Part shown: positions 1 through 64,000 of the stretch, one piece after another
Layout of the letters: each line of letters starts with the position of its first letter
Position numbering within the stretch: the first letter of the stretch is position 1
DNA from: Nocardiopsis mwathae
Lineage (GTDB): Bacteria > Actinomycetota > Actinomycetes > Streptosporangiales > Streptosporangiaceae
Direction: 5' to 3'
Assembly (NCBI RefSeq): GCF_014201195.1
Contig: NZ_JACHDS010000001.1
Span: 2,542,001-2,606,000 of the forward strand
DNA length: 64,000 nt
Position numbers and translations under genes: made by a program
The notes under the pieces: model-generated
Told to the model about the DNA's origin: nothing
Databases searched by the model: none
The model's input: the letters and a program-made list of their open reading frames with translations, nothing else

Positions 1-348
1 GATGCTGCGGCCCTTGTGCCGGACCGAGACCACGATCGACCCGAAGTCGTGCGCGCCCGATGCGAAGATCGTGCCGAGGACCACCCACAGCAGCGCCGGC
101 CCCCACCCCCAGAACACCGCGATGGCCGGGCCGACGATGGGCGCCGCTCCGGCCACCGAGATGAAGTGGTGGGCGAAGACGATGTGCTTGTTCGTGGGCA
201 CGAAGTCGACGCCGTCGGCGTAGCGGTGCGCCGGCGTGACGAACGCGGGGTCCAGCGCGTAGACGTGTTCGGCGAGGTAGGCGGAGTAGTACCGGTAGCC
301 CAGCGCGAAGACCGCCAGGACGGCCAGCAACACGACGACTGCGGGCAT
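1..348 (-). CDS. cstA: Carbon starvation protein CstA, N-terminal part (cut by window edge)
   Basis: The reverse strand from 348 down reads 116 codons without a stop and runs off the window. The protein opens with a hydrophobic segment ([20 protein letters not shown]), followed near residues 49-62 by [14 protein letters not shown] and then [17 protein letters not shown] and [11 protein letters not shown], which are the conserved opening blocks of the CstA family. Members are many-span inner-membrane proteins that take up peptides or pyruvate during carbon limitation. The ATG at 348 is preceded by GAGGAG at a good distance. The gene is divergent from the FMN-fold protein gene at 514. The rest of the protein lies outside the window, so integrity cannot be judged. 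Confidence 0.9.
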
Positions 349-484
349 TCAGGCTCCTCACGAGGTCGGCCGCGGATCGGCACCGGGCCGGAAACGCGGC
401 CGGGGCGGCCGCCCGTTGCCCGAAAGATGATCTCCTGCATCAGCTGGGTGATATGCATCGGTTAAGCTCCGCCTGAACCTAGCA

Positions 485-503
485 TGAGACTTTCCTCACC
501 TAA
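485..503 (+). promoter_or_regulatory. Candidate DtxR/IdeR-type iron box
   Basis: TGAGACTTTCCTCACCTAA matches 12 of 19 positions of the actinobacterial iron-regulator consensus TTAGGTTAGGCTAACCTAA, with an intact CACCTAA half. It lies just upstream of the likely GTG start at 514 and downstream of the divergent cstA start. The partial match is seen; iron control is inference. The left half is poor. Confidence 0.35.
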
Positions 504-513
504 AGGTCACATT

Positions 514-1347
514 GTGCGTGAGTTGATCACGGTTTGGCGGCGGTCCACGGCCGCCGAGCTGTGCTGGATCGCCCCGGACGGACCCACCGGGATCCCGGTC
601 GTGCCGCTGCTCTGGGACGACCGCCCGTGCGTCGCGCTGCCGCTGGCCCACCTCGCCGCGGTCGACACCATGACCTCGGGCACGGCCGCGTTCGCCGTCA
701 CCGGGGAGCGGCCCGGCGGCGCACCCGCCATGGTGGCCGCGGGACGCGTCGACATCCGCTTCGATCTGGAGGGCGAGGGCTTCGTCGACCACCTGCTGGA
801 CCAGGAGGCCGTCAAGTACCCGCCGACCCGGCTTCGGTCGGACAGCATGATGGCGCGCCGCGAGAACTGGTGGTGGCTGGCGCGTGTCCTGATCACCCTT
901 GCCGATGTGGAGAACGTCCGCGAGCTCCCCGGCCGCTCCCGCCCGGAGGACGCCCTCCTCGTCCGTCCCGACGAGCGCGGCACCCATGGCCGGGGCCCCC
1001 GCCCCGACCTGCCCCGCGTCGACGTCGTCACCGCCCGGGAGTGGCCGCAGGACCCCGGTGCGACGGCCGACCTGTGGGAGCGCGGTGGCTCCCCCCTGGA
1101 AGGCGCGGGCGAGCCCGCGTTCGCCTTCTCCCATGCCCACAGCCCCGATCGCGAACGCTGGGAGCGCTGGCACCGCACCGGAACCCTCATCGGCGAGGAA
1201 CTGCGCGTCGCCGCCGGTGCCGGCGGCCCCACCGCCGGACTCCGCCCCTTCGGCGTCATCGAACGCTTCCGCAACCACCGGGACGTCGCCCGGCGATGCC
1301 GCCGCGGCATCGCCGCGGCGGAGTCGCGCTTGGTCGACAGCCCGTGA
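514..1347 (+). CDS. Pyridoxamine-phosphate-oxidase-like (FMN split-barrel) protein
   Basis: This is a 277-residue cytosolic protein with no signal peptide. Its first 130 residues (ELCWIAPDGPTGIPVVPLLWDDRPCVALPL, then VDTMTSGTAAFAVTGE) resemble the FMN-binding split-barrel fold of PPOX-type oxidoreductases and haem-degrading relatives; the C-terminal half is not recognised. I chose GTG at 514 because AAAGG sits seven bases upstream; an in-frame ATG at 484 has no ribosome site and overlaps the candidate iron box. An iron box before such a protein would fit haem or iron metabolism, but the substrate is unknown. Fold assignment is moderate, function open. Confidence 0.55.
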   Translation: MRELITVWRRSTAAELCWIAPDGPTGIPVVPLLWDDRPCVALPLAHLAAVDTMTSGTAAFAVTGERPGGAPAMVAAGRVDIRFDLEGEGFVDHLLDQEAVKYPPTRLRSDSMMARRENWWWLARVLITLADVENVRELPGRSRPEDALLVRPDERGTHGRGPRPDLPRVDVVTAREWPQDPGATADLWERGGSPLEGAGEPAFAFSHAHSPDRERWERWHRTGTLIGEELRVAAGAGGPTAGLRPFGVIERFRNHRDVARRCRRGIAAAESRLVDSP

Positions 1348-1379
1348 CCCCCACCGCCTCCCCCCGTAGCATCGGGTCC

Positions 1380-1826
1380 ATGGCGCTCACCATCCGCCCG
1401 GCCGTCGCCGCCGACCTGCCCGGCCTACTGGCGCTCTACCGTGAGCTGAACCCGGACGACCCGCCGCTGCCGCAGGACTCCGCCGACCGGATCTGGGCGG
1501 ACATCGCCGTCCAGCGGGGCCGCACCGTCCTTGTCGCCGACCAGGAGGGGACACCGGTCGGCACGGCCGACTGTACGGTCCTGCCCAACCTCACCCGCGG
1601 CGGACGCTCGATCCTCCTCGTGGAGAACGTCGTCGTGGCCGCCGCCCACCGCCGACGCGGCATCGGCCGACGGCTCATGGGCTCCGTCGTTCGGCTCGCC
1701 GAGTCCAACGGCTGCTACAAGGTGCAGCTTCTGGCCGCCGACGAGGCGGAAGCACACCTCTTCTACCGGTCGTGCGGCTTCGGTTCGACCGCTCCGGGGT
1801 TCCGCCGCTATCTTGCGCGCCCGTGA
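1380..1826 (+). CDS. GNAT-family N-acetyltransferase
   Basis: This 148-residue protein begins MALTIRPAVAADLPGLLALY, a typical GNAT N-terminus. The acetyl-CoA-binding motif A is visible as VVVAAAHRRRGIGRRLMGSV near residues 82-101, and the C-terminal LFYRSCGF motif is also present. Such enzymes transfer an acetyl group from acetyl-CoA to an amine of a small molecule or protein; the acceptor cannot be told. The gene follows the FMN-fold gene by 32 bases on the same strand and may be cotranscribed. Length is normal for the family. Confidence 0.85.
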   Translation: MALTIRPAVAADLPGLLALYRELNPDDPPLPQDSADRIWADIAVQRGRTVLVADQEGTPVGTADCTVLPNLTRGGRSILLVENVVVAAAHRRRGIGRRLMGSVVRLAESNGCYKVQLLAADEAEAHLFYRSCGFGSTAPGFRRYLARP

Positions 1827-1965
1827 TCGGCGCCGCAGATCGGACCGGTGGTGCCCCCGACGCTCGGCGGCGGAATCGGGCGTCCCCGTCTCGAAGACAC
1901 GGCCGCCCCGCGGCCGGCGGGCGGCGCGGGGCGGTGGGTCGGGGCCGCTCGGCGGGCGGGACGGG

Positions 1966-2763
1966 TCAGACCTTGCGCCACCTGGGGATCCAGGCGCCGT
2001 CCTCGACCTCGTAGTCGCCGAACAGCGCCGGGGCCTCCTGCTTGAGGACATCGCCGATCTTGCCGAACAGGAGGCGGATCTCCTCTTCGGCGCCGGGGGC
2101 GGTACGCGCCTCCAGGGTGTGGCGCAGCGTGCGGACGTTGGCGGTCCACACCAGCCCGGTGGCCACGCCCTCGGGTGCGAAGCGGCGCATGAAGGAGGTC
2201 TTGTGCTTCTTCTCCGCGAACTTCACGCCCTCGTCGTCCAGCCCGAAGTGCTCGGCCATCCAGTACTGGAACTCCTCCATCTGGGCGAGCATGTCGGTGG
2301 CGCGCTTCATCAGCTCCGGGTCGTCCTGTGCCCAGTCGGGGAACCAGAAGGGGAGGTCGGTGAGGCGCACGAAGCGCAGCGACTCCTGGGAGATGGCCAC
2401 GCCGGGGCGGTGCCGGATGAGCTCGTGGGTCAGCACGCGACTCACGTTGTGCAGCACGAAGCTGAAGCTGACGTGCTCCAGCACCGAGCCGTGCAGGCTG
2501 GCCAGGATGTTGCCCAGGTACTTGTCCTGGTCGGTGCGGACCCGCGTGACGTTGGGGTTGAGACCCGGCTCCCAGGAGCGGTAGCACAGGCGTCCGGCGA
2601 ACTCCGCGAGGTTCTGGGGGTCGTTGAGCGCGGAGTCCATGTCCCCGCGGTCCAGCCGCTCCAGCCAGCTCTGCCCGCCGACGTCGGCCAGGTAGCGGGC
2701 GACCTCGTCGTAGTCCAGCTGCGGACGCGCGACCAGGTGGACTTCAGGCTCGACCCTCTTCAC
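1966..2763 (-). CDS. thyX: Flavin-dependent thymidylate synthase ThyX (variant motif)
   Basis: The 265-residue product resembles FAD-dependent thymidylate synthase, which methylates dUMP to dTMP using methylenetetrahydrofolate and NADPH. Family features include YRSWEP near 61-66, LASLHGSVLEHVSFSF at 88-103 and the nucleotide-binding block RHRPGVAISQESLRF at 117-131. The usual signature is RHR followed by seven residues and Ser; here eight residues separate RHR (117-119) from Ser128, so the loop is one residue longer. I chose GTG at 2763 because GAGGAAG precedes it at good spacing; the frame stays open upstream but lacks homology-like sequence. No other thymidylate synthase is seen in the window. 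Confidence 0.88.
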   Translation of the reverse strand: MKRVEPEVHLVARPQLDYDEVARYLADVGGQSWLERLDRGDMDSALNDPQNLAEFAGRLCYRSWEPGLNPNVTRVRTDQDKYLGNILASLHGSVLEHVSFSFVLHNVSRVLTHELIRHRPGVAISQESLRFVRLTDLPFWFPDWAQDDPELMKRATDMLAQMEEFQYWMAEHFGLDDEGVKFAEKKHKTSFMRRFAPEGVATGLVWTANVRTLRHTLEARTAPGAEEEIRLLFGKIGDVLKQEAPALFGDYEVEDGAWIPRWRKV

Positions 2764-3018
2764 AGGATTCTCTTCCTCATTCGTCTCGGCTCCGTCCCCG
2801 TGCACACGGACAGGACCGCGATCGTCGGCGGGACTCGGCTTTCGAGAGTCCCGTCTCATCAGATCACGGCCGGTCAGCACGGGTAAAGGGGGTGCTCGGC
2901 CGACGGCGGCCACAGCTTCCCCGACCTTACACGGCACCGGCGACCGTCGCGTCGGGGCACCACCGCGGCCGGGACCCACCGGCTCGGCTCTGCCGGGCGT
3001 CCGCCCGGCCGCGGGCCC

Positions 3019-3840
3019 TTACTCGTCCCGCACGTAGGGCAGGACGGCGTCCGGCCCGGCATACGCGCCGCCCTGCGGCCCACCGTGCCAGAAGGGGTCG
3101 TCGTCGGGGAAGCCCGCGGCGAACCGCGCGGCGTCGTCCACCGGCCGGTAGCCGAGCTCGCTCTCCCCACCGGCGAGGTCCCAGAAGCGCCGGGCGTTGG
3201 CCGAGACCGCGTAGGCGGCGACGAAGCTCACGTTGGGCGCGGTGAGCGCGGCCCGCACGAATCCGGCGCAGTCGCGCGGGCTGAGCCAGGTGGCCAGGTG
3301 CCGGGTCTCGGTCGGCTCCTCCTCGAACGAGCCGAGGCGCAGCGCCACGACCTCCAGACCGAAGGTGTCGGCGTACATCTGCCCGAGCGCCTCGGACGCG
3401 ACCTTGCTCACGCCGTACAGCCCGTCGGGCCGGGGCGGCTCGTCGGGGAAGACGTGGTGGTGGATCGGGTAGTTGCCGGTGACCCTGTTGCTGGACGCGA
3501 GCACGACGCGCCGCACACCGGCGCGCCGTGCCGCCTCCAGGACGTTGAAGGTCCCCTGGACGTTGGTGTCGAGCAGGTCGGCGAAGGGGGCCTCGCCCGA
3601 AAGCCCGGCCAGGTGCACCACCGCCTCGGCGCCCTCGAAGGATCTGGCCAGGGCGCCGAGGTCGGCGATGTCCGCCTTGAGGGCCGTCTCGTTCGCGCCG
3701 TCCGCGGTGACGGATTCGCGGTCGACGAGAACGACGTGTTCGGCGTCCCGGTGGAGAGCGGCGCGCACGGTGGGGCCCACACGGCCCGCCACTCCGGTGA
3801 TCACGACCCTGCCAAGTTTCGCTTCCATGCCCTGGTCCAT
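3019..3840 (-). CDS. NAD-dependent epimerase/dehydratase, uronate dehydrogenase-like
   Basis: This 273-residue short-chain dehydrogenase has the Rossmann motif GVAGRVGPTV near residues 16-25 and the catalytic YxxxK as LYGVSKV. The blocks SSNRVTGNYP, LRLGSF and HLATWLSPRDCAGFV match the uronate dehydrogenase subgroup, which oxidises galacturonate or glucuronate to the aldarolactone with NAD. It is cytosolic. The ATG at 3840 follows a short leader; a second in-frame ATG lies four codons on. It shares orientation with thyX but a 255-base gap argues for separate promoters. The exact sugar substrate is inferred from motif likeness. Confidence 0.8.
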   Translation of the reverse strand: MDQGMEAKLGRVVITGVAGRVGPTVRAALHRDAEHVVLVDRESVTADGANETALKADIADLGALARSFEGAEAVVHLAGLSGEAPFADLLDTNVQGTFNVLEAARRAGVRRVVLASSNRVTGNYPIHHHVFPDEPPRPDGLYGVSKVASEALGQMYADTFGLEVVALRLGSFEEEPTETRHLATWLSPRDCAGFVRAALTAPNVSFVAAYAVSANARRFWDLAGGESELGYRPVDDAARFAAGFPDDDPFWHGGPQGGAYAGPDAVLPYVRDE

Positions 3841-3927
3841 GCGAGGAGCCTATGAGGCATCGGCGCTTTCTTCACGCGACGCGCAAGATGACACCCCGTT
3901 CACTACCCTGTGCGCACATTGCATCAC

Positions 3928-6126
3928 TCAGCGCACCATTCGAAGGGCCCGCTCGACGATCTCCTCCCCCACCGCCGCGGTGAGGATCGACTCCGGATGG
4001 AACTGCACCGCCCACCGCCTGGCACTCCGGTTCTCGATGGCCATGACCACCGTCTCCGGGCCGCCCTCCACGACCGCGGTGACGTCGTAGCCCTTCACCT
4101 GGTCGGGCGTGGTGTAGGTGGAGTGGTAGCGCGCGGCGGTGAACTCTCCGTTCTCCCCCAGCCCCGCCAGCAGGTCACCGCCCGTGACGCGGACCCGCCC
4201 CGGCTTGCCGTGCACCGGTTCCTTCAGCGTGCGCAGCTCGCCTCCGGCGTGCTCCACCATCGCCTGCAACCCCAGGCAGACGCCGAGGACCGGGAGGCCG
4301 CGCCGGTCCAGCGCGTCGAGTAGCCGGTCGGTGTCGAAGTCCTCGGGCAGGCCGGGTCCGGGCGAGAGGACGACGAGGTCGGGCGCGAGCTCGTCGAGCA
4401 GCGCCGGGTCGAATCCGTGCCGCACGGTGGTGACCTCGGCGCCGTGGCGGCGCACGTAGTCGGCCAGAGTGTTGACGAAGGAGTCCTCGTGGTCCACGAG
4501 CAGCACCGTCATCCCGGCGCCGGCGGGTGCGGCGGCGCCCCGGCCGGCCGCGGCGGTGTCGCCCACCGCTGTGCCCGCGCCGTTGCGCGCGTCGTCCAGA
4601 GCCAGGGTCTCCAGCAGTGCCCGAGCCTTGAGGAAGGTCTCACGCTCCTCGGCGTCGGGGTCGGAGTCGTACAGCAGGGTGGCACCGACCCGGACGGTCG
4701 CCACCCCGTCGGTGATGTGCGCGGTCCGCAGGGTCAGTCCGGTGTTCATCGACCCGTCGAAGCCGATGACGCCCACGGCGCCGCCGTACCACCGGCGCGG
4801 CGTGGTCTCGTGCTGTTCGATGAAGCGCATCGCCCAGGTCTTGGGCGCCCCCGTGACGGTCACGGCCCACATGTGGGTGAGGAACGCGTCCAGTGCGTCG
4901 AACTCGGGGCGCAGCGTGCCCTCGATGTGGTCGACGGTGTGGATGAGCCTGCTGTACATCTCGATCTGCCGGCGGCCGATGACGCGGACGCTGCCGGGCT
5001 CGCACACGCGGGACTTGTCGTTGCGGTCGACGTCGGTGCACATGGTCAGCTCGGACTCCTCCTTGGCGGAGGAGAGGAGTTCGCGGATGTTCTCGGCGTC
5101 GCCGAGCGCATCGGCGCCGCGCTTGATGGTGCCGGAGATCGGGCACGTCTCCACCCGCTGCCCTTGGCCGGGTTCGCCGGTGACGCGGACGAACATCTCG
5201 GGTGAGGCGCCCACGAGGTACTCACCCTCGCCCAGGTTGAAGAAGAACTCGTAGGGGGCGGGGTTGCGTTCGCGCAGGTGCTCGTAGAAGCGGGCAGGGG
5301 ACTCGCAGACACCGTAGGTGCGGTGCCCCGGCACGACCTCGAAGAGGTCGCCGCGGACGAACTTCTCCTTGGCCTTGGCCACGATCCGGGCGTAGGAACC
5401 GGGCTCGGGCTGCGGTGGGACCGCCGCAGTGACCACGGCGGGGGTCTCCTCGGTGACGCGGGGCAGGCCGTCGGTGCTGGCGCCCTGCGGCGCGTCGGCG
5501 GCGGGCACGGTGAAGTCGTAGGTGTAGCGGAAGCACGTCTCGCGCTTGCGGTCGCGCACGATGACGGTGTCGGGCAGGTGGAGCACGAGGTCCCGGTCCT
5601 CGGGGTCGCGCTCCAGGACCCGCTCGATCGGCTCGAACTGGAAGGCCAGATCGTAGCCGAACGCACCGTAGAGGCCGAGATGGGGGTCGTCGTCGGCCGA
5701 GAACACGGCGACGATGGACCGCAGGGCGGAGAAGACGCTGGGCCGGCGGCTGCGCTGCTCCTCGGTGAAGAACCCGGAGGGCTCGGGGATCTCGACCTCG
5801 GCCGTGCCCCGGTCGTCGTCCACGGCGGCGGGGGCGTGCTCGTTCAGGGCGCGCACGATCACGGGCAGCAACACGCGCCCCCGGGCGTTGAGCGCGGTGG
5901 CGGTGACGCGCCGCCCCCGGGCGGCCACCTCCAGGCAGGGGTCGACGTATCCGAGGTGCCAGCGGCTGTAACGGCCCGGGTACTCCATGCCGGAGGAGAG
6001 CACCCCGCCGCGGCGGTGCTCGACGGCCGCGACCAGTTCGGTCAGGGCTGCGGGGTCGCAGGACGTGGTGTGGCGGCGGACGGTGATGCCGCCCGCGGTC
6101 CGGTAGGAGGTGGAACTCGCGTCCAA
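3928..6126 (-). CDS. trpEG: Fused anthranilate synthase TrpE-TrpG
   Basis: The 732-residue protein joins both subunits of anthranilate synthase, which converts chorismate and glutamine to anthranilate in tryptophan synthesis. Residues up to about 520 are the chorismate-binding TrpE part, with PISGTIKRG, DRNDKSRVC, HTVDHIEGTLRPE and GAPKTWAM. After a short Ala-rich linker, the glutamine amidotransferase starts at VLLVDHEDSFVNTLADYVRR, with catalytic Cys in GVCLGLQ and the His-Glu pair in VQFHPES. The start is TTG at 6126 with GGGAC upstream. The gene is preceded by a Trp leader peptide and terminator (6178-6299), so it is very probably controlled by transcription attenuation. Confidence 0.95.
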   Translation of the reverse strand: MDASSTSYRTAGGITVRRHTTSCDPAALTELVAAVEHRRGGVLSSGMEYPGRYSRWHLGYVDPCLEVAARGRRVTATALNARGRVLLPVIVRALNEHAPAAVDDDRGTAEVEIPEPSGFFTEEQRSRRPSVFSALRSIVAVFSADDDPHLGLYGAFGYDLAFQFEPIERVLERDPEDRDLVLHLPDTVIVRDRKRETCFRYTYDFTVPAADAPQGASTDGLPRVTEETPAVVTAAVPPQPEPGSYARIVAKAKEKFVRGDLFEVVPGHRTYGVCESPARFYEHLRERNPAPYEFFFNLGEGEYLVGASPEMFVRVTGEPGQGQRVETCPISGTIKRGADALGDAENIRELLSSAKEESELTMCTDVDRNDKSRVCEPGSVRVIGRRQIEMYSRLIHTVDHIEGTLRPEFDALDAFLTHMWAVTVTGAPKTWAMRFIEQHETTPRRWYGGAVGVIGFDGSMNTGLTLRTAHITDGVATVRVGATLLYDSDPDAEERETFLKARALLETLALDDARNGAGTAVGDTAAAGRGAAAPAGAGMTVLLVDHEDSFVNTLADYVRRHGAEVTTVRHGFDPALLDELAPDLVVLSPGPGLPEDFDTDRLLDALDRRGLPVLGVCLGLQAMVEHAGGELRTLKEPVHGKPGRVRVTGGDLLAGLGENGEFTAARYHSTYTTPDQVKGYDVTAVVEGGPETVVMAIENRSARRWAVQFHPESILTAAVGEEIVERALRMVR

Positions 6127-6177
6127 GGCCGTCCCTTTCGCGCTGGGCTGGTGGTATGAGCCGCGCGGACCCCGGCC

Positions 6178-6211
6178 GAAACGAGAAGGACGACCGCCGG
6201 TCCGGGCGGTC
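6178..6211 (-). terminator. trp attenuator terminator hairpin
   Basis: On the reverse strand GACCGCC (6211-6205) pairs with GGCGGTC (6198-6192) around a six-base loop, followed by the pyrimidine-rich run GTCCTTCTCGTTT. It sits between the Trp-rich leader ORF and trpEG, exactly where an attenuator terminator belongs. Confidence 0.8.
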
Positions 6212-6254
6212 GCTGGTCAGGTCTGATCGTGGGTATGCGAACCAGATGCGCCGC

Positions 6255-6299
6255 CTAGGGGCGGCGCCACCACTGATGACGGGTGAGTCCGCTACGCAT
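6255..6299 (-). CDS. trpL: Tryptophan operon leader peptide TrpL (14 residues)
   Basis: A short reverse-strand ORF encodes MRSGLTRHQWWRRP with two adjacent Trp codons near its end, the hallmark of a trp attenuation leader. It lies 129 bases before trpEG and is followed by a terminator hairpin at 6178-6211. A -10-like TACACT (6312-6307) ends seven bases before the ATG, so transcription may start on the ATG and the leader could be leaderless; no clear -35 is visible. When charged tRNA-Trp is scarce, ribosomes would stall on the Trp pair and alter downstream folding. Confidence 0.85.
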   Translation of the reverse strand: MRSGLTRHQWWRRP

Positions 6300-6454
6300 G
6301 CCTGTGAGTGTAGCGCGTCACGCGCGGGTCGGTGCTGAGCGGGGGCGGGACGGCGTGGATGCGGAGTACGCGTCCAGGCGGAGAGCACGCGGAAGTGCTA
6401 GCCTGAACAGCTCGGCACAATAAAAAGTCCCAAAAATAGGAGTGTACCAAAGAG

Positions 6455-8872
6455 ATGGGCATTCGTCAATCCGACGACGCAGACGCGCAGGCCGGAGCCC
6501 TGCACGACGAGCAGGCCTATGTCTCCCGCCTCTACCACCGGCTCGACGCGCTGCGCCGGCACACCCACAACGCCCTTCGTGCGGCCCACACCCAGGGCGG
6601 CGGCGGATACGCGGCCCTCACGGAACGCGAGGTCCGGTCCGACGAACACGCCCGCCGCCTCAGGGAGCTCTCCGAGGTCGAGGAAGGGCTGTGCTTCGGC
6701 CGCATCGACCACCGCGGCGACCGGGACGGCGACCCCGGCGACACCCTCTACATCGGCCGGATCGGGCTACGCGACGAGGAACACGCCACGATCCTGGTCG
6801 ACTGGCGCGCGCCCGCCGCCCGCCCCTTCTACGCGGCCACCCCCGCCACCCCCGGCGACCTCGTCCGCCGGCGCCACCTGCACACCCGGGACCGCAGGGT
6901 GGTCGGCATCGACGACGAGGTGTTCGACCTCGACGGGCTCAGTGACGGCGACCGCCGCTCCCTCGTCGGCGAGGCCGCACTTCTCGCGGGGTTGCGCCGC
7001 GGCCGCACCGGCAGGATGAACGACATCGTCGCCACCATCCAGTCCGAGCAGGACCGCGTCATCCGCTCCGATCTGCAGGGGGTACTGGTGGTGCAGGGCG
7101 GCCCCGGCACCGGCAAGACCGTGGCCGCGCTGCACCGCGCCGCCTACCTCCTCTACACACACCGGGAGACGCTGCGGCGGCGCGGTGTGCTGGTCGTCGG
7201 CCCCAACCCCACCTTCCTGCGCTACATCGGCCGGGTCCTGCCGTCGCTCGGGGAGAGCGACGTGGTGCTGTCCACCGTCGGCGATCTCTACCCGGGGGTG
7301 CGCGCCGGAGCGGTGGACACCGCTGCCGCCGCCGTCGTCAAAGGCGCGGCGTCCATGGCCGACCTGGTGCGCGCGGCGGTCGCCGACCGCCAGCGGGTCC
7401 CCTCCGCGGCGGGACCCGCCGCATCGGTCCCCGGCCGGACCGGGCCGGACGATGTGGCCGAGCACGAGAGCGACCTGGAGATCGAGGTCGACGGCATGGC
7501 GCTGCGCGTCGGCCACGCCGACTGCCGGGCCCTGCGGGACCGAGCGCGATCGCTCGGACTGCCGCACAATGTGGCGCGCAAGTACTTCGTCACCCAGATG
7601 CTGCGGCAGCTGGCGCTCGACCAGGCCGATCTGCTGGACCCGAAGTGGGATCCGGTCGAGGACCCCGACGAGCCCGCCTACCACGACGAGGCCGAGCTGG
7701 ACCACATGAGCACAGGGCTGTGGCAGCAGGACGCGGTGCGCCGAGGACTCGACGAGCTGTGGCCGCTCCTCACCCCGCAGCGGCTCGTGGAAGAGCTGTT
7801 CGCCGACGACGCGGCGCTCGCCCGGGCCGGGGCCGCCGCCGGGCTGGCGGAGGCCGAGTGGAGGACGCTGCGCCGACCTCCCGGAAGCCCGTGGACGGTC
7901 GGTGACATCCCCCTCCTCGACGAGGCCGCAGAGCTGCTCGGCGAGGACGACACCGAGGCACGCGCCCGCCGGCGGCGCGCCGAGCGGGACCGCGCCGACG
8001 CGGAACGCTACGCCCAGGGAGTACTGGAGTTCACCGGCCTGTTCGAGGACGGCATGATGGAGGCGGGGAAGCTGGCCGAACGGCACCACGACTCCGGTCC
8101 ACCGCTCAGCACAGCCGAGCGTGCCCGGGCCGACCGCTCATGGGCCTATGGGCACGTGATCGTGGACGAGGCCCAGGAGCTGTCGGCGATGGCGTGGCGC
8201 ATGGTCATGCGCCGGATCCCGACCCGGTCCCTGACGGTCGTCGGCGACATCGCGCAGACCGGCGACCCGGCCGGAGCCCGATCCTGGGAGACGATGCTGG
8301 CACCGTATGTCCATGGCCGCCTCCACGTGGAGCACCTGCTGGTCAACTACCGGACACCGGCCCGGATCATGGCGGTCGCGGCCGACGTGCTGGCGGAGGT
8401 CGCCCCCGGTCAGAGCGCGCCGGAATCCGTCCGCGACGACGGCGACATGCCGCGCGCGGTGCACGTGGGCGGTACGGGGGCCGCCGGAGCGACACTGGCC
8501 GAGGCCCTGCCGAGGCTGGTCGCCACGGATCTCGCGGCGATGGGCGACGGACGGCTCGCCGTCATCGTCCCCGACGCCCGCCACACCGAAGTCGCGGCCC
8601 TCCTACCGGACGCGGCGGCGGACGCGACCCCGGAGGCACTGGAATCTCCCGCCGCCGTGCTCACCGCCACCCGCTCCAAGGGCCTGGAGTTCGACGCCGT
8701 CATCGTCGTCGAGCCCGGCGCCATCCTGGAGCAGTCCCCCAAGGGCGGCCAGGACCTGTACGTCGCCCTGACCCGGGCGACCCGCAGGTTGACCGTGGTC
8801 CACGAGGGGCCGCTGCCGGAGATGCTGGGGCGGATGGGAACACCGTCACCCACCTTCTCGTGGGATCGATGA
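6455..8872 (+). CDS. helD: HelD-type RNA polymerase-associated helicase
   Basis: This 805-residue UvrD/Rep-like ATPase has a charged N-terminal arm (EQAYVSRLYHRLDALR), Walker A VVQGGPGTGKTVAALHR near residue 211, Walker B VIVDEAQELSAMAW near 570 and the C-terminal helicase blocks VNYRTPARIM, ATRSKGLEFDAVIV and YVALTRATRRL. The domain order matches actinobacterial HelD, which releases stalled RNA polymerase; relatives such as HelR give rifamycin tolerance. I saw no rifamycin-associated element upstream. A possible AT-rich promoter region lies at 6398-6440. Its 3' end overlaps the convergent STAND ATPase gene by 27 bases. Confidence 0.88.
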   Translation: MGIRQSDDADAQAGALHDEQAYVSRLYHRLDALRRHTHNALRAAHTQGGGGYAALTEREVRSDEHARRLRELSEVEEGLCFGRIDHRGDRDGDPGDTLYIGRIGLRDEEHATILVDWRAPAARPFYAATPATPGDLVRRRHLHTRDRRVVGIDDEVFDLDGLSDGDRRSLVGEAALLAGLRRGRTGRMNDIVATIQSEQDRVIRSDLQGVLVVQGGPGTGKTVAALHRAAYLLYTHRETLRRRGVLVVGPNPTFLRYIGRVLPSLGESDVVLSTVGDLYPGVRAGAVDTAAAAVVKGAASMADLVRAAVADRQRVPSAAGPAASVPGRTGPDDVAEHESDLEIEVDGMALRVGHADCRALRDRARSLGLPHNVARKYFVTQMLRQLALDQADLLDPKWDPVEDPDEPAYHDEAELDHMSTGLWQQDAVRRGLDELWPLLTPQRLVEELFADDAALARAGAAAGLAEAEWRTLRRPPGSPWTVGDIPLLDEAAELLGEDDTEARARRRRAERDRADAERYAQGVLEFTGLFEDGMMEAGKLAERHHDSGPPLSTAERARADRSWAYGHVIVDEAQELSAMAWRMVMRRIPTRSLTVVGDIAQTGDPAGARSWETMLAPYVHGRLHVEHLLVNYRTPARIMAVAADVLAEVAPGQSAPESVRDDGDMPRAVHVGGTGAAGATLAEALPRLVATDLAAMGDGRLAVIVPDARHTEVAALLPDAAADATPEALESPAAVLTATRSKGLEFDAVIVVEPGAILEQSPKGGQDLYVALTRATRRLTVVHEGPLPEMLGRMGTPSPTFSWDR

Positions 8873-10537
8873 CCCCGGGAACGTCCGGAACATCGCCCTG
8901 GCGAGCCGGGAGTGCCCCCTGAGCACCGGCCCGAGCCAGCGGTGTTCCACGCTCCAGCGAAGGTTGTCCTCGGTACGCCGGGTGTCGGGGTGCCCCTTCC
9001 CCAGCAGCCGCCGCTGCGATTCGATGATCTCCGAGAACTCGCGAGCCGCAGCGGCGGTATCCCCGTTGGCCATGGCGTTGAGCGCGGCATCATGGCGGAC
9101 CGCCATCGCCTCACGGCGTTCTCCGCTCCTATGTGCGCCCCCGTTGAGTCGGATGAGCTCGCGGTAGAGGTCCTCGGCGAGGTCATATCGGTGGACGGCC
9201 GACAGCGTCGCGGCGAGAACCCGCATGGCACGTCGCGGGTAGGGATGGGCGTCCGGGAGTCGGCCCCGGTGCTCGCGTATGAGTTCACGCAGCTCATCGC
9301 AGGACGTCCGCACATCGATGCGCCACATGTCAGTGGTGAGGCGGGCGATCCGGACCTCTCGTCGCTCGGTCTCGAACGCGCTCGCCGTCCCGTCCTTCGG
9401 CCCCGCACACGCGGAGCGATACTCGGTCTCGGCTTCACGGAAGTGGCAGGCGGCGGCATCCTTGCGCCCGAACTCCCGTTCCAACCACCCCGACCCCAAT
9501 CGGGCTCGCATGCGGATCTTCCGGGAGACGATGTCGGATCGTGCCCCCTGGAGGCGCAACAGCAACGTGAGCGCGGCCGTCTCCGCGGCGGGATCCCGGC
9601 CCCGGTCATCCTCCAGCAGCCGCAGCACCGCCGCACCGACACGTGCGTCGGCGCAGAGGGAGTCCGTCGGCACCCCGACCATGGCGGCGGCCGATACCGG
9701 GTCGGCGAGGCACGCCTCCAGTTCGACGGCGCCACGCCCCGGGTCCTCCCCCATCCCCGCGATTCCGACGGCGTCCCCGGCAAGCCTGGCCCACGCGGGT
9801 TTTCCGCCCAACCGAGGGACGATGCGCCGAAGGACGTCCGGGGCGGCCCGGGCGGCCCGCGGAGCTCGATCGGTGATGATCTCCAGCATGTGATGAGAGG
9901 CGAGTGGGCCGATGTCGTGCACGCGAGCCCGGGGCCACCTGTGGTGCTCTTCGGCCTGCGTCGTGACGAGGAGGGTGCCCGTGGCGGTGTCGCGGATCCA
10001 CCCCTCGGCGATGAGCCGATCGATGTCGTCCGAGCCGGGCAGGACGATCAGCCAGGGCCTACCCGTGTGTTCCAGGCTGCTCCACACCCACCCCGCGACG
10101 GCAGCGGGGTCCGCGCTGTGCACACGCATGGCCTCGGATTCCAGCGCGGGCCGCAGCAGGATCACCGTGCGCAGCATCGCGTCGCTCAGGGCCTCGCGGC
10201 GGACCCAGAAGACGCGCCTTCCCCGCCTCCTCGCCCACGTGGTGACCTCACCTGCGAGGACGTCCTTTCCGATGCCGGGCCCACCTCGCAGAACGTGGAC
10301 ACCGCAGGACCGCGTGTCCATCCCTGAGACCACGTCGCCCAGAAGATCCCGGCGCCCGCGCATCCCGCCCAGGTCGGCCGGGACACTGACATCGACGTCG
10401 GCCAGGAAGCCCTGCGTGCCCGGGGGGTCCTTCGGGCCGCCGCCGTCGAGGTTGACGTCGCCGTGGAGGGACAGGTGGTCGGCCTGGAAGGCGATGCCCG
10501 AGTTCCTGTCCACGTGGTTGCGGCTGGATTCGGTCAT
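8846..10537 (-). CDS. STAND-type NTPase with TPR-like C-terminus
   Basis: The 563-residue protein begins with the tag RNSGIAFQADHLSLHGDVN, common at the start of actinobacterial NB-ARC/TPR proteins, then a P-loop domain. The Walker A at residues 85-92 reads GGPGIGKD, with Asp in place of the usual Ser/Thr. WLIVLPGSDD near 170 may be Walker B. The C-terminal 250 residues are helical and TPR-like (YDLAEDLYRELIRLNGG, AAAREFSEIIESQRRLLGKGHPDT), ending in the typical GHPDTRRTEDNL repeat. Such proteins are signalling or scaffold ATPases; the partner is unknown. ATG at 10537 has AAGGA upstream. The altered Walker A makes ATP use uncertain. Confidence 0.75.
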   Translation of the reverse strand: MTESSRNHVDRNSGIAFQADHLSLHGDVNLDGGGPKDPPGTQGFLADVDVSVPADLGGMRGRRDLLGDVVSGMDTRSCGVHVLRGGPGIGKDVLAGEVTTWARRRGRRVFWVRREALSDAMLRTVILLRPALESEAMRVHSADPAAVAGWVWSSLEHTGRPWLIVLPGSDDIDRLIAEGWIRDTATGTLLVTTQAEEHHRWPRARVHDIGPLASHHMLEIITDRAPRAARAAPDVLRRIVPRLGGKPAWARLAGDAVGIAGMGEDPGRGAVELEACLADPVSAAAMVGVPTDSLCADARVGAAVLRLLEDDRGRDPAAETAALTLLLRLQGARSDIVSRKIRMRARLGSGWLEREFGRKDAAACHFREAETEYRSACAGPKDGTASAFETERREVRIARLTTDMWRIDVRTSCDELRELIREHRGRLPDAHPYPRRAMRVLAATLSAVHRYDLAEDLYRELIRLNGGAHRSGERREAMAVRHDAALNAMANGDTAAAAREFSEIIESQRRLLGKGHPDTRRTEDNLRWSVEHRWLGPVLRGHSRLARAMFRTFPGSSIPREGG

Positions 10538-10672
10538 CCTGATCCTTCCGAGGAGCTGGGGGCGGGAGGGTGGGGCACATCGACACCACCGGATCCGGGC
10601 CGCTCCCGTCAACGGTCCGGTGCGGCCGTACCCGGCCACGGTCGGCCTCGTCCTTCCCCCTCCCGCGCTCCC

Positions 10673-11215
10673 TCACGTCTCCGAAGGCGGGGGTTGGACG
10701 GCGGCATCCGGCCCGAAGCGCTCGACGTAGTGGGCGAACACGGGCCGCCACTGCCGTTCGAGCGCCGTCTTGCGCTCCGGTTCGTCCTCCAGGGATCCCG
10801 CGAGGTGCTCGCCGAGGATGTCCAGGCACACGTGCCACCCGGTGGCGTCGCGTGCGGCGGTGCTGACGTCGTCGAACGTGAAGCAGAAGGTGAGCACGGT
10901 GCCGCCGGTTCCGTTCGGCTCCAGGACGTAGCGCAGGTTCTCGGCGGCCCATGTGTATTCGAGCAGCGCCGGCGGGTCGAAGTGGAGGAATTCCCCGAGC
11001 ATGGCCGATTCCTCGGCGCCGAAGGCCTCGCCCGTGGGGAAGACGTAGCGGATCTTGGCACCGACCGCCCGCTCGCCCTCGATGGCGGCGGGGAACCACA
11101 CCGCGAGCGGTTCGGGCTCGACGAGGGCCCGCCACACCCGGTCCCGCGGCTGTGGGAACTCCCGGGTGACAGTGACTCGCCACTGGTTGCCGGTCTGGTC
11201 GAGACTGGCGTACAT
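10673..11215 (-). CDS. SRPBCC / AHSA1-like ligand-binding protein
   Basis: This 180-residue protein shows the START-like fold signature VTREFPQPRDRVWRALVEPEPLAVWFP near its N-terminus and a C-terminal WHVCLDILGEHL helix, typical of AHSA1/SRPBCC proteins. These bind hydrophobic ligands or assist chaperones; no catalytic function can be assigned. ATG at 11215 has GGGGGGACC upstream, so the longer open frame to 11317 is not used. The gene lies 130 bases after the TetR gene on the same strand; this pairing is often seen for TetR or ArsR regulators but proves no link. Confidence 0.8.
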   Translation of the reverse strand: MYASLDQTGNQWRVTVTREFPQPRDRVWRALVEPEPLAVWFPAAIEGERAVGAKIRYVFPTGEAFGAEESAMLGEFLHFDPPALLEYTWAAENLRYVLEPNGTGGTVLTFCFTFDDVSTAARDATGWHVCLDILGEHLAGSLEDEPERKTALERQWRPVFAHYVERFGPDAAVQPPPSET

Positions 11216-11345
11216 GCGGTCCCCCCGAAGTGTGCGCGGGCCGGCGGCCCCGGCGGCCCCGGCGGCGACGGTCGGTCGTGGTCGGAGCGGGCGTGTGGCG
11301 GCCCGCACGCTGATCATGTCCCCACCGCCACAGCGTCTACACCCG

Positions 11346-11984
11346 TCACGGCGGCGGTAGCGGCACCTGGTTTCCGGTGATGGCGCCGACGACGGCGTCG
11401 GTGAGGTCCTCGATGATGTTCTCGTCGTCCACCTCCGGGTGCTCCAGCCACCACTCCCCCGCCGCCTGGACCATACCCACGACCGCGTGCGCGACGACCT
11501 GGGCGCGCAGCGGGTCGTGCACGTGCCCCTCGGCGATCAGCACGTCGGCGAGCTCCTCGCCCATGCGCCGCACCATCATCCCCAGGTCGCCGCGGGTGCG
11601 CGGGTCCTCCGCGGTGGCACGGTCCATCAGGAATCGGTACAGGTTGAGGTTGCGGGCGATCATCTGCAGGTAGGCGCCGACCGTGGCCCGGGCGCGCGAC
11701 CGCAGGGTGGATCCGCCGTGCAGTTCGGCGCGGATGCGTTCGATGAGCGGGTCGACGTGGCGCTCGGCCAGCGCGCGGTACAGCCCGCTCTTGTCTCCGA
11801 AATGGCGGTAGAGGATCGGCTTGCTGATGCCCGCCTCGGCCGCGATGGCCGACATCGGGGCGTCCGGGCCGTCGCGCTGGATCACCTCGTCGGCGGCGTC
11901 CAGGATGGCGCGGCGGCGCTCCGGGTTTCGGCCGCGCGCGGCGGGCTTGGTCTGCTGTGCGGATTGAGGGGCCACATCGTTCAC
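11346..11984 (-). CDS. TetR-family transcriptional regulator
   Basis: The 212-residue product has an N-terminal TetR DNA-binding domain: RRAILDAADEVIQRDGPDAPMSAIAAEAGISKPILYRHFGDKSGLYRAL, with the recognition helix in ISKPILYRHF. The C-terminal domain (NLYRFLMDRA, VVGMVQAAGEWWLEHPE) resembles TetR regulators of lipid or acyl-CoA metabolism, but the ligand is not identifiable. The start is GTG at 11984. A strong terminator (12038-12073) separates it from the upstream acyltransferase gene, so it is probably transcribed from its own promoter. Confidence 0.9.
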   Translation of the reverse strand: MNDVAPQSAQQTKPAARGRNPERRRAILDAADEVIQRDGPDAPMSAIAAEAGISKPILYRHFGDKSGLYRALAERHVDPLIERIRAELHGGSTLRSRARATVGAYLQMIARNLNLYRFLMDRATAEDPRTRGDLGMMVRRMGEELADVLIAEGHVHDPLRAQVVAHAVVGMVQAAGEWWLEHPEVDDENIIEDLTDAVVGAITGNQVPLPPP

Positions 11985-12037
11985 GGTAGCCGGAAACGCG
12001 GGAACGGTCCTCCATCTCCGCCGTCATTCCTGCGGGC

Positions 12038-12073
12038 GGGTGCCCGCTCCGGCCATGGCCGGAGCGGGCACCC
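12038..12073 (-). terminator. Strong hairpin downstream of acyltransferase gene
   Basis: GGGTGCCCGCTCCGGCC (12038-12054) and its exact complement (12057-12073) form a 17-bp stem with a two-base loop. It lies 30 bases past the stop of the acyltransferase-3 gene. No T-run follows, as is common for GC-rich actinobacterial terminators. Confidence 0.65.
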
Positions 12074-12102
12074 GGTCCCGGTATCGCGCCGCCGCGCCCG
12101 GG

Positions 12103-13239
12103 TCACACCGTCGCCCGTAATCCGGGGATGCGTTTGAAGACGACGGTGATGGCCAGGCTCAGCAGGAGGACGGCGACGGTGTACTCGCCCGCCCGGACGA
12201 GCATGGCCGCCACACCGTCGGGCATGCCGAAGAGGTCGCGCAGCGTGAACAGGACCATCACGTGGACGAGGAACACCCCGAAGCTCACGTCGGAGACGGC
12301 ACGCAGCCGGCGGCGCCACGCGTGCGCGGCGGCGCCCGTGCCCGTCAGGAACCGGTCGCCCGCTGCGCGGAACAGCAGGTAGGCGGCGATGGACATGACC
12401 AGGACCGTGGGCGAGAGGTAGTCGTAGAGGTACACGGCCGAGGTGCCCCACTCGCCGTACGCGCGGGCGATGAGCCCGGCACCCATCGCCGTTGCGGCGG
12501 TGCCCAGCAGCAGTGCCACGGCCGCGCCCCACGTCCGCCCGCGGGTCATCGTGACGTCGCGCAGCAGGTAGCCGATGACGTAGTAGCCGACGAACGGGAG
12601 GAACCGCGTGACGGCGTTGGCCTCACCCGTCCCGTCCAGCCCGGCGATGGCCTGGTCGGCCATGCCGATCACCGACATCAGGCCGGCGAACCACCACACC
12701 GTGGGGACGGTCGCGTGTTCGACGAACACCCGCAGGAACGGGGTGAGCAGGTAGAGACCGGCCAGGACGAAGAGGAAGTACAGGTGGATGGAGGGCGTCC
12801 CGGACAGGATCTCGCCGGCCGCCTGGCCCGGGGTGATACCCGTACGGTAGGCCTCCCACGCCAGGTAGGCGGCGACCCACACGACCAGCGGGATGCCGAT
12901 ACGCGAGAAGCGGCGCCGGTAGAAGACCGACAGCCGCTCCTCGCGGGGGCGCAGCAGCAGCGCGCCGCTGATCATGATGAAGACCGGGACGCACCATCGG
13001 AATGATGCGTCCACGGCGTTGGCGGCCCACCAGGTGGCGGTGCCCAGGTCGGTGTAGCGCGTGGTGACGACGGGCGCGAACACGTGCACGGCCACGACGG
13101 CGAGCATCGCACTGACACGCGCGAGGTCGAGCCATGCGGTGGCGGGTGGGGTGGCGGGGGCGGCCGACGCCGTGGTCGGGGGACGAGCGGCGGCGCCGGG
13201 GGCGCCGCCGGGGCCGGAGCGTTCGGTGGTGGGAACCAT
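12103..13239 (-). CDS. Acyltransferase-3 family membrane protein
   Basis: A 378-residue polytopic membrane protein. After an Ala/Pro-rich N-terminal tail it opens WLDLARVSAMLAVVAVHVFAPVV, the first helix of the acyltransferase-3 family with its conserved His, followed by CVPVFIMISGALLL and about eight further hydrophobic helices. Family members O-acetylate cell-wall sugars, exopolysaccharides or antibiotics using cytoplasmic acetyl-CoA. The His and the FxISGxLL motif are present, so it looks functional; the acceptor is unknown. Upstream, two overlapping palindromes at 13286-13310 may form an operator. ATG at 13239 lacks a strong ribosome site. Confidence 0.85.
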   Translation of the reverse strand: MVPTTERSGPGGAPGAAARPPTTASAAPATPPATAWLDLARVSAMLAVVAVHVFAPVVTTRYTDLGTATWWAANAVDASFRWCVPVFIMISGALLLRPREERLSVFYRRRFSRIGIPLVVWVAAYLAWEAYRTGITPGQAAGEILSGTPSIHLYFLFVLAGLYLLTPFLRVFVEHATVPTVWWFAGLMSVIGMADQAIAGLDGTGEANAVTRFLPFVGYYVIGYLLRDVTMTRGRTWGAAVALLLGTAATAMGAGLIARAYGEWGTSAVYLYDYLSPTVLVMSIAAYLLFRAAGDRFLTGTGAAAHAWRRRLRAVSDVSFGVFLVHVMVLFTLRDLFGMPDGVAAMLVRAGEYTVAVLLLSLAITVVFKRIPGLRATV

Positions 13240-13285
13240 GGGCGGGGGTGCCGCTCCTCTCCGTCATCGGCCGAGAATCCCCACT

Positions 13286-13310
13286 ACTGATATCAGTTCG
13301 TTATCGAACT
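13286..13310. promoter_or_regulatory. Two overlapping palindromes upstream of acyltransferase gene
   Basis: ACTGATATCAGT (13286-13297) is a perfect 12-base palindrome, and AGTTCGttatCGAACT (13295-13310) is a 6-4-6 inverted repeat overlapping it by three bases. They lie about 50 bases upstream of the acyltransferase start in an unusually AT-rich patch. Operator function is inference. Confidence 0.45.
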
Positions 13311-13332
13311 CTCAATCCATTCTCAGGAAACC

Positions 13333-14166
13333 TCAGGCCACCGCATGGGAGCGGAGCATGATCCAGGTGGCCCGGGCCCGGGCGACGACCTCGCCGTCCG
13401 GGCCGTAGACCGTGCTGGCGGTAAAGACCTTGCGGCCCTCCGCACCCAGCAGCCGCCCCATCACGACGTGTGGTCGGCCGACGCGCGGCGACCGGGCGAC
13501 CGTCGCCGCCATGCGGCCGAGCACGATCGGGCGTTCGCTGACATCGCTGGACCACCCGCCCGGGCAGTCCAGTGCCGCCCACACGACTTCGGTGGGCACG
13601 GTGTCCCGCGGGGTGCCGTCGGCACCGCGTACCGCCAGGGAGGGGTCGGGGGTCCAGGAGCAGGCGACGGTGGTGGGATGTTCGTCGTCGACGGGGCCGG
13701 CGAACAGCCGCAGCCCGTCGCCGGGCGCGCGTTCGGTCCCGCAGGTGAAGCAGGTGGGGAAGGGATGCCCGGACGACCCGCGGAAACGGCGCTGGGCCTG
13801 CTCCGCCTTGGCTCGGGACACCGGGGGGACGGCTTCCGCGGGCTCCTCCGCCGGTTCGGCCACGGCGACGAGGTCGCCACCGTCCATCAGGCGCAGTCCG
13901 CCGCCGTCGTCGGGTTCCACCGTCATGGGGGTGCCCAGCGGCGGGGGCTTGCGCAGTGTCACCTGGACGCCGGAAGCACCCGGGGCTTCCAGGCGAGCGG
14001 CGAGAAGCCCGCTGATGTATCCCCCGTTGGCGGAGTCGGCAGGCCCGTTGAACCGGGGATCGACGATGAGATCGGCGAGTTCCGCGGGGCCGCGCGTCCC
14101 GGAGGAACCGCCCGGGCCCGCCGTGGACGCGTCCGCTGAGGCGCCATTGCCTGTGCTGTCGCTCAT
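13333..14166 (-). CDS. Hot-dog-fold thioesterase-like protein
   Basis: This 277-residue protein appears to have two hot-dog halves. The first contains NGGYISGLLAARLEAPGASGVQVTLRKPPPLGTPMTV, the second TEVVWAALDCPGGW and GRPHVVMGRLLG. Between them is a FPTCFTCGTERAPGDGLRLFAGP block with a Cys pair that could bind metal. Related actinobacterial proteins are annotated as hypothetical thioesterase-superfamily proteins; no substrate is known. It lies 93 bases upstream of the acyltransferase gene on the same strand. Fold call is moderate, function not assigned. Confidence 0.65.
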   Translation of the reverse strand: MSDSTGNGASADASTAGPGGSSGTRGPAELADLIVDPRFNGPADSANGGYISGLLAARLEAPGASGVQVTLRKPPPLGTPMTVEPDDGGGLRLMDGGDLVAVAEPAEEPAEAVPPVSRAKAEQAQRRFRGSSGHPFPTCFTCGTERAPGDGLRLFAGPVDDEHPTTVACSWTPDPSLAVRGADGTPRDTVPTEVVWAALDCPGGWSSDVSERPIVLGRMAATVARSPRVGRPHVVMGRLLGAEGRKVFTASTVYGPDGEVVARARATWIMLRSHAVA

Positions 14167-14331
14167 AGGGGTCAGAATAGGAGATAACCGTCACACTGGA
14201 CACGGCCGCCCCCTGGGAACGGGAAGGTCGGTTCCATCACCCGGATTCCCTCGTCCCTCGGCCGAAAAAATCGCCGCGGGCCGCCGGCCGCGATGACACC
14301 CACTTCCTCCTCAACCGGACCCGAAACGTAC

Positions 14332-14360
14332 AAAGGCGCGGCCTGAAGCGCGCGCCTTTT
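14332..14360 (-). terminator. Intrinsic terminator after DUF574 methyltransferase gene
   Basis: AAAGGCGCG (14332-14340) pairs with CGCGCCTTT (14351-14359) around a ten-base loop, with A and T runs on the two sides, so it can work in both directions. It lies 18 bases past the stop at 14378. Confidence 0.8.
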
Positions 14361-14377
14361 CCGAATCGCCGGACCGA

Positions 14378-15223
14378 TTACGGTTTACGTGCAATGCCCC
14401 CGTAGATGATCCGCTGGTACGGTTCCAGCTCCTCATAGGAGGGCACCTCGCGGTCCAGGTCCTCCGGGAACCACCGCTGCGGGTGGTCCAGGCCGGGCTC
14501 GACCAGCGGCAGGCCGAGGAAGTGGGCGTGGATCGCCTCCTTGGGGCGGATCCACCCGTTCTTCAGCGTCTTCAGACCCGCGGCCTCGATTTCGCGCTGG
14601 ATCTGCTCCCCCGTGTCGACGAAGTCGGAGATGAACAGGTGGCTTCCGGAGGGGACCCCGTCCATCAGCACGGTCAGCCAGTCGTGCGGGCGTTCGTCGT
14701 CGTGGAAGTGCATCAGCAGCCCGAAGACCATCACCGCGATCGGCCGGTCGAAGTCGAGCAGGCCGCGGACGTCCTCATGGTTCAGGATGGTGTGCGGCTC
14801 CCGCAGGTCGGCTGTGACCACCGTCGTGGTGTTGTTGGTGGCCAGCAGCGCCCGCCCATGCGCCAGGACGATCGGGTCGATGTCCACGTAGACGACGCGG
14901 GCGTCGGGGTTGATCTCCTGCGCGGCCTCGTGGGTGTTCTTGACCGTGGGCAGCCCGCTGCCCACGTCGAGGAACTGGTCGATCCCGGCGGTGCGCGCCA
15001 GGTACTGCACGCCCTTGATCAGCATGTCGCGGTTGTCCTGGGCGACCAGCCCCGACTCGGGGACGTGTTCCAGCCAGACGACGGCCGCGTCACGGTCGAC
15101 CTGGAAATTGTCCTTTCCACCCAGAAGCGCGTCGTAAACACGTGCGATGGTCGGCTGGGACATATCGAGCTGGGGGATATCCGGGTCGTTGCCGGAGGCC
15201 GGCTGCCCTTCGGTGGTGGTCAT
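14378..15223 (-). CDS. DUF574 / SAV2177-family SAM-dependent methyltransferase
   Basis: The 281-residue cytosolic protein carries the signature of an actinobacteria-specific methyltransferase family: [24 protein letters not shown] near residues 24-47, the SAM-binding loop [16 protein letters not shown] near 100, [17 protein letters not shown] and [12 protein letters not shown]. These proteins are very common and multicopy in streptomycete-type genomes but their substrates are unknown. ATG at 15223 is preceded by AAAGG. A bidirectional terminator follows at 14332-14360, so it is probably monocistronic. Confidence 0.92.
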
Positions 15224-15535
15224 CGGCGAGGCCTTTGCGTGCTCGGGGAATCATTCGGTGAACATCGTACGACGGCGGAAATCCACCTCACCGGGGAATC
15301 CACAAATCTTTTGGCAAATCAGCCCCTTCGGACCTGCGGCGACCCTACCGATTCCCGTGCCGGTGCGCGGCGGGCGTCCCGGGCCTCGCCGACACCGCAG
15401 CCGTCCGGTGGCCGACCTCGTGCCCCCAAGGGCCGGGAACCGGCCCCGACCGGGACGGCGGCACACCGCCGTCGACCGCCCACGGGCGCCGCCCCCTCCC
15501 GCGGGGCGCGGCGCGGCCTCGATACGTCCCCGGCG
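15224..15535. other. Intergenic stretch without a recognised gene
   Basis: These 312 bases separate the DUF574 gene start from the stop of the membrane protein gene. The part next to 15223 is AT-richer and probably holds the methyltransferase promoter; the rest is GC-rich with short inverted repeats and no supported coding frame. Confidence 0.5.
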
Positions 15536-16135
15536 TCAGCCGATCAGCAGCGCGATGATGGCCACGGCGAGCAGCGCGTCGAAGACGGCGCAGAACTCGG
15601 CAAGGGGGCGCGCGACCACCCGGTCGGCGCGCCAGTGCACGACGTCCCAGACGGCGTGGCCGATCAGGGCGGCGGCCACCAGGGCGCCCGCGAGCTGAGG
15701 GCCGCCGTACTGGGCGGCGACCACCACGGTGACGACGGCCAGTGCCTGCGGTAGTTGGAGCCGGAACAGCCCCGGCCGACGAAGCTGGCCGCGGACCAGC
15801 CCGACGGCCGTGGCGGCGATCGCGACCGAGGCCAGGGCCAACCACGGCTCGATCCCGAGGAGGCGGGCACCGGCGCCGAGCACGAGCAGCACGGCCAGCA
15901 CCGCCCACACCGCGCCGGGGCGGTCGAGGACGGCCGTCACCAGGTAGGTCAGTCCTGCGACGACCAGGATCAGCTCACCGCCCTCGATGCTGCCCTCTCC
16001 GGCGAGTGCGGCGGCGAGCACGATACCCAGCACGGTCGGCCAGCGGCGGGCGATGGCGGCCGCGGCCCGCGCGGCGGGTGTCCGCACAGGCCCGGGCCGG
16101 TCGGCAGGGGTGGCTGTCGCCTTGCTCCGATTCAT
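15536..16135 (-). CDS. Hypothetical multi-span membrane protein
   Basis: A 199-residue protein that begins with a short basic tail, then about five or six hydrophobic helices (TVLGIVLAAALAGEG, LILVVAGLTYLVTAVL, AVWAVLAVLLVLGAG, LALASVAIAATAVGLV, QALAVVTVVVAAQYGG, LLAVAIIALLIG). I recognise no family motif. The ATG at 16135 has AGGATC upstream; a TTG seven codons earlier is possible. The IS605-type element lies immediately upstream, starting 100 bases before the ATG, and may have separated the gene from its native promoter. Confidence 0.65.
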   Translation of the reverse strand: MNRSKATATPADRPGPVRTPAARAAAAIARRWPTVLGIVLAAALAGEGSIEGGELILVVAGLTYLVTAVLDRPGAVWAVLAVLLVLGAGARLLGIEPWLALASVAIAATAVGLVRGQLRRPGLFRLQLPQALAVVTVVVAAQYGGPQLAGALVAAALIGHAVWDVVHWRADRVVARPLAEFCAVFDALLAVAIIALLIG

Positions 16136-16235
16136 GCCTTCGATCCTGCGGCGCAACCGCAGGGCCGGCCCAGGCCCCGGCCCGGAGACGTCCGGAATCT
16201 TGGGGTGCCTGTCCCCTCCGCCTATGCTCGGACCG

Positions 16236-16300
16236 TGACTCCTCCCACCGCTGAAGCGGCGGGCTTCTCCTGTCTGCGCTCAGGCGACAGGAAGGACCAG
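16236..16300 (-). ncRNA. Likely TnpB guide (omega) RNA and element right end
   Basis: By analogy with IS605 elements, the transcript of the tnpB 3' end and right end should form the guide RNA. The reverse strand here shows a hairpin around CTTCAG with CCCGCCG and CGGTGGG arms, close to the element border. The guide would read into the flank below 16235. The location is inferred; RNA limits are not visible. Confidence 0.4.
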
Positions 16301-17491
16301 CCCGGCCCTGATACCGACGTTGATCGCCCCAACGCGGTCGGCGTGCTCTGTGTATCCGCACCGAACGCAACGGAACTTGTCCTGTGTCCTGCGGTTGTCC
16401 GCGCTGGTGTGCCCGCACGCTTCGCGCGGGCAGGTGCGCGACGTGTCGCGGGGATCGACCGGGACCAGCACGCGACCGGCGCTTTCAGCCTTGTACGCGA
16501 GGATGCCCAGGAACACCCCCCAACCCGCATCGAGGATGCTCTTGTTCAGCCCGGCCTTGGCAGCGGCACCATTGGGCAGGTGGCGGCCGTCGGAGCCGGG
16601 CTTGGCCTTCGGGGCGCGGGTCACGCCCGCGATGTTCAGGTCTTCGTGCGCGATCGCGTCGAAACGCCGCACCAGGTCAAGCGCTGCCTTGTGGTGGTGG
16701 TCGAGGCGCTGGCGCCGGACCTTCGCGTGCAGCCGCGCCACCTTGGCCTGCGCGGCCCTGTGCGTGCGGGTCCGGTTACCGGCCCTGATGCGCTTGGGGA
16801 ACTGGTCGAGTTCGCGTTGCGCAGCGGCCAGTTCGTCAGCCGAGGACTGCAGGAACCTGGGGTTGGCGACGTGCTCACCCCCGCTTGTGGTGACGAACGA
16901 CGCCACCCCCATGTCGATCCCGGCCACCTGGCCGGTTTGCTCGGCCGATTCGACCGGTACCCGGTCGCATGCCAGTACCACGAACCACCGGTTGCCTTCG
17001 CGCTTGACCGACACGGTTTTGACGCGCCCCGTGACGGGCCGGTGCTGGTGGACGCGGACGTGTCCAATGCCTTGGAACCGGACGCGCCTGACCCGGTCGG
17101 TGGGGGTGGAGTCCCAGCGGCACCCGTCGCCGTCCTTGGGAAAGTCCACGGTGTCGAAGTGGCCGGCGCCTTTGAACCTCGGGTAGCCCGGTTCCTGCCC
17201 GGCCTTCACTCGGCGGAAGAACGCTTTGAACGCCTTGTCGAGGCGCCGGAGGGTGGCCTGCTGGGAGGAGAACGACCAGCACCCCTGCCGCTGCGGATCG
17301 AACGCCCGGATCTCCTTGAGCTGTCCGGACTGGTCGCCGTATGTGATCTTCGTCTGCGAGGGGTGGGCGTAGGCGTCGCGTCGTTCCTGCAGCGCGGCGT
17401 TGTACAGGGTGCAGTGGTCGCGCAGCATCCGGGTGAGCGCCGCCTGCTGCCGCTTGGTGGGTCGGAGGAGGAACTTGTAAGCGCGGTTCAC
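16280..17491 (-). CDS. tnpB: TnpB RNA-guided nuclease of IS605 family
   Basis: This 403-residue TnpB keeps the split RuvC site: Asp193 in GIDMG, Glu283 in AHEDLN and Asp385 in EHADRVGA. A zinc ribbon lies at Cys354, Cys359, Cys375 and Cys378. The N-terminal NRAYKFLLRPTKRQQAAL block is typical. TnpB proteins are RNA-guided DNA endonucleases that cut the empty donor site so the element is kept; the guide comes from the right end of the element. GTG at 17491 has a perfect GGAGG site. All key residues are present, so it may be active. It is only distantly similar to the second TnpB at 58489. Confidence 0.93.
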   Translation of the reverse strand: MNRAYKFLLRPTKRQQAALTRMLRDHCTLYNAALQERRDAYAHPSQTKITYGDQSGQLKEIRAFDPQRQGCWSFSSQQATLRRLDKAFKAFFRRVKAGQEPGYPRFKGAGHFDTVDFPKDGDGCRWDSTPTDRVRRVRFQGIGHVRVHQHRPVTGRVKTVSVKREGNRWFVVLACDRVPVESAEQTGQVAGIDMGVASFVTTSGGEHVANPRFLQSSADELAAAQRELDQFPKRIRAGNRTRTHRAAQAKVARLHAKVRRQRLDHHHKAALDLVRRFDAIAHEDLNIAGVTRAPKAKPGSDGRHLPNGAAAKAGLNKSILDAGWGVFLGILAYKAESAGRVLVPVDPRDTSRTCPREACGHTSADNRRTQDKFRCVRCGYTEHADRVGAINVGIRAGLVLPVA

Positions 17492-17564
17492 GCGTCTGCC
17501 TCCTTCTCTCTCAACCCGGGGTCTTCCGGCGTCCGACAAGCTACCGGGCCGGTGAGACAAGCAA

Positions 17565-17613
17565 GGCCGGACCGCCTAGCGGCGGTTCGGCTTTCCATGT
17601 CCCGCTACGCGGG
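17565..17613 (-). repeat. Left-end repeat of tnpB-only element
   Basis: Reverse strand: CCCGCGTAGCGGG hairpin, a short spacer, then GAACCGCCGCTAGGCGGTCC hairpin. The same pair of hairpins occurs at 57988-58034 at the left end of the tnpA/tnpB element, which shows that the two elements share transposase recognition sequences. Confidence 0.85.
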
Positions 17614-17664
17614 AAACCTGATTCCCCCAACGGCTGAAGCCGGTGGTCCCCTCAGGAGGCTTTG

Positions 17665-18639
17665 ATGGACGCGCGATCCGTCGTGGTGGTCGGGTATGCG
17701 GGCGCGGAGCTGCTGGACATCGCCGCCATCACCACCAGCCTGGAGATGGCCAACCGCATCGGCCGCCCGGACGCGCCCTACCGGATCTCCGTCGCCGCTC
17801 CCGGAGGGCGGCCCATCGCGTGCGCCAGCGGGCTCGTCCTCCGCGCCCAGCTACCGCTGACCGCGGCGCTCGGCCCGCTCGACACGCTGGTCGTCTCGGG
17901 AGGGCCGGGGCACGCGCGCGCCGCGGCCGACCCGGTGATCGTCGGGCACGTGCGGCGGCTGGCCGGGCAGAGCCGCCGGGTCTCCTCCGTGTGCACGGGC
18001 GCGAGCCTGCTGGCCGCCGCCGGCCTGCTGGACGGCAGGCGGGCCACCACCCACTGGCAGTACGCCGACCACCTGGCCGCGGAGTACCCGGCCGTCACCG
18101 TGGACGCCGAGCCGATCTACATCCGCGACGGGAACGTCTCCACCGCCGCGGGGGTCACCAGCGCCCTGGACCTGATGCTCGCGTTCATCGAGGAGGACCA
18201 CGGCGCCGAACTGGCGCGCGAGGTCGCGCGTGCGCTGGTCACCTACCTGCAGCGGCCAGGTGACCAGGCCCAGATCTCCATGTTCACCGCCGCGCCCCAC
18301 GCCGAGCACGACCTCGTGCGCCGCGTGGCCGGGTACATCGGCGCGCACCTCGACGGCGATCTCACCACGGCCGCCCTCGCCAAGGTGGCGGGGGTGAGCC
18401 CCCGCCACCTGACCCGCCTCTTCCTGGCGCATCTCGGGCACCCGCCGGGCCGGTTCGTCCGGCGGGCCCGCACCGAGGCCGCCGCGCGGCTACTCTCCAC
18501 CACCGCCCTCCCGGTGGCGCGTGTGGCGGCCCGCTGCGGATTCGGCTCGGCGGAGTCGCTGCGCCAGGCCTTCGTCCGGCACTACGGGGTCCCCCCGTCG
18601 GAACACCGCGCGGCCGACGGCCGCGTTTCACCCCGCTGA
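17665..18639 (+). CDS. GlxA-type transcriptional regulator (DJ-1/PfpI plus AraC domain)
   Basis: The 324-residue protein has an N-terminal DJ-1/PfpI-like domain (DTLVVSGGPG, VCTGASLLAAAGLLDGRRATTHW, up to about residue 185) and a C-terminal AraC DNA-binding domain with two helix-turn-helix units (LTTAALAKVAGVSPRHLTRLF and PVARVAARCGFGSAESLRQAFVRHYG). Such GlxA-type regulators often control amine, carnitine or formamide catabolism; the inducer is unknown. ATG at 17665 has AGGAGG five bases upstream. The left end of the IS605-type element ends within a few dozen bases of this start, so the native promoter may have been displaced. Confidence 0.9.
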   Translation: MDARSVVVVGYAGAELLDIAAITTSLEMANRIGRPDAPYRISVAAPGGRPIACASGLVLRAQLPLTAALGPLDTLVVSGGPGHARAAADPVIVGHVRRLAGQSRRVSSVCTGASLLAAAGLLDGRRATTHWQYADHLAAEYPAVTVDAEPIYIRDGNVSTAAGVTSALDLMLAFIEEDHGAELAREVARALVTYLQRPGDQAQISMFTAAPHAEHDLVRRVAGYIGAHLDGDLTTAALAKVAGVSPRHLTRLFLAHLGHPPGRFVRRARTEAAARLLSTTALPVARVAARCGFGSAESLRQAFVRHYGVPPSEHRAADGRVSPR

Positions 18640-18715
18640 CCGGCGCACGGTGCGCCCGCGGCAGGCCACAGCCCCCGCTCTCGCTCCGGCGCCCTCCGAC
18701 AGCCCGACGGGGCCG

Positions 18716-19957
18716 CTACCTCACCGGCAGGCCGGTGACGGCGCGGCCGATGATGAGGCGCTGGATCTCGCTGGCGCCCTCGAAGATGGTGAAGATGGCG
18801 GCGTCGCGGTGCCAGCGTTCCACGGGGTAGTCCCTCGTGTAGCCGTTCCCGCCGAGGATGCGGATGGCCTCCTGGGTGACCCAGGTGGCGGTCTCGGCGG
18901 CGAAGAGTTTGCACATGGAGCCCTCGGCCTGGGCGAAGTCCTTGTCCTGGCGGGCCATCCAGGACGCACGCCAGACCAGGAGGCGGGCGGCGTCGATGCG
19001 GGTGGCCATGTCGGCGAGGGTGAAGGCGATGGCCTGGTTGTCGCCGATCGGCCGGCCGAACTGCTCGCGCTGGGTGGCGTAGTCGCGGGCGTACTCGTAG
19101 GCGGCGCGGGCGCAGCCCACGGCCATGGCGCCGACGGACGGGCGCGACTTCTCGAAGGTCTTCATCGCCGCTTGGCCGCCTGCTCTCCGGCCCTCGCGGA
19201 CCCGGGCGAGGCGCTCGTCGAGCTTCTCCTTGCCGCCGAGCAGGCAGCCCCCGGGGACGCGGACATCGTCCAGGACGACCTCGGCGGTGTGGGAGGCGCG
19301 GATTCCGTGCTTTGCGAACTTCTGCCCCTGGGACAGCCCGGGGGTGGAGGGCGGGACGATGAAGCTGGCCTGGCCGCGTGAGCCCAGTGCGGGGTCGACG
19401 GAGGCGACGATGACATGGATGTCGGCGATCCCGCCGTTGGTGGCCCAGGTCTTGGTGCCGTTGAGCACCCACTCGTCCTTGGCCTCGTCGTAGACGGCGC
19501 GGGTGCGGATGGCGCTGACGTCGCTCCCGGCGTCGGGCTCGGAGGAGCAGAACGCGCCGAGCTTGATGTCCTCGGCGGTGCCGAACATCTGCGGCACCCA
19601 CTCGAAGAGCTGCTCCTGGGTGCCGTTGCCCGCGACGGCCACGGCGGCAAGCCCGGTTCCGGTGAGGGCCAGGGCGATGCCGGGGTCACCCCAGTACAGC
19701 TCCTCGAAGGCGACGGGAATGCCGATGCCGCTGGGCTCCAGCCACTGGTCGGCGAAGAAGTCCAGGGAGTACAGCCCGATCTTGGCCGCCTCCTGGAGGA
19801 TCGGCCAGGGCGTCTCCTCGCGCTCGTCCCATTCGGCCGCGGCCGGGCGGATCACGTCGCGGGCGAAGCCGTGCGCCCAGTCGCGCACGTCGCGGATGTC
19901 CTCGCTCATTTCCAGGCTGAACCCGGTCACGGCCTGGGCGGTGGTGTCGTCCGTCAT
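18716..19957 (-). CDS. Acyl-CoA dehydrogenase
   Basis: This 413-residue flavoprotein has the family blocks [20 protein letters not shown] (substrate and FAD contact), [61 protein letters not shown] and the catalytic-region [15 protein letters not shown] near the C-terminus. It performs the alpha,beta-dehydrogenation of an acyl-CoA, probably in fatty-acid or branched-chain catabolism, passing electrons to ETF. I chose ATG at 19957; the open frame extends upstream without homology. A perfect 8-3-8 palindrome lies about 120 bases upstream (20076-20094) and is a likely operator. Confidence 0.93.
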
Positions 19958-20075
19958 GTGCACACGTCCTTCGTTGCTCCCTCGGCGGTCGCCGGGGCGG
20001 AGAGGGGGTCGGTGGTGGTCGTCGGGTGCTGCCGCGGCATGGCCGTGCGCGGCGCCGCAGGGTCGCCACGCCAAT

Positions 20076-20094
20076 GTGTTACCAACGGTAACAC
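20076..20094. promoter_or_regulatory. Palindromic operator candidate upstream of acyl-CoA dehydrogenase
   Basis: GTGTTACCaacGGTAACAC is a perfect 8-3-8 inverted repeat, bordered by CCAA on one side and TTGG on the other. It lies in the 261-base gap between the dehydrogenase start (19957) and the stop of the upstream HTH gene. The form suits a TetR/FadR-type dimer; the regulator is not identified. Confidence 0.6.
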
Positions 20095-20218
20095 TTGGCT
20101 CGTCGGGCACACAACGGCCATCCCTCCGTTTCTCGGGACGAATCATGTTCGGGGGCGGTAGGGCGGACCGGGGATGCGGAGGCGTTCGGAGGGCGGTGTA
20201 CCCGCCGAGGGCCCGGCA

Positions 20219-21202
20219 CTACAGCCAGCCGCGCCGGGTCGCCTGCCAGATCAGCTGGTGGCGCGTGCGGACACCCATGAGGGCGCTGAGCCGGCTGATC
20301 CGCCGCTGCACCGTACGCACGCTCACGCCCAGCTGGTTGGCCATCGCCCGGTCGGTGCACCCCGACAGCATGAGCGAGAGCAGGCGGCGCGCCTCCACAT
20401 CCGAGCCCGCCACCGGGCCCGTGCCGCCCCCCTGCTCCGGTTCCTCCCGCACCGGGTAGGGGACCGCCGACACCCAGATGGTCTCGAAGATCCAGCCGAG
20501 CGCGTCCAGCAGTCCGCTGGGCCGCACGATGATCACCGACGGCTCCTCCAACCCGGTGGTGACCGTCGGTAGGAAGGCCGCGCGGTCGTCGGCGATGCTG
20601 AGCTTCATCGGGATGTCGGCCGCCACCCGGATCTCCTCGCCCAGCTCGCACCACTCCGCCAGGCGCAGCTGCTCCTCGGGCTCGTCCAGCAGCGACCGGT
20701 CGTAGACCACGCGGTGGCGCACCCCGGCGGCCATCGAGGAGCGGGCGACATCGTTGTCGGCGGCGCTCACCACCATCGGCGGTCCGGTGACCAGGGCACG
20801 GACCTCCTTCGCGGCGCCCTGGTGGATTCGGCGGTAGCTCTCGGTGACCGCCTCCCGGCCGGTGACGGTTTCGAGGATCTCCTCCGGGTCGTGCAACGCG
20901 GCCCGCGCCCTGTAGTCCTCGATCAGCCGGGCCACCTCGGCCTGGGTCCGGTACAGCTGGGCCTGGCGCCGGATCAGCAGGGGGTTGAGCGCGGCGTCGG
21001 GCGGGGCCACGCGCAGCGGCGGCGCCCCCTCGGGTGCGCGGCCCAACAGCCCCTTGTCGGCCAGGCGGCCCAGCGCGGCCTCGACCCGGCCCGCGCCGAT
21101 GCCGAGTCGTGCGGCGAGTTCGCCCGGAGTGCCGGCCGGGGAGCGGAGCAGCGCGAGGTAGACCTTCTCCTCGTCCCCTGTGAAGCCGATCATCTCCAGC
21201 AT
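20219..21202 (-). CDS. LuxR-type HTH regulator with TrmB-like N-terminus
   Basis: The 327-residue protein starts with a winged-helix segment (MLEMIGFTGDEEKVYLALLRSPAGTPGELAARLGI) like TrmB or IclR proteins, has a central sensor-like region (EVRALVTGPPMVV, VRHRVVYDRSLLD), and ends with a LuxR-like HTH (VEARRLLSLMLSGCTDRAMANQLGVSVRTVQRRISRLSALMGV). This arrangement is common and multicopy in actinobacteria; ligands are unknown. I use ATG at 21202 with GGGTGGCGG upstream. It lies upstream of the acyl-CoA dehydrogenase on the same strand, and could bind the palindrome at 20076, but this is conjecture. Confidence 0.8.
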   Translation of the reverse strand: MLEMIGFTGDEEKVYLALLRSPAGTPGELAARLGIGAGRVEAALGRLADKGLLGRAPEGAPPLRVAPPDAALNPLLIRRQAQLYRTQAEVARLIEDYRARAALHDPEEILETVTGREAVTESYRRIHQGAAKEVRALVTGPPMVVSAADNDVARSSMAAGVRHRVVYDRSLLDEPEEQLRLAEWCELGEEIRVAADIPMKLSIADDRAAFLPTVTTGLEEPSVIIVRPSGLLDALGWIFETIWVSAVPYPVREEPEQGGGTGPVAGSDVEARRLLSLMLSGCTDRAMANQLGVSVRTVQRRISRLSALMGVRTRHQLIWQATRRGWL

Positions 21203-21297
21203 CCGCCACCCCTCGCCCGGTCGCCGTCCTCGGCCCGGCCGCGCGGGCCGGGCATGCATGGGACTGTACGCACCGGCCGCACGGGCGAAAGCCGGGG

Positions 21298-21344
21298 GGC
21301 GGCGGGGCGGCGGACCGGGTGTTCCCGTCCGCCGCGCCGCCGCC
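21298..21344 (-). terminator. Hairpin after subtilase gene
   Basis: An 18-base arm (21298-21315) and its near-perfect complement (21327-21344, one mismatch) enclose an 11-base loop just past the protease stop at 21350. No T-run follows. Confidence 0.55.
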
Positions 21345-21349
21345 GGGGG

Positions 21350-23959
21350 TCAGCCGGCCGGGGTGATGCTCACACCCAGCTCATAGGGGTTGTCCGCGAC
21401 GGGCGAGCTGCTCGCCGCGTCCAGCGCCAGATCCCAGATGCCGGGTGTCGGGTTGTTGTAGGTGCGCGTGAGCGCGTTGCAGTTCCCCGTCTCGGGCAGG
21501 TTGGTGTAGCAGTGCCCGGTGACGTTCTCCCCGCTCGGGCCGAGCGGGCTGAACGCGGTCCAGCGGATGCGGCTCCGGTCGGCCACACCGGACAGCTCGA
21601 CGGTGAGCGCACGCGTCCCCGGCGGGACCGCGACGAACCGGCTGCCCGCCTCGGCGCGGGCCACCTCGCCCTGGGCCGTCCAGGACGTGTCGCCGCCGCC
21701 CAGCTCGACGTCGGGCGTGATCACGGTGAGCATGACCGTGTGCTCGACACCCCGGGTGCGGGGGTTGTCCAGCTGCAGGATCGCGCTGTTGGCCCCGGCC
21801 TGCGGAGTGGCCGTGACCTTGAGCGCGGTCTCCTCGCCCTTGCCGAGCTTGATGTGGCGGGGGGCGGAGAAGACGCCGTCGTCGCCGATCACCCTGACCC
21901 GGTACTGCTGCACCGCGTCGCCGCCGGTGTCGCGGGTGATGTTCAGCTCGTAGTCGGCGCTCTCCCCGGCCTTCTGCCCGCCGTCGGCGGGCAGGCACCG
22001 GTTGTACAGGCCATGGCCGTGGCCGGGCTTGACCAGCCGGTCGGACTGCGCGGTGCACACGGGCGCGGTGACCGTCAGGCTCTCGGTGGCCAGTCCCCTG
22101 CGCAGCAGCTTCCAGGCGGCGGGGATGTCGATCTGCCCGTGCCCCTGCTCGATGGCGGTCAGGTCGGCGGAGAACCGCGCGCTGCTCCGCAGCGCGGTGC
22201 GCAGCTGCTCCGGCGCCACCTCCTGCCTGCTGTTCTTCGCGGCCGACAAGAGCAGCGCCGCGCCTCCGGCCGCTTGCGGGGAGGACATGGAGGTGCCGTT
22301 CTTCATCCCGTAACCGGGCGGCAGCTCGTACCCGGCGTCGGCGACGGGGTCGCCCTTCTTGAAGGTGGGGATGGGGGCGATGGCCGCGCCGGGCGCGGTG
22401 ATGTCGGGCTTGAACCCGCCGTCCTCGCGCGGACCGCGCGAGGAGAACGCGAAGATCCCGTGGTCGTAGTCGACGGCGCGGCCGTAGTTGGCCCTCCACG
22501 TCGCTCCGGACACCGCGGCGCCCACGCTCATCACGTCACCGGCGACCGACGGGTCGCCGACGGTGTTGATGCCCGCGCCGGAGTTCCCGGCCGAGATGAA
22601 CATCTGCACGCCGGTCTCGGCGATCAGCCGGTCGTACAGCAGCGCGCGGGCGTTCTGGCCGTCGTTGAGCGCGGGCAGCCCGCCGATGGACATGTTGATG
22701 ACGTCGACGCCGTGGTCGGTGGCGAGCGCCACCATGCCGTCGGTGAGGGCCGCCGAGGAGCAACCGCGGTCGTGGCAGGCACGCATCGACACGACCTTGG
22801 CGCCGGGCGCCGCGCCGTTCATCTTCCCGTCGAACAGCCGGTGCCCCGCGGCGATCCCGGCCACGTGGGTGCCGTGCCCGTTGGTGTCGAGGCCGATGTG
22901 CACGGTGCCGCCGTAGACGTCGGGCAGGGTCGAGACGACGAACGCGGGGGCCTCGTTGATCGGGGTGTCGGGGTCATCGGTGCCGAACTTGCGGAAGTCC
23001 CCGGTCTTCCCGAAGTCGCCGATCGGCTTCTCGTCGGTGAAGTCGCCGTTCTGGTCCAGGTCGACCAGGACCGTGCCGTCGTCGGGCCGGTACAGCACGC
23101 CCCAGGCGCCGCTGTCGGCCCCGGCGACGTCGAAGTCGAGCTGGCCGAAGCGCCACTCGCCCTCCGGCGCGGTCCAGGTGCGGCCGCGGCTGTCGAAGGT
23201 CGGCCCGGTGACGGACGTCGTCAGGACGAACATCGGGTCGTAGATGAGGTCGATGAGGTTGGTCGGGTCGGTCGCGTTGACCCAGTCGACGATCTTGTCC
23301 TCACCGGTGGTCGTCGTCTGGAGTGCGGGGTGCTCCAGGTCGACGCCGGTGTCCAGGACCCCGATGGTGACGCCGCGCCCGTCGGCCTTCGGGTTGTCCT
23401 TCCGGAAGTCGATGGCGCCGGTCTCGTTGGTCGGCATGTAGGGGTTGTCGTCGGGGGTCTCGGCCGACGGCCCGCCGTCGGTGCCGGCGGCGGGAGCGCC
23501 CTGCTCCTCGGGGGTCGGGTCGGGCAGCGGGAGCAGCTCGTCGACGTCGATGGCCACGACGTCGTCGATCGCCTCGACCTTGGCCACGTCGTCGAAGCCG
23601 ACGTTGACCTTGAGGTAGCCGATCTCCTCCTCGACGCCGGTGACGTCGGCCCCGAAGGACTCCAACTCGCCGCGGACGGCGTCGGCGCGGCCCTCGGTGG
23701 TGGCGACGATCAGCGTCGCGAAGTCGCTCCGGGTGGACCGGGGCAGGATCCAGGGCTGCTTCTCGTACTCCTCCAGCAGCGCCCGGCCGTGGTCGCCGAT
23801 CTTGTCGGAACGTGTCTCGGCCGAGGCCGCCGCGGGTGCGGAGAGTGCGGTGAGTCCTCCGGCCACCAGGGCGCCCACGGCCAGCAGGGCGAAGGGGGCG
23901 GAGCGGGGGGATCCGGGTTTTCGGGGGGCAGGGGGAATCGTGGGGGAATTCTGCTGCAT
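21350..23959 (-). CDS. Secreted subtilisin-like (S8) serine protease
   Basis: This 869-residue protease has a signal peptide (hydrophobic core APFALLAVGALVAGGLTAL, then APAAASA), an I9-like propeptide to about residue 150, and the catalytic triad in VTIGVLDTGVDLEHP (Asp), GHGTHVAGIAAGH (His) and NGTSMSSPQAAGGAALL (Ser), with oxyanion Asn in ISAGNSGAG. A large insertion lies between the Asp and His blocks, as in actinobacterial high-molecular-weight subtilases. The C-terminal 250 residues look like beta-rich accessory domains. It is an exported enzyme for extracellular protein breakdown. ATG at 23959 is reasonable; a hairpin ends the gene. Confidence 0.95.
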   Translation of the reverse strand: MQQNSPTIPPAPRKPGSPRSAPFALLAVGALVAGGLTALSAPAAASAETRSDKIGDHGRALLEEYEKQPWILPRSTRSDFATLIVATTEGRADAVRGELESFGADVTGVEEEIGYLKVNVGFDDVAKVEAIDDVVAIDVDELLPLPDPTPEEQGAPAAGTDGGPSAETPDDNPYMPTNETGAIDFRKDNPKADGRGVTIGVLDTGVDLEHPALQTTTTGEDKIVDWVNATDPTNLIDLIYDPMFVLTTSVTGPTFDSRGRTWTAPEGEWRFGQLDFDVAGADSGAWGVLYRPDDGTVLVDLDQNGDFTDEKPIGDFGKTGDFRKFGTDDPDTPINEAPAFVVSTLPDVYGGTVHIGLDTNGHGTHVAGIAAGHRLFDGKMNGAAPGAKVVSMRACHDRGCSSAALTDGMVALATDHGVDVINMSIGGLPALNDGQNARALLYDRLIAETGVQMFISAGNSGAGINTVGDPSVAGDVMSVGAAVSGATWRANYGRAVDYDHGIFAFSSRGPREDGGFKPDITAPGAAIAPIPTFKKGDPVADAGYELPPGYGMKNGTSMSSPQAAGGAALLLSAAKNSRQEVAPEQLRTALRSSARFSADLTAIEQGHGQIDIPAAWKLLRRGLATESLTVTAPVCTAQSDRLVKPGHGHGLYNRCLPADGGQKAGESADYELNITRDTGGDAVQQYRVRVIGDDGVFSAPRHIKLGKGEETALKVTATPQAGANSAILQLDNPRTRGVEHTVMLTVITPDVELGGGDTSWTAQGEVARAEAGSRFVAVPPGTRALTVELSGVADRSRIRWTAFSPLGPSGENVTGHCYTNLPETGNCNALTRTYNNPTPGIWDLALDAASSSPVADNPYELGVSITPAG

Positions 23960-24180
23960 GCCTCTTCCCAGTGGAGTTCGGGGGTCGGAAGCGGGCTGAC
24001 AGCGCTAACGTTGCAGCAGAGAGTGATCAACCGGTAGATGTCCGCCATGGCGTACATACGTCATGGCGCGAACCGGACAAGCGGACGGCCCCACCGGGCG
24101 CGGCGGTCACGCGGACGGCCGGCGGGTCAGGGCGGACCCTGCCCCACCGGCCGTCGGTCACCGGCGTCCGGCGCCGCGCG

Positions 24181-25650
24181 TCATTCGGCGGCGTGACGCT
24201 CCAGGAAGGTGTAGACGTCGGTCTCGTCGACGCCGGGGAAGGTCCCCGACGGCAGGGCCGAGAGCACGTGGGAGTGGGCGCGCGCCGACGGCCACACGTT
24301 GCCCTCCCACCGGGAGGCCAGCTCGGAGGGCGGCCGCACGCAGCACTCGCCGGTGGGGCAGTTGGACTGGGTGCGGTTGGTGGTCTCGCGCCCGCGGAAC
24401 CAGCGGGATTCCTTGTAGGGGACGCCCAGCGTGATCGCGAAGTTGCGCTCTCGGCTGGGGTCGACGTGCGCGACGCACCAGTGGGTGCCGTTGGGCTTGT
24501 CGGTGTACTGGTAGTAGATGGAGTAGCGGTCGGGCGAGGCGAAGACCTGGCGCCCGGACCAGTACCGGCACATCCTCTGGCCTTCGATGGCCCCGGTGTC
24601 GTCGGTCGGGAAGATCAGCCCGTCGTTCTCGTAGGCCTTGTAGATGATCCCGGTCTCGTCGTTGCGGATGAAGTGGCAGACCAGGTCGAGGTGGCGGTAG
24701 GCGAGGTTGGTGAACCGGTGCGCGGCCATCTCGTAGGACACCGAGAAGACGTCGCGCAGGTCCTCCACCGACAGGTCGCGCGCCTGCTTGGCGTCCTGCA
24801 GGTAGGGCACCGCGGTGGACTCGGGGATGAGGACGGCCGCGGCGAAGTAGTTGGCTTCGACTCGCTGGCGCAGGAAGTCGGCGAAGTCGCGCGGCTGGCT
24901 GTGGCCGAGCACGAAGTGGCCGAGCGTCTGCAGCAGGATGGTGCGCGGGCTGTGCATGCCCAGTGACTCGCGCTTGAGGTAGAGCCTCCGGTTGCGGGTG
25001 TCGGTGATCGAACGCACCGAGCGGGGCAGGTCCTGCACGTAGCGCAGGGTGAACCCGTGGTGGGTGACGATCGACAGGATCTGGCCCTGGGAAAGGGCAC
25101 CCCCGCTGTAGCCGACGGCCTCCAGCGTGTCCTGCGCGGTCTTCTCGATGTTCTCGAAGTAGTTGCCGCGCTCGCGCATCTGGCGCCGCAGGTCGGCGTT
25201 GGCCCGCCGGGCCTCCTCCGGGCTGGCGGTGGGCTTGTTGTTGCGCCGCTTGAGCTCGTCGTAGAGGCCGACGATGTGCTCCAGCACGTCGTTGGGAACG
25301 CGCTTGCCGACCTTCAGGTGCGGCAGGTTGAGCGACTGGTAGACGGGGTCGCGCTGTGCCTCCTCCACCGCGATCTCCAGCTGGGCGCGGCGGCTCGGGG
25401 GCTGCCGGGAGAGGAGTTCCTCCACGGAGACACCGAGCGCCTGGGCAAGCGAGGTGAGCAGGGAGAGCTTGGGCTCGCGCTTGCCGTTCTCCAGCAGCGA
25501 CAGCTGGGATGGCGCCCGCCCCACGCGTTCTCCCAGGTCAGCGAGGGTCATCTTGCGACTGCGGCGCAGATGACGGAGCCTCTGACCGAAGGTGACGAGA
25601 TCCAGGTCACCCGGCAAAGACGGTATTTCTTCGTTCCCAAAGTACGCCAT
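24181..25650 (-). CDS. ramB: RamB/ScfR-family transcriptional regulator
   Basis: The 489-residue protein begins with an XRE helix-turn-helix (LVTFGQRLRHLRRSRKMTLADLGERVGRAPSQLSLLENGKREP), followed by an IrrE/ImmA-like domain (VEANYFAAAVLIPESTAVPYL) and a Cys-rich C-terminal DUF2083 part (SNCPTGECCVRPPSELA). This matches RamB/ScfR regulators; in Corynebacterium and Mycobacterium, RamB controls acetate and glyoxylate genes. It is divergent from aceA here, with 183 bases between starts, and a RamB-like motif in that gap. ATG at 25650 lacks a clear ribosome site and may be leaderless or near so. High confidence in family, good in role. Confidence 0.9.
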   Translation of the reverse strand: MAYFGNEEIPSLPGDLDLVTFGQRLRHLRRSRKMTLADLGERVGRAPSQLSLLENGKREPKLSLLTSLAQALGVSVEELLSRQPPSRRAQLEIAVEEAQRDPVYQSLNLPHLKVGKRVPNDVLEHIVGLYDELKRRNNKPTASPEEARRANADLRRQMRERGNYFENIEKTAQDTLEAVGYSGGALSQGQILSIVTHHGFTLRYVQDLPRSVRSITDTRNRRLYLKRESLGMHSPRTILLQTLGHFVLGHSQPRDFADFLRQRVEANYFAAAVLIPESTAVPYLQDAKQARDLSVEDLRDVFSVSYEMAAHRFTNLAYRHLDLVCHFIRNDETGIIYKAYENDGLIFPTDDTGAIEGQRMCRYWSGRQVFASPDRYSIYYQYTDKPNGTHWCVAHVDPSRERNFAITLGVPYKESRWFRGRETTNRTQSNCPTGECCVRPPSELASRWEGNVWPSARAHSHVLSALPSGTFPGVDETDVYTFLERHAAE

Positions 25651-25666
25651 GCGTTCATACTACGGA

Positions 25667-25718
25667 AAGAATCAACGTTCTTCACACAACTTCGCCTCGA
25701 AAAACCCTGGAACTTTGC
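25667..25718. promoter_or_regulatory. Candidate RamB sites in the ramB-aceA gap
   Basis: GGAACTTTGC at 25709-25718 resembles the core of the published RamB motif (AACTTTGC, flanks vary). A short inverted repeat AAGAAtcaacgTTCTT at 25667-25682 lies 17-32 bases before the ramB start. Binding is inferred from context. Confidence 0.45.
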
Positions 25719-25833
25719 TCAGAATCATAGTTACCGGCGGGGAACATGACGCCGGGGGCGCCGCATCGGCCCCCCGCACCGTGTCTCCAGCCGGGGCACT
25801 TTTCCAGGGGACGAACCGAAGGCGAGACAGACC

Positions 25834-27132
<1,299 letters not shown>

Positions 27133-27208
27133 GGCAACAGGTCTTCGTTTCCCTGATGGCCGCCCGCCCCGCTTTCGTGGCTGGGGCGCGGCGGGTCGGC
27201 CGTCGCCC

Positions 27209-27252
27209 GCCGCCGGTCTCGCGGAATCCGTGTCACTCGCGAGACCGGCGGC
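27209..27252 (+). terminator. 15-bp perfect stem downstream of aceA
   Basis: GCCGCCGGTCTCGCG (27209-27223) pairs perfectly with 27238-27252 around a 14-base loop. It lies between aceA and the CPBP gene and is the likely aceA terminator, although no U-tract follows. Confidence 0.65.
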
Positions 27253-27292
27253 TTCCTGCTGCCCGCGGCCCGGCCCGGCCTGAGACGGTGGC

Positions 27293-28156
27293 ATGATCGG
27301 GCGCATGGCCGATCCCACCTTCGACCCGCGGCCGGCCGCGCCCGGCGACGACTCCGCGCGCCCGGCCCCCGCGGCGGTGCCGCCGCGACCCGCCGCGCCG
27401 ACGCCCCGGCTCCTGGGCTGGGAGGTCGCGTGTGTCCTGGCCCTGTCGCTGGGCGCCGCCGCTGTCTCCTCGATGATCTCCTTCGCCGGGCTGCTGACCG
27501 CGCCGGAGTCGCTGCCCGACCAGACGGCGAGCCTCATCGGGTCCCGGGCCGCGGAGGAACGCCCGTGGCTGGACCTCTCCCGGCAGCTGTTCTCGCTCGC
27601 CTTCGCCCTGGCCCCGGTGCTGCTGGTGGTCCACCTGCTGCACCGGTCGCGGGAGTCGGCGGCGACGATCGGCTTCGATGTGCGCCGCCCCGGCCGGGAC
27701 CTGGGGTCAGGCGCGGCGCTGGCGGCGCTGATCGGGCTCGGCGGGCTCGCCGTCTACCTGGTCTCCTGGCGGCTCGGGCTCACCGTGACGGTGGCGCCGA
27801 GCGCCCTCAACGAGCACTGGTGGCAGCTTCCGGTACTCGTCCTGCAGGCCGTCAAGAACGGGGTGCTGGAGGAGGTCATCGTGGTGGGCTACCTGATGCT
27901 GCGGCTCCGGCAGCTGGGGTGGTCCCCGGTGAGCGCGGTGCTGGCCAGCTCGCTGCTGCGCGCGACCTACCACCTCTACCAGGGGGTGGGGATGTTCTTC
28001 GGCAACCTCGTCATGGGCCTGGTGTTCTGCTGGTTCTACCAGCGCTACGGCCGGGTGATGCCGCTGGTCGTCGCGCACGCGCTGATCGACATCGTCGCGT
28101 TCGTCGGGTCGGTCTACCTCATCGGGCGGGTCGACTGGCTGCCGAGTCCCGGGTGA
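27293..28156 (+). CDS. CPBP-family intramembrane metalloprotease
   Basis: The 287-residue protein has a Pro/Ala-rich cytosolic tail, then about seven or eight membrane helices. CPBP motifs are VLEEVIVVGYLMLRL (Glu pair), LRATYHLYQG (His) and VVAHALIDIVAF (His plus Asp), near residues 195-280. Family members are Rce1-like proteases or immunity proteins; no target can be named. The ATG at 27305 (MADPTF) is an equally good start. The 3' end overlaps the convergent MFS gene by 38 bases. Confidence 0.85.
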   Translation: MIGRMADPTFDPRPAAPGDDSARPAPAAVPPRPAAPTPRLLGWEVACVLALSLGAAAVSSMISFAGLLTAPESLPDQTASLIGSRAAEERPWLDLSRQLFSLAFALAPVLLVVHLLHRSRESAATIGFDVRRPGRDLGSGAALAALIGLGGLAVYLVSWRLGLTVTVAPSALNEHWWQLPVLVLQAVKNGVLEEVIVVGYLMLRLRQLGWSPVSAVLASSLLRATYHLYQGVGMFFGNLVMGLVFCWFYQRYGRVMPLVVAHALIDIVAFVGSVYLIGRVDWLPSPG

Positions 28157-29429
28157 GCTGGTCCTCCAGGTAGAGCGGACGGCCCAGCAGCAGGCCCACG
28201 ACCAGGTTGACCGTGATGATGCCGAAGACCATCGCCAGGGGCGCGTGCCAGCCGCCGGAGGTGTGGTGCAGCAGGCCGAACAGGAACGGTCCCAGTCCGC
28301 CCATGAGGTAGCCGAGGCTCTGGCTGGCCGCCGACAGCGCCGCGGTGGCCGGGGCGGTGCGGGTGCGCACCGCGAAGAAGGTCAGTGCGAGGGTGAAGGC
28401 GCCCATTCCCAGGCCGATGAAGGTCGTCCACACCCAGATCCCCTTGATCGGCGAGAACCACATGCCGACCAGGCCGATGACATAGGCGACATAGAAGAAC
28501 ACCACGAAGCCGCGGTGGTCGCGGACACGCGCCATGAGCCCGGGCAGCACCAGCGAGCACGGGACCGCCAGGGCGGTGAGATACGACAGCAGGAGCCCGG
28601 CGTTGGCGGCGTCCATCCCCTGGTCGCGCAGCATCTGGGCGAACCAGCCGAAGAGGATGTAGGCGACGGTGGACTGGGTGCCGAAGTACAGGACGCTCTG
28701 CCGGCCCATGCGGGTGCGCAGTACCCGGCCCAGGCCCAGCGCTTCGGCGGGGTCGGTCCGCGGTGGCTCGTGGCGCAGCACCAGCAGCCACGGGAGCACG
28801 GCGACCAGGGCGTAGACGGCATAGGAGCCCAGCGCGATGCGCCAGCTGCCCGAGGCCTGTTCGAGGGGGACCGTGGCGGCGGCGGCGAGGGTGGTGCCCA
28901 GCGCCAGGGTCGTCGTGTAGAGCGTGGTCATCGCCCCGACGCGGTCGGGGAAGTGCTGCTTGACCAGGGTCGGCAGCAGCACGTTGCCGACGGCTCCGCC
29001 GGACAGGGCGATGGCGCTGAGGATGAGGAACAGCCAGGGGTCGGCCGAGAAGGCGCGGGCGCCCAGGCCGGCACCGAGCGCGACCAGCGCGCCGACCAGG
29101 ACGTGGTGTTCGCCGAAGCGGCGGATCAGGGTGGGCGCGAGCGCGCCGAACACCGCGAAGCACAGCACCGGGAGCGTGGTCAGGACGCCCGCGAGCGTGC
29201 CGGACATGCCCAGTCCCCCGGTGACCTCGTCGAGCAGGGGGCCGACACTGGTGATGGCGGTGCGCAGGTTCAGGGCGGCCAGCCCGACCCCCACGATCAA
29301 GAGCCACGCCACGGAGCGGGGGCGCACCCGCCGTGGCACGGAGGGAGGTAGGTCGGAGGTTTCCGAACCGATGACCGTGGCGCTTGTCACACGACTCTCA
29401 CATTCATAGGATGACAGGATCTGCTTCAT
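28119..29429 (-). CDS. CynX/NimT-family MFS transporter
   Basis: A 436-residue permease with about twelve hydrophobic helices. After a hydrophilic N-terminal tail it shows LIVGVGLAALNLRTAITSVGPLL, the conserved NLR-containing first helix of the CynX/NimT group (cyanate or nitroimidazole-type exporters and importers), and later LGYLMGGLGPFLFGLLHH. It lies divergent to a FadR-type regulator with 127 bases between starts, a pairing that suggests local control by that protein. The start is uncertain: ATG 29429 lacks a clear ribosome site, and a GTG 12 codons on is possible. Confidence 0.88.
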   Translation of the reverse strand: MKQILSSYECESRVTSATVIGSETSDLPPSVPRRVRPRSVAWLLIVGVGLAALNLRTAITSVGPLLDEVTGGLGMSGTLAGVLTTLPVLCFAVFGALAPTLIRRFGEHHVLVGALVALGAGLGARAFSADPWLFLILSAIALSGGAVGNVLLPTLVKQHFPDRVGAMTTLYTTTLALGTTLAAAATVPLEQASGSWRIALGSYAVYALVAVLPWLLVLRHEPPRTDPAEALGLGRVLRTRMGRQSVLYFGTQSTVAYILFGWFAQMLRDQGMDAANAGLLLSYLTALAVPCSLVLPGLMARVRDHRGFVVFFYVAYVIGLVGMWFSPIKGIWVWTTFIGLGMGAFTLALTFFAVRTRTAPATAALSAASQSLGYLMGGLGPFLFGLLHHTSGGWHAPLAMVFGIITVNLVVGLLLGRPLYLEDQLTRDSAASRPAR

Positions 29430-29556
29430 GAGCGTAACGCATTGGCCGGGCCGGACTATTTCCTCCTCGGAACTGGTCTAAGCTCCGGCTTTAACCGACC
29501 GCACATCCGACCGGCCTCCCCCCATGGCGGCCGTCACCTTCCCAGGAGGTAACCGC

Positions 29557-30237
29557 GTGCCCCTCGCCTCGACCCGTCGGACCGGCCTTGTCGACCAGGT
29601 CATCAGCCAATTACGAGCCCAGATCGACTCCGGGGAGTGGCGCGTGGGCGATCGCATCCCCACCGAATCCGAACTCTCCGAGCAGCTGGAGGTCGGGCGG
29701 AACACCGTCCGCGAGGCGGTCCGGGCACTCGCGCACGCAGGCCTGCTGGAGATCCGCCAGGGGGCCGGTACCTTCATCCGCGCCTCCAGCGAACTGGGCG
29801 GCGCGCTCCGCCGCCGCCTGGAGCGGTCGGAACTGCGGGAGAACCTCGAAGTCCGGCGCGCCCTGGAGATGGAGGCGGCCCGCCTGGCGGCCGTCCGGCG
29901 CACGGACGAGGACCTGGCCGACATCGACCGCGCCATGGCCCTGCGGGACGCCGCCTGGCGCGAGAAGGACATGGGGGCCTTCGTCGAAGCCGACTTCACC
30001 TTCCACCGCGCCATCGTCAACGCGACGCACAACACGCTGCTCGTCGACCTCTACGACGACATCGCCCAGGCAGTGTACGAGAGCATCGCGCACACGGCCT
30101 ACGCCCAGCCCGAGAGCGACGAAGGGATCGACCATGCGGGCCTGACCGAGGCCGTACGCGCCTCCGACCCGGACCTCGCGCTGCGCGAGGCCGCCTGCTA
30201 CCTGGACGAGCTCATGGCGCGCGCCGGAGAGGACTGA
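29557..30237 (+). CDS. GntR/FadR-family transcriptional regulator
   Basis: The 226-residue product has an N-terminal GntR winged helix (LVDQVISQLRAQIDSGEWRVGDRIPTESELSEQLEVGRNTVREAVRALAHAGLLEIRQGAGTFI) and a C-terminal FCD domain (EVRRALEMEAARLAAVR, ADFTFHRAIVNATHN, DHAGLTEAVRASDPDLA) that carries the metal and ligand-binding His/Asp residues. FadR-group members sense carboxylic acids. GTG at 29557 has the ideal AGGAGGT site, so the ATG at 29524 is not used. It is divergent from the MFS transporter it likely regulates. Confidence 0.92.
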   Translation: MPLASTRRTGLVDQVISQLRAQIDSGEWRVGDRIPTESELSEQLEVGRNTVREAVRALAHAGLLEIRQGAGTFIRASSELGGALRRRLERSELRENLEVRRALEMEAARLAAVRRTDEDLADIDRAMALRDAAWREKDMGAFVEADFTFHRAIVNATHNTLLVDLYDDIAQAVYESIAHTAYAQPESDEGIDHAGLTEAVRASDPDLALREAACYLDELMARAGED

Positions 30238-30444
30238 GGCCTCCGGCCCCGGGCTCTGCCCGCCGCACGGCCCGTCGCCCGCGAGCGGCGCGCCCGCCGG
30301 CAGGGCATCCAGCGGCCCCGGTGCCCGCGTGCGCTTCCGGCCCGGCCACACCCCGTCATTGGCCGGACCGGGCGCCGTGGAACCGGGGCCGTGCTGTGCC
30401 GTACCGCGCCGCCCCGTGACGTGGCACGCCTATCCCGACGAGAA

Positions 30445-30474
30445 ACGGGGCGGGGTCCGCGGACCCCGCCCCGT
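30445..30474. terminator. Long perfect palindrome, shared terminator
   Basis: Positions 30445-30474 form a perfect palindrome of 14-15 bp arms centred on GTCCGCGGAC. It lies between the convergent FadR and RraA-like genes and can serve both. Confidence 0.7.
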
Positions 30475-30531
30475 CTGCGGTCATGGCGGTGCCGCGCCCC
30501 CGGTCGTCCCGGCGCAGGGGCGGCCGCCGCC

Positions 30532-31245
30532 TCAGCGCCGCCCCGGGGCGGCGGGACGAGGGCCGTCCGCGGCCGGGGCCCCGGGCCAGGGGGCGCTGCC
30601 GTTGGCGCGCCCGCCCTCCCACCCGACGACGCGCGAGGGATCGAGATCGAGGAGGTCCAGGGTGCTGCGCCCGGCACAGAGCGCGTCGAGGACCTCCTGA
30701 TCGTGGGAGACCGACTCCACGGCCTTGGCGACGATGGCGGTGGCCCGGCCCCGGGGCAGGCACACCACCCCGTCGTCGTCGGCGGCGATCCAGTCGCCCC
30801 GGCGGACCGGGACCGGCACGCCGCCGGAGTTCATCACGATCTCCTGGCCGACCACTCCCCCGGCCTCGCGGCCGGGCTCGCGGACGGACACGCCCGCGCT
30901 CATGACCGGCAGCCCGGCCCGGGCGATGCCCGCGACGTCCCGTACGCACCCGTCGACGACGATGCCGGTGACCTCGCGCATCCTGGCCGCCACGGCGAGA
31001 ATCGCGTCGATGTAGCCGTATTCGGGTTCCCCCGCGGCATCGATCACCAGCACCGTCCCAGGGCGTGCCTGGGCCACGGCCACGTGGATGGCGAGGTTGT
31101 CCCCGGGGGCGCAGCGGACCGGCAGGGCCGGGGCCGCGAACGCCGTCTCGGGCCATACGGGGAAGAGGTGCGAGCCGAGGGGCCGGGCCCCGCACCGGGT
31201 CAGCGCCGCTGTGCCCACCGCCGTCAAGGTATCCGCAAGCGCCAC
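30532..31245 (-). CDS. RraA-like protein / 4-hydroxy-4-methyl-2-oxoglutarate aldolase family
   Basis: The 237-residue protein carries the RraA-fold blocks CAPGDNLAIHVAVAQARPGTVLVIDA, YGYIDAILAVAARMREVTGIVVDGCVRDV and IAADDDGVVCLPRG. The GxxxxxxxRD-type motif (VVDGCVRD) is that of the metal-dependent HMG aldolase members of the family, which split hydroxymethyl-oxoglutarate or decarboxylate oxaloacetate. The Pro/Gly-rich tail is not part of the fold. GTG at 31245 is preceded by GGGAGG. The neighbours give no pathway. Confidence 0.82.
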   Translation of the reverse strand: MALADTLTAVGTAALTRCGARPLGSHLFPVWPETAFAAPALPVRCAPGDNLAIHVAVAQARPGTVLVIDAAGEPEYGYIDAILAVAARMREVTGIVVDGCVRDVAGIARAGLPVMSAGVSVREPGREAGGVVGQEIVMNSGGVPVPVRRGDWIAADDDGVVCLPRGRATAIVAKAVESVSHDQEVLDALCAGRSTLDLLDLDPSRVVGWEGGRANGSAPWPGAPAADGPRPAAPGRR

Positions 31246-31387
31246 GTCTGCCTCCCATTACACCGCGCCTGGACGGGTCGCCGCGCAGCGCAGCGCGCTG
31301 CGCGGTTGAATACGACCCGACCCCCTCATACTCACGGGTAACTTCAGCGTGATGCAAGACATACCGGTCGAAAATGAGCAAAAAAAG

Positions 31388-32272
31388 CTACCGGCGGTTA
31401 CACGTGCTCTCCTGGGCCTCCTCCACAACCAGCCCCGCTACGGCGTCCAGGGCGGCCCGCGCGGCACCGACGTCGTGCACCCGGAAGACCCGCGCCCCGG
31501 CCCAGGCCGAGACCGCCAGCGTGGCCAGCGTGCCCGCCAGCCGGTCGGTCAGCGGCGCGTCCAGCGTCTCCCCGATGAAGTCCTTGTGGGAGACCGCCAC
31601 CAGCACCGGCCGGCGGGTGGCCGCCAGCTCGCCCAGGCGGCGGGTCAGCTCAAGCGAGTGGTAGGTGTTCTTGCCGAAGTCGTGGGTGGGGTCGACCAGG
31701 ATCCGGGCGCGGTCCACCCCCAGGGCCTCGGCGCGCTCGGCCAGCCCCGTCACGGTCGCGACGACGTCGGCCATCACGTCGGTGTAGGCGACCCGGTGCG
31801 GGTCGGTCCGCGGCTCCAGCCCGCCGCTGTGGCTGCACACCAGGCCCACGTCGAACTCCGCCGCCACCAGCGCCAGGTCCGGGTCGGCCCCGGCCCAGGT
31901 GTCGTTGATGAGGTCGGCGCCGACCGCGGCGCACTCCCGTCCGACGCGGGCGCGCCAGGTATCGACCGAGATGATCACCTCCGGGTGGCGCTCACGCAGC
32001 GCCGCGACGAACGGCACGGTGCGGCGGATCTCCTCCTCCGGTGGGACGTGCTCGCCGTAGCCGGCCTTGACACCGCCCACGTCGATGATGTCGGCGCCCT
32101 GCCGGACGGCCACGTCGGCGGCGCGCAGGGCGGCGTCGAAGGCGAAGGTCGCGCCGCGGTCGTAGAAGGAGTCGGGGGTGCGGTTGACGACCCCCATCAC
32201 CGCGAAACGCCCCGGCCCGAACTCGCGCCCGCGCAGCCGCAGTACCGCCCCCGGCGGCGCCGGTGCCCCCAT
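31388..32272 (-). CDS. folP2: Dihydropteroate synthase-like protein FolP2
   Basis: A TIM-barrel protein of 294 residues with DHPS blocks VMGVVNRTPDSFYDRG, ISVDTWRARVGREC, INDTWAG, VDPTHDFGKN and VFRVHDVGAAR. The pterin-site segment reads DVGGVKAGYG rather than the canonical DIGGESTRPG, which marks the actinobacterial FolP2 paralogues; the mycobacterial one has no detectable DHPS activity. I chose ATG at 32272 with GGAGGAG upstream. It lies 71 bases after the Lrp gene on the same strand. Role is unknown; sulfonamide target function is unlikely. Confidence 0.85.
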   Translation of the reverse strand: MGAPAPPGAVLRLRGREFGPGRFAVMGVVNRTPDSFYDRGATFAFDAALRAADVAVRQGADIIDVGGVKAGYGEHVPPEEEIRRTVPFVAALRERHPEVIISVDTWRARVGRECAAVGADLINDTWAGADPDLALVAAEFDVGLVCSHSGGLEPRTDPHRVAYTDVMADVVATVTGLAERAEALGVDRARILVDPTHDFGKNTYHSLELTRRLGELAATRRPVLVAVSHKDFIGETLDAPLTDRLAGTLATLAVSAWAGARVFRVHDVGAARAALDAVAGLVVEEAQESTCNRR

Positions 32273-32343
32273 GTCCCGACTCCTCCCGCACCTCGACCGC
32301 ATCATCACCGCCCCGACGGCACCGGATGCCGACGCCCGTGCGC

Positions 32344-33342
32344 CTACACCGACACGGGATCGCCCGAGCGCGCTCCCTGCACCCCCTGTGCTCCCTGGGA
32401 GCCGTGGGCGGTCAGGCCCCGCTCCTCCTCGCCCGCCACCGGGACCGCCGGGGCCCCGGTGTCGCCGCGGCGGCGCTCCTTGGCGACGGACAGGTGCTCC
32501 CAGGTCTCCACGTGGGCGACGTCCGGGTTGGAGCGGATCGCCTCCACCGACTCGACCAGCGAGTTCCGGTCGGCGGCGGTGACAGCGCCCACGATGTCGT
32601 AGCGCCCGAACCCCGTCGCCAGGAAGGACACGCCCGACAGCGTACCGAGGCGCACCGCGGTCGCGCTCGCGTCACCCCGACAGCGCACGCCGAACCCGAG
32701 CTGCTCGTCGGCGCCCACCACCGAAGGCTCGACGAGCGCGGTGACGTGCACCACCCCGGCGTCGATGAGCCGCACCACGCGCGAGCGCGCGGCCGCCTGC
32801 GACAGTCCGACCTGGCGTGCCAGCTCGGCGTATGAGGCACGGCCGTCGCGCTGCAGATGGCGGACGAGCCGCCAGTCGAGCGGGTCGATGACGATATCCC
32901 GCAGCGTACGGACGCTGCTGTAGGCGTCCTTGATGACCGAGTCGGCCCGGAACACCTCCACGCTGGTCACGCCCGGCAGGGCGCGCAGCGCCGCGAGCTC
33001 GCCGGCCAGTGCCTCGTCGTCGCGTACCCGCAGGTCGGCGACGAGCGGGAAGCGCCCGGCCGTCTGCGCGGCGAACGTCACCGCGTCCCGGGGCGCCAGC
33101 TCCCGCAGGACCGGGCCGACAGGCCCGGAAACACTGAATGAAACCTGTCCCAACACCTCCATGCCGAGGACACCCGCATGCAGCACCCCGACGATCCGGA
33201 TCGCCCCGGACCCGACCAGCTGCCGGACCCGGGCCCGTACGGCCGTCCGCGAGAGTCCGACTCCGTCCGCGAGTGCCTGGTAAGTAGCTCTTCCATCCCC
33301 CTGAAGCGCCCTCATGAGCGCGACATCGACCGCATCGAGCAC
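32344..33342 (-). CDS. Lrp/AsnC-family regulator with two tandem domains
   Basis: The 332-residue protein holds two Lrp units: the first HTH at residues 1-50 (MRALQGDGRATYQALADGVGLSRTAVRARVRQLVGSG), a RAM-like domain, then a second HTH (RLVRHLQRDGRASYAELARQVGLSQAAARSRVVRLIDAG) and a second effector domain (GRYDIVGAVTAADRNSLVESVEAIRSNPDVAHVETW). Double Lrp proteins are frequent in actinobacteria and usually respond to amino acids; the ligand is unknown. The GTG at 33342 has AAAGG upstream, so the longer frame is rejected. The Glu/Gly-rich C-tail is probably disordered. Confidence 0.88.
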   Translation of the reverse strand: MLDAVDVALMRALQGDGRATYQALADGVGLSRTAVRARVRQLVGSGAIRIVGVLHAGVLGMEVLGQVSFSVSGPVGPVLRELAPRDAVTFAAQTAGRFPLVADLRVRDDEALAGELAALRALPGVTSVEVFRADSVIKDAYSSVRTLRDIVIDPLDWRLVRHLQRDGRASYAELARQVGLSQAAARSRVVRLIDAGVVHVTALVEPSVVGADEQLGFGVRCRGDASATAVRLGTLSGVSFLATGFGRYDIVGAVTAADRNSLVESVEAIRSNPDVAHVETWEHLSVAKERRRGDTGAPAVPVAGEEERGLTAHGSQGAQGVQGARSGDPVSV

Positions 33343-33665
33343 GATGGCATGCCTTTCGTTCCCATGACGGCGCCCTTTCCCCCCGGACACCGCCCCCTCC
33401 TGCGGCCAGATCATGGCAGTTGGAGCGTCACTTAACTACTGATCACGAAAGAAACAACGACGACTTTGCCGCGCCACACGCGGAGAACGGGACATTCGCC
33501 CACTCTGAATGACATCTTGGACATCAGCCGCACATGGCCACGAGGTACGTCCGTGTACGAACAACTCCGGCAAAGCGAGACACTGTATCTCCGGACCGTC
33601 GCCACCCAGCGACGTGCAGGGAGGCGACGCCCCCATCCGGTGGGCGACCTGAAGAAGGGATGACG
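33343..33665. promoter_or_regulatory. Divergent promoter region of Lrp and LCP genes
   Basis: About 320 bases hold no coding frame that I can support. The central part (33430-33620) is AT-richer than the surroundings and should contain the promoters of both divergent genes. No clear operator or hairpin was found. Confidence 0.5.
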
Positions 33666-35210
33666 ATGGCAGCAGGACGGCAGGAAGAGAGCGGCAGCCG
33701 CCCTGCGGGCACCGGACCCGCGCTGTTGTGGACCCTGGCCTCGGCTGTCGTCCCCGGGATCGCGCACCTGCGGACCGGGTGGAGAAAAGCCGGGTGGACG
33801 ATCCTCGGCGGCTACCTCACCCTGGTCGCCGCCGCCGTCCTGGGCGCCCTGGCCGCCCACGGCGACCTCACGATGAGCGCCGCGATCGCCGTGCAGGGGC
33901 GGTGGCTGCTCACCGCCGCCGGCATCTCCTTCGTCATCGCCGTGCTGTGGATGACCGTGATCATCCACTCCTGGGTCATCACCCGCCCCGAGTCACCCGG
34001 ACTGCCCGCGCGCCTGGCCGGGGGCACGCTGGTGCTGGTGCTCTGCCTGATGGTCGCCACCCCCGCCGCAGCGGTCATGTACGGCACCCACACCGCCTAC
34101 GACGCGATCTCCTCGGTGTTCGGCCCGGAGCCCGACGCCCACGACGAGATCGCCAACCGGTGGGGCGACCACCAGGCCCGCGTCAACGTCCTGCTGATCG
34201 GCTCCGACTCCGGGGGCAACCGCTACGGCGTGCGCACCGACTCGATGATGGTGGCCAGTATCGACGTCGAGTACGGTGACGTCGTCCTCATCGGCCTCCC
34301 GCGCAACCTGGAGAACACCCAGTTCCCGCCGGGAACCGCGCTCGCGGAGCGCTACCCGCCGCCGCACGGCTACACCGACCTGCTCAACGAGGTCTACCAG
34401 ACCGTCGCCGAGGAGCCCCAGGAGCTCGCCTTCGACCCCACGGCCGACGACCCCGCCGCCGACACGCTCAAGGGAGTCATCGGCTACCTACTCGACATCG
34501 ACCTCGACTACTACGCGCTGGTCGACATGAAGGGCTTCGAGGGCCTCATCGACGCCATCGGCGGCATCCGGGTGCACATCGACGAGCCGATCCCCTACGG
34601 CCAGGAGGGCGCCGTGCTGGAGCCCGGCAGCCGCCTGCTCACCGGCAACGAGGCACTGTGGTACGGCCGCAGCCGCATCGACAGCGACGACTACGCCCGC
34701 ATGGGGCGCCAGGGCTGCCTGGTCAAGTACGTCGCCGAGCAGGCCGAGCCGACCAAGATCCTGACCAGCTTCCAGAAGCTCGCCGGCGCCGCCAAGAAGA
34801 CGCTGAGGACCGACATCCCGCAGTCGCGGGTACCCGCCTTCATCGCACTCGCCGACCTGGTCAAGGAAGAGGGCGACATGCGCACGCTGCAGCTGTCGCC
34901 GCCGCAGGTCAACACCGCCTACCCGGACTGGAAGGAGATCCAGCGGCTGGTCGCCGACGCCATCCAGGAGCAGGAGGACCGGCAGGGCCCGGAGGCGGAC
35001 GTGAAGGAGCCCGAGGACGCGCCGTCCCCGACCCCCGGCGGCGCCTCGCCGACCGGCGGACAGGACGCCGACCCCACCCACAGGAACGACAACGAGGTCG
35101 GCGGGTCCACCGAGTGGCAGGACTACACCGGGCTGCCCGAACCGTCACCGACCACACCCGGCCGCCAGGTGGGCGACGACGCCGTCTCGCTGGACTCGCT
35201 GTGCCCCTGA
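33666..35210 (+). CDS. LytR-CpsA-Psr (LCP) family cell-wall glycopolymer transferase
   Basis: The 514-residue protein has three or four N-terminal membrane helices (LLWTLASAVVPGIAHL, ILGGYLTLVAAAVLGAL, LTAAGISFVIAVLWMTVII, LVLVLCLMVATPAAAVM), then an extracellular LCP domain: VNVLLIGSDSGGNRYGVRTDSMMVASI, VVLIGLPRN, YYALVDMKGFEGLIDAIGGIRVHIDEP and LTGNEALWYGRSRIDSDDYARMGRQ. The Asp and Arg residues used for polyprenyl-phosphate binding are in place. It attaches teichoic-acid-like or polysaccharide polymers to peptidoglycan. The C-terminal tail is Pro/Glu/Thr-rich. ATG 33666 has AGAAGG upstream. Confidence 0.92.
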   Translation: MAAGRQEESGSRPAGTGPALLWTLASAVVPGIAHLRTGWRKAGWTILGGYLTLVAAAVLGALAAHGDLTMSAAIAVQGRWLLTAAGISFVIAVLWMTVIIHSWVITRPESPGLPARLAGGTLVLVLCLMVATPAAAVMYGTHTAYDAISSVFGPEPDAHDEIANRWGDHQARVNVLLIGSDSGGNRYGVRTDSMMVASIDVEYGDVVLIGLPRNLENTQFPPGTALAERYPPPHGYTDLLNEVYQTVAEEPQELAFDPTADDPAADTLKGVIGYLLDIDLDYYALVDMKGFEGLIDAIGGIRVHIDEPIPYGQEGAVLEPGSRLLTGNEALWYGRSRIDSDDYARMGRQGCLVKYVAEQAEPTKILTSFQKLAGAAKKTLRTDIPQSRVPAFIALADLVKEEGDMRTLQLSPPQVNTAYPDWKEIQRLVADAIQEQEDRQGPEADVKEPEDAPSPTPGGASPTGGQDADPTHRNDNEVGGSTEWQDYTGLPEPSPTTPGRQVGDDAVSLDSLCP

Positions 35211-35273
35211 ACCCGCTCCCGTGACCGGGCCGACCCCGGGTCGACCCGCCGGCGCGGCGGAACCTTTCGCCGG

Positions 35274-35307
35274 ACGCGGGCGTCGGACCACCCGACGCCC
35301 GCGTTTC
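35274..35307 (+). terminator. Terminator after LCP gene
   Basis: ACGCGGGCGTCGG (35274-35286) pairs with CCGACGCCCGCGT (35292-35304) around five bases, followed by TTT. It lies between the LCP gene and the lipoprotein gene. Confidence 0.75.
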
Positions 35308-35354
35308 CGGCGTCTCTTCCACACCCCCTTATCCCCCGAGGAGTGAACGAGCAA

Positions 35355-35921
35355 GTGCGAACCCCCCTGAAGACAGCGGCCTGCGCGGTCGCCCTGGCGG
35401 CCCTGCTGAGCGGCTGCGGCATGTTCGGCGGTGACGACGGCGGCGACGGCGGCGGAACGAAGAACGACGGGCAGGCCGCCCAGGAGCCGGGGTCGGCTCC
35501 CGAGGCCGAGGACGTCGTCGGCGAAGCGACGTTCACCACGAAGTACGGCTCCGACGCGAAGTTCGAGATCCACGCGCTGCGGGTGCGCGGCGAGCTGCTG
35601 CAGATGGACTTCAGCATCGCGCCGGAGCGGCCGAAGACCGACAACAGCAGGCTGAACCTGTACAGCCAGTTCGGCAACGTCTCCGAATTCGCCTACCTCG
35701 TCGACACCCGGAACCTGCGCCGGCACTCCATCGTCCGCGACGGCGGCAACGACCGCCTCGCCCCCGACATCGTCAAGACGAGTCTCTCCTACGACGCGCC
35801 CACCCGGCTGAGCATCATCTTCGCCGCACCCGAAGAGGACACCGAGGCGATGGACGTCTACTTCTACGAGTTCCCGCCGATCATGAACGTGCCCGTGACC
35901 CGGTCCGAGGGGGATTCCTGA
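35355..35921 (+). CDS. Putative secreted lipoprotein
   Basis: A 188-residue protein with a signal sequence ending in the lipobox LLSGC near residue 20, followed by a flexible Gly/Asp-rich stretch and a mature domain (EATFTTKYGSDAKFEIHALRV, LQMDFSIAPERPKTDNSRLNLY, FAAPEEDTEAMDVYFYEFPPI) that I do not assign to a known family. It should be anchored to the outer face of the membrane. GTG at 35355 or at 35343 are both possible starts. Its stop overlaps the ATG of the OmpA-like gene, so the two are translationally coupled. Confidence 0.78.
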   Translation: MRTPLKTAACAVALAALLSGCGMFGGDDGGDGGGTKNDGQAAQEPGSAPEAEDVVGEATFTTKYGSDAKFEIHALRVRGELLQMDFSIAPERPKTDNSRLNLYSQFGNVSEFAYLVDTRNLRRHSIVRDGGNDRLAPDIVKTSLSYDAPTRLSIIFAAPEEDTEAMDVYFYEFPPIMNVPVTRSEGDS

Positions 35922-36529
35922 TGCGCGCAGGAGCCACGGCCCGCGCCACCCTGGCGGCCGCCTCCGCACTGGTCCTGAGCGTCGCCCTCGCCGGGACCGC
36001 TTCGGCGGACGCCCCGCCCGACTTCGGCGACCTCAACCCGAACGACATCGCGCGCAGCACGCTGGAGGACTCCGTCTCCGACATCTCCCCGTCCGGGTAC
36101 GTGACGGACATCGACCCGTCACGCTACGTCGAGGAGCTGGAGCAGGAGGAGGTCGAGGGTTCCACCACCACGGTCACGATCTCCGCCGACGTGCTCTTCG
36201 AGTTCGACGAGGCGACGCTGAACAAGGGCGCGGAGAAGCAGCTGACAAGCGTCGCCCAGCGGCTCCGGAACGTCACGGGAACGGTCGGGGTCGTCGGGCA
36301 CTCCGACGGCATCGGCGATGACGCCTACAACGAGAAGCTCTCCGAGGACCGCGCCGAGGCCGTCAAGAAGGCGCTGGAGGACGAACTCGGCTCCGGCGGC
36401 CCCGACATCGAGGCCAGCGGCAGGGGCTCGGCCGAACCCGTCGCCGAGGAGACCGGCTCCGACGGGGAGGACGATCCCGCGGCCCGCGCGCAGAACCGGC
36501 GCGTGGAGATCAGCTTCGAAGGCTCCTGA
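35921..36529 (+). CDS. Secreted OmpA-domain protein
   Basis: The 202-residue protein has a signal peptide (ATLAAASALVLSVALAGTASA) and a C-terminal OmpA peptidoglycan-binding domain (ISADVLFEFDEATLNKGAEKQL, VGVVGHSDGIGDDAYNEKLSEDRAEAVKKAL, ARAQNRRVEISF). Such domains bind the peptidoglycan peptide stem non-covalently. ATG at 35921 overlaps the lipoprotein stop, so the pair is likely a two-component envelope unit. The combination of a lipoprotein and an OmpA protein after an LCP gene points to cell-wall function; no enzymatic role is evident. Confidence 0.9.
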   Translation: MRAGATARATLAAASALVLSVALAGTASADAPPDFGDLNPNDIARSTLEDSVSDISPSGYVTDIDPSRYVEELEQEEVEGSTTTVTISADVLFEFDEATLNKGAEKQLTSVAQRLRNVTGTVGVVGHSDGIGDDAYNEKLSEDRAEAVKKALEDELGSGGPDIEASGRGSAEPVAEETGSDGEDDPAARAQNRRVEISFEGS

Positions 36530-36568
36530 CCACCCCGTCGAACACGACGCAACCGCCCCGCGCCTGGT

Positions 36569-37171
36569 TCAGGGCTGGAAGTGCCCGTACCGGCCGCGGT
36601 GGTACAGCAGCGGGCGGCCCCCCTCTGCCGCCCGGACCTCGGCGGCGGCCACCCGGCCCACCACCAGCCAGTGGTCGCCCACGGCCAGCAGGTCGTGGCG
36701 GCGGCACAGGATGTGGCCCACCGCACCCTCGATCAGCGGGAGCCCCTCCGGCCCGGACCGCCACCGGGTGGGCGGGGCGAACCGGTCGACGCCCTTGGTC
36801 GCGAAGCGGTGCGCGACCTCCCGCTGGTCGGCGGCCAGCAGGTTGACCGCGAAGGCCGACGCGTCCCGGATCCCGGGCCAGGTGCCCGACCGGGCGTCGA
36901 TGTAGAAGGACACCAGCGGCGGGTCCAGGCTCACGCTCGTGAACGACGTCGCGGTCACGCCGACCCGGCCATCCGCCGGGGCCGCGGTCACCACCACGAC
37001 CCCCGCGGCGTGCGAGCCCAGCGCGCGGCGGAACGTCCCGGCGTCCACCGCCGCGTCCCGGGGCAGCGGCTCAGGCGCACCCGCGCCGTCCGGCCCGCCC
37101 GTCGTTCCCGCTCCCCCGCCTGTCACCGGCGAAATCCGCACGCACGCCTCCATCTCGGCCTCTGTTGCCAC
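36569..37171 (-). CDS. Flavin reductase (FMN-binding split barrel)
   Basis: The 200-residue protein has the flavin reductase-like blocks FRRALGSHAAGVVVVTA, VGVTATSFTSVSLDPPLVSFYI, FAVNLLAADQREVAHRFA and ALVVGRV-like GDHWLVVGRVAAAEV. Such proteins reduce FMN or FAD with NAD(P)H, often to supply a two-component monooxygenase; no monooxygenase lies nearby. GTG at 37171 has AGAAGG upstream; ATG at 37153 is an alternative. The N-terminal 50 residues are Gly/Pro-rich. It is convergent with the OmpA gene. Confidence 0.85.
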   Translation of the reverse strand: MATEAEMEACVRISPVTGGGAGTTGGPDGAGAPEPLPRDAAVDAGTFRRALGSHAAGVVVVTAAPADGRVGVTATSFTSVSLDPPLVSFYIDARSGTWPGIRDASAFAVNLLAADQREVAHRFATKGVDRFAPPTRWRSGPEGLPLIEGAVGHILCRRHDLLAVGDHWLVVGRVAAAEVRAAEGGRPLLYHRGRYGHFQP

Positions 37172-37354
37172 CCGGGCCTTCTCGTACCGCCCCACGGGCA
37201 GACTCAGCCGTCCATACCGTATGCCCGCTCCGATACCGACCGCCACGACAGACCTCACATACGTGGCCGGATACGGCCAATCCAGCACCTTTTCGTTGAT
37301 CGGCATGATCACGCGTGTGACGCTCACGGTGGTGTACCCGACGAGGGGAGCCCC

Positions 37355-38113
37355 ATGAGCGCCGGGCAGCTGTGGCTACTGATCGGATTGGGCGCTTTCC
37401 ACGGCGTCAACCCGGCGATGGGGTGGCTCCTCGCCGCGGGCCGGGGCTTACAGGAGCGGAGCAGGTCGGCGGTGCTGTGGGCGCTTCCCGCCCTCGCCGC
37501 CGGCCACGCGGCCTCGATCGGGATCGTCGTCGTCATCATCGCGGTCACCGGCTCCCTGGTCGTCTCACGGTGGTTTCCCGTGATCGGCGGTGCCGTGGTG
37601 GTCGCGGCCGGGCTGTGGGTGCTGCTCGCACGGCACCGCTTCCACTGGCGGGACGTGCGGATGTCGCTCTGGCAGCTCACCGGGTGGTCGTTCCTGATGG
37701 CGTCCATGCACGGGGCCGGGCTGATGCTGCTCCCGGTGCTGGCGGGCGACCTCGGCGAGGGCCGTTCCTCCGAGCACGGCCATCACGGCCACGCTCCCGG
37801 CCCCGACGCGCAGGCGGACCGGTCGGGCCTGGGGGAGGACGGCGGCCCGCCCGTGAACGACGCCCCCGCCGGCACCGCCGCGGACGCCGCGGCGGCTCCC
37901 GGGGGGTGGAGCCTGGTGGACATGACGATGGTGGGCGTGTTCGCCACCGGTGTCCACACCGCGGCGATGCTCGCCGCGGCCGGGATCTGCGCGCTGATCG
38001 CCTACGACTTCGTCGGGGTCCACGCCATGCGGCTGCGCTGGGTCACCATGGACCGCGTCTGGGCCGTGGTCCTCCTCGTCGGCGGCGCGTTCGTCCTGTG
38101 GACGGCCATGTAG
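37355..38113 (+). CDS. Membrane protein with His-rich loop, possible metal transporter
   Basis: A 252-residue protein with six or seven hydrophobic helices. The first helix carries GAFHGVNPAMGWLLA, a His-Asn-Pro pattern also seen in NiCoT/HupE-type metal carriers; later helices carry SMHGAGLMLLPV and FATGVHTAAMLAA. A hydrophilic loop near residues 145-185 begins SSEHGHHGHAPGPDA. The intramembrane His residues and the His-rich loop suggest a divalent metal substrate, but I cannot place it in a characterised family. ATG 37355 has GAGGGGAG upstream. Confidence 0.7.
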   Translation: MSAGQLWLLIGLGAFHGVNPAMGWLLAAGRGLQERSRSAVLWALPALAAGHAASIGIVVVIIAVTGSLVVSRWFPVIGGAVVVAAGLWVLLARHRFHWRDVRMSLWQLTGWSFLMASMHGAGLMLLPVLAGDLGEGRSSEHGHHGHAPGPDAQADRSGLGEDGGPPVNDAPAGTAADAAAAPGGWSLVDMTMVGVFATGVHTAAMLAAAGICALIAYDFVGVHAMRLRWVTMDRVWAVVLLVGGAFVLWTAM

Positions 38114-38157
38114 ACCGGGTCGGCGGCACCGTGTCCGCGCCCGCTACAGTCGGCCGC

Positions 38158-38922
38158 ATGGGAGAGGGAACCGACCGCGGGCGCCGGGTGCCGCCGGGAG
38201 CGGTGGCGGCGGTGCTGGCCCTGCTCGCCGTCGGCGCGCTGGTGGCCGCGGGGCCATGGCTGCTGGACCGTGCCGGGCTGGACGAGACGGCGCTGCCGTG
38301 GGGCCCGCCGTGCTCGGTACGGACCGATGAGGGCACCGTGGCACTCTCCCGCGAGGACGCCCGGCTGGCGACGACCGCCGTCGCCCTGGAGGCGCGCGGT
38401 GCCCGGGCGCCCGACACCTCCGGAATCGACACGGCCGTGCTGCACCGCCTGGCCGAAGGGCCGCCCGACTCCCCCGGGCCGGTCCTGACCTGCCGAGTCG
38501 CCCCCGACTCCGGTCTCCGCGCCGAGGAGCTCACCGATTCGGGGCTGACCCCGCGAGCCGAGAACGTCCGCGAGGCGATGGCCGAGGTGTTCGGTGAACA
38601 GAGTCTGGGCGGGTTCGAACCGGGCGGGGTGAGCGACGGCCACGGTGCCGACTCCGCGCACTACGACGGGCGCGCCATCGACGTCTTCTACCGCCCGGTC
38701 AGCGAGGAGAACCGCCGCGACGGCTGGCTGCTCGCCCACTGGCTGGTGGCCCACGCCGAGGAGCTGCACCTCGCCAACGTCATCTTCGACGACAAGATCT
38801 GGAACGCGCGCGGCTCGTCGGGCGGATGGTGGAACTACGACTCCCCCGACCCCGACGACGAGATCCTGCGCCACCTCGACCACGTGCACGTCGACGTGCG
38901 GCGCGGCACGGCCCCGGACTGA
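38158..38922 (+). CDS. Membrane-anchored protein with ARB_07466-like C-terminal domain
   Basis: The 254-residue product has one N-terminal helix (AVAAVLALLAVGALVAAGPWLL) and an external part. The C-terminal half reads ADSAHYDGRAIDVFYRPV, RDGWLLAHWLVAHAEEL, NVIFDDKIWNARG and HLDHVHVDVRR. The His-x3-Gly-x3-Asp and His-x2-His-x-His-x-Asp pattern resembles the M15/ARB_07466-type fold of peptidoglycan-related metallopeptidases. Activity is not proven. ATG at 38158 follows the membrane protein gene by 44 bases, and they may be cotranscribed. Confidence 0.72.
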   Translation: MGEGTDRGRRVPPGAVAAVLALLAVGALVAAGPWLLDRAGLDETALPWGPPCSVRTDEGTVALSREDARLATTAVALEARGARAPDTSGIDTAVLHRLAEGPPDSPGPVLTCRVAPDSGLRAEELTDSGLTPRAENVREAMAEVFGEQSLGGFEPGGVSDGHGADSAHYDGRAIDVFYRPVSEENRRDGWLLAHWLVAHAEELHLANVIFDDKIWNARGSSGGWWNYDSPDPDDEILRHLDHVHVDVRRGTAPD

Positions 38923-39043
38923 CCCGGTCGGCCGCCGAAGCGGGGTGGCCACCGGAGCGACGCCGCGGACATCCCGTGACAGGGTATCGGGATGCGTGTC
39001 TCCCCCTGGTTCTCGACCCGTTCGGGCGTTAGGTTGGGGAACC

Positions 39044-40531
39044 GTGCCTGATATCGACCCGGATTTCCTCGCCCTTCCGCTCCGCGGGGCGGCCGACGCG
39101 GCGCTGCAGCGCGCCCGCGACCTCGGCGCCGACCACGCGGACTTCCGACTGGAACGCGTCCGGAACCGCGCGATCTCGCTCAGCGACGGCCACGTGGAGA
39201 CCGCCTCGGACTCCGACACGCTCGGGTTCGCGGTGCGCGTCATCCACGGCGGCGTGTGGGGGTTCGCCGCGGGCACCGACCTGACAGCCGAGGCGGCGGC
39301 GGCCGTCGCCGCCCGCGCCGTCGAGGTCGCCAGGGTGGCCGCGGCCGTCACCACCGAACGCATCGAGCTCGCCCCCGAACCCGCCCACACCGACGTCACC
39401 TGGGTGTCCTCCTATGAGGTCGACCCGTTCGACATCCCCGTCCGGGAGCAGACCTCGCTCCTGGCCGCCTGGAGCCGCCGACTCCTGGAGGACTCCCGCG
39501 TCGACCACGTGGACGCCACCCTCCTGCAGGCCAAGGAGCAGAAGTTCTACGCCGACACCGCCGGCACGGTCACCACGCAGCAGCGGGTGCGGATCGCCCC
39601 GGAGGTCGAGGTGCTGGCCACCCGCGACGGCCTGCTGGACAGCATGAGGACCCTGTCCGCTCCCGCGGCCCGCGGCTGGGAGTACATGCCCACCGTCGAG
39701 GCCGAACTGTCCGAGCTTCCGGCGCTGCTGGCCGAGAAACTGGCCGCACCCAGCGTCGACGCGGGCCGCTACGACCTGGTCATCGACCCCTCCCAGCTGT
39801 GGTTGACGATCCACGAGTCGATCGGACACGCCACCGAGCTGGACCGCGCACTCGGCTATGAGGCCGCCTACGCCGGGACCTCGTTCGCGACCGTCGACCG
39901 ACTCGGCTCGCTGCGCTACGGCTCCGAGATCATGAACGTCACCGGTGACCGGACCGCAAAGTACGGGCTGGCCAGCATCGGCTACGACGACGAGGGCGTG
40001 ACCACCTCCTCCTTCGACCTGGTGCGCGACGGGGTGCTCGTCGGCTACCAGCGCGACCGCCGCATCTCCGCGCTGCAGGGCTACCCCGCCTCCAACGGGT
40101 GCGCCTTCGCCGACTCACCGTCGACCATGCCGATCCAGCGCATGGCCAACGTGTCGCTGGCGCCGGCGAAGAACGGGCCCACCACCGAGGAGCTGATCTC
40201 CGGGGTGGAGCGGGGCATCTACATCGTGGGCGACCGCAGCTGGTCGATCGACATGCAGCGGTACAACTTCCAGTTCACCGGACAGCGCTTCTACCGGATC
40301 GAGAACGGCCGCCTGGCGGGGATGCTGCGGGACGTCGCCTACCAGGCGAGCACCACCGACTTCTGGAACTCGATGGCGGCGCTGGGCGGCCCGCAGACCT
40401 ACGTCCTGGGCGGCACGTTCCGGTGCGGGAAGGGGCAGCCGGGCCAGGTGGCCGCGGTCGGCCACGGCTGCCCGAGCGCGCTGTTCACCGATGTACGGAT
40501 CCTCAACACGGTGCAGGAGGCCGGAAAGTGA
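39044..40531 (+). CDS. tldD: TldD metalloprotease subunit
   Basis: The 495-residue protein carries the TldD zinc motif HESIGHATELDRALGYE near residues 262-278, plus FADSPSTMPIQRMANVSL, GIYIVGDRSWSIDMQRYNFQFTG and the GKGQPGQVAAVGHGCPSALF block close to the C-terminus. TldD/TldE form a heterodimeric protease that trims peptides such as RiPP precursors and quinone cofactors. GTG 39044 has GGGGA upstream. The stop overlaps the GTG of tldE, so the two are translationally coupled. Confidence 0.95.
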   Translation: MPDIDPDFLALPLRGAADAALQRARDLGADHADFRLERVRNRAISLSDGHVETASDSDTLGFAVRVIHGGVWGFAAGTDLTAEAAAAVAARAVEVARVAAAVTTERIELAPEPAHTDVTWVSSYEVDPFDIPVREQTSLLAAWSRRLLEDSRVDHVDATLLQAKEQKFYADTAGTVTTQQRVRIAPEVEVLATRDGLLDSMRTLSAPAARGWEYMPTVEAELSELPALLAEKLAAPSVDAGRYDLVIDPSQLWLTIHESIGHATELDRALGYEAAYAGTSFATVDRLGSLRYGSEIMNVTGDRTAKYGLASIGYDDEGVTTSSFDLVRDGVLVGYQRDRRISALQGYPASNGCAFADSPSTMPIQRMANVSLAPAKNGPTTEELISGVERGIYIVGDRSWSIDMQRYNFQFTGQRFYRIENGRLAGMLRDVAYQASTTDFWNSMAALGGPQTYVLGGTFRCGKGQPGQVAAVGHGCPSALFTDVRILNTVQEAGK

Positions 40532-41988
40532 ACCGATCGCCGTCGACGGCCCAGGAGGTCGTGGAGCGGGCGCTGGAGCTCTCCCGCAGCGACGCCTGCA
40601 TGGTGCTGGTCGAGGAGCGCAGCACCGCCAACCTGCGCTGGGCCGGAAACTCCCTGACGACCAACGGCGTCACCGAGGGCCGGACCGTGACCGTGATCGC
40701 GCTGACCGAGGGCACGCACGGCACCTCGGTGGGCGTGATGGCGCGCAGCGGGCTGCGCACGGCCCCCGGCGGGGGCGCCGCCCTGCCCGGGGCACCGGAC
40801 GAGCTGGAGGACCTGGTCCGGGCGGCCGAGGCGGCCGGCCGCGAGGCGGTCCCGGACCAGGACGCCCAGCCGCTGCTCACCCCTGGCGAGGCGGGCACCG
40901 GCGATGACTGGGACGCGGCGCCCGAGCGCACCGATATCTCGGTATTCTCCGAGGTCGCGCCGGGGCTGGGCCGGGAGTTCGCGCGGTTCGGCGCGCTCGG
41001 CCACCTGCTCTACGGGTACGCCGAGCACGTCGTGACCTCGACGTTCCTGGGCACGTCGACCGGCCTGCGGCTGCGCCACGACCAGCCCACCGGCACGGTG
41101 GATCTCAATGCGAAGTCGGCGGCGCCGGGAGTCTCCGGCGGGCACTCGGCGTGGACCGGGCAGGCCACCCGCGACTTCGCCGACGTCGACGCCGAAGCAC
41201 TGGGTGCGGAGCTGAGCCGGCGGATGGAGTGGGCCGGCAACCGGGTCGACCTGCCCGCGGGCCGGTACGAGACGCTGCTGCCGCCATCGGCGGTCGCCGA
41301 CCTGATGACCGAGCTGTACGTGGTCAACGGGGGGCGCGACGCCACCGAGGGCCGCACGGTGTTCTCCGCGCCCGGCCCCACCGGGGGCGGGACGCGAATC
41401 GGCGAGCGCCTGGCGCGGCTGCCGGTGAACCTGTTCAGCGACCCGGCCGCGCCGGGACTGGAGTGCGCGCCGTTCGTGCTGGCCGACGCTCCGGGGCGGC
41501 GCATGACGGCGTTCGACAACGGGCTACCGCTGCGGCGCACGGAGTGGATCTCCGGCGGCGAGGTGGCCGCGCTGAGCCAGACCCGGCACTCGGCCGGGCT
41601 GACCGGGGCGCCGACGACCGGGCACATCGACAACCTCGTGCTGGAGCTGCCGGGAGCGTCGGCGACGCTGGACGACATGGTCGCCGAGACCGAGCGCGGG
41701 CTGCTGCTGACGTGCCTGTGGTACATCCGGGTCGTCGACCCGCAGACGCTGCTGATGACCGGCCTCACCCGCGACGGCGTCTACCTGGTGGAGGACGGGA
41801 AGGTCACCGGCGCGGTGAACAACTTCCGGTTCAACGAGTCGCCGGTGAGCCTGCTGGAGCGGGTCACCGAGGCCGGGGCGACGACGCGGGTGCTTCCGCG
41901 CGAGATGGGCGACTACTTCTCGCGGACGGCCATGCCGCCGCTGCGGATCCCGGACTTCAACATGTCCACGGTCAGCCAGGCCTCCTGA
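40528..41988 (+). CDS. tldE: TldE/PmbA partner subunit
   Basis: This 486-residue protein is the PmbA/TldE partner of TldD: it shares the fold but lacks the zinc HExxxH motif. Typical blocks are RWAGNSLTTNGVTEGRTVTVIAL, LPAGRYETLLPPSAVADLM, FDNGLPLRRTEWISGGEVAAL, TGHIDNLVLELPG and LWYIRVVDPQTLLMTGLTRDGVYLVEDGKV. It starts at GTG 40528, four bases inside the end of tldD. A strong bidirectional hairpin lies 37 bases after its stop. No RiPP precursor or maturation genes sit beside the pair. Confidence 0.93.
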   Translation: MNRSPSTAQEVVERALELSRSDACMVLVEERSTANLRWAGNSLTTNGVTEGRTVTVIALTEGTHGTSVGVMARSGLRTAPGGGAALPGAPDELEDLVRAAEAAGREAVPDQDAQPLLTPGEAGTGDDWDAAPERTDISVFSEVAPGLGREFARFGALGHLLYGYAEHVVTSTFLGTSTGLRLRHDQPTGTVDLNAKSAAPGVSGGHSAWTGQATRDFADVDAEALGAELSRRMEWAGNRVDLPAGRYETLLPPSAVADLMTELYVVNGGRDATEGRTVFSAPGPTGGGTRIGERLARLPVNLFSDPAAPGLECAPFVLADAPGRRMTAFDNGLPLRRTEWISGGEVAALSQTRHSAGLTGAPTTGHIDNLVLELPGASATLDDMVAETERGLLLTCLWYIRVVDPQTLLMTGLTRDGVYLVEDGKVTGAVNNFRFNESPVSLLERVTEAGATTRVLPREMGDYFSRTAMPPLRIPDFNMSTVSQAS

Positions 41989-42024
41989 CCCGGGTTCCCT
42001 GAGGCGGCCCGAGCGGGCCGTGAG

Positions 42025-42059
42025 CGTGTCCGCCGCGCCGCACGGGCGCGGCGGACACG
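42025..42059. terminator. Bidirectional terminator between tldE and dodecin genes
   Basis: CGTGTCCGCCGCGCC (42025-42039) pairs perfectly with 42045-42059 around a five-base loop, in the 96-base convergent gap. Confidence 0.75.
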
Positions 42060-42084
42060 GCCGGGGAGGGGCGCGACGCCCGGG

Positions 42085-42294
42085 TCAGTCCTCGATCCGG
42101 AAGCCCACTTTCAGCCCCACCTGGAAGTGCGCGATGGCGCCGTCCTCAAGGTGGCCGCGGATCTCGGTCACCTCGAACCAGTCAAGTCCTCGCAAGGTCG
42201 CCGAAGCCCGGTCGATTCCATTGCGGATGGCCTGTTCCAGCCCAGTCGAGGACGTTCCGACGATCTCGGTGACCCGATAGGTGTGATCGGTCAT
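42085..42294 (-). CDS. Dodecin flavin-binding protein
   Basis: The 69-residue protein matches dodecin along its entire length: TYRVTEIVGTSSTGLEQAI, IDRASATLRGLDWFEVTEIRG and FQVGLKVGFRIED, including the Trp that stacks on the flavin. Dodecins assemble as hollow dodecamers that store or buffer FMN/FAD. It is cytosolic. The ATG at 42294 is the only sensible start. It is convergent with tldE. Confidence 0.95.
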   Translation of the reverse strand: MTDHTYRVTEIVGTSSTGLEQAIRNGIDRASATLRGLDWFEVTEIRGHLEDGAIAHFQVGLKVGFRIED

Positions 42295-42524
42295 GGCACC
42301 GCATCCCCTTTCTGTGTGTCATCTGGCACATTTCCCCCAGCGGTTCGGCTCAATCAGCGCCTTCGGCAACCGCTGAATCTGCTTTGACCAGGGGTAGACC
42401 GACGATTTGCCGGTTTTTGACAACCGATTTCGGGATCACTGGGACGCGTGAAGGTTAGTTTCCGGTTGCCGATGTAAGCCCTTGTTTCTGCGGGACTCTC
42501 CCGAGATAACGTCGTAACAGACTC

Positions 42525-42556
42525 TTGACGTACTGGGGGGACTGGCGGTGTACATT
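42525..42556 (+). promoter_or_regulatory. Promoter of the 6C-like small RNA
   Basis: TTGACG at 42525-42530 is a consensus-like -35. TACATT at 42551-42556 (or TGTACA at 42549, giving 18-base spacing) can act as -10. It lies directly upstream of the tandem hairpins. Confidence 0.6.
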
Positions 42557-42562
42557 GGGATT

Positions 42563-42673
42563 CAGCGCTTCGGTCCCCCGTCGAAGCGCTTGGCCGGTGT
42601 TTCGAGCCCCCGTCGGAACACCGTGCGCGACGTCGGGTGGTTTGCCCCCGTAGCCACCCGGCGTCGCTTTTTC
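42563..42673 (+). ncRNA. 6C-like small RNA with three C5-loop hairpins
   Basis: Three hairpins follow each other. The first is AGCGCTTCG/CGAAGCGCT (42564-42572 with 42582-42590), loop GTCCCCCGT. The second is CGGTGTTTCG (42595-42604) with 42614-42623, loop AGCCCCCGT. The third is a 14-bp stem (42627-42640 with 42654-42667), loop containing TTGCCCCCGTAG and followed by five T residues as an intrinsic terminator. A promoter precedes. C-rich loops in tandem stems are the hallmark of the actinobacterial 6C RNA family (B11 in mycobacteria), whose loops pair with G-rich mRNA sites. No ORF fits. RNA ends are estimates. Confidence 0.78.
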
Positions 42674-42762
42674 ATTGCCCGCGACGCGGCCTTGACCCGT
42701 CGCCGAACCGAACCTGACCGAACCCTGACCGGCCCGCGGCCGGACGAGCGCGGGGGTAAACG

Positions 42763-42975
42763 ATGAGTATCGACGACGAGCCGGTGCAGTGCTCGCGCAA
42801 GGGGTGCCGCGCCCCGCCGACCTGGGTCCTGGTGTGGAACAACCCCAAGATCCACACCCCTGACCGCCGCAAGACCTGGACGGCCTGCGCGGAGCACCGC
42901 GACTACCTGTCGAAGTTCCTGGACATCCGCGGGTTCCTCCGCGAGGCCGTCCCGTTCTCCGAGTTCGAGGGGTGA
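42763..42975 (+). CDS. Conserved small Cys-rich protein
   Basis: This 70-residue protein has CSRKGCRAPPTWVLVWNNPKIHTP near its N-terminus and WTACAEHRDYLSKFLDIRGFLRE after it. Two Cys near residues 10 and 15, one Cys near 52 and a His near 55 could bind zinc. Proteins of this kind are widespread in actinobacteria and sometimes mislabelled acetone carboxylase; no function is known. ATG at 42763 follows the small RNA terminator by 90 bases. Its 3' end overlaps the convergent MobA-like gene by 73 bases. Confidence 0.82.
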   Translation: MSIDDEPVQCSRKGCRAPPTWVLVWNNPKIHTPDRRKTWTACAEHRDYLSKFLDIRGFLREAVPFSEFEG

Positions 42976-43541
42976 ATCAGGGCTCGGGCGCGCGCCAGGT
43001 CCTCGGGGGTGTCGCAGTCGCTCAGCGCCGGGTCACCCGGCTCGGGCACGGCGACCGGAGCCGGATTCAGGGGGCCCAGCAGGCCCCGCAGTGACCGCCC
43101 GGTGTAGGCGGCGAGCGCCGTACGCAGGACGGCGGTGTCCCAGAATCCCACCAACCACTGCCGCTGCCCGGCGGCGTCGACGAACACGGCCCCGCTGCGC
43201 CCGGACGCGGCGCGGCGCAGGCGGCCGATGTGCTCGGGCCGAAGGAAGGGCAGGTCCGCGCCGAGCAGCGCGCAGGAGGCGGCCTCGACCTCGGCGAGTC
43301 CGGCGCGCAGCGCCGGGACCGGGCCGCCGCCCGGCGGGTCCTCACGGACGTAGCGGGCGCGAGGGCGGGGGCGCCGCGGGCCCACGACGACGATCCGCCG
43401 CGCGTCGGGCACGGACGCCGCCACACGCTCCAGCAGCGTCGCCCCGCCGACGTCCATCCCGGGCTTGTCGGCGCCGCCCATGCGCCGTGCCGCGCCCCCG
43501 GCGAGGATCACCGCGTCGAAGGGATGGTCGGGTACGGACAT
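42903..43541 (-). CDS. MobA-like nucleotidyltransferase
   Basis: The 212-residue protein opens FDAVILAGGAARRMGGADKPGMDVGGATLLERV, the nucleotide-binding loop (LAGGxxxRMGxxDK) of molybdenum cofactor guanylyltransferase and relatives, and has CALLGADLPFLRPEHI with the metal-binding Asp. MobA converts molybdopterin to its guanine dinucleotide form; MocA-type or other cofactor-specific roles are also possible. ATG 43541 is the natural start. No other molybdenum genes are near, so the substrate is not certain. Confidence 0.82.
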   Translation of the reverse strand: MSVPDHPFDAVILAGGAARRMGGADKPGMDVGGATLLERVAASVPDARRIVVVGPRRPRPRARYVREDPPGGGPVPALRAGLAEVEAASCALLGADLPFLRPEHIGRLRRAASGRSGAVFVDAAGQRQWLVGFWDTAVLRTALAAYTGRSLRGLLGPLNPAPVAVPEPGDPALSDCDTPEDLARARALIHPSNSENGTASRRNPRMSRNFDR

Positions 43542-43599
43542 CGGGCGCTCCCTGGGCCGGTGCGTGCCGGATGGGGCACGGCGGTCGGCGGCCGACCGC

Positions 43600-43986
43600 T
43601 CACTTCCAGGATCCCAGACCCGCCCCCGCTGCCCGGCGCCGCGCCCCCCTACCGCACCTCCGCGTCTCGGCGGCCGCCGTCGGGGGCGCCACCACGCTGG
43701 GGTCGGCCTGGATGCGTGTCACGCCCAGGGGCCGGACCAGCGCGCGCAGCGCCGATTCGGCCATTCGGATCCACTCCTGGCCGGGTCCCATCGCCGCGCG
43801 CAGCCGCTCGGGGGTCGTGAACTCGATCGCGACGCGCTCGCCGGTGCCCAGCCGCGCCAGCCGCACGCACTCGACGCCGTGCGTGGCGTGGACCGGTACG
43901 CACACCGTGGTGCCGGGGGCGCATGGTCCGCCCGGTGGTGAGGATGGTGGCAGGTCATCCCGATCCGGTACTACTCGCCGTCCCAT
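43600..43986 (-). CDS. SAV_915-family protein
   Basis: A 128-residue protein with the blocks TVCVPVHATHGVECVRLARLGTGERVAIEFTTPERLRAAMGPGQEWIRMAESALRALVRPLGVTRIQADPS, the recognisable core of the small SAV_915 family of streptomycete-type bacteria. Function is unknown. ATG 43986 has GGAGG eleven bases upstream; the frame is open further upstream to 44106 but has no ribosome site there. The basic Ala/Arg-rich C-tail is not part of the core. Confidence 0.72.
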   Translation of the reverse strand: MGRRVVPDRDDLPPSSPPGGPCAPGTTVCVPVHATHGVECVRLARLGTGERVAIEFTTPERLRAAMGPGQEWIRMAESALRALVRPLGVTRIQADPSVVAPPTAAAETRRCGRGARRRAAGAGLGSWK

Positions 43987-44402
43987 CGGTGGAACGCCTC
44001 CTCGGAGTATGGCTCGACCCCATCGAAGGGGACCCGTGCTCACGCTAGAAGTCCCCGCCCGGAACGACCGGCCCGTTAACGCGGGCGCAACACACCGGCC
44101 CGACATGTTGACGGCGCGCTAACGCGGCCGTGACCCGCGCCACCGTCCCGTCACGGCGCCGACGACGACAGGGCGCGGTGACCGGCTCCGGCCAAGATCT
44201 CGATCGGCGGGCGGTCGCTGTGCTTCCCTTTCCACTCGGACGGCCGGCATGGACATTCGTCCAGATCCACTGGATCCACCCGCGGGTTCCGCACCGTCCC
44301 GGGCGGGCTCCCCCTGTTCGGCGGAGCCCCGACGCCCGGCCCCGCGTCCCGTGGCCGGCCGCGGCGCCGAGATTCCGGTCACCCTACGAACGAGGAATCC
44401 CC
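43987..44402. promoter_or_regulatory. Divergent intergenic region, SAV_915 and aminopeptidase genes
   Basis: About 416 bases without a supported gene. GTTAACGC near 44074 and GCGCTAAC near 44116 form a loose inverted repeat. TTGACG at 44107 could be a -35. The rest is GC-rich with no clear hairpin. Confidence 0.35.
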
Positions 44403-46028
44403 TTGACACGCAGATCCGACGCGCGACGGCCGACCGCCGCCGCGACCCTTCTCGCCATCGTCGCGGCGGTGCTCGCCGCACCCGCACAGCCCGCGACGGC
44501 GCAGCCGGCGCCACCGCGGGCAGCGGGGATCGCATGGGCCCCCTGCCCCGACGAGGTGATCTCGACCGTCGCCGAGGACGAGCGCGACCTCTACAGTTGC
44601 GGAAGCTTCCCCGTGCCCCTCGACCACGCGCGGCCCGGCGGAGAGACGATCGTCATCAAGCTGGTGCGGCGCGCCGCGGCCGACCCGGACCGCAGGATCG
44701 GCCCGCTGTTCGCCGCCTTCGGCGGCCCCGGGCTGTCCGGTGCGTTCGTCTCCGTCAACGCCCCGCACCTGTTCCAGGACGACGTCCTCGACCGCTTCGA
44801 CGTCATCGGCCTGGTCCCCCGCGGCTCGCTCCTGCACTGCTTCGACTCCGGCGAACACGAGGCCGACGTCCGCGGCCGCATGGCGTCCGTCCCCGTGACC
44901 GGCGACGAGGTCTCCTCGGCCCTGGCCGCCCGAGCCGAGTACGCCGAAGCATGCGGGAACAACGGCGGCGAGCTGATCGAGCACCTCTCCACCGCCAACG
45001 CCGCCCGCGACCTCGACCTGCTCCGCGCGGCGCAGGGCGAGGAGCGGATCACGCTCCTGGCGATCTCCTACGGGACGCTGATCGGGGCGACCTACGTCAA
45101 CCTCTACCCGCAGCACGTGCGCGCCGCGGTCCTGGTCAGCCCGGTCGACGCTGAGCTGCGCACCACCCGGCCGCTCGCCTACGACCGGCAGCGCGCCCAG
45201 GGCACGGAGGACGCGCTGGACCGCCTGCTGCGGGAGTGCGCCGAGGCCGGGGAGGCGTGCTCCTTCGGCGAGGGCGACCCGCACGCGAAGTTCGACCGGG
45301 TCCGGGACCGACTGCGCGAAGGGCCGCTCGAACTCGGCGGTGGCGACGTGGCCACCCTGGAGTCGCTGACCGGGATGGCGACCTACATGGTGGTGCGCTT
45401 CTCCGGCATGGACCCCACGCCCATCGACACCTTCTTCGCGCACCTGCAGGCGATCTACGACGCGGTCGAGCGCGAGGGGGCGGGTGTCGATGCCGCCGCC
45501 CTGGAGGCGGCCCCGACGCCCTCTCCGGCCGTGTCCCCGGCCGGAGCCGCGGCGCGGACGGGAGGTGCGGGGGATGCCGCGGACTACGCCGACAACGCGG
45601 ACTCCTTCTACGGGACCAACTGCGCGGACCGCCCCTACCCCCGCACTCCCGGAGTCGTCCCCCGCCTCGCCGACCGGTGGGAGAAGGAGGCCCCGACCTT
45701 CGGGCGGGCGCAGGCGTTCGAGCAGCTGCCGGTGTGCGCGCTGTGGCCGGTCCGGCCCACGGACGCCTACCACGGGCCGTGGGACACCGAAACGGACGCC
45801 CCCGTCGTGGTCCTCGGCAACCACTTCGACGGGCCGACTCCGTTCACCTTCGCCGAGCGGATGGCCGACCGCCTCGGTGACGGCCGCCTGATCGGGGTAG
45901 CGGACTTCGGCCACCTCCCCCTGGGCACCAGCGAATGCGCGGACGACGCGGTGACCGCCTACCTGACCTCGCTGGAGGTCCCCGACGAAGAAGGGCTGAC
46001 CTGCGCCCCCGACGCGGGCCTCTGGTAG
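44403..46028 (+). CDS. Secreted tripeptidyl aminopeptidase-like alpha/beta hydrolase (S33)
   Basis: The 541-residue protein has a signal peptide ending near residue 34 (ATLLAIVAAVLAAPAQPATAQP). The alpha/beta-hydrolase core shows FGGPGLSG (oxyanion, about 106-113), LLAISYGTLIGATYV with nucleophile Ser222, VVLGNHFDGPTPF with the Asp and VADFGHLPLGTSEC with the His. It resembles streptomycete tripeptidyl aminopeptidases (SlpD/E-like). The usual DPRG segment reads GLVPRG (residues 136-141), an odd change. The start is TTG 44403 with GAGGA upstream. It probably removes peptides from secreted proteins. Confidence 0.85.
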   Translation: MTRRSDARRPTAAATLLAIVAAVLAAPAQPATAQPAPPRAAGIAWAPCPDEVISTVAEDERDLYSCGSFPVPLDHARPGGETIVIKLVRRAAADPDRRIGPLFAAFGGPGLSGAFVSVNAPHLFQDDVLDRFDVIGLVPRGSLLHCFDSGEHEADVRGRMASVPVTGDEVSSALAARAEYAEACGNNGGELIEHLSTANAARDLDLLRAAQGEERITLLAISYGTLIGATYVNLYPQHVRAAVLVSPVDAELRTTRPLAYDRQRAQGTEDALDRLLRECAEAGEACSFGEGDPHAKFDRVRDRLREGPLELGGGDVATLESLTGMATYMVVRFSGMDPTPIDTFFAHLQAIYDAVEREGAGVDAAALEAAPTPSPAVSPAGAAARTGGAGDAADYADNADSFYGTNCADRPYPRTPGVVPRLADRWEKEAPTFGRAQAFEQLPVCALWPVRPTDAYHGPWDTETDAPVVVLGNHFDGPTPFTFAERMADRLGDGRLIGVADFGHLPLGTSECADDAVTAYLTSLEVPDEEGLTCAPDAGLW

Positions 46029-46121
46029 CGCTCCGCCGTCCGGCGGGCGGCCGCGCACCCGCCGCTCGCTCCGGTCCGCCGTCCGGCGGCGGCCCGGACA
46101 GGGGGTGCGGTCGACGGGCGC

Positions 46122-46520
46122 TCAGATGAGCTGCCTTCTCGCCGCCCACACCACCGCTTCGATCGGGGTGTCGACACCCAGCTCGTCGCAGATGCCGCGC
46201 AGGCGCCGGCGCAGTCGCCGGGCGGTCAGTCCCAACCGCCGGGCGGCGACCTCCGTGGTCGCACCCGTGGCGATCTCGGCGAGCAGGGCGATCTCCTCGT
46301 CGGTGACCACGGGGGCCCCGGTCGGCGCCCCCTCCTTCTCCCGCCTGCCCGGACCGCCTCCGCCGCCGGTCGACCCACCGCCGCCTCCGTCCTCCTTGCG
46401 GGACGAGGACGGACGGACGGCGATCACGATCGCCGGCTGCTCGGAGTCGGACGGGGCGCGGCGGTAGGCGCCCGTGTCGCGGCCGAGCGCTTCGAGCAGC
46501 TGCTCTGCGAAGCTACCCAT
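46122..46520 (-). CDS. Small LuxR-type HTH protein
   Basis: The 132-residue protein has a flexible Gly/Arg-rich middle and a C-terminal helix-turn-helix (VVTDEEIALLAEIATGATTEVAARRLGLTARRLRRRLRGICDELGVDTPIEAVVWAARRQLI), like the LuxR-type domain of response regulators but with no receiver domain. ATG at 46520 overlaps the stop of the membrane gene upstream by eight bases, so they are translationally coupled. It may be a DNA-binding output protein for the membrane partner; ligand and target unknown. Confidence 0.75.
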   Translation of the reverse strand: MGSFAEQLLEALGRDTGAYRRAPSDSEQPAIVIAVRPSSSRKEDGGGGGSTGGGGGPGRREKEGAPTGAPVVTDEEIALLAEIATGATTEVAARRLGLTARRLRRRLRGICDELGVDTPIEAVVWAARRQLI

Positions 46521-46905
46521 CGGCTTCCCCTGTCGTCCTCCGGTCCGCGGCACTTCGAGCATCGCCGTCGGCCGCCTCCCGCGTCAAGCGCGCCGACCGG
46601 CTGAGCTGTTCGACGATGTAGGGCGCAGCCACCCCCACCGCGACGGCTCCGAACGCACCGCTCACCTGGTCCCCCAGTCCGGCGGCCGCGGCGAGCCCGG
46701 TGCCGATGCTCAGCCGGATGACAACCGACACCGGCCAGGGCCCGAACGACGGTTCCCCGGGGTAGCGCCACGGCCGGCAGCGCGTCCGCTGCACGGCGCC
46801 GTTGAACTGGAGGCCTTCGATGGCGAACGCCCCGAACAGGCCCCACAGGGCGAAGGACAGCGTGGTCACCGGCGGCACCACGGCCCCGGCTTCGACGGCC
46901 GCCAC
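46513..46905 (-). CDS. Small membrane protein coupled to LuxR-type gene
   Basis: About 130 residues with a hydrophobic segment TLSFALWGLFGAFAIEGL, another SVVIRLSIGTGLAAAAGL and GAFGAVAVGVAAPYIVEQL, so two or three membrane spans, then an Arg/Asp-rich tail. I chose GTG at 46905; it lacks a good ribosome site and the true start may be elsewhere in an open frame that extends to 47157. No family is recognised. Coupling with the HTH gene suggests a sensor-regulator pair. Confidence 0.55.
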   Translation of the reverse strand: MAAVEAGAVVPPVTTLSFALWGLFGAFAIEGLQFNGAVQRTRCRPWRYPGEPSFGPWPVSVVIRLSIGTGLAAAAGLGDQVSGAFGAVAVGVAAPYIVEQLSRSARLTREAADGDARSAADRRTTGEADG

Positions 46906-47112
46906 CGAGGGGTGGAATGCAGTCCCGTACGAATGCCGCGGCTCCGCTCCTGCTCGACTGCCGATCCCGTCCCGCACCGCGGGGGCACGGGGTCGTGCCG
47001 CATCCGCGGCGGCCGCGCCGACCGTGCGGCCGTCCCGGCACCCTGCCCGCTGTGTACCTCCCCCACGCGGCCTTCCCACCCGGTGTCCGGCGACAGCGCC
47101 GCGCACGGAGAA

Positions 47113-47144
47113 GGGGGCTCGGGGAGCAGGCTCCCCGAGCCCCC
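47113..47144 (-). terminator. Perfect hairpin after rtcB fragment
   Basis: GGGGGCTCGGGGAG (47113-47126) pairs with 47131-47144 around a four-base loop, 55 bases past the stop of the rtcB fragment. Confidence 0.7.
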
Positions 47145-47199
47145 GCGCGGGCCTCACCTTCGGCGCCGCGGTCTCGGTGGCGGGCGCCGCCGCGGACGG

Positions 47200-47503
47200 C
47201 TACCCCTTGACGCAGATGACCTGGCGCAGGTGGGCGACGACCTCCACGAGGTCGGTCTGGGCCTCGATCACCTCGGACAGGTCCTTGTACGCCGCGGGGA
47301 TCTCGTCGATGACGCCGGCGTCCTTGCGGCACTCCACGCCCCGGGTCTGCTCGACCAGGTCGTCGCGGGTAAAGGTCTTCTTGGCCCTGGTCCGGCTCAT
47401 CCTGCGGCCCGCGCCGTGCGACGCCGAGTTGAACGAGGCCGGGTTGCCCAGCCCGCGCACGATGTAGGTGCCGGTCGCCATGCTGCCGGGGATGAGTTTT
47501 TAG
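47200..47503 (-). pseudogene. rtcB: RtcB 3' fragment (truncated RNA ligase gene)
   Basis: Reverse strand: the reading frame from KLIPGSMATGTYIVRGLGNPASFN to the stop matches only the last 100 residues of RtcB, starting at the conserved PGSM segment. A TAA lies just ahead of KLIPGSM, and no ligase N-terminal part follows, so the gene lost about three quarters. The breakpoint is near 47500. The central 159 bases (47315-47473) differ at only one or two sites from the full rtcB on the other strand (50098-50256), while the flanks of that block diverge strongly. Confidence 0.85.
47315..47473 (-). repeat. Inverted near-identical block, left copy
   Basis: This block pairs with 50098-50256 in inverted orientation, with about one mismatch in 159 bases by eye. 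It lies inside the rtcB fragment. Confidence 0.85.
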
Positions 47504-47678
47504 GGGTACACATGTTCTTCGAGCTTGCCCCGGGACGTCCAATCCGCAATCCAGCTGGGCTGAACACCGTCATCGTAGCCTCGGACCGGCCTGCCTAACC
47601 TGTCCTCTGCTTGGAGCCACCGACTAGTGGACGACCCCCGGTCCCGGAAGACGGTGCCGCCCTCAAGAAGGACGGACC

Positions 47679-49076
47679 GTGGCAACCAACTTCGCGAGCG
47701 CCCACGCAGCGACCGCCCCCCTCCCTCACGTCATCGACCCCGGCTTAGCCACCGCAATCGTTGCGGCGGCCTTCGCTGCTATAGCGGCCTGGGCCACATA
47801 CCTGTGGCGAACCCGAGCAGCCCGCACGTCCACACGCAACACCGTTGCTGCCTGGTGTAAGCGAGTAGCGCCTCGCAGAGAGCCCAAGAACCCGCAACTC
47901 CTCGCTGAGGAACTAGCAACGTCCCGCAAGCTGGAACAAACCCGGCGAAACCACGACGTGCAAAGCCGACGCGCTGCCGCAGATCACAGGCTCGCTCTCG
48001 ACACCATCGACGAGGACATTGCCGATGCCCGCGAGCAGCGGTCACTCTCCGCCCTCTACCGCACCGCATCCGTTTCGGGGGCGCGGGCGCGAATGAGGGC
48101 GCAGATCAACGAGTCAGCTGAAGCCCGCGGGCTGCGGGTCGCGGCCGTTCGCCGCTGGACACTTCGTGTCGGAATTGTGATCACGTGTGCCTTTGGTGTG
48201 TGGTCGACCTCCGGGGTGCACAGCGGCGTCACAGCCCTCTTGGCGTTGGAGGGCGGATCCGTCGGTTGGTGGGCCGCTTGGCTGGTAGAGCCTGCGCTCA
48301 CAGCTGTGGTCGCGTTGATCATTGTGGTGCGCTCGGTGCTTCGCGCCTCGGGCGGGGACACCGACACGCGGGCTACCCGAATCATGTGGGGTGCTCTATC
48401 GCTCAGCGTCGTGTTGAACGCCGCTGGGGATTGGCCCACCGAGTTCAGTGCGGCCACCGTGGGCGCTCTGGTAGCGCATTCCGTAGGGCCGGTCGGGGCG
48501 GCGGGCACAGCTCACCTGATCAGCATCATTGACGACTACGTGGCGTGCGCTCGCCCGTGGGACGACGCGCCGAGCGTTGAGCAGATCGAGCTGGGCTGCC
48601 CTGTGCAAAGCAAGGATGTGCCTCCCGCTGACGCGGAGAACTCCTCACGGGCCGGCGTGCTCGCCACAGAAGTACCGGTCGGAGATCTCCCCGGTTGGGA
48701 ACCATGGGATGGCCCCGACCCGGAAGGCGACGCGTTCTGGGAGGCCATCACAGAACCCGCGCCGCAGAGGCCTTCCGAAGGCTCTGGTGCACCGGTCCGC
48801 TCGTCCTTCCCCCAGCCGCATGACCCGTTTCTGGACGCAGTGGACGAGTGCCGGTTCGCGATCGTCACGACAGGGCGGCCGATCTCAGAGCGGAAGCTGG
48901 CCGACAAGTACCGCAAGCCAGATGGGGCTCCGATGGGGCGACGATGGGCCCGACGAGTCCGAGCAAGAGCTGCGGTGGAGGCTACGGAACTATGCGGGGG
49001 AAGCCGCCTCCCCGGCGACGTAAAGGATTCAACATGCCTGCCGAAGGCTGAACACGCCGCCGCAGACCGGGCATAA
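47679..49076 (+). CDS. Spd/DUF2637-like plasmid-transfer protein
   Basis: A 465-residue protein with a short N-terminal helix, a basic hydrophilic region, and four membrane helices near residues 155-280 (VGIVITCAFGVWSTSGV, ALLALEGGSVGWWAAWLVEPALTAVVALIIVV, ALSLSVVLNAAGD, VGALVAHSVGPVGAAGTAHLI). This resembles DUF2637/Spd proteins of actinomycete plasmids and integrative elements, which help spread of DNA within mycelium. The C-terminal region (FAIVTTGRPISERKLADKYRK) may be a winged helix. GTG 47679 has AAGGACG upstream. No integrase, replication or FtsK-like transfer gene is next to it, so it is probably a remnant. Confidence 0.65.
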   Translation: MATNFASAHAATAPLPHVIDPGLATAIVAAAFAAIAAWATYLWRTRAARTSTRNTVAAWCKRVAPRREPKNPQLLAEELATSRKLEQTRRNHDVQSRRAAADHRLALDTIDEDIADAREQRSLSALYRTASVSGARARMRAQINESAEARGLRVAAVRRWTLRVGIVITCAFGVWSTSGVHSGVTALLALEGGSVGWWAAWLVEPALTAVVALIIVVRSVLRASGGDTDTRATRIMWGALSLSVVLNAAGDWPTEFSAATVGALVAHSVGPVGAAGTAHLISIIDDYVACARPWDDAPSVEQIELGCPVQSKDVPPADAENSSRAGVLATEVPVGDLPGWEPWDGPDPEGDAFWEAITEPAPQRPSEGSGAPVRSSFPQPHDPFLDAVDECRFAIVTTGRPISERKLADKYRKPDGAPMGRRWARRVRARAAVEATELCGGSRLPGDVKDSTCLPKAEHAAADRA

Positions 49077-49183
49077 CGGGAGAAAACAGGTTGCTGTTCC
49101 GTCGCGCTTCTGGCTTCATGCAGGGGCGCGGGAGTTGGGCCGCCGCGCGACCGTCGACCCCGTTGTGAAAGGGAGGTGGCCCC

Positions 49184-50371
49184 ATGCCGTACACCGAAGC
49201 TCCGGGTGCGCGTGTTCCGATCCGGATGTGGGCCGACCCACGGACGGTCGAGGACGCGGCCATGGACCAGCTCCGCAACGTCACGCGGCTGCCCTGGGTG
49301 CACGGGCTGGCCGTGATGCCCGACGTGCACTACGGGAAGGGCGCCACCGTCGGCTCGGTCATCGCCATGCGCGACGCGGTGTCCCCGGCCGCCGTCGGCG
49401 TCGACATCGGCTGCGGCATGACCGCCGTCCGGACGTCGCTGACCGCCGACGAGCTCCCCGACGACCTCCGCCGCCTCCGCTCGGAGCTGGAGAAGGCCGT
49501 CCCGGTCGGCTTCCAGATGCACAAGTCCCCGGTCGACCCGCGCCGCATCCACGGGCTCAAGACCGGCGACTGGGCGAAGTTCTGGGACCGCTTCGACCGG
49601 CTGGCCCCCGCGGTGCAGGACCGGCGCCGGCGCGCCGAGCACCAGCTGGGCACGCTCGGCGGCGGCAACCACTTCCTCGAGGTCTGCCTGGACGACGAGG
49701 GAGTGGTGTGGATCGTCCTGCACTCCGGCTCCCGCAACATCGGCAAGGAGCTGGCCGAGCACCACATCGAGCGGGCACGGAAGCTGCCGCACAACCAGGA
49801 CCTGCCCGACCGCGACCTCGCGGTGTTCGTCTCCGGTACCCCGGAGATGGACGCCTACCGGCGCGACCTGTTCTGGGCACAGGACTATGCGCGCCGCAAC
49901 CGCGACGTGATGATGGGCCTGGCCTGCGACGTCATGCGCAAGGCGTTCCCGCGGGTGCGCTTCGGGCAGTGGATCTCCTGCCACCACAACTACGTGGCCG
50001 AGGAGAGCTACGACGGCGTCGACGTGCTGGTCACCCGCAAGGGCGCGATCCGCGCCGGACAGGGGGACGTCGGGATTGTTCCTGGAAGTATGGCGAGCGG
50101 CACCTACATCGTGCGCGGGCTGGGCAACCCGGCGTCGTTCAACTCGGCGTCGCACGGCGCGGGCCGCAGGATGAGCCGGACCAGGGCCAAGAAGACCTTT
50201 ACCCGCGACGACCTGGTCGAGCAGACCCGGGGCGTGGAGTGCCGCAAGGACGCCGGTGTCATCGATGAGATCCCCGCGGCGTACAAGGACCTGTCCGAGG
50301 TGATGGCGGCGCAGACGGATCTGGTTGAGGTGGTGGCCCACTTGCGTCAGGTCATCTGTGTCAAGGGGTGA
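49184..50371 (+). CDS. rtcB: RtcB RNA-splicing ligase
   Basis: The 395-residue protein is a complete RtcB. It has MPDVHYGKGATVGSVI, AVGVDIGCGMTAVRT (metal site with Asp and Cys), LGTLGGGNHFLEV, WIVLHSGSRNIG, ISCHHNYVAEE and the GMP-accepting His in SASHGAGRRMSR. It joins RNA 2',3'-cyclic phosphate and 5'-OH ends with GTP and Mn2+. ATG at 49184 has GGGAGGTGG. Codon usage changes after about 50257: synonymous sites move from C to T or G, and this is exactly where identity to the inverted fragment at 47200-47503 drops. Confidence 0.95.
   Translation: MPYTEAPGARVPIRMWADPRTVEDAAMDQLRNVTRLPWVHGLAVMPDVHYGKGATVGSVIAMRDAVSPAAVGVDIGCGMTAVRTSLTADELPDDLRRLRSELEKAVPVGFQMHKSPVDPRRIHGLKTGDWAKFWDRFDRLAPAVQDRRRRAEHQLGTLGGGNHFLEVCLDDEGVVWIVLHSGSRNIGKELAEHHIERARKLPHNQDLPDRDLAVFVSGTPEMDAYRRDLFWAQDYARRNRDVMMGLACDVMRKAFPRVRFGQWISCHHNYVAEESYDGVDVLVTRKGAIRAGQGDVGIVPGSMASGTYIVRGLGNPASFNSASHGAGRRMSRTRAKKTFTRDDLVEQTRGVECRKDAGVIDEIPAAYKDLSEVMAAQTDLVEVVAHLRQVICVKG
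50098..50256 (+). repeat. Inverted near-identical block, right copy
   Basis: Counterpart of 47315-47473. Outside this block the two rtcB copies are much less alike: about 16 mismatches in the 115 bases that follow. Confidence 0.85.
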
Positions 50372-50581
50372 TGTTGTAGCTGGGCGGTCTGGTGTCGCTG
50401 GGTCGCTTGATGGCTGCGCCATCGCTTGGCTGGGTTCGTCCCGGTCTTGGGGTGGTGCAGCTTGTGGTTGCGGCGGGGCGGGCGTTGGCGGTGTTGGGGG
50501 GTGTTTTCAGTTGTGCGCTGGGGGTGGCCGGTTTTGGCCGGTTTCGCTGACACTGCGGTATCGGCCGGTTACCGTCGCCCT
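50372..50581. other. G+T-skewed gap after rtcB
   Basis: About 210 bases, strongly rich in G and T on the + strand with many GGTG, TTGGGG and GGGGGG runs (50390-50560). The GGCCGGTTT motif occurs more than once near 50530-50570. No gene is supported; a reverse-strand ORF in this gap is low-complexity. The end must contain the promoter of the methyltransferase gene at 50582. Confidence 0.5.
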
Positions 50582-51706
50582 ATGAGTGATGATCCCCCCG
50601 GCCCGGACGACCTCGCCGCGCTCGCCAGGCCCGCGTGGGCGGACACGTTCCGAACAGTGCCGCGCGAGCACTTCATCCCCGATGCCGCCCACGCCTCCTA
50701 CATGGGAGACGAACCCAGCCACTGGATCGACTGTCACACCGGCCCTAAGACGTGGAAGAAAGCCGTCTACTCCGACACCACCATCCTCACCCAGGTCGAC
50801 GACGGACAGGCTCCCCTCACCGAGGAGAGTGCGACGACGAGCATCAACCCGTCGTCGTCCAATACCGCCCCCAGCTTGGTCGCCCAGTTCCTCGAACTGC
50901 TCGACCCCTACCCGGGCGACCGGGTCCTGGAAATCGGGACCGGGACCGGGTGGACCGCCGCACTCCTGTCGGCGCGCCAAGGCGCGGAGAACGTGTACTC
51001 GGTCGAGGTGGACGAACATGTCGCCGAGCAGGCCGCCGCGAACGTGAAGCGCGCCGGATACGCTCCGCACCTGAGGGTCGGGGACGGGGCGCAGGGGTGG
51101 CCCGAGGAGGCGCCCTTCGACCGGGTGCACGTCACCTGCGGTGTGCGGGAGATCCCGTATGCGTGGGTGGAGCAGACCCGCCCCGGCGGCGTGATCGTCG
51201 CGCCGTGGACCCCTGTCCAGGCGGTGGGGCACAAGCTGGTGCTGACGGCCGCCGGTGATGTGGCTGTCGGCCGGCCTCGGGGTCGGGCGGGGTTCATGAT
51301 GATGCGCTCGCAGCGGGCCGGGTACCCCACGCCCGTCGGGGAACGGCGGGAGTCCGTGGCGACGGTCGATCCGATGCGGATCAGCCGGGCCGGTCCCGGG
51401 TTGGAGATGGCGGTGGCGGCGTTCATGCCGGGTGTGGCTGTGAACGGGCTGGGGAGCGGTGATGACCGCGTCGGCCTGCGGCACCCCGCCACCGGTTCCT
51501 ACGCGCTGGCGGTTCGCTCCGACTGCGGTGTGAAGGCGAGGGTCGGTGAGCACGGCCCGCGTTCGCTGTGGCCGGAGTTCGAGAACGCCTATCTGGAGTG
51601 GCTGAGTTGGGGCTCCCCGGGCCTCGACCGGTTCGGCGTTGCTGTGACGTCGGAGGGACAGTCCATCTGGCTGGACCATCCGGACAACCCGATCGGGAAG
51701 GTGTGA
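50582..51706 (+). CDS. PCMT-like protein methyltransferase
   Basis: A 374-residue SAM-dependent methyltransferase of the protein-L-isoaspartate O-methyltransferase type: DPYPGDRVLEIGTGTGWTAALLSA near residues 118-141 is motif I, and THVTCGVREIPYAWVEQTRPGG-like RVHVTCGVREIPYAWVEQ is the post-I region. The N-terminal part TFRTVPREHFIPDAA is typical. C-terminal 150 residues are an extra domain. Actinobacterial members of this type often sit with ATP-grasp RiPP genes, but none is here. It may repair isoaspartate or modify a peptide. ATG 50582 is clear. Confidence 0.82.
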   Translation: MSDDPPGPDDLAALARPAWADTFRTVPREHFIPDAAHASYMGDEPSHWIDCHTGPKTWKKAVYSDTTILTQVDDGQAPLTEESATTSINPSSSNTAPSLVAQFLELLDPYPGDRVLEIGTGTGWTAALLSARQGAENVYSVEVDEHVAEQAAANVKRAGYAPHLRVGDGAQGWPEEAPFDRVHVTCGVREIPYAWVEQTRPGGVIVAPWTPVQAVGHKLVLTAAGDVAVGRPRGRAGFMMMRSQRAGYPTPVGERRESVATVDPMRISRAGPGLEMAVAAFMPGVAVNGLGSGDDRVGLRHPATGSYALAVRSDCGVKARVGEHGPRSLWPEFENAYLEWLSWGSPGLDRFGVAVTSEGQSIWLDHPDNPIGKV

Positions 51707-51711
51707 CCAGC

Positions 51712-51834
51712 ATGGGCAAGCACGGCGGAGTTGACTGCTCGATGTGCAACGGGACGGGCAAGGTGACCGTCAGCCGGGACGGAACGCAGGAGGAGCGGCC
51801 GTGTTCGGGGTGCAGGGGTACCGGCAAGGTGTAG
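51712..51834 (+). CDS. 40-residue zinc-knuckle peptide
   Basis: A tiny gene five bases after the methyltransferase stop encodes 40 residues with two CxxCxGxG knuckles, CSMCNGTGKV and CSGCRGTGKV, as in DnaJ zinc fingers. The four Cys could bind one zinc. Such stand-alone DnaJ-type peptides occur in actinobacteria without known role. The tight spacing suggests cotranscription with the methyltransferase. A shared terminator lies 49 bases downstream. Confidence 0.75.
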   Translation: MGKHGGVDCSMCNGTGKVTVSRDGTQEERPCSGCRGTGKV

Positions 51835-51882
51835 CAGTTCCGGATGTCTCCCCCGGCGGGTAGCGTGACGATGTCGCGACAT

Positions 51883-51927
51883 AGAAGGGGCTCCACGCCA
51901 GTTGCGCGGGCGTGGAGCCCCCTTCTT
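51883..51927. terminator. Bidirectional terminator
   Basis: AGAAGGGGCTCCACGCC (51883-51899) pairs with GGCGTGGAGCCCCCTTCT (51909-51926) with one bulged C; A and T residues flank both sides. It ends the zinc-knuckle gene (+) and the DUF397 gene (-). Confidence 0.8.
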
Positions 51928-51943
51928 GCGATCTCAGACGCCG

Positions 51944-52126
51944 CTACAGCTTCTCCTCGCGCACAGCCGCCAGAAACACGGACTGCTCACGCGCACCGAA
52001 GCTCAAGAAGCCAAGGCCAGGGTGCTGAGAGTCCCGCAGGTCAGCCCCGTGCTCATGCTCCCGCGTCTCGACGCAGTTGGTGCCGCCTGAGCTGTATGTG
52101 GACTTATGCCACATGCTGTTCATCAT
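51944..52126 (-). CDS. DUF397 small protein
   Basis: The 60-residue protein MMNSMWHKSTYSSGGTNCVE followed by ADLRDSQHPGLGFLSFGAREQSVFLAAV matches the DUF397 family: WxKSxYS, CVE and LRDSKxP are its marks. DUF397 genes commonly follow XRE/DUF5753 regulators in streptomycete-type genomes, and some pairs act like toxin-antitoxin or developmental switches. Here the ATG lies 23 bases within the end of the upstream XRE gene, so they are coupled. Confidence 0.9.
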   Translation of the reverse strand: MMNSMWHKSTYSSGGTNCVETREHEHGADLRDSQHPGLGFLSFGAREQSVFLAAVREEKL

Positions 52127-52928
52127 CCAACCTCTTTATTTCCTGCTGAAGCGCCTTAAGCGTCTCGCTCACCGCCCAGGCTTCGCTTTGCAGCCTGCCG
52201 AAGAGCAGCCGGTAGTGTTCCACATCAACCATGTTGGTGATGAACTGGCCGTAGTGGATCGACTCGGCATAGACCACCGGCTTCGGGTGACCGGTGACCA
52301 CCGCGAAGGACCCTGAGTTTCCCGGGTGGGTCGGGCTGGCCGCTCGTACTGCCTGAAGCGTCAGCCGTCCCCGCTGGACCAGGTCCTCCAGGAACCGCAG
52401 TTGCCCCAGCATGACAGCCGCGGAACCGTACCGCCGCCACAGTACGGTCTCGTCCACGACACACCACATGATCGGGTGGGCCGCCTTGACTACGCGCTGG
52501 CTCTCCGCTGCACGCTGGGTTGCCTTGGCAGCGACTTCGTCCTCGGTCAACCAAGGGACACCGTTGCGGATGACCGCCTGAGCGTACTCCTCAGTCTGCA
52601 GGTACCCGGGGAACGAGATCATCTGATATTCGAAGACGGACGCGCCCTCGCGGACCAGCTGGGAAAACTCACTCAGCCAGGCTTGGCGGCCGTTGCCCGT
52701 CAGGTCTTCCCAAAGCCGGTCGAGCTGACCATACCCCAACTTTTCGTCGAGCTTGGACCGGATATCTCCCTTCAGCGGGGCCTCTCCTCGCTCGATCGCG
52801 GAGACGAGGCTCTTACTGCATCCCACGCGGTGGGCAAGCGACGCTTGCGTCATTCCAGCATCGTTGCGCAGGCGCCTCACTTCATTCCCGTAGCGCCTGC
52901 GGATACGTTCATCCTCATCGATGGACAT
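52104..52928 (-). CDS. XRE-family regulator with DUF5753 domain
   Basis: The 274-residue protein has an N-terminal helix-turn-helix (YGNEVRRLRNDAGMTQASLAHRVGCSKSLVSAIERGEAP) and a DUF5753 C-terminal domain (SVFEYQMISFPGYLQTEEYAQAVIR, ILQAVRAASP-like RLTLQAVRAASPTHPG, FAVVTGHPKPVVYAESIHYGQFI). Such Scr1-type regulators are numerous in actinobacteria; they bind partner DUF397 proteins and DNA. ATG 52928. The gap upstream to 53418 should contain its promoter and the direct repeats described separately. Confidence 0.92.
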   Translation of the reverse strand: MSIDEDERIRRRYGNEVRRLRNDAGMTQASLAHRVGCSKSLVSAIERGEAPLKGDIRSKLDEKLGYGQLDRLWEDLTGNGRQAWLSEFSQLVREGASVFEYQMISFPGYLQTEEYAQAVIRNGVPWLTEDEVAAKATQRAAESQRVVKAAHPIMWCVVDETVLWRRYGSAAVMLGQLRFLEDLVQRGRLTLQAVRAASPTHPGNSGSFAVVTGHPKPVVYAESIHYGQFITNMVDVEHYRLLFGRLQSEAWAVSETLKALQQEIKRLDDEQHVA

Positions 52929-53417
52929 AGGACCATTTCAGCACACATCCACGGTATGTCTAGATGTTTTCCAGAAATTTCCAGGGACCGTGGAACGCCT
53001 CCAGGAAAGTCACATGCACCTTCACCTGGGGCTCTCCAGATGCAATGCTGCCCGCATGACAGACACCTGGAAACCGACGCACATCCCCACAAGTCGGATG
53101 TTCGACTCATCACCGACGAGTTACGGCGTTTCCATCCACGGGCGCCCTGCTGATGCAAGGCGGCACAGCATCGGGAAAAACCCGCACCCTTTCCCAAGGG
53201 AGTGCTCCCGAATAAACGCATTCCGGGTGGCTCCATGCGCAGGCGCAACATCGTTTCGCACCAGTCTGCGGAAACCGCAGAAATAAGCAGACCCCCGCGA
53301 CGGTGACGGCCGTCCGAGGGCATGGCCCCGCCCAGCTGAGGTAGGCGAGAACATGCGACAGCGTAGCAACCACGCATTTCCCACGACACTGACCACCCGG
53401 GCGCGGGGTGATCGCTG
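52929..53417. promoter_or_regulatory. Divergent 489-base intergenic region (XRE and ATPase genes)
   Basis: No supported gene. At 52960-53010, TTTTCCAG and ATTTCCAG are direct repeats ten bases apart, and CCAGGAAA lies about 25 bases downstream in reverse sense; these may be XRE binding sites. The middle (53100-53300) shows weak open frames on both strands but no ribosome site or family match. Confidence 0.4.
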
Positions 53418-54023
53418 ATGGGTACCGCGAACCCCACCGCCACAGACGCGTTCACGAACGCCCGGACGGAAGCGTTCACCACCGGCTTCGAGCTGAAGCG
53501 ATACCGAACCGAAGGCAGTTACCGGTACGAGCTCCGCAACGCCCGCACCAAGCAACTGCACCCGTTCAACCACCTAAGCGAGGTAATCAGCTTCCTCCAG
53601 CACCCGGAGCTCCCACACCGCACCGACCCCCGCACCTACGCCCTGGACCTGCCGGGCGAGGAACAATCCGCAGGCCAAGCCCGCGAGTTCGTCCACCGCA
53701 AAGCCCGAGGCATCGGTACGGCCAGCCGGCCGATCCGGCAGGTGACAGGTGAGCTCGTCGCCAACGCGCTCCGGCACAGCCGCTCCGGCCAGGCCGAGGG
53801 GTGTATCGCCCTGCGCCTCACCCTCCACCCCGAGAAGGTCCGGGTGGAGGTCACCGACGACGGCCCCGCCGCACCCGGGGACGTTCCCCAGGTTCAGCTA
53901 TTCGACCCGGACCGCCAGAGCGGGCGCGGCCTGATGCTCGTCGAGGCGTTCACTCTGGGCCGGTGGGGTTTCCACCGCCGACCGGACGGGGGCACCACCG
54001 TGTGGGCGGAGGTCCCCCGATGA
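53418..54023 (+). CDS. RsbW-like ATP-binding protein (HATPase_c)
   Basis: The 201-residue protein has a GHKL ATPase domain: RQVTGELVANALRHSRSG (N box, with Glu and Asn), VRVEVTDDGPAAP (G1 box), SGRGLMLVEAFTLGRWG (G2 box) near residues 110-185. It is similar to anti-sigma-factor-like ATPases that are common next to DUF397/XRE regulators. The first 90 residues are not recognised. Stop and next start share ATGA, so the gene is coupled to the following small gene. Confidence 0.85.
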   Translation: MGTANPTATDAFTNARTEAFTTGFELKRYRTEGSYRYELRNARTKQLHPFNHLSEVISFLQHPELPHRTDPRTYALDLPGEEQSAGQAREFVHRKARGIGTASRPIRQVTGELVANALRHSRSGQAEGCIALRLTLHPEKVRVEVTDDGPAAPGDVPQVQLFDPDRQSGRGLMLVEAFTLGRWGFHRRPDGGTTVWAEVPR

Positions 54024-54376
54024 CACGCCCCCAACTCTTCGACCACACACAACGCGACACCGCCGCCAAGCTCCAACAGAAAGCCGCAGACCACTGGGTC
54101 GTGATGTGGGGAACCGGATCCCAGCTGTACTGGGCGTTCCTGAGCGGCCACCCCGAGCCGCTGGTGCTGTCCCACCGCGACATCGACGAACTGAAACAGG
54201 AAATGCACACCGCCCTGCTGCAACGCACACGCCGAACCCCGGCTGTGCACCCCCATGACCGGCTGCCGGACCCCGAACCCCCTCCACGGGCCGGCAGCCC
54301 CGAAACGCCAGGGGTGTCCGGACCCCTGGCGCAGCCCCGCCGGCTGTGCGGACCCGACAACGGTCTTCCCGGGTGA
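54020..54376 (+). CDS. Hypothetical small protein coupled to ATPase gene
   Basis: The 118-residue protein starts at an ATG that overlaps the ATPase stop (ATGA). MTRPQLFDHTQRDTAAKLQQ and HWVVMWGTGSQLYWAFLSGHPEPLVLSHRDIDELKQEMHTALL form an ordered N-terminal part; the C-terminal half is Pro/Arg-rich. I do not recognise a family; the pair (ATPase plus short protein) is known from other actinobacterial loci. Function unknown. Confidence 0.65.
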   Translation: MTRPQLFDHTQRDTAAKLQQKAADHWVVMWGTGSQLYWAFLSGHPEPLVLSHRDIDELKQEMHTALLQRTRRTPAVHPHDRLPDPEPPPRAGSPETPGVSGPLAQPRRLCGPDNGLPG

Positions 54377-54522
54377 TCGCACGCCCGCGGCGGCGGCCCG
54401 GCCGCAAAGGCGCGGTCGGGCCTATCCCCCTCGTGCGGGCCGCCCACGCACCTTCCCCGGTGGGCGGCCCCACCACGAACCCCTCGTTCGACCGACACCC
54501 AAAAAATGCGAGGAAATACCTG

Positions 54523-54972
54523 ATGCTGCAAACCCGCCCCTCCCCCGCCTTCGGGCTGCGGACTTACCGCAAACACCCGCACACCACCGACCTGGCCATC
54601 CACCCCGGCACGCAAGGACTGACCGTCACCCAGGAGTCGGCCGTCGACAGCGTCGCCCACGCCCTGGACCTTGAGGTCGGCGCGCCGGTCATCGCCAGAA
54701 CCGGCGTGTACTGGCGGGCGAATACCCCGGTGCAGTCCCTGCGGACCTACTTCCCCACCGGTGTGCGGCGTTTAGGCGAGCCCTCGCGGGTGACCGAGGA
54801 GGCCACCGTGCGGTTGGCGACGCCGCGGGAGCAGGCCGAGCTCGATCTGGGGGCGCTGTCCCCGGTGATGGCGCTGCGGCGCATCGCCTACGCCACTACG
54901 GGGCGGCCGGTCGAGCTGACGGTGTGCGTGCTGGTGCCCGGCTATGCCGCTGTGTACCAGCTCGACGTGTGA
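54523..54972 (+). CDS. UTRA-domain protein without HTH
   Basis: The 149-residue product reads ARTGVYWRANTPVQSLRTYFPTGVRRL, VTEEATVRLATPREQAELDL and LRRIAYATTGRPVELTVCVLVPGYAAVYQLDV. That is the ligand-binding UTRA domain of GntR/HutC regulators, but the winged-helix N-terminal part is missing; before it lies only a short FGLRTYRKHPHTTDLAIHPG segment. It could be a truncated regulator or a free ligand-binding partner. ATG 54523 has GAGG upstream. No HTH remnant is evident just upstream. Confidence 0.7.
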   Translation: MLQTRPSPAFGLRTYRKHPHTTDLAIHPGTQGLTVTQESAVDSVAHALDLEVGAPVIARTGVYWRANTPVQSLRTYFPTGVRRLGEPSRVTEEATVRLATPREQAELDLGALSPVMALRRIAYATTGRPVELTVCVLVPGYAAVYQLDV

Positions 54973-55240
54973 GGCGGGCCGTGGGGCCGGTTCCGCGGGG
55001 GGCGGCCCCACGGCCGAAAGGCGGCGCGGCGGCGGGGAGACCCCGCACGTGGGTGGGTTGTCCTCCGCTGTCGTGCCTTCCACGCATCAGCGGCCGGGGA
55101 AGCGCAGCCGCACGGCCACCGACACCCTCTCTGCTGATGCCCGCTGGGCCGCACCCCTCGCGTGCGGGCTGCGGCCCAGCGCCCCCGGCACCGCCAGCAC
55201 CAGCCACTTCCGCCTTCGAACACCCCAGGAGACACGAGCC

Positions 55241-56881
55241 ATGGCGACCGACGAACGCCCTCCGATACTCGTTCTGGGAACCTCCGAACGCGTCGGGTCG
55301 AACTGGGTCCTCGACTCCCTGCGACACGCCACCATCCAGCACAACGAACCCCTTCGCCAGCAGCTCGGGAGGCAGCACCCACTCGCTCCCCTGACCACGG
55401 CCGCGGCAACGAGCACCGCCGTGCGCACTCCGGTCGCCGCATACTGGGTCGATTCCTTCAAACGGAGCAAGTACCGCAACGGCCGCCACGTCATCAAAGA
55501 GACCAACCTGTACTTCACAGCGGCACCGTTCCTCGCGCTGTTCCCGGACTCACCCGTTGTGGTGCTCTCCCGGTCCCCACTGGGGGTGGCCAGCTCCTTT
55601 ACGCGCGGCGCCCTTTGGGATCGGTGGGACTACGGAAGCATCTACCGCCGTGTCGCGGCCTTGGCCCACGAGGACGACCACCGCGGCTGGTCGCAGCTCG
55701 TACCCGATGACGACCCGTGCCCGCCCGTCGCGCTTACGCGCCTGATCACGTTGAACGCGGCGCTGCTGGCCGAAGCCCTCGGCGACCGCGAGCACGCGCA
55801 TGTGGCCTACGAAGCCGCGGTCCTCGACTGGCAAACCGCCACGCGCCCCTTGGCCGACCTGGCTGAGGAATTCGACTCTGCGCGTCCGTTCCCCTCGCAG
55901 GAAGCACCCTCCTGTGACGGCACGTTCGCGACGACGACGAACAAGGACCGCTTGGTCGCGCGTCTACGCCCTGGAACCGGCGACGTGGTGGCATCCGAGA
56001 CGGCACGATGTCTGGGGCTACTCCGCAGCATCGTCTCGCCCCAGTCGTCCGAAACGGTTGGGCACTGGCTTGCCGGGGCCGATTCCTACACAATGGCCGC
56101 CTTCAACCGCGCCACAGCCACCACCCCGGCGCCGCCGGCCACTGTCCACAGGGCAGGAACCGAACCGGTCTATGTGCCCGCGACTCCCCCCGGCATCCAG
56201 TGGCGGAACCTGCTGGTCTCCAACGCCGAGATGTGCGTCTTTCTCAACCGGCTGAGCGATGCGGGCGTGAAGACCACCCTGCACGGGGTGCACCTCGTCG
56301 CGATCCCCATGCCGCATGAACGCGGCGGCCGACTCCACTGCACGGAGCAGGGTTGGCGGGTGAGCCGTGGATACGAACGGCATCCGGCCTACTGGATCAC
56401 CTGGATCGGAGCCGCCGCCTACGCCCTCTGGGACGGGGCCCGGCTCCCGACCAGCAACGAACTGGACGCCCTCACCGAAGGCGCTCACCCCCGCAACGCC
56501 GAGTACCGGGTGGGCGACGTGACCCCCGCCCAGGAGTCCGGACTAGGGCCGAAAGCTGTACACCACCGGGTCGGCAACCTTCGGGTGTGGTGCTCCGACG
56601 GGCCGGACGACGGACCGGACTGGGCGCCCATAACGCGGTACCGGCACGGCGCCGCGTGGAACACACCCGCGTCGCGCCAGGAGGTGACGAGTCGACGTTC
56701 CCGGCACCTGCTCGGAGCTTCGCGAGGTGTCGGTGTACGGCTGGCCCGCGACACCGCTGCCCCTGACCGCTGTCCGCTGGATGAGATCGCCGACCGCATA
56801 AGCCGGTGGCTCGCCCTGTTGGGCGACCGGACGCGCCCTCTGGCGGAGCTCGACCAGGAGGCCATCACCCTCCTGTCATAG
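55241..56881 (+). CDS. Sulfotransferase / formylglycine-generating-enzyme-like fusion
   Basis: A 546-residue protein of two parts. Residues 1-215 look like a sulfotransferase: LVLGTSERVGSNWVLDSL (10-27) is the PAPS phosphate loop, VVVLSRSPLGVASSF (106-120) the 3'-phosphate motif. Residues 319-503 look like an FGE/SUMF1-EgtB-like domain: WRNLLVSNAEMCVFLNRL, HPAYWITWIGAAAYALWDGARLPTSNELDAL, NLRVWCSDGP and YRHGAAWNTPA, RGVGVRLARD. The usual catalytic Cys near the C-terminus of FGE is not seen, so it may do other oxidation chemistry. ATG 55241 has AGGAG. I know no characterised protein with this pairing. Its neighbours are a NUDIX hydrolase and a sugar nucleotidyltransferase. Confidence 0.7.
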   Translation: MATDERPPILVLGTSERVGSNWVLDSLRHATIQHNEPLRQQLGRQHPLAPLTTAAATSTAVRTPVAAYWVDSFKRSKYRNGRHVIKETNLYFTAAPFLALFPDSPVVVLSRSPLGVASSFTRGALWDRWDYGSIYRRVAALAHEDDHRGWSQLVPDDDPCPPVALTRLITLNAALLAEALGDREHAHVAYEAAVLDWQTATRPLADLAEEFDSARPFPSQEAPSCDGTFATTTNKDRLVARLRPGTGDVVASETARCLGLLRSIVSPQSSETVGHWLAGADSYTMAAFNRATATTPAPPATVHRAGTEPVYVPATPPGIQWRNLLVSNAEMCVFLNRLSDAGVKTTLHGVHLVAIPMPHERGGRLHCTEQGWRVSRGYERHPAYWITWIGAAAYALWDGARLPTSNELDALTEGAHPRNAEYRVGDVTPAQESGLGPKAVHHRVGNLRVWCSDGPDDGPDWAPITRYRHGAAWNTPASRQEVTSRRSRHLLGASRGVGVRLARDTAAPDRCPLDEIADRISRWLALLGDRTRPLAELDQEAITLLS

Positions 56882-57316
56882 TCCGATGGCCGACTTCGGC
56901 CCCATGTAGGACCCGGCGCCGGGGAACCCGTTCTTGACCAGTTCGGCGAACCGCTCGCTGAATCCGAGTTGCGGCAGGTCCCCGGTCTTGACGAATTCCA
57001 CTCCGCGAATCGGGCGGGTGTCGATTCCCTCGGCGATTTCACCAAGTGCCCCGCCCACCCTTCGCACCTCGAAAGTCATGTGTATGACGTGAAGCCCCTT
57101 TTCCGGAACGATGTGGTCGCACACGTAAAGCAGACGGCCGACTTCAACGTCGATCCCGGTTTCTTCTCGCATTTCGCGAACGAGGGCGCCGCCAAGTGTC
57201 TCGCCCTCCTCGACCCGGCCACCGGGCAGGCTCCATCTGCGGGGACCGTCGGTGTCCTGGTCCAGCAGCAATACCTGCCCGTCCTCCACAAGGAGGCCCG
57301 TCACACGTGTATCCAT
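56876..57316 (-). CDS. NUDIX hydrolase
   Basis: The 146-residue protein carries the NUDIX box GRVEEGETLGGALVREMREETGIDV near residues 32-56, with all Glu residues for Mg2+ binding. Members hydrolyse nucleoside diphosphate derivatives such as nucleotide sugars. ATG 57316. Its 3' end overlaps the fusion-protein gene by six bases (convergent). The start is only 29 bases from the divergent nucleotidyltransferase start, so both share a promoter region; a nucleotide-sugar substrate fits the context. Confidence 0.92.
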   Translation of the reverse strand: MDTRVTGLLVEDGQVLLLDQDTDGPRRWSLPGGRVEEGETLGGALVREMREETGIDVEVGRLLYVCDHIVPEKGLHVIHMTFEVRRVGGALGEIAEGIDTRPIRGVEFVKTGDLPQLGFSERFAELVKNGFPGAGSYMGPKSAIGL

Positions 57317-57345
57317 ACCGGCACCCTAGCGAACAGGAGAAATCT

Positions 57346-57936
57346 ATGCCATCGATCAGCGGAAAACAGCATTCAGTGATGATCGCGGCTGGTGGACTGG
57401 GGACAAGGCGAGCGAACTGGTCCCGCTTCCTACCGAAGGAGTACTTCCCAGTCCAGGGAAAGCCGGGCATCGCACTCCTCATGGAGGAAATCGCGGAGTT
57501 GGGAAAGGTCCGGGCTGTCATGGTGCACCACCCCTACTACTCCCAGTTCGCAGCATGGGCGACCCGCGTACTGAACATGCCCTCCGACTACGACCACGTC
57601 GCCGGCACCGCGCCCGAGGCGCAGCGCTGGCCCGGGGTGAGCCTGGAGCTGATCGCCCAGAGCGGACCCTATGGCGACATCACGTCCGTGCTCAACGCCG
57701 ATGACCACCTCAGCCACCCCGACGATCTCTACGTCATGTACGCCGACAACCTCTACCCTCGCGCACAGCCCGTGATGCACCTGAGTGGAATGGAAGCCGG
57801 GACCGCGGTGATCGCGCGCCCCTACACGCGCTCCGAGGCTGCGCAACGCGGCGTCATCGTCTGCGACAGCGACCGCATGATCCGATTGGTGGAGAAGCCG
57901 GACGACCGGGCAGCCCGCGCCCTCGAAGCCCGCTAC
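57346..57936 (+). pseudogene. Sugar nucleotidyltransferase, N-terminal part (split by IS element)
   Basis: The first 197 codons encode VMIAAGGLGTRRANWSRFLPKEYFPVQGKPGIALLMEEI (NTP-binding loop and PKE motif), VMYADNLYPRAQPVMHL (metal Asp) and VVEKPDD-like RLVEKPDDRAARALEARY, as in glucose-1-phosphate-type nucleotidyltransferases that make NDP-sugars. The IS605-type element begins right after the TAC codon at 57934-57936. The frame then reads into the element and stops at 57966 with the foreign tail RDRRQCSGL. The C-terminal part lies at 59768-59971; excision would restore a 264-residue protein. Confidence 0.9.
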
Positions 57937-57987
57937 CGGGATCGTCGGCAGTGCTCCGGCCTCTAGGCCGGAGGTGAAGCCGACTCG

Positions 57988-58034
57988 CCCGCGTAGCGGG
58001 GCACGAAGCGTCGAACCGCCGCTAGGCGGTCCGG
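57988..58034 (+). repeat. Left-end repeat of the tnpA/tnpB element
   Basis: CCCGCGTAGCGGG followed by GAACCGCCGCTAGGCGGTCC. Almost the same sequence in reverse orientation is at 17565-17613 in the tnpB-only element. Confidence 0.85.
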
Positions 58035-58045
58035 CGCCCCATCCG

Positions 58046-58462
58046 CTAGACCGGGCGGTTCTGCTGCTCGATGTACTGGCGCAATACCGATATAGGTGCG
58101 CCGCCCACCGAACCGGCGAAATACGACCCCGCCCACAGCTTGTTCGCCCGCCAGTAGTGCCGCACCAGGTCAGGGAATTCCTGGCGCAACCTACGAGAGC
58201 TGACGCCCTTCAAGCTGTTGACCAGCTTCGACAGCGCGACCTTCGGAGGAAAGTTCACCAGCAGGTGCACGTGGTTGGCTTCCCCGTTGAACTCGCGTAG
58301 TTCGGTCTCGAAGTCCGCGCACACGTCCCGCATGATCTCTTCCATGCGGCTCAGGTGGTGGTCTCCGAACACGGGGTGCCGGTACTTCGTCACGAAAACC
58401 AAGTGTGCGTGCAGGACGAAAGCGCAGTGTCTGCCTGTCCTGATGTCCGCGTAGTCGCCCAT
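58046..58462 (-). CDS. tnpA: TnpA Y1 transposase (IS200/IS605 family)
   Basis: The 138-residue HUH-type transposase has the His-hydrophobic-His motif NHVHLLV at residues 63-69 and the catalytic Tyr130 in LRQYIEQQ; LVFVTKYRHPVF near the N-terminus is the family opening. It excises and inserts single-stranded element DNA by recognising end hairpins. Size and key residues suggest it is active. It is divergent from tnpB with 26 bases between. It could also mobilise the tnpB-only element at 16.2 kb, whose ends are similar. Confidence 0.95.
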   Translation of the reverse strand: MGDYADIRTGRHCAFVLHAHLVFVTKYRHPVFGDHHLSRMEEIMRDVCADFETELREFNGEANHVHLLVNFPPKVALSKLVNSLKGVSSRRLRQEFPDLVRHYWRANKLWAGSYFAGSVGGAPISVLRQYIEQQNRPV

Positions 58463-58488
58463 AGCCCAACCGTAATACAGTGTCCGCT

Positions 58489-59637
58489 ATGCAGCTCCGG
58501 TACCAGTTCCGCGTGTACCCGAGCGCCCCGCAGAGAACCAAGCTGGCGAAGGCGTTCGGGTGCGCTCGCGTCGTCTTCAACGACGCCCTCCGCGCCCGCC
58601 AGGACGCCTACAACAGCGGAGCCAAGCGCCCCACCGCTGCGGAACTGTCGAAGCGGTTCATCACCGAGGCGAAGAAGACCAAGGAGCGCAACTGGCTGGA
58701 TGACGTCTCGGCCGTGGTGCTCCAGCAGTCCCTGAGGGACCTGGAGACGGCGTATTCCAACTTCTTCGCGTCGAAGAAGGGCACCCGCAGCGGTCCGAAG
58801 ACGGGGCCGCCGACGTTCAAGAAGAAGACCAGCCGCCAAGCGGTCAGGTTCACCAGGAACGCCCGGTTCGCCATCACCGCGGACGGCAGGCTCCGCTTGC
58901 CGAAGATCGGCGACGTGAAAGTGAGATGGTCCCGCACCCTGCCGTCCGAACCGTCGTCGGTGACCGTGATCAAGGACGCCTCCGGGCGGTACTTTTGTTC
59001 GTTCGTGGTCGAGACCGAGGACAAGCCGCTCCCGGAACTCGACCTGGACGAGACCGAGACCGGTATCGATCTCGGACTGTCCACGTACGCGGTCCTGCGG
59101 GGACGCAAGATCACGGCCCCGAAGTTCTTCCGACGTGCCGAGCGCAAGCTCAAGCGGGCACAGCGCAAACTGTCCCGAGCACAGAAGGGATCGAAGAACC
59201 GGCGCAAGGCCAAGCTGGCCCTCGCCGAAGTCCATGCCCGCGTTGCTGACCAGCGGCGCGACTTCATCGAACAGCACACCACCAGGATCGCGAGCGAGAG
59301 CCAAGCCGTGTACCTGGAGGACCTGAACGTGAAGGGCATGGGCAAGGGCAGGCGCGCCAGATCCGTCCGCGATCAGTCGCTGGGAAGGTTCGCCCGCACC
59401 CTGGAAGCCAAGTGCGCGAGATACGGGCGCGGATTCGCCAAGGTCGACCGGTGGTTCCCGTCCACTCAGCTCTGTTCGGCCTGCGGGTCGATCGAAGGCC
59501 CCAAGGGACTGGAAGGGCTCAAGGTCCGGTTGTGGACGTGCTCATGCGGAGCCGCCCACGACCGGGACGAAAACGCTGAACTCAACATCCGCCGCGAAGG
59601 GCGGAGCATCGTGGCCGAGGGACGCCCGGACACGTAA
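58489..59637 (+). CDS. tnpB: TnpB RNA-guided nuclease
   Basis: This 382-residue TnpB has RuvC residues Asp194 (GIDLG), Glu277 (LEDLN) and Asp360 (DRDENAELNI), plus a zinc ribbon at Cys329, Cys332, Cys351 and Cys353. N-terminal QLRYQFRVYPSAPQRTKLAKAFG is typical. It should cut empty donor sites next to the target motif, guided by RNA from the right end. ATG 58489 was chosen over GTG 58480. It differs much from the TnpB at 16.3 kb in spite of shared element ends. Confidence 0.94.
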   Translation: MQLRYQFRVYPSAPQRTKLAKAFGCARVVFNDALRARQDAYNSGAKRPTAAELSKRFITEAKKTKERNWLDDVSAVVLQQSLRDLETAYSNFFASKKGTRSGPKTGPPTFKKKTSRQAVRFTRNARFAITADGRLRLPKIGDVKVRWSRTLPSEPSSVTVIKDASGRYFCSFVVETEDKPLPELDLDETETGIDLGLSTYAVLRGRKITAPKFFRRAERKLKRAQRKLSRAQKGSKNRRKAKLALAEVHARVADQRRDFIEQHTTRIASESQAVYLEDLNVKGMGKGRRARSVRDQSLGRFARTLEAKCARYGRGFAKVDRWFPSTQLCSACGSIEGPKGLEGLKVRLWTCSCGAAHDRDENAELNIRREGRSIVAEGRPDT

Positions 59638-59767
59638 AACGCCTCGTGGAGCCCGTGTAAGACCCGGAAATCCGGGCGGTGGGTGATGAAGCAGGAACCA
59701 CTAGGCACGTGCTGGAAACAGCGGCGGCACGGTGGGAATCCCCTCCCTTCAGGGAGGGGAGCGTCAA
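59638..59767 (+). ncRNA. Likely omega RNA scaffold and right end
   Basis: The 130 bases from the tnpB stop to the border should form the guide RNA scaffold in IS605 elements. They hold a GACCCGGAAATCCGGG-type hairpin (59661-59676) and the terminal CCCCTCCC hairpin. The guide would then be the flank at 59768, the interrupted gene itself. Inferred from family biology. Confidence 0.5.
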
Positions 59768-59971
59768 GGCATCGACAACCTCGCACTCATGACGGGACGC
59801 GCGCGGGTCAGCCGCTCATTCCTCGACTTCCTGCACGCCCACCGGCACCCCGGCGGAGAGCCGAAGCTCTCACTGGCCCTGTCCGCCTTCGCCAAGACGG
59901 CACCGGTCAGAGTCCGGCGGGTCGACACTCCTGTGACCGACCTCGGGGCGCCTCTCCCGAGCGCCGAGTGA
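59768..59971 (+). pseudogene. Sugar nucleotidyltransferase, C-terminal part
   Basis: After the element, the frame GIDNLALMTGRARVSRSFLD continues to DTPVTDLGAPLPSAE and a stop, 67 residues. It joins exactly to codon 197 of the 5' part at 57936. It has no own start, so it is not expected to be expressed. The 299 bases that follow (59972-60270) hold no gene that I can support, only GC-rich inverted repeats. Confidence 0.88.
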
Positions 59972-60270
59972 CAGGAACAAGCAAGTGCGCCCCACCTTCT
60001 CGGCGGCTTTGGGGTGACAGCGGCCGCCCCCGGGGCGGGGTGTGTGATCCGGCCCCGACCTAACCCGACGAATTCCCCCTGGCGCCCCGCCAGCGCGGAG
60101 AGCGTGAACCCCGGCGCCCGGCCGCACACCGCCACCGCCCTGGCCGGCGGGCGGGCGGATGCGGGCCCACCACAACCACCCCGCGGCCCGCAGCGGGTCT
60201 GGCGACGACCCCCGAACACCTTTTCTAATCGAACACCCGTACCCACCGACGAGTGTGTTGGAGCGTGGAC

Positions 60271-60630
60271 ATGCCGCGGCAGCGCCGCCGTCGTAAGAAG
60301 CCCGCCCCCGCTGTTCAGCTACCCGAGCTCGCTGCCAGCCGGTACTACCCGTGGCTGGCCGACCTGGAGAAAGTGTCGGCCTGGAAGATCGCGGCCCGGC
60401 TGCCCTCCCTCATCCGCACCACCCTGGCCTGGAGCTGGAAGGCCAGCCGCCGCGACACCGCCGCCGCCCTGGCCCTCAACACCGCCGCCGCGCTCCTCCT
60501 GCCCACGCTGATCAGCGAAATCTGGGGCAGCTCACCGTCCCTGCGGGACCTGCTGACGGCGGCCTCCATCCCCACGGACGCGGGTGCGGGGGGTACCGAT
60601 CCCGGCTTCGAGCAACAGACCCTCATGTGA
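60271..60630 (+). CDS. Short ORF, possible remnant of ABC exporter N-terminus
   Basis: A 119-residue frame with ATG 60271 and GGAG upstream. After a basic start it reads LAASRYYPWLADLEKVSAWK, then IAARLPSLIRTTLAWSWKAS and a hydrophobic TAAALALNTAAALLLPTL. This is like the first helices of actinobacterial ABC exporter subunits, but no transmembrane remainder or ATPase follows. It may be a truncated gene in a decayed zone. Low certainty. Confidence 0.4.
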   Translation: MPRQRRRRKKPAPAVQLPELAASRYYPWLADLEKVSAWKIAARLPSLIRTTLAWSWKASRRDTAAALALNTAAALLLPTLISEIWGSSPSLRDLLTAASIPTDAGAGGTDPGFEQQTLM

Positions 60631-60680
60631 CCTGCAACGATCGGCCTCCACAACCCCCATGGGGCCTCTACCGTGGTCGG

Positions 60681-61094
60681 ATGCGAAACGATCACCGGCG
60701 CGGCGCCGTGGCCATCATCACCAACCCCCGCGGTGACCTCCTGCCCCACCTGCGCGACGACATACCTGCCGTTTGCTGGTCCGGCTACTGGTCGCGACCC
60801 GGAAGGCGGGAGGAGCCCCGGAAGACGTAGATGGAGATGGAGACCGCGCTGCGCGAGGACAAGGAAGAGACCGGTATCACCCCCGGCACCATCCTCGACA
60901 TCGCGGTCCCCTGTCGGAGCCGGGGACGGTGCCGCCGCGTGGTTCGCGCCGCCTGGGACGGTCACGAGGACTAGCTCATCCTCGGCGAGGTCCAGGCCTT
61001 CAGGTTCGTAGCGCTGGACGAGCTTCTGCAGAAGAGGCCACTGCTGATCCGCCACATTGTCGGCGAGCTTATGGAGACCGATGCCGCTCGATGA
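60681..61094 (+). pseudogene. Decayed NUDIX hydrolase gene
   Basis: Pieces of a NUDIX protein occur in successive frames: GAVAIITNPRGDLLPHLRDD from ATG 60681, then after a frameshift and stop ALREDKEETGITPGTILDIA (60849 on), and VQAFRFVALDELLQKRPLLI to the stop at 61094. At least two frame changes and stops are present. The NUDIX box is partly kept (ALREDKEETGI). It is a second NUDIX gene within 4 kb of the intact one at 56876, but not a close copy. Confidence 0.75.
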
Positions 61095-61485
61095 ATGGAT
61101 ATCGCGTTTGCGGCGCGTGGCAACGGACGCCGATTGCCTACTGACAGGTCATAGCAGCACCCCGGCTGCGGACCGGTCGTCCACATCTCGCCCCTCAGCG
61201 TCTGTGACCTGCGTCTGGAGCGCTTCGCGGCGGCCCCGGCCGGCGCCCCGTTGCCCAGATGAGCAACTTGGCTCGTCTATGGCGCGTAATAACTCGCAAC
61301 GACGTGATTAATCCGCGCTGAGCGTGGCTCTTACACCACAATTCGGTCATAACGTGACACGTTACTCATATGCTATTTTTTCCTACGCATCAGACTTACG
61401 CGAGAACTTCAAGACCTTGCGCGTCGTGGGAGATAGCCTCACCAATCCCCTCGCCCGAATTTCATCGGATTGGCGTCTTTACTCA
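61095..61485. other. Gene-free, AT-richer stretch before ISAzo13 element
   Basis: About 390 bases hold no supported gene. The 3' half (61280-61440) is AT-rich for this genome, with TATGCTATTTTTTCC near 61370. It may be foreign or a decayed remnant. Confidence 0.4.
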
Positions 61486-61504
61486 GGGGGTTGCCGATTA
61501 ATAA
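61486..61504 (+). repeat. Left terminal inverted repeat of ISAzo13 element
   Basis: GGGGGTTGCCGATTAATAA; exact reverse complement of 63198-63216. Confidence 0.92.
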
Positions 61505-61545
61505 CTCCTCGCCCTGCGAGAGCGGTGGCCCTCTACGATCCGGCT

Positions 61546-63189
61546 GTGACAGAGCGCATCGAGAAGGTTCTCGCGAGTGTGTTGGCCAAGCTGCTGCCCT
61601 ACTTGGACGAGCGCCAGAAGCGTCTGGTCGCCGGGGCGGCCGCACGCGTAGTCGGCCACGGCGGCATCCGTACCGTGGCCCGCGCGGCGCAGATGGCGGA
61701 AACCACTGTCGCGCGGGGCGCACGCGAACTCCACACCGGGCCGGAACCGGACGGACGCACCCGAAGCCTGGGAGCGGGCCGCAAACCGCTACGCGAGGCC
61801 GACCCCGGCCTGGTGCCCGCGCTGCTGGCCCTGGTCGAACCCGACCAGCGCGGCGACCCCGAATCCCCTCTGCGCTGGACCACGAAGTCGACCTACAAGC
61901 TGGCCGCCGAGCTGACCAGGCAGGGCCACCCGGTGGGCCCCGACACCGTCGCGGCCCTGCTCAAAGCCGAAGGCTTCTCCCTCCAGGGCACCACGCGCAC
62001 CACCGAGGGCGCCCGCCACCCCGACCGCGACGCCCAGTTCCGCTACATCAACGACCAGGCCACCCGACACCTCGCGGACGGACAGCCGGTGGTCAGCGTC
62101 GACACCAAGAAAAAGGAAGTGCTCGGCGACTACGCCGTGGCCGGCCGCGAATGGCACCGCTCCGGCGAGCCGGTCCAGGTCCGCGCCCACGACTTCCCGG
62201 AGAAGAACGCCACCAAGGCGGTGCCCTACGGGGTCTACGACATCGGAGCCGACACCGGCTGGGTGGGGGTGGGCTGCGACGGCGACACCGCCGCGTTCGC
62301 CGTGGCCACCCTGCGTCGCTGGTGGGACGCCGAAGGGCGCCACCGCTACCCCGACGCAACCCGCCTGCTCATCACTGCGGACGCGGGTGGATCCAACGGC
62401 TACCGGGTGCGGGCCTGGAAGAAGCGCCTGGCCGATTTCGCCCACGCCGCAGGCCTGGAGGTGACGGTGTGCCACTTCCCGCCCGGCACCTCCAAGTGGA
62501 ACAAAATCGAGCACCGGCTGTTCTCCGCGATCAGCACCAACTGGCGCGGCAGGCCGCTGACCAGCCACGAAGTCGTCGTCAACACCATCGCCGCGACCAC
62601 CACCCGCACCGGGCTGAGAGTGCGCGCCGAGCTCGACACCGGCAGCTATCCCACCGGCGAGACGGTGCCCGAGGAGGTCATGGAGCGGTTGCCGCTGGAC
62701 CCCCATGGCTGGCACCCGAAATGGAACTACACCCTGCGTCCCGAGCCACCCGCCCCGCTGCCCGAGGCGCCCGGTCCGGATGCGGCCTTCGGCCGCTTCC
62801 CCGCGATGGACCGGGCCCCGTCCTGGCTGGGCCACCCGACCCTGACCGGCCTGGAGCCCGGGGCCTTCGGCGAACTCCACGACCGGTATCTCGCGCATGT
62901 GGACGCGCACCCGACCGCAGTCCTGCCTGGCAAGCGCCACGCGTTCGGAACCGGCAGCCGCAAGCTCTCCTCCACCGACCGTCTCACCATCGCGCTCGTC
63001 GCGCTTCGGTGGCGTCCGCCCCGCGCGGTCCTGGCCGGGCTCCTGGGCGTCTCCGCTGCCACGGTCTCCCACACCGTGCGCGAGGTCACCGCCGACCTGC
63101 AGGCCCTGGGCCACACCGTGCCATCGGGGCCGATTCCCGTCCGCACCACCGAAGACCTCGCCGCTCTCGTCAACCAGCCCGCCCTGTGA
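61546..63189 (+). CDS. ISAzo13-family transposase with C-terminal HTH extension
   Basis: The transposase frame, taken from GTG 61546 (547 residues), opens ERIEKVLASVLAKLLPYLDERQKRLVAGAAARVVG and carries the DDE-type segments QPVVSVDTKKKEVLGDYAV (first Asp), LLITADAGGSNGYRVRAWK (second Asp) and FPPGTSKWNKIEHRLFSAIS (Glu). The last 120 residues (LTIALVALRWRPPRAVLAGLLGVSAATVSHTVREV) look like an IS5-type helix-turn-helix. The frame is also open upstream to 61324, outside the element. Intact ends and motifs suggest activity. Confidence 0.88.
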   Translation: MTERIEKVLASVLAKLLPYLDERQKRLVAGAAARVVGHGGIRTVARAAQMAETTVARGARELHTGPEPDGRTRSLGAGRKPLREADPGLVPALLALVEPDQRGDPESPLRWTTKSTYKLAAELTRQGHPVGPDTVAALLKAEGFSLQGTTRTTEGARHPDRDAQFRYINDQATRHLADGQPVVSVDTKKKEVLGDYAVAGREWHRSGEPVQVRAHDFPEKNATKAVPYGVYDIGADTGWVGVGCDGDTAAFAVATLRRWWDAEGRHRYPDATRLLITADAGGSNGYRVRAWKKRLADFAHAAGLEVTVCHFPPGTSKWNKIEHRLFSAISTNWRGRPLTSHEVVVNTIAATTTRTGLRVRAELDTGSYPTGETVPEEVMERLPLDPHGWHPKWNYTLRPEPPAPLPEAPGPDAAFGRFPAMDRAPSWLGHPTLTGLEPGAFGELHDRYLAHVDAHPTAVLPGKRHAFGTGSRKLSSTDRLTIALVALRWRPPRAVLAGLLGVSAATVSHTVREVTADLQALGHTVPSGPIPVRTTEDLAALVNQPAL

Positions 63190-63197
63190 TCACCAAC

Positions 63198-63216
63198 TTA
63201 TTAATCGGCAACCCCC
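63198..63216 (-). repeat. Right terminal inverted repeat of ISAzo13 element
   Basis: TTATTAATCGGCAACCCCC on the + strand, the exact complement of the left end. Confidence 0.92.
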
Positions 63217-63225
63217 AGGGGTCGT

Positions 63226-64000
63226 TCAAGTTCCTGAAGGGTCGGGTTCGTAACCGATCCCGAATAAAGGCAGTGCTCGTTCGGGTAGGTCCCGGATCGC
63301 GCGGACGGTCTTGGCGATGTTGTCCGCTCCCATCACCTTCAGGACACCGATCGCCAGGTTGCGCAGCGCCGCCATCGCGCGGGGAGCACTGCCGGTGTGA
63401 ACCGTGGAGGCGTCCTCACCGAACACGGTGTCGCGGATGTGGTGGCTGGAGTTCTCGATCGCCCAGTGCCCCCGCAGATAGCGGGCCAGCTCAGCGGAGG
63501 TGGCCTGGTGGGCGTCCAGGCTGGTGACGGCGTAGGCGGTCTCCCTGGTCTGGGGCTTTCCCGCCGGCTTCCTGCGTCGGTGCAGCCGGATGGCGAGCCT
63601 GGCGCAGGGGAAGGCGATTCCTCCGAGGATCTCGGGGACGCCCATCGTCTTGACCGAGCGGGACTCGCGGCGGCCGTGCCCGGTTTCGGAGCGGGTGCGG
63701 GCGATGGGCGCGTCGTTCCACGGCAGGCCCTTGACCTGGGCGTACAGGGTGGGCTGGTTGGCCTTGACCACGGCCACGTAGTGCGCGCCTTTGTCCTCCA
63801 CCAGCCATTTCAGGTGGTCCTTGACGGTGTGCAGGGCATCGGAGGTGACCACGGCGCCGGCCAGGTCCAGGTCCTGCAGCAGGGGGCGGAAGTGGCGGGT
63901 CTCGCCTGTTTTGGAACCGACCTCGGTCTGGGCGAGGGTGGCGGGGCGGTGGTGGGTGAGGGCGGAGAGCAGGTGGCGCCGCGGCTGGTCGAGGCGGGCC
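63226..64000 (-). CDS. ISAs1-family transposase, C-terminal part (cut by window edge)
   Basis: The reverse frame is open from the stop at 63226 to the window end (258 codons). It reads TLAQTEVGSKTGETRHFRPL, GAVVTSDALHTVKDH, YVAVVKANQPTLYAQVK, YLRGHWAIENSSHHIRDTVFGEDAS and AMAALRNLAIGVLKVMGADNIAKTVR, the conserved ISAs1 blocks, including the terminal Glu motif. The 5' part lies outside. It begins only nine bases from the ISAzo13 right end, so two elements abut; CAGGGGTCGTTCAAG at 63216-63230 may be the ISAs1 terminus. Confidence 0.88.
   Translation of the reverse strand, partial: ARLDQPRRHLLSALTHHRPATLAQTEVGSKTGETRHFRPLLQDLDLAGAVVTSDALHTVKDHLKWLVEDKGAHYVAVVKANQPTLYAQVKGLPWNDAPIARTRSETGHGRRESRSVKTMGVPEILGGIAFPCARLAIRLHRRRKPAGKPQTRETAYAVTSLDAHQATSAELARYLRGHWAIENSSHHIRDTVFGEDASTVHTGSAPRAMAALRNLAIGVLKVMGADNIAKTVRAIRDLPERALPLFGIGYEPDPSGT

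Follow-up and report, generated by a model that had tools for sequence, protein, structure and literature searches.

A predicted sulfotransferase fused to an FGE-type domain without the FGE cysteine pair in Nocardiopsis mwathae and other bacteria

Sulfotransferases make sulfate esters and FGE-type enzymes arm the sulfatases that cleave them, placing the two at opposite ends of the same chemistry. The donor-binding loop of PAPS sulfotransferases usually takes an RSGTT-type form. FGE itself carries a copper-binding cysteine pair, and in EgtB a three-histidine iron site is held by a DinB domain. Here, we describe a gene that unites a predicted sulfotransferase with an FGE-type domain, found in a 64,000-nucleotide stretch of the Nocardiopsis mwathae genome (the window). 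Both folds are already known; what is new is their stable union, the existence of a split counterpart, and the cassette in which they sit. A prior sequence-only reading of this DNA knew of no characterised fusion of the two, and none is described in the literature that we searched, although most subscription papers and preprints were beyond reach, so that a report may have been missed. The label of a Streptomyces fusion gene in its plasmid record, SUMF1/EgtB/PvdO family nonheme iron enzyme, overlooks the sulfotransferase half.

The fusion gene lies at 55241..56881 on the forward strand, is intact, encodes 546 amino acids, and has homologous fusions elsewhere. Its ATG at 55241 is preceded, nine bases upstream, by GGAG. 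An in-frame ATG at 54944 is a possible longer start, yet full-length relatives align from residue 1-7 onward. Within the window protein, Pfam FGE-sulfatase passes its cut-off of 23.3 over residues 373-427 (4.6e-6, 26.9 bits), and Sulfotransfer_3, matched at residues 38-157 (4e-4, 21.2 bits), falls short of its cut-off of 27. Compared as a single sequence with the PDB, the protein has no significant match (best E 0.13). Because the Sulfotransfer_3 score falls under the Pfam cut-off, one sequence proves the fusion only by half: the sequence-only reading had held that it would fail if either half did not score, and the FGE half is over its cut-off, the window's sulfotransferase half below. The window protein alone thus gives thin evidence of both domains, and it is sequence comparison with relatives that settles the two-domain identity. 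The distant member L053 (L053:3134-4840) exceeds the cut-offs within a single chain (FGE-sulfatase 51.1, Sulfotransfer_3 38.0 and Sulfotransfer_1 24.0 bits), which settles the architecture, and the family profile matches both of its halves (2.2e-18 and 5.1e-15). Across 13 aligned members, Pfam at E<=1 detects FGE-sulfatase in 12 and Sulfotransfer_3 in eight; the L007 fusion has no Pfam family match at E<=0.1. Taken together, family, motif and fold evidence bear out the original proposal that both domains reside on a single chain.

Residues 1-290 (55241..56110, forward strand) are predicted, from Foldseek, VIA-align and the sub-cut-off Pfam match, to form a sulfotransferase fold with PAPS-type motifs. 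An AlphaFold model of the whole fusion, made from a six-sequence input, is modest, with a mean pLDDT of 51.1. Searching with it, Foldseek returned only sulfotransferases at ranks 1-21, with a best E of 1.3e-4 and three rows reaching E<=0.001. All 50 rows listed by VIA-align were likewise sulfotransferases, with Z of 10.1-11.5, and almost every one of these alignments fell inside residues 1-288; since this comparison covers approximately that region, the absence of FGE rows from it is uninformative about the C-terminal half. The N-terminal half thus models as a sulfotransferase, within a model that is weak overall.

A 5'-phosphosulfate-loop-like motif, GTSERVGSN, spans residues 13-21 (55277..55303), H34-N35-E36-P37 follows at 55340..55351, and a 3'-phosphate-binding-like motif, R111...S119, lies at 55571..55597, all on the forward strand. 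Invariant in all 13 aligned members are G13, E16, R17, G19, S20, H34, N35, E36, K86-N89, R111 and S119, in agreement with the PAPS-type loop and 3'-phosphate motif first read from the sequence. The R+8=S spacing of R111 and S119 is that of the sulfotransferase 3'-phosphate motif, and E36 occupies the site of the catalytic base in Stf0 and TPST2. L053 retains R17, G19, E36, K86-T88, R111 and S119, and E36, R111 and S119 are also kept in L052. Accordingly, the fusion resembles PAPS sulfotransferases (Sulfotransfer_3, PF13469; TPST, CurM and STF9 structures) in its predicted fold over about residues 1-288, its PAPS-type loop, the placing of E36 and the R+8=S motif. It differs from them in the sub-cut-off score of the window protein and in the added C-terminal FGE-fold domain. 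The conserved H34-N35-E36 and K86-E-T-N stretches are its own, as seen within the family alone.

The C-terminal FGE/SUMF1-type domain covers about residues 305-505 (56153..56755, forward strand) and was recognised by Pfam, family profile and alignment. Against the PDB, this half of the family profile retrieves SUMF2, FGE and EgtB structures at approximately 1e-3. As in FGE/SUMF1 (PF03781), the domain scores over its cut-off and contains the W..A..A...G.RLPT and GN..W motifs. Unlike FGE, it is attached to a sulfotransferase, its Pfam match begins only at position 83 of the 255-position profile, and the cysteine pair is missing. In an alignment with L016-L018, three FGE relatives in which both cysteines are present, eight of nine family rows lack the pair (the window, L021, L002, L005, L024, L007, L052 and L081), and the ninth, L053, has only the second of the two. 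The idea of a SUMF1-fold domain without the catalytic cysteine is thereby upheld, and since the pair is missing, an active FGE is ruled out.

A comparison with the sulfoxide and selenoneine synthases EgtB, SenA and OvoA leads to a similar result. They share the FGE-type C-terminal domain with the fusion; here, however, the profile matches are sub-threshold, the fold matches non-significant, and a sulfotransferase stands in the place of DinB. No DinB domain was matched in the window protein by Pfam at E<=10, and the curated NCBIfam models of EgtB/SenA type gave 17.3 and 17.7 bits, where their cut-offs stand at 360 and 420. An EgtB-type enzyme was ruled out on the missing DinB match and on the N-terminal half modelling as a sulfotransferase. 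Cys oxidation or C-S bond formation by the C-terminal half, as originally suggested, is not supported, given the missing cysteine pair and DinB domain. An AlphaFold model of this half alone (pLDDT 39.7) is too poor for conclusions; Foldseek found no significant match to it, with EgtB leading at a best E of 0.16.

Intact fusions number 17: 11 among 345 genomes of the host's order, three in Streptomyces (L005, L008 and L009), and three (L007, L052 and L053) in the GTDB phylum of a Saccharibacteria relative, a phylum broader than Saccharibacteria proper. A pattern-based scan of one genome per species across 84,980 species, which detects close relatives only, gave six loci: four in Nocardiopsis (52-58%), one in Streptomyces (46%) and one on a Candidatus Saccharibacteria contig (29%). 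In the host's order, 14 of the 345 genomes match at E<=1e-15, and 11 of these fusions are unbroken and full-length. Of the other three, G192 is split into two pieces, one of them containing a TGA, the match in G229 is confined to 176-540, and G233 is a fragment; they are left out of the 17, as is the broken plasmid copy L010. Several records duplicate one another: the G192 locus appears again as L006, L033, L036 and L041, L027-L030 duplicate L002-L004 and L037, and G1079, with the coordinates of the L009 record, is counted once with it. A class-wide draw of 394 genomes yielded three matches, all among those already found. Two of 61 Streptomyces genomes match, namely the query centre itself and one with the coordinates of L009, as do three of 332 genomes in the Saccharibacteria relative's phylum. 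Plasmids carry two full-length fusions and one broken, all in Streptomyces, and 12 further plasmid records match the FGE part only. With L053 as the query, only L053 itself and G1026 were recovered among 361 genomes of its phylum, and no plasmid held a relative covering 80% of L053.

The L007 contig looks genuine. By reading, it also carries SmpB and ATP-synthase genes, and its genome is about 0.9 Mb. At L007:2878-6180, the fusion is accompanied by a kinase-like gene, a NUDIX gene and an acetyltransferase-like gene. GC content is 40-44% over positions 3001-6000 of this contig and 47-53% elsewhere on it, and the low-GC stretch may have been acquired. Separately, the broken fusion on a Streptomyces plasmid (L010:4557-5474) has IS1380 and IS3 transposases nearby.

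The two domains also occur as neighbours. In L081 (genome G270), a sulfotransferase gene is followed directly by an FGE-fold gene, convergent with the same kind of NUDIX gene. The sulfotransferase (4728-5546, 272 aa) is over the Sulfotransfer_3 cut-off at 61.8 bits; the FGE-fold gene, ending at 6210, scores 122.3 bits for FGE-sulfatase and would encode 223 aa with an 8-base overlap if an inner ATG at 5539 is its start. The pair matches the fusion in domains, their order, the convergent NUDIX gene and the missing FGE cysteines. It differs in its division into two genes, its distant sequence and a possible 98-aa ORF (6305-6601) between the FGE-fold gene and NUDIX. Half-profiles were run locally against 6701 ORFs from the loci examined and the window. 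At E<=1, the N-terminal profile matched only family members, L053 and the L081 sulfotransferase (E 4e-4), and the C-terminal profile gave the L081 FGE gene 41.6 bits (3.9e-11) against at most 31.5 bits for other FGE-domain ORFs. No stand-alone close relative of the N-terminal half was found among 150 genomes at E<=1e-3; six of these match the FGE part only. A survey of fused and split homologues, as recommended at the outset, thus returned 17 intact fusions and one split pair, and such a conserved pairing of two folds predicts a joint function, of which the literature searched contained no test. Codon comparisons (Nei-Gojobori, six pairs) gave dN/dS of 0.24-0.41 for the N-terminal half, 0.14-0.32 for the C-terminal half and a noisier 0.17-0.83 for the short tail, indicating purifying selection on both halves.

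The fusion belongs to a small conserved cassette, which the sequence-only reading had passed over. Converging on the fusion with a 6-base overlap is a NUDIX hydrolase gene (56876..57316, reverse strand; Pfam NUDIX 62.2 bits), whose product ends in the tail GAGSYMGPKSAIGL. In seven of 15 loci, the TAG stop of the fusion is the antisense of the last NUDIX codon. The cassette NUDIX matches 3ID9, a MutT/NUDIX protein of Bacillus thuringiensis, over its full length including a like tail (1.4e-35); the available part of PMC5389931 lists the function of 3ID9 as undetermined. Beyond it, on the forward strand, lies an interrupted GalU/RmlA-like nucleotidyltransferase gene. Its N-terminal part (57346..57936) was assigned by Pfam NTP_transferase, which also matches the intact nucleotidyltransferase in L021, and by tblastn; its C-terminal part (59768..59968) matches the L021 protein at residues 196-262 with 77.6% identity. 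Between them is an IS200/IS605-like insertion (57937..59767), named by reading, as were its tnpA-like (58046-58462, reverse) and tnpB-like (58480-59637, forward) genes, without a family search. With this element inside the nucleotidyltransferase gene, the cassette of this host is probably incomplete.

All 14 intact actinobacterial fusions are followed by a convergent NUDIX gene and then a sugar-nucleotidyltransferase-like gene, that of the window being the interrupted one, and NUDIX lies near 16 of the 17 intact fusions. In L007 and L052, the fusion is joined by a P-loop nucleotide-kinase-like gene and NUDIX. No NUDIX was seen, by reading, on the 7 kb contig of L053, and no nucleotidyltransferase was seen near the fusions of L007, L052 and L053 (from ORF lists for the latter two). 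The L053 fusion sits between methyltransferase and HAD hydrolase genes (L053:2575-5559), a second context for the fusion. Upstream of the window's fusion are an XRE/DUF5753 regulator gene (52104..52928, reverse strand), whose cluster recurs in eight of 18 loci compared, and an anti-sigma-like HATPase gene (53418..54023, forward strand), whose cluster occurs in two of the 18, the window included; the HATPase is possibly a regulator.

NUDIX is far more widespread than the fusion, occurring at E<=1e-20 in 52 of 342 genomes of the order, against the 14 of 345 for the fusion, so that its link to the sulfotransferase is loose. Thirteen of the 52 have a full or partial fusion, and the surroundings of NUDIX were read in 20 others. 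Among these 20, one has the split pair (L081), and in three (L076, L087 and L090) the nucleotidyltransferase or pieces of it adjoin NUDIX; these may be relics of the cassette. At L087:6714-7400, fragments of the FGE part and of the nucleotidyltransferase lie on either side of NUDIX, in cassette order, and this is probably such a relic. No common partner was seen in the remaining 16, whose gene calls were read without family searches.

We tentatively favour, at a little less than even confidence, a PAPS-dependent sulfotransferase with an acceptor-binding, C-type-lectin-like FGE-fold domain, acting in a nucleotide-linked cassette. The N-terminal half would bind PAPS through loop residues 13-21 and R111/S119, with E36 as the general base acting on the acceptor. 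We infer that the C-terminal half recognises and presents this acceptor, because its cysteines are gone and FGE-type domains act elsewhere as lectin-like or sensing domains, according to the accessible parts of PMC8195603 and PMC10907252. Fusion, NUDIX and nucleotidyltransferase would then make up a small mobile cassette for the synthesis or editing of a metabolite that is both sulfated and nucleotide-activated. The neighbouring genes hint that the acceptor is attached to a nucleotide or freed from one, a view to which we give about one chance in three. This leaves a compact target that could lead to a new sulfated metabolite: three genes, one invariant candidate catalytic glutamate and one split control.

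A bifunctional enzyme is a less likely explanation. Here, the C-terminal half would be a second catalytic centre, of non-FGE chemistry with other metal ligands or none, whose reaction would precede or follow sulfation of the same substrate. This half is constrained at least as strongly as the other by its dN/dS, R361-G-G-R364, W385, W388, N446, W450 and C451 are invariant in all 13 aligned members, and the enzymes FGE and EgtB are among the best structures for the family profile. Such conservation is, however, also expected of binding domains. C451 is threonine in L053, and its counterpart in an FGE structure is also a cysteine (WCSDW); both the depleted FGE pair, of which L053 keeps one cysteine, and the lack of a detectable DinB iron-site domain weigh against a second active centre.

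The favoured mechanism supposes a supply of PAPS, and it is quite unlikely, in our judgement, that the sulfotransferase fold serves some other donor or nucleotide. APS kinase is present in all five actinobacterial genomes tested, which speaks for PAPS. In the Saccharibacteria relative's phylum, two of the three carrier genomes, whose completeness is not given, show no APS kinase and the third has a match only at 21.7 bits against a cut-off of 21.1, with the family detected in 11 of 14 control genomes. These results are awkward for PAPS use in those carriers and favour another donor, and they raise the question of how sulfation could run in genomes of 0.8-0.9 Mb that show no clear APS kinase. 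Another donor would also fit the P-loop nucleotide-kinase-like neighbour of the L007 and L052 fusions and the loop of the 13 aligned members, ER[VT]GS[NT], which departs from the usual form. Against this, the R/S motif and E36 are invariant out to L053, where the loop is the classical RSGTNW, and epibionts may take PAPS from their hosts. It is possible that the fusion is a new sulfur-tailoring enzyme, as first proposed. The fullest version of that idea seems decidedly unlikely: a new class of two-domain sulfur enzyme whose halves work successively on a single nucleotide-linked metabolite, one by sulfation and the FGE-fold half by a different, non-FGE reaction, with mobile cassettes spanning actinobacteria and minute-genome bacteria of the Saccharibacteria relative's phylum, the latter possibly drawing on host PAPS.

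Very unlikely, in turn, is a conflict or sensing system, in which the FGE-fold domain would detect a ligand that is foreign or lies on a surface, with the sulfotransferase as effector or modifier. The patchy distribution, the two intact and one broken plasmid cases, and the incomplete copies in G192, G229 and G233 are all compatible with it, and the accessible parts of PMC8195603 and PMC10907252 propose FGE-type domains as sensors in conflict systems. PADLOC, however, matched neither the fusion (E<=0.1) nor the nucleotidyltransferase, NUDIX matched only PDC-S07, an undescribed candidate model, and no typical effector gene was noticed within the cassette. Neither the fusion nor the cassette NUDIX has a match in phages, and 131 pattern stretches on viral contigs held no confirmed fusion relative, leaving a phage or viral system unsupported. 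Finally, high-GC DNA, the interrupted nucleotidyltransferase and the incomplete relatives might suggest adjacent genes mistaken for one, or else a pseudogene in decay, but the same fusion is intact in 17 cases across two phyla with dN/dS below 0.42 in both halves, which rules out a chance merger of two genes and makes any artefact extremely improbable.

Other features of these loci deserve mention. In L039:7953-11021, L040:9373-11718 and L038:8759-11071, no stop codon interrupts the frame from the fusion through the end of the antisense NUDIX gene, and in L039 and L040 the frame extends into the nucleotidyltransferase as a single ORF (1022 aa in L039); these open frames are possibly triple fusions across an antisense gene, or accidents of high GC. 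On the Streptomyces plasmid L008 (15035-18482), a hypothetical gene, a radical SAM gene, tmk and a second NUDIX gene directly follow the cassette. Apart from the hypothetical gene, these resembled a pathway, an idea that was rejected, since among the loci compared the only recurrences are a tmk-like gene near the cassette in L039 and a relative of the second NUDIX in L010. In the window, the gene at 50426-51706 encodes a methyltransferase like those associated with ATP-grasp peptide maturases (TIGR04188, 271.7 bits against a cut-off of 380), and relatives of it are also found in L021 and L022.
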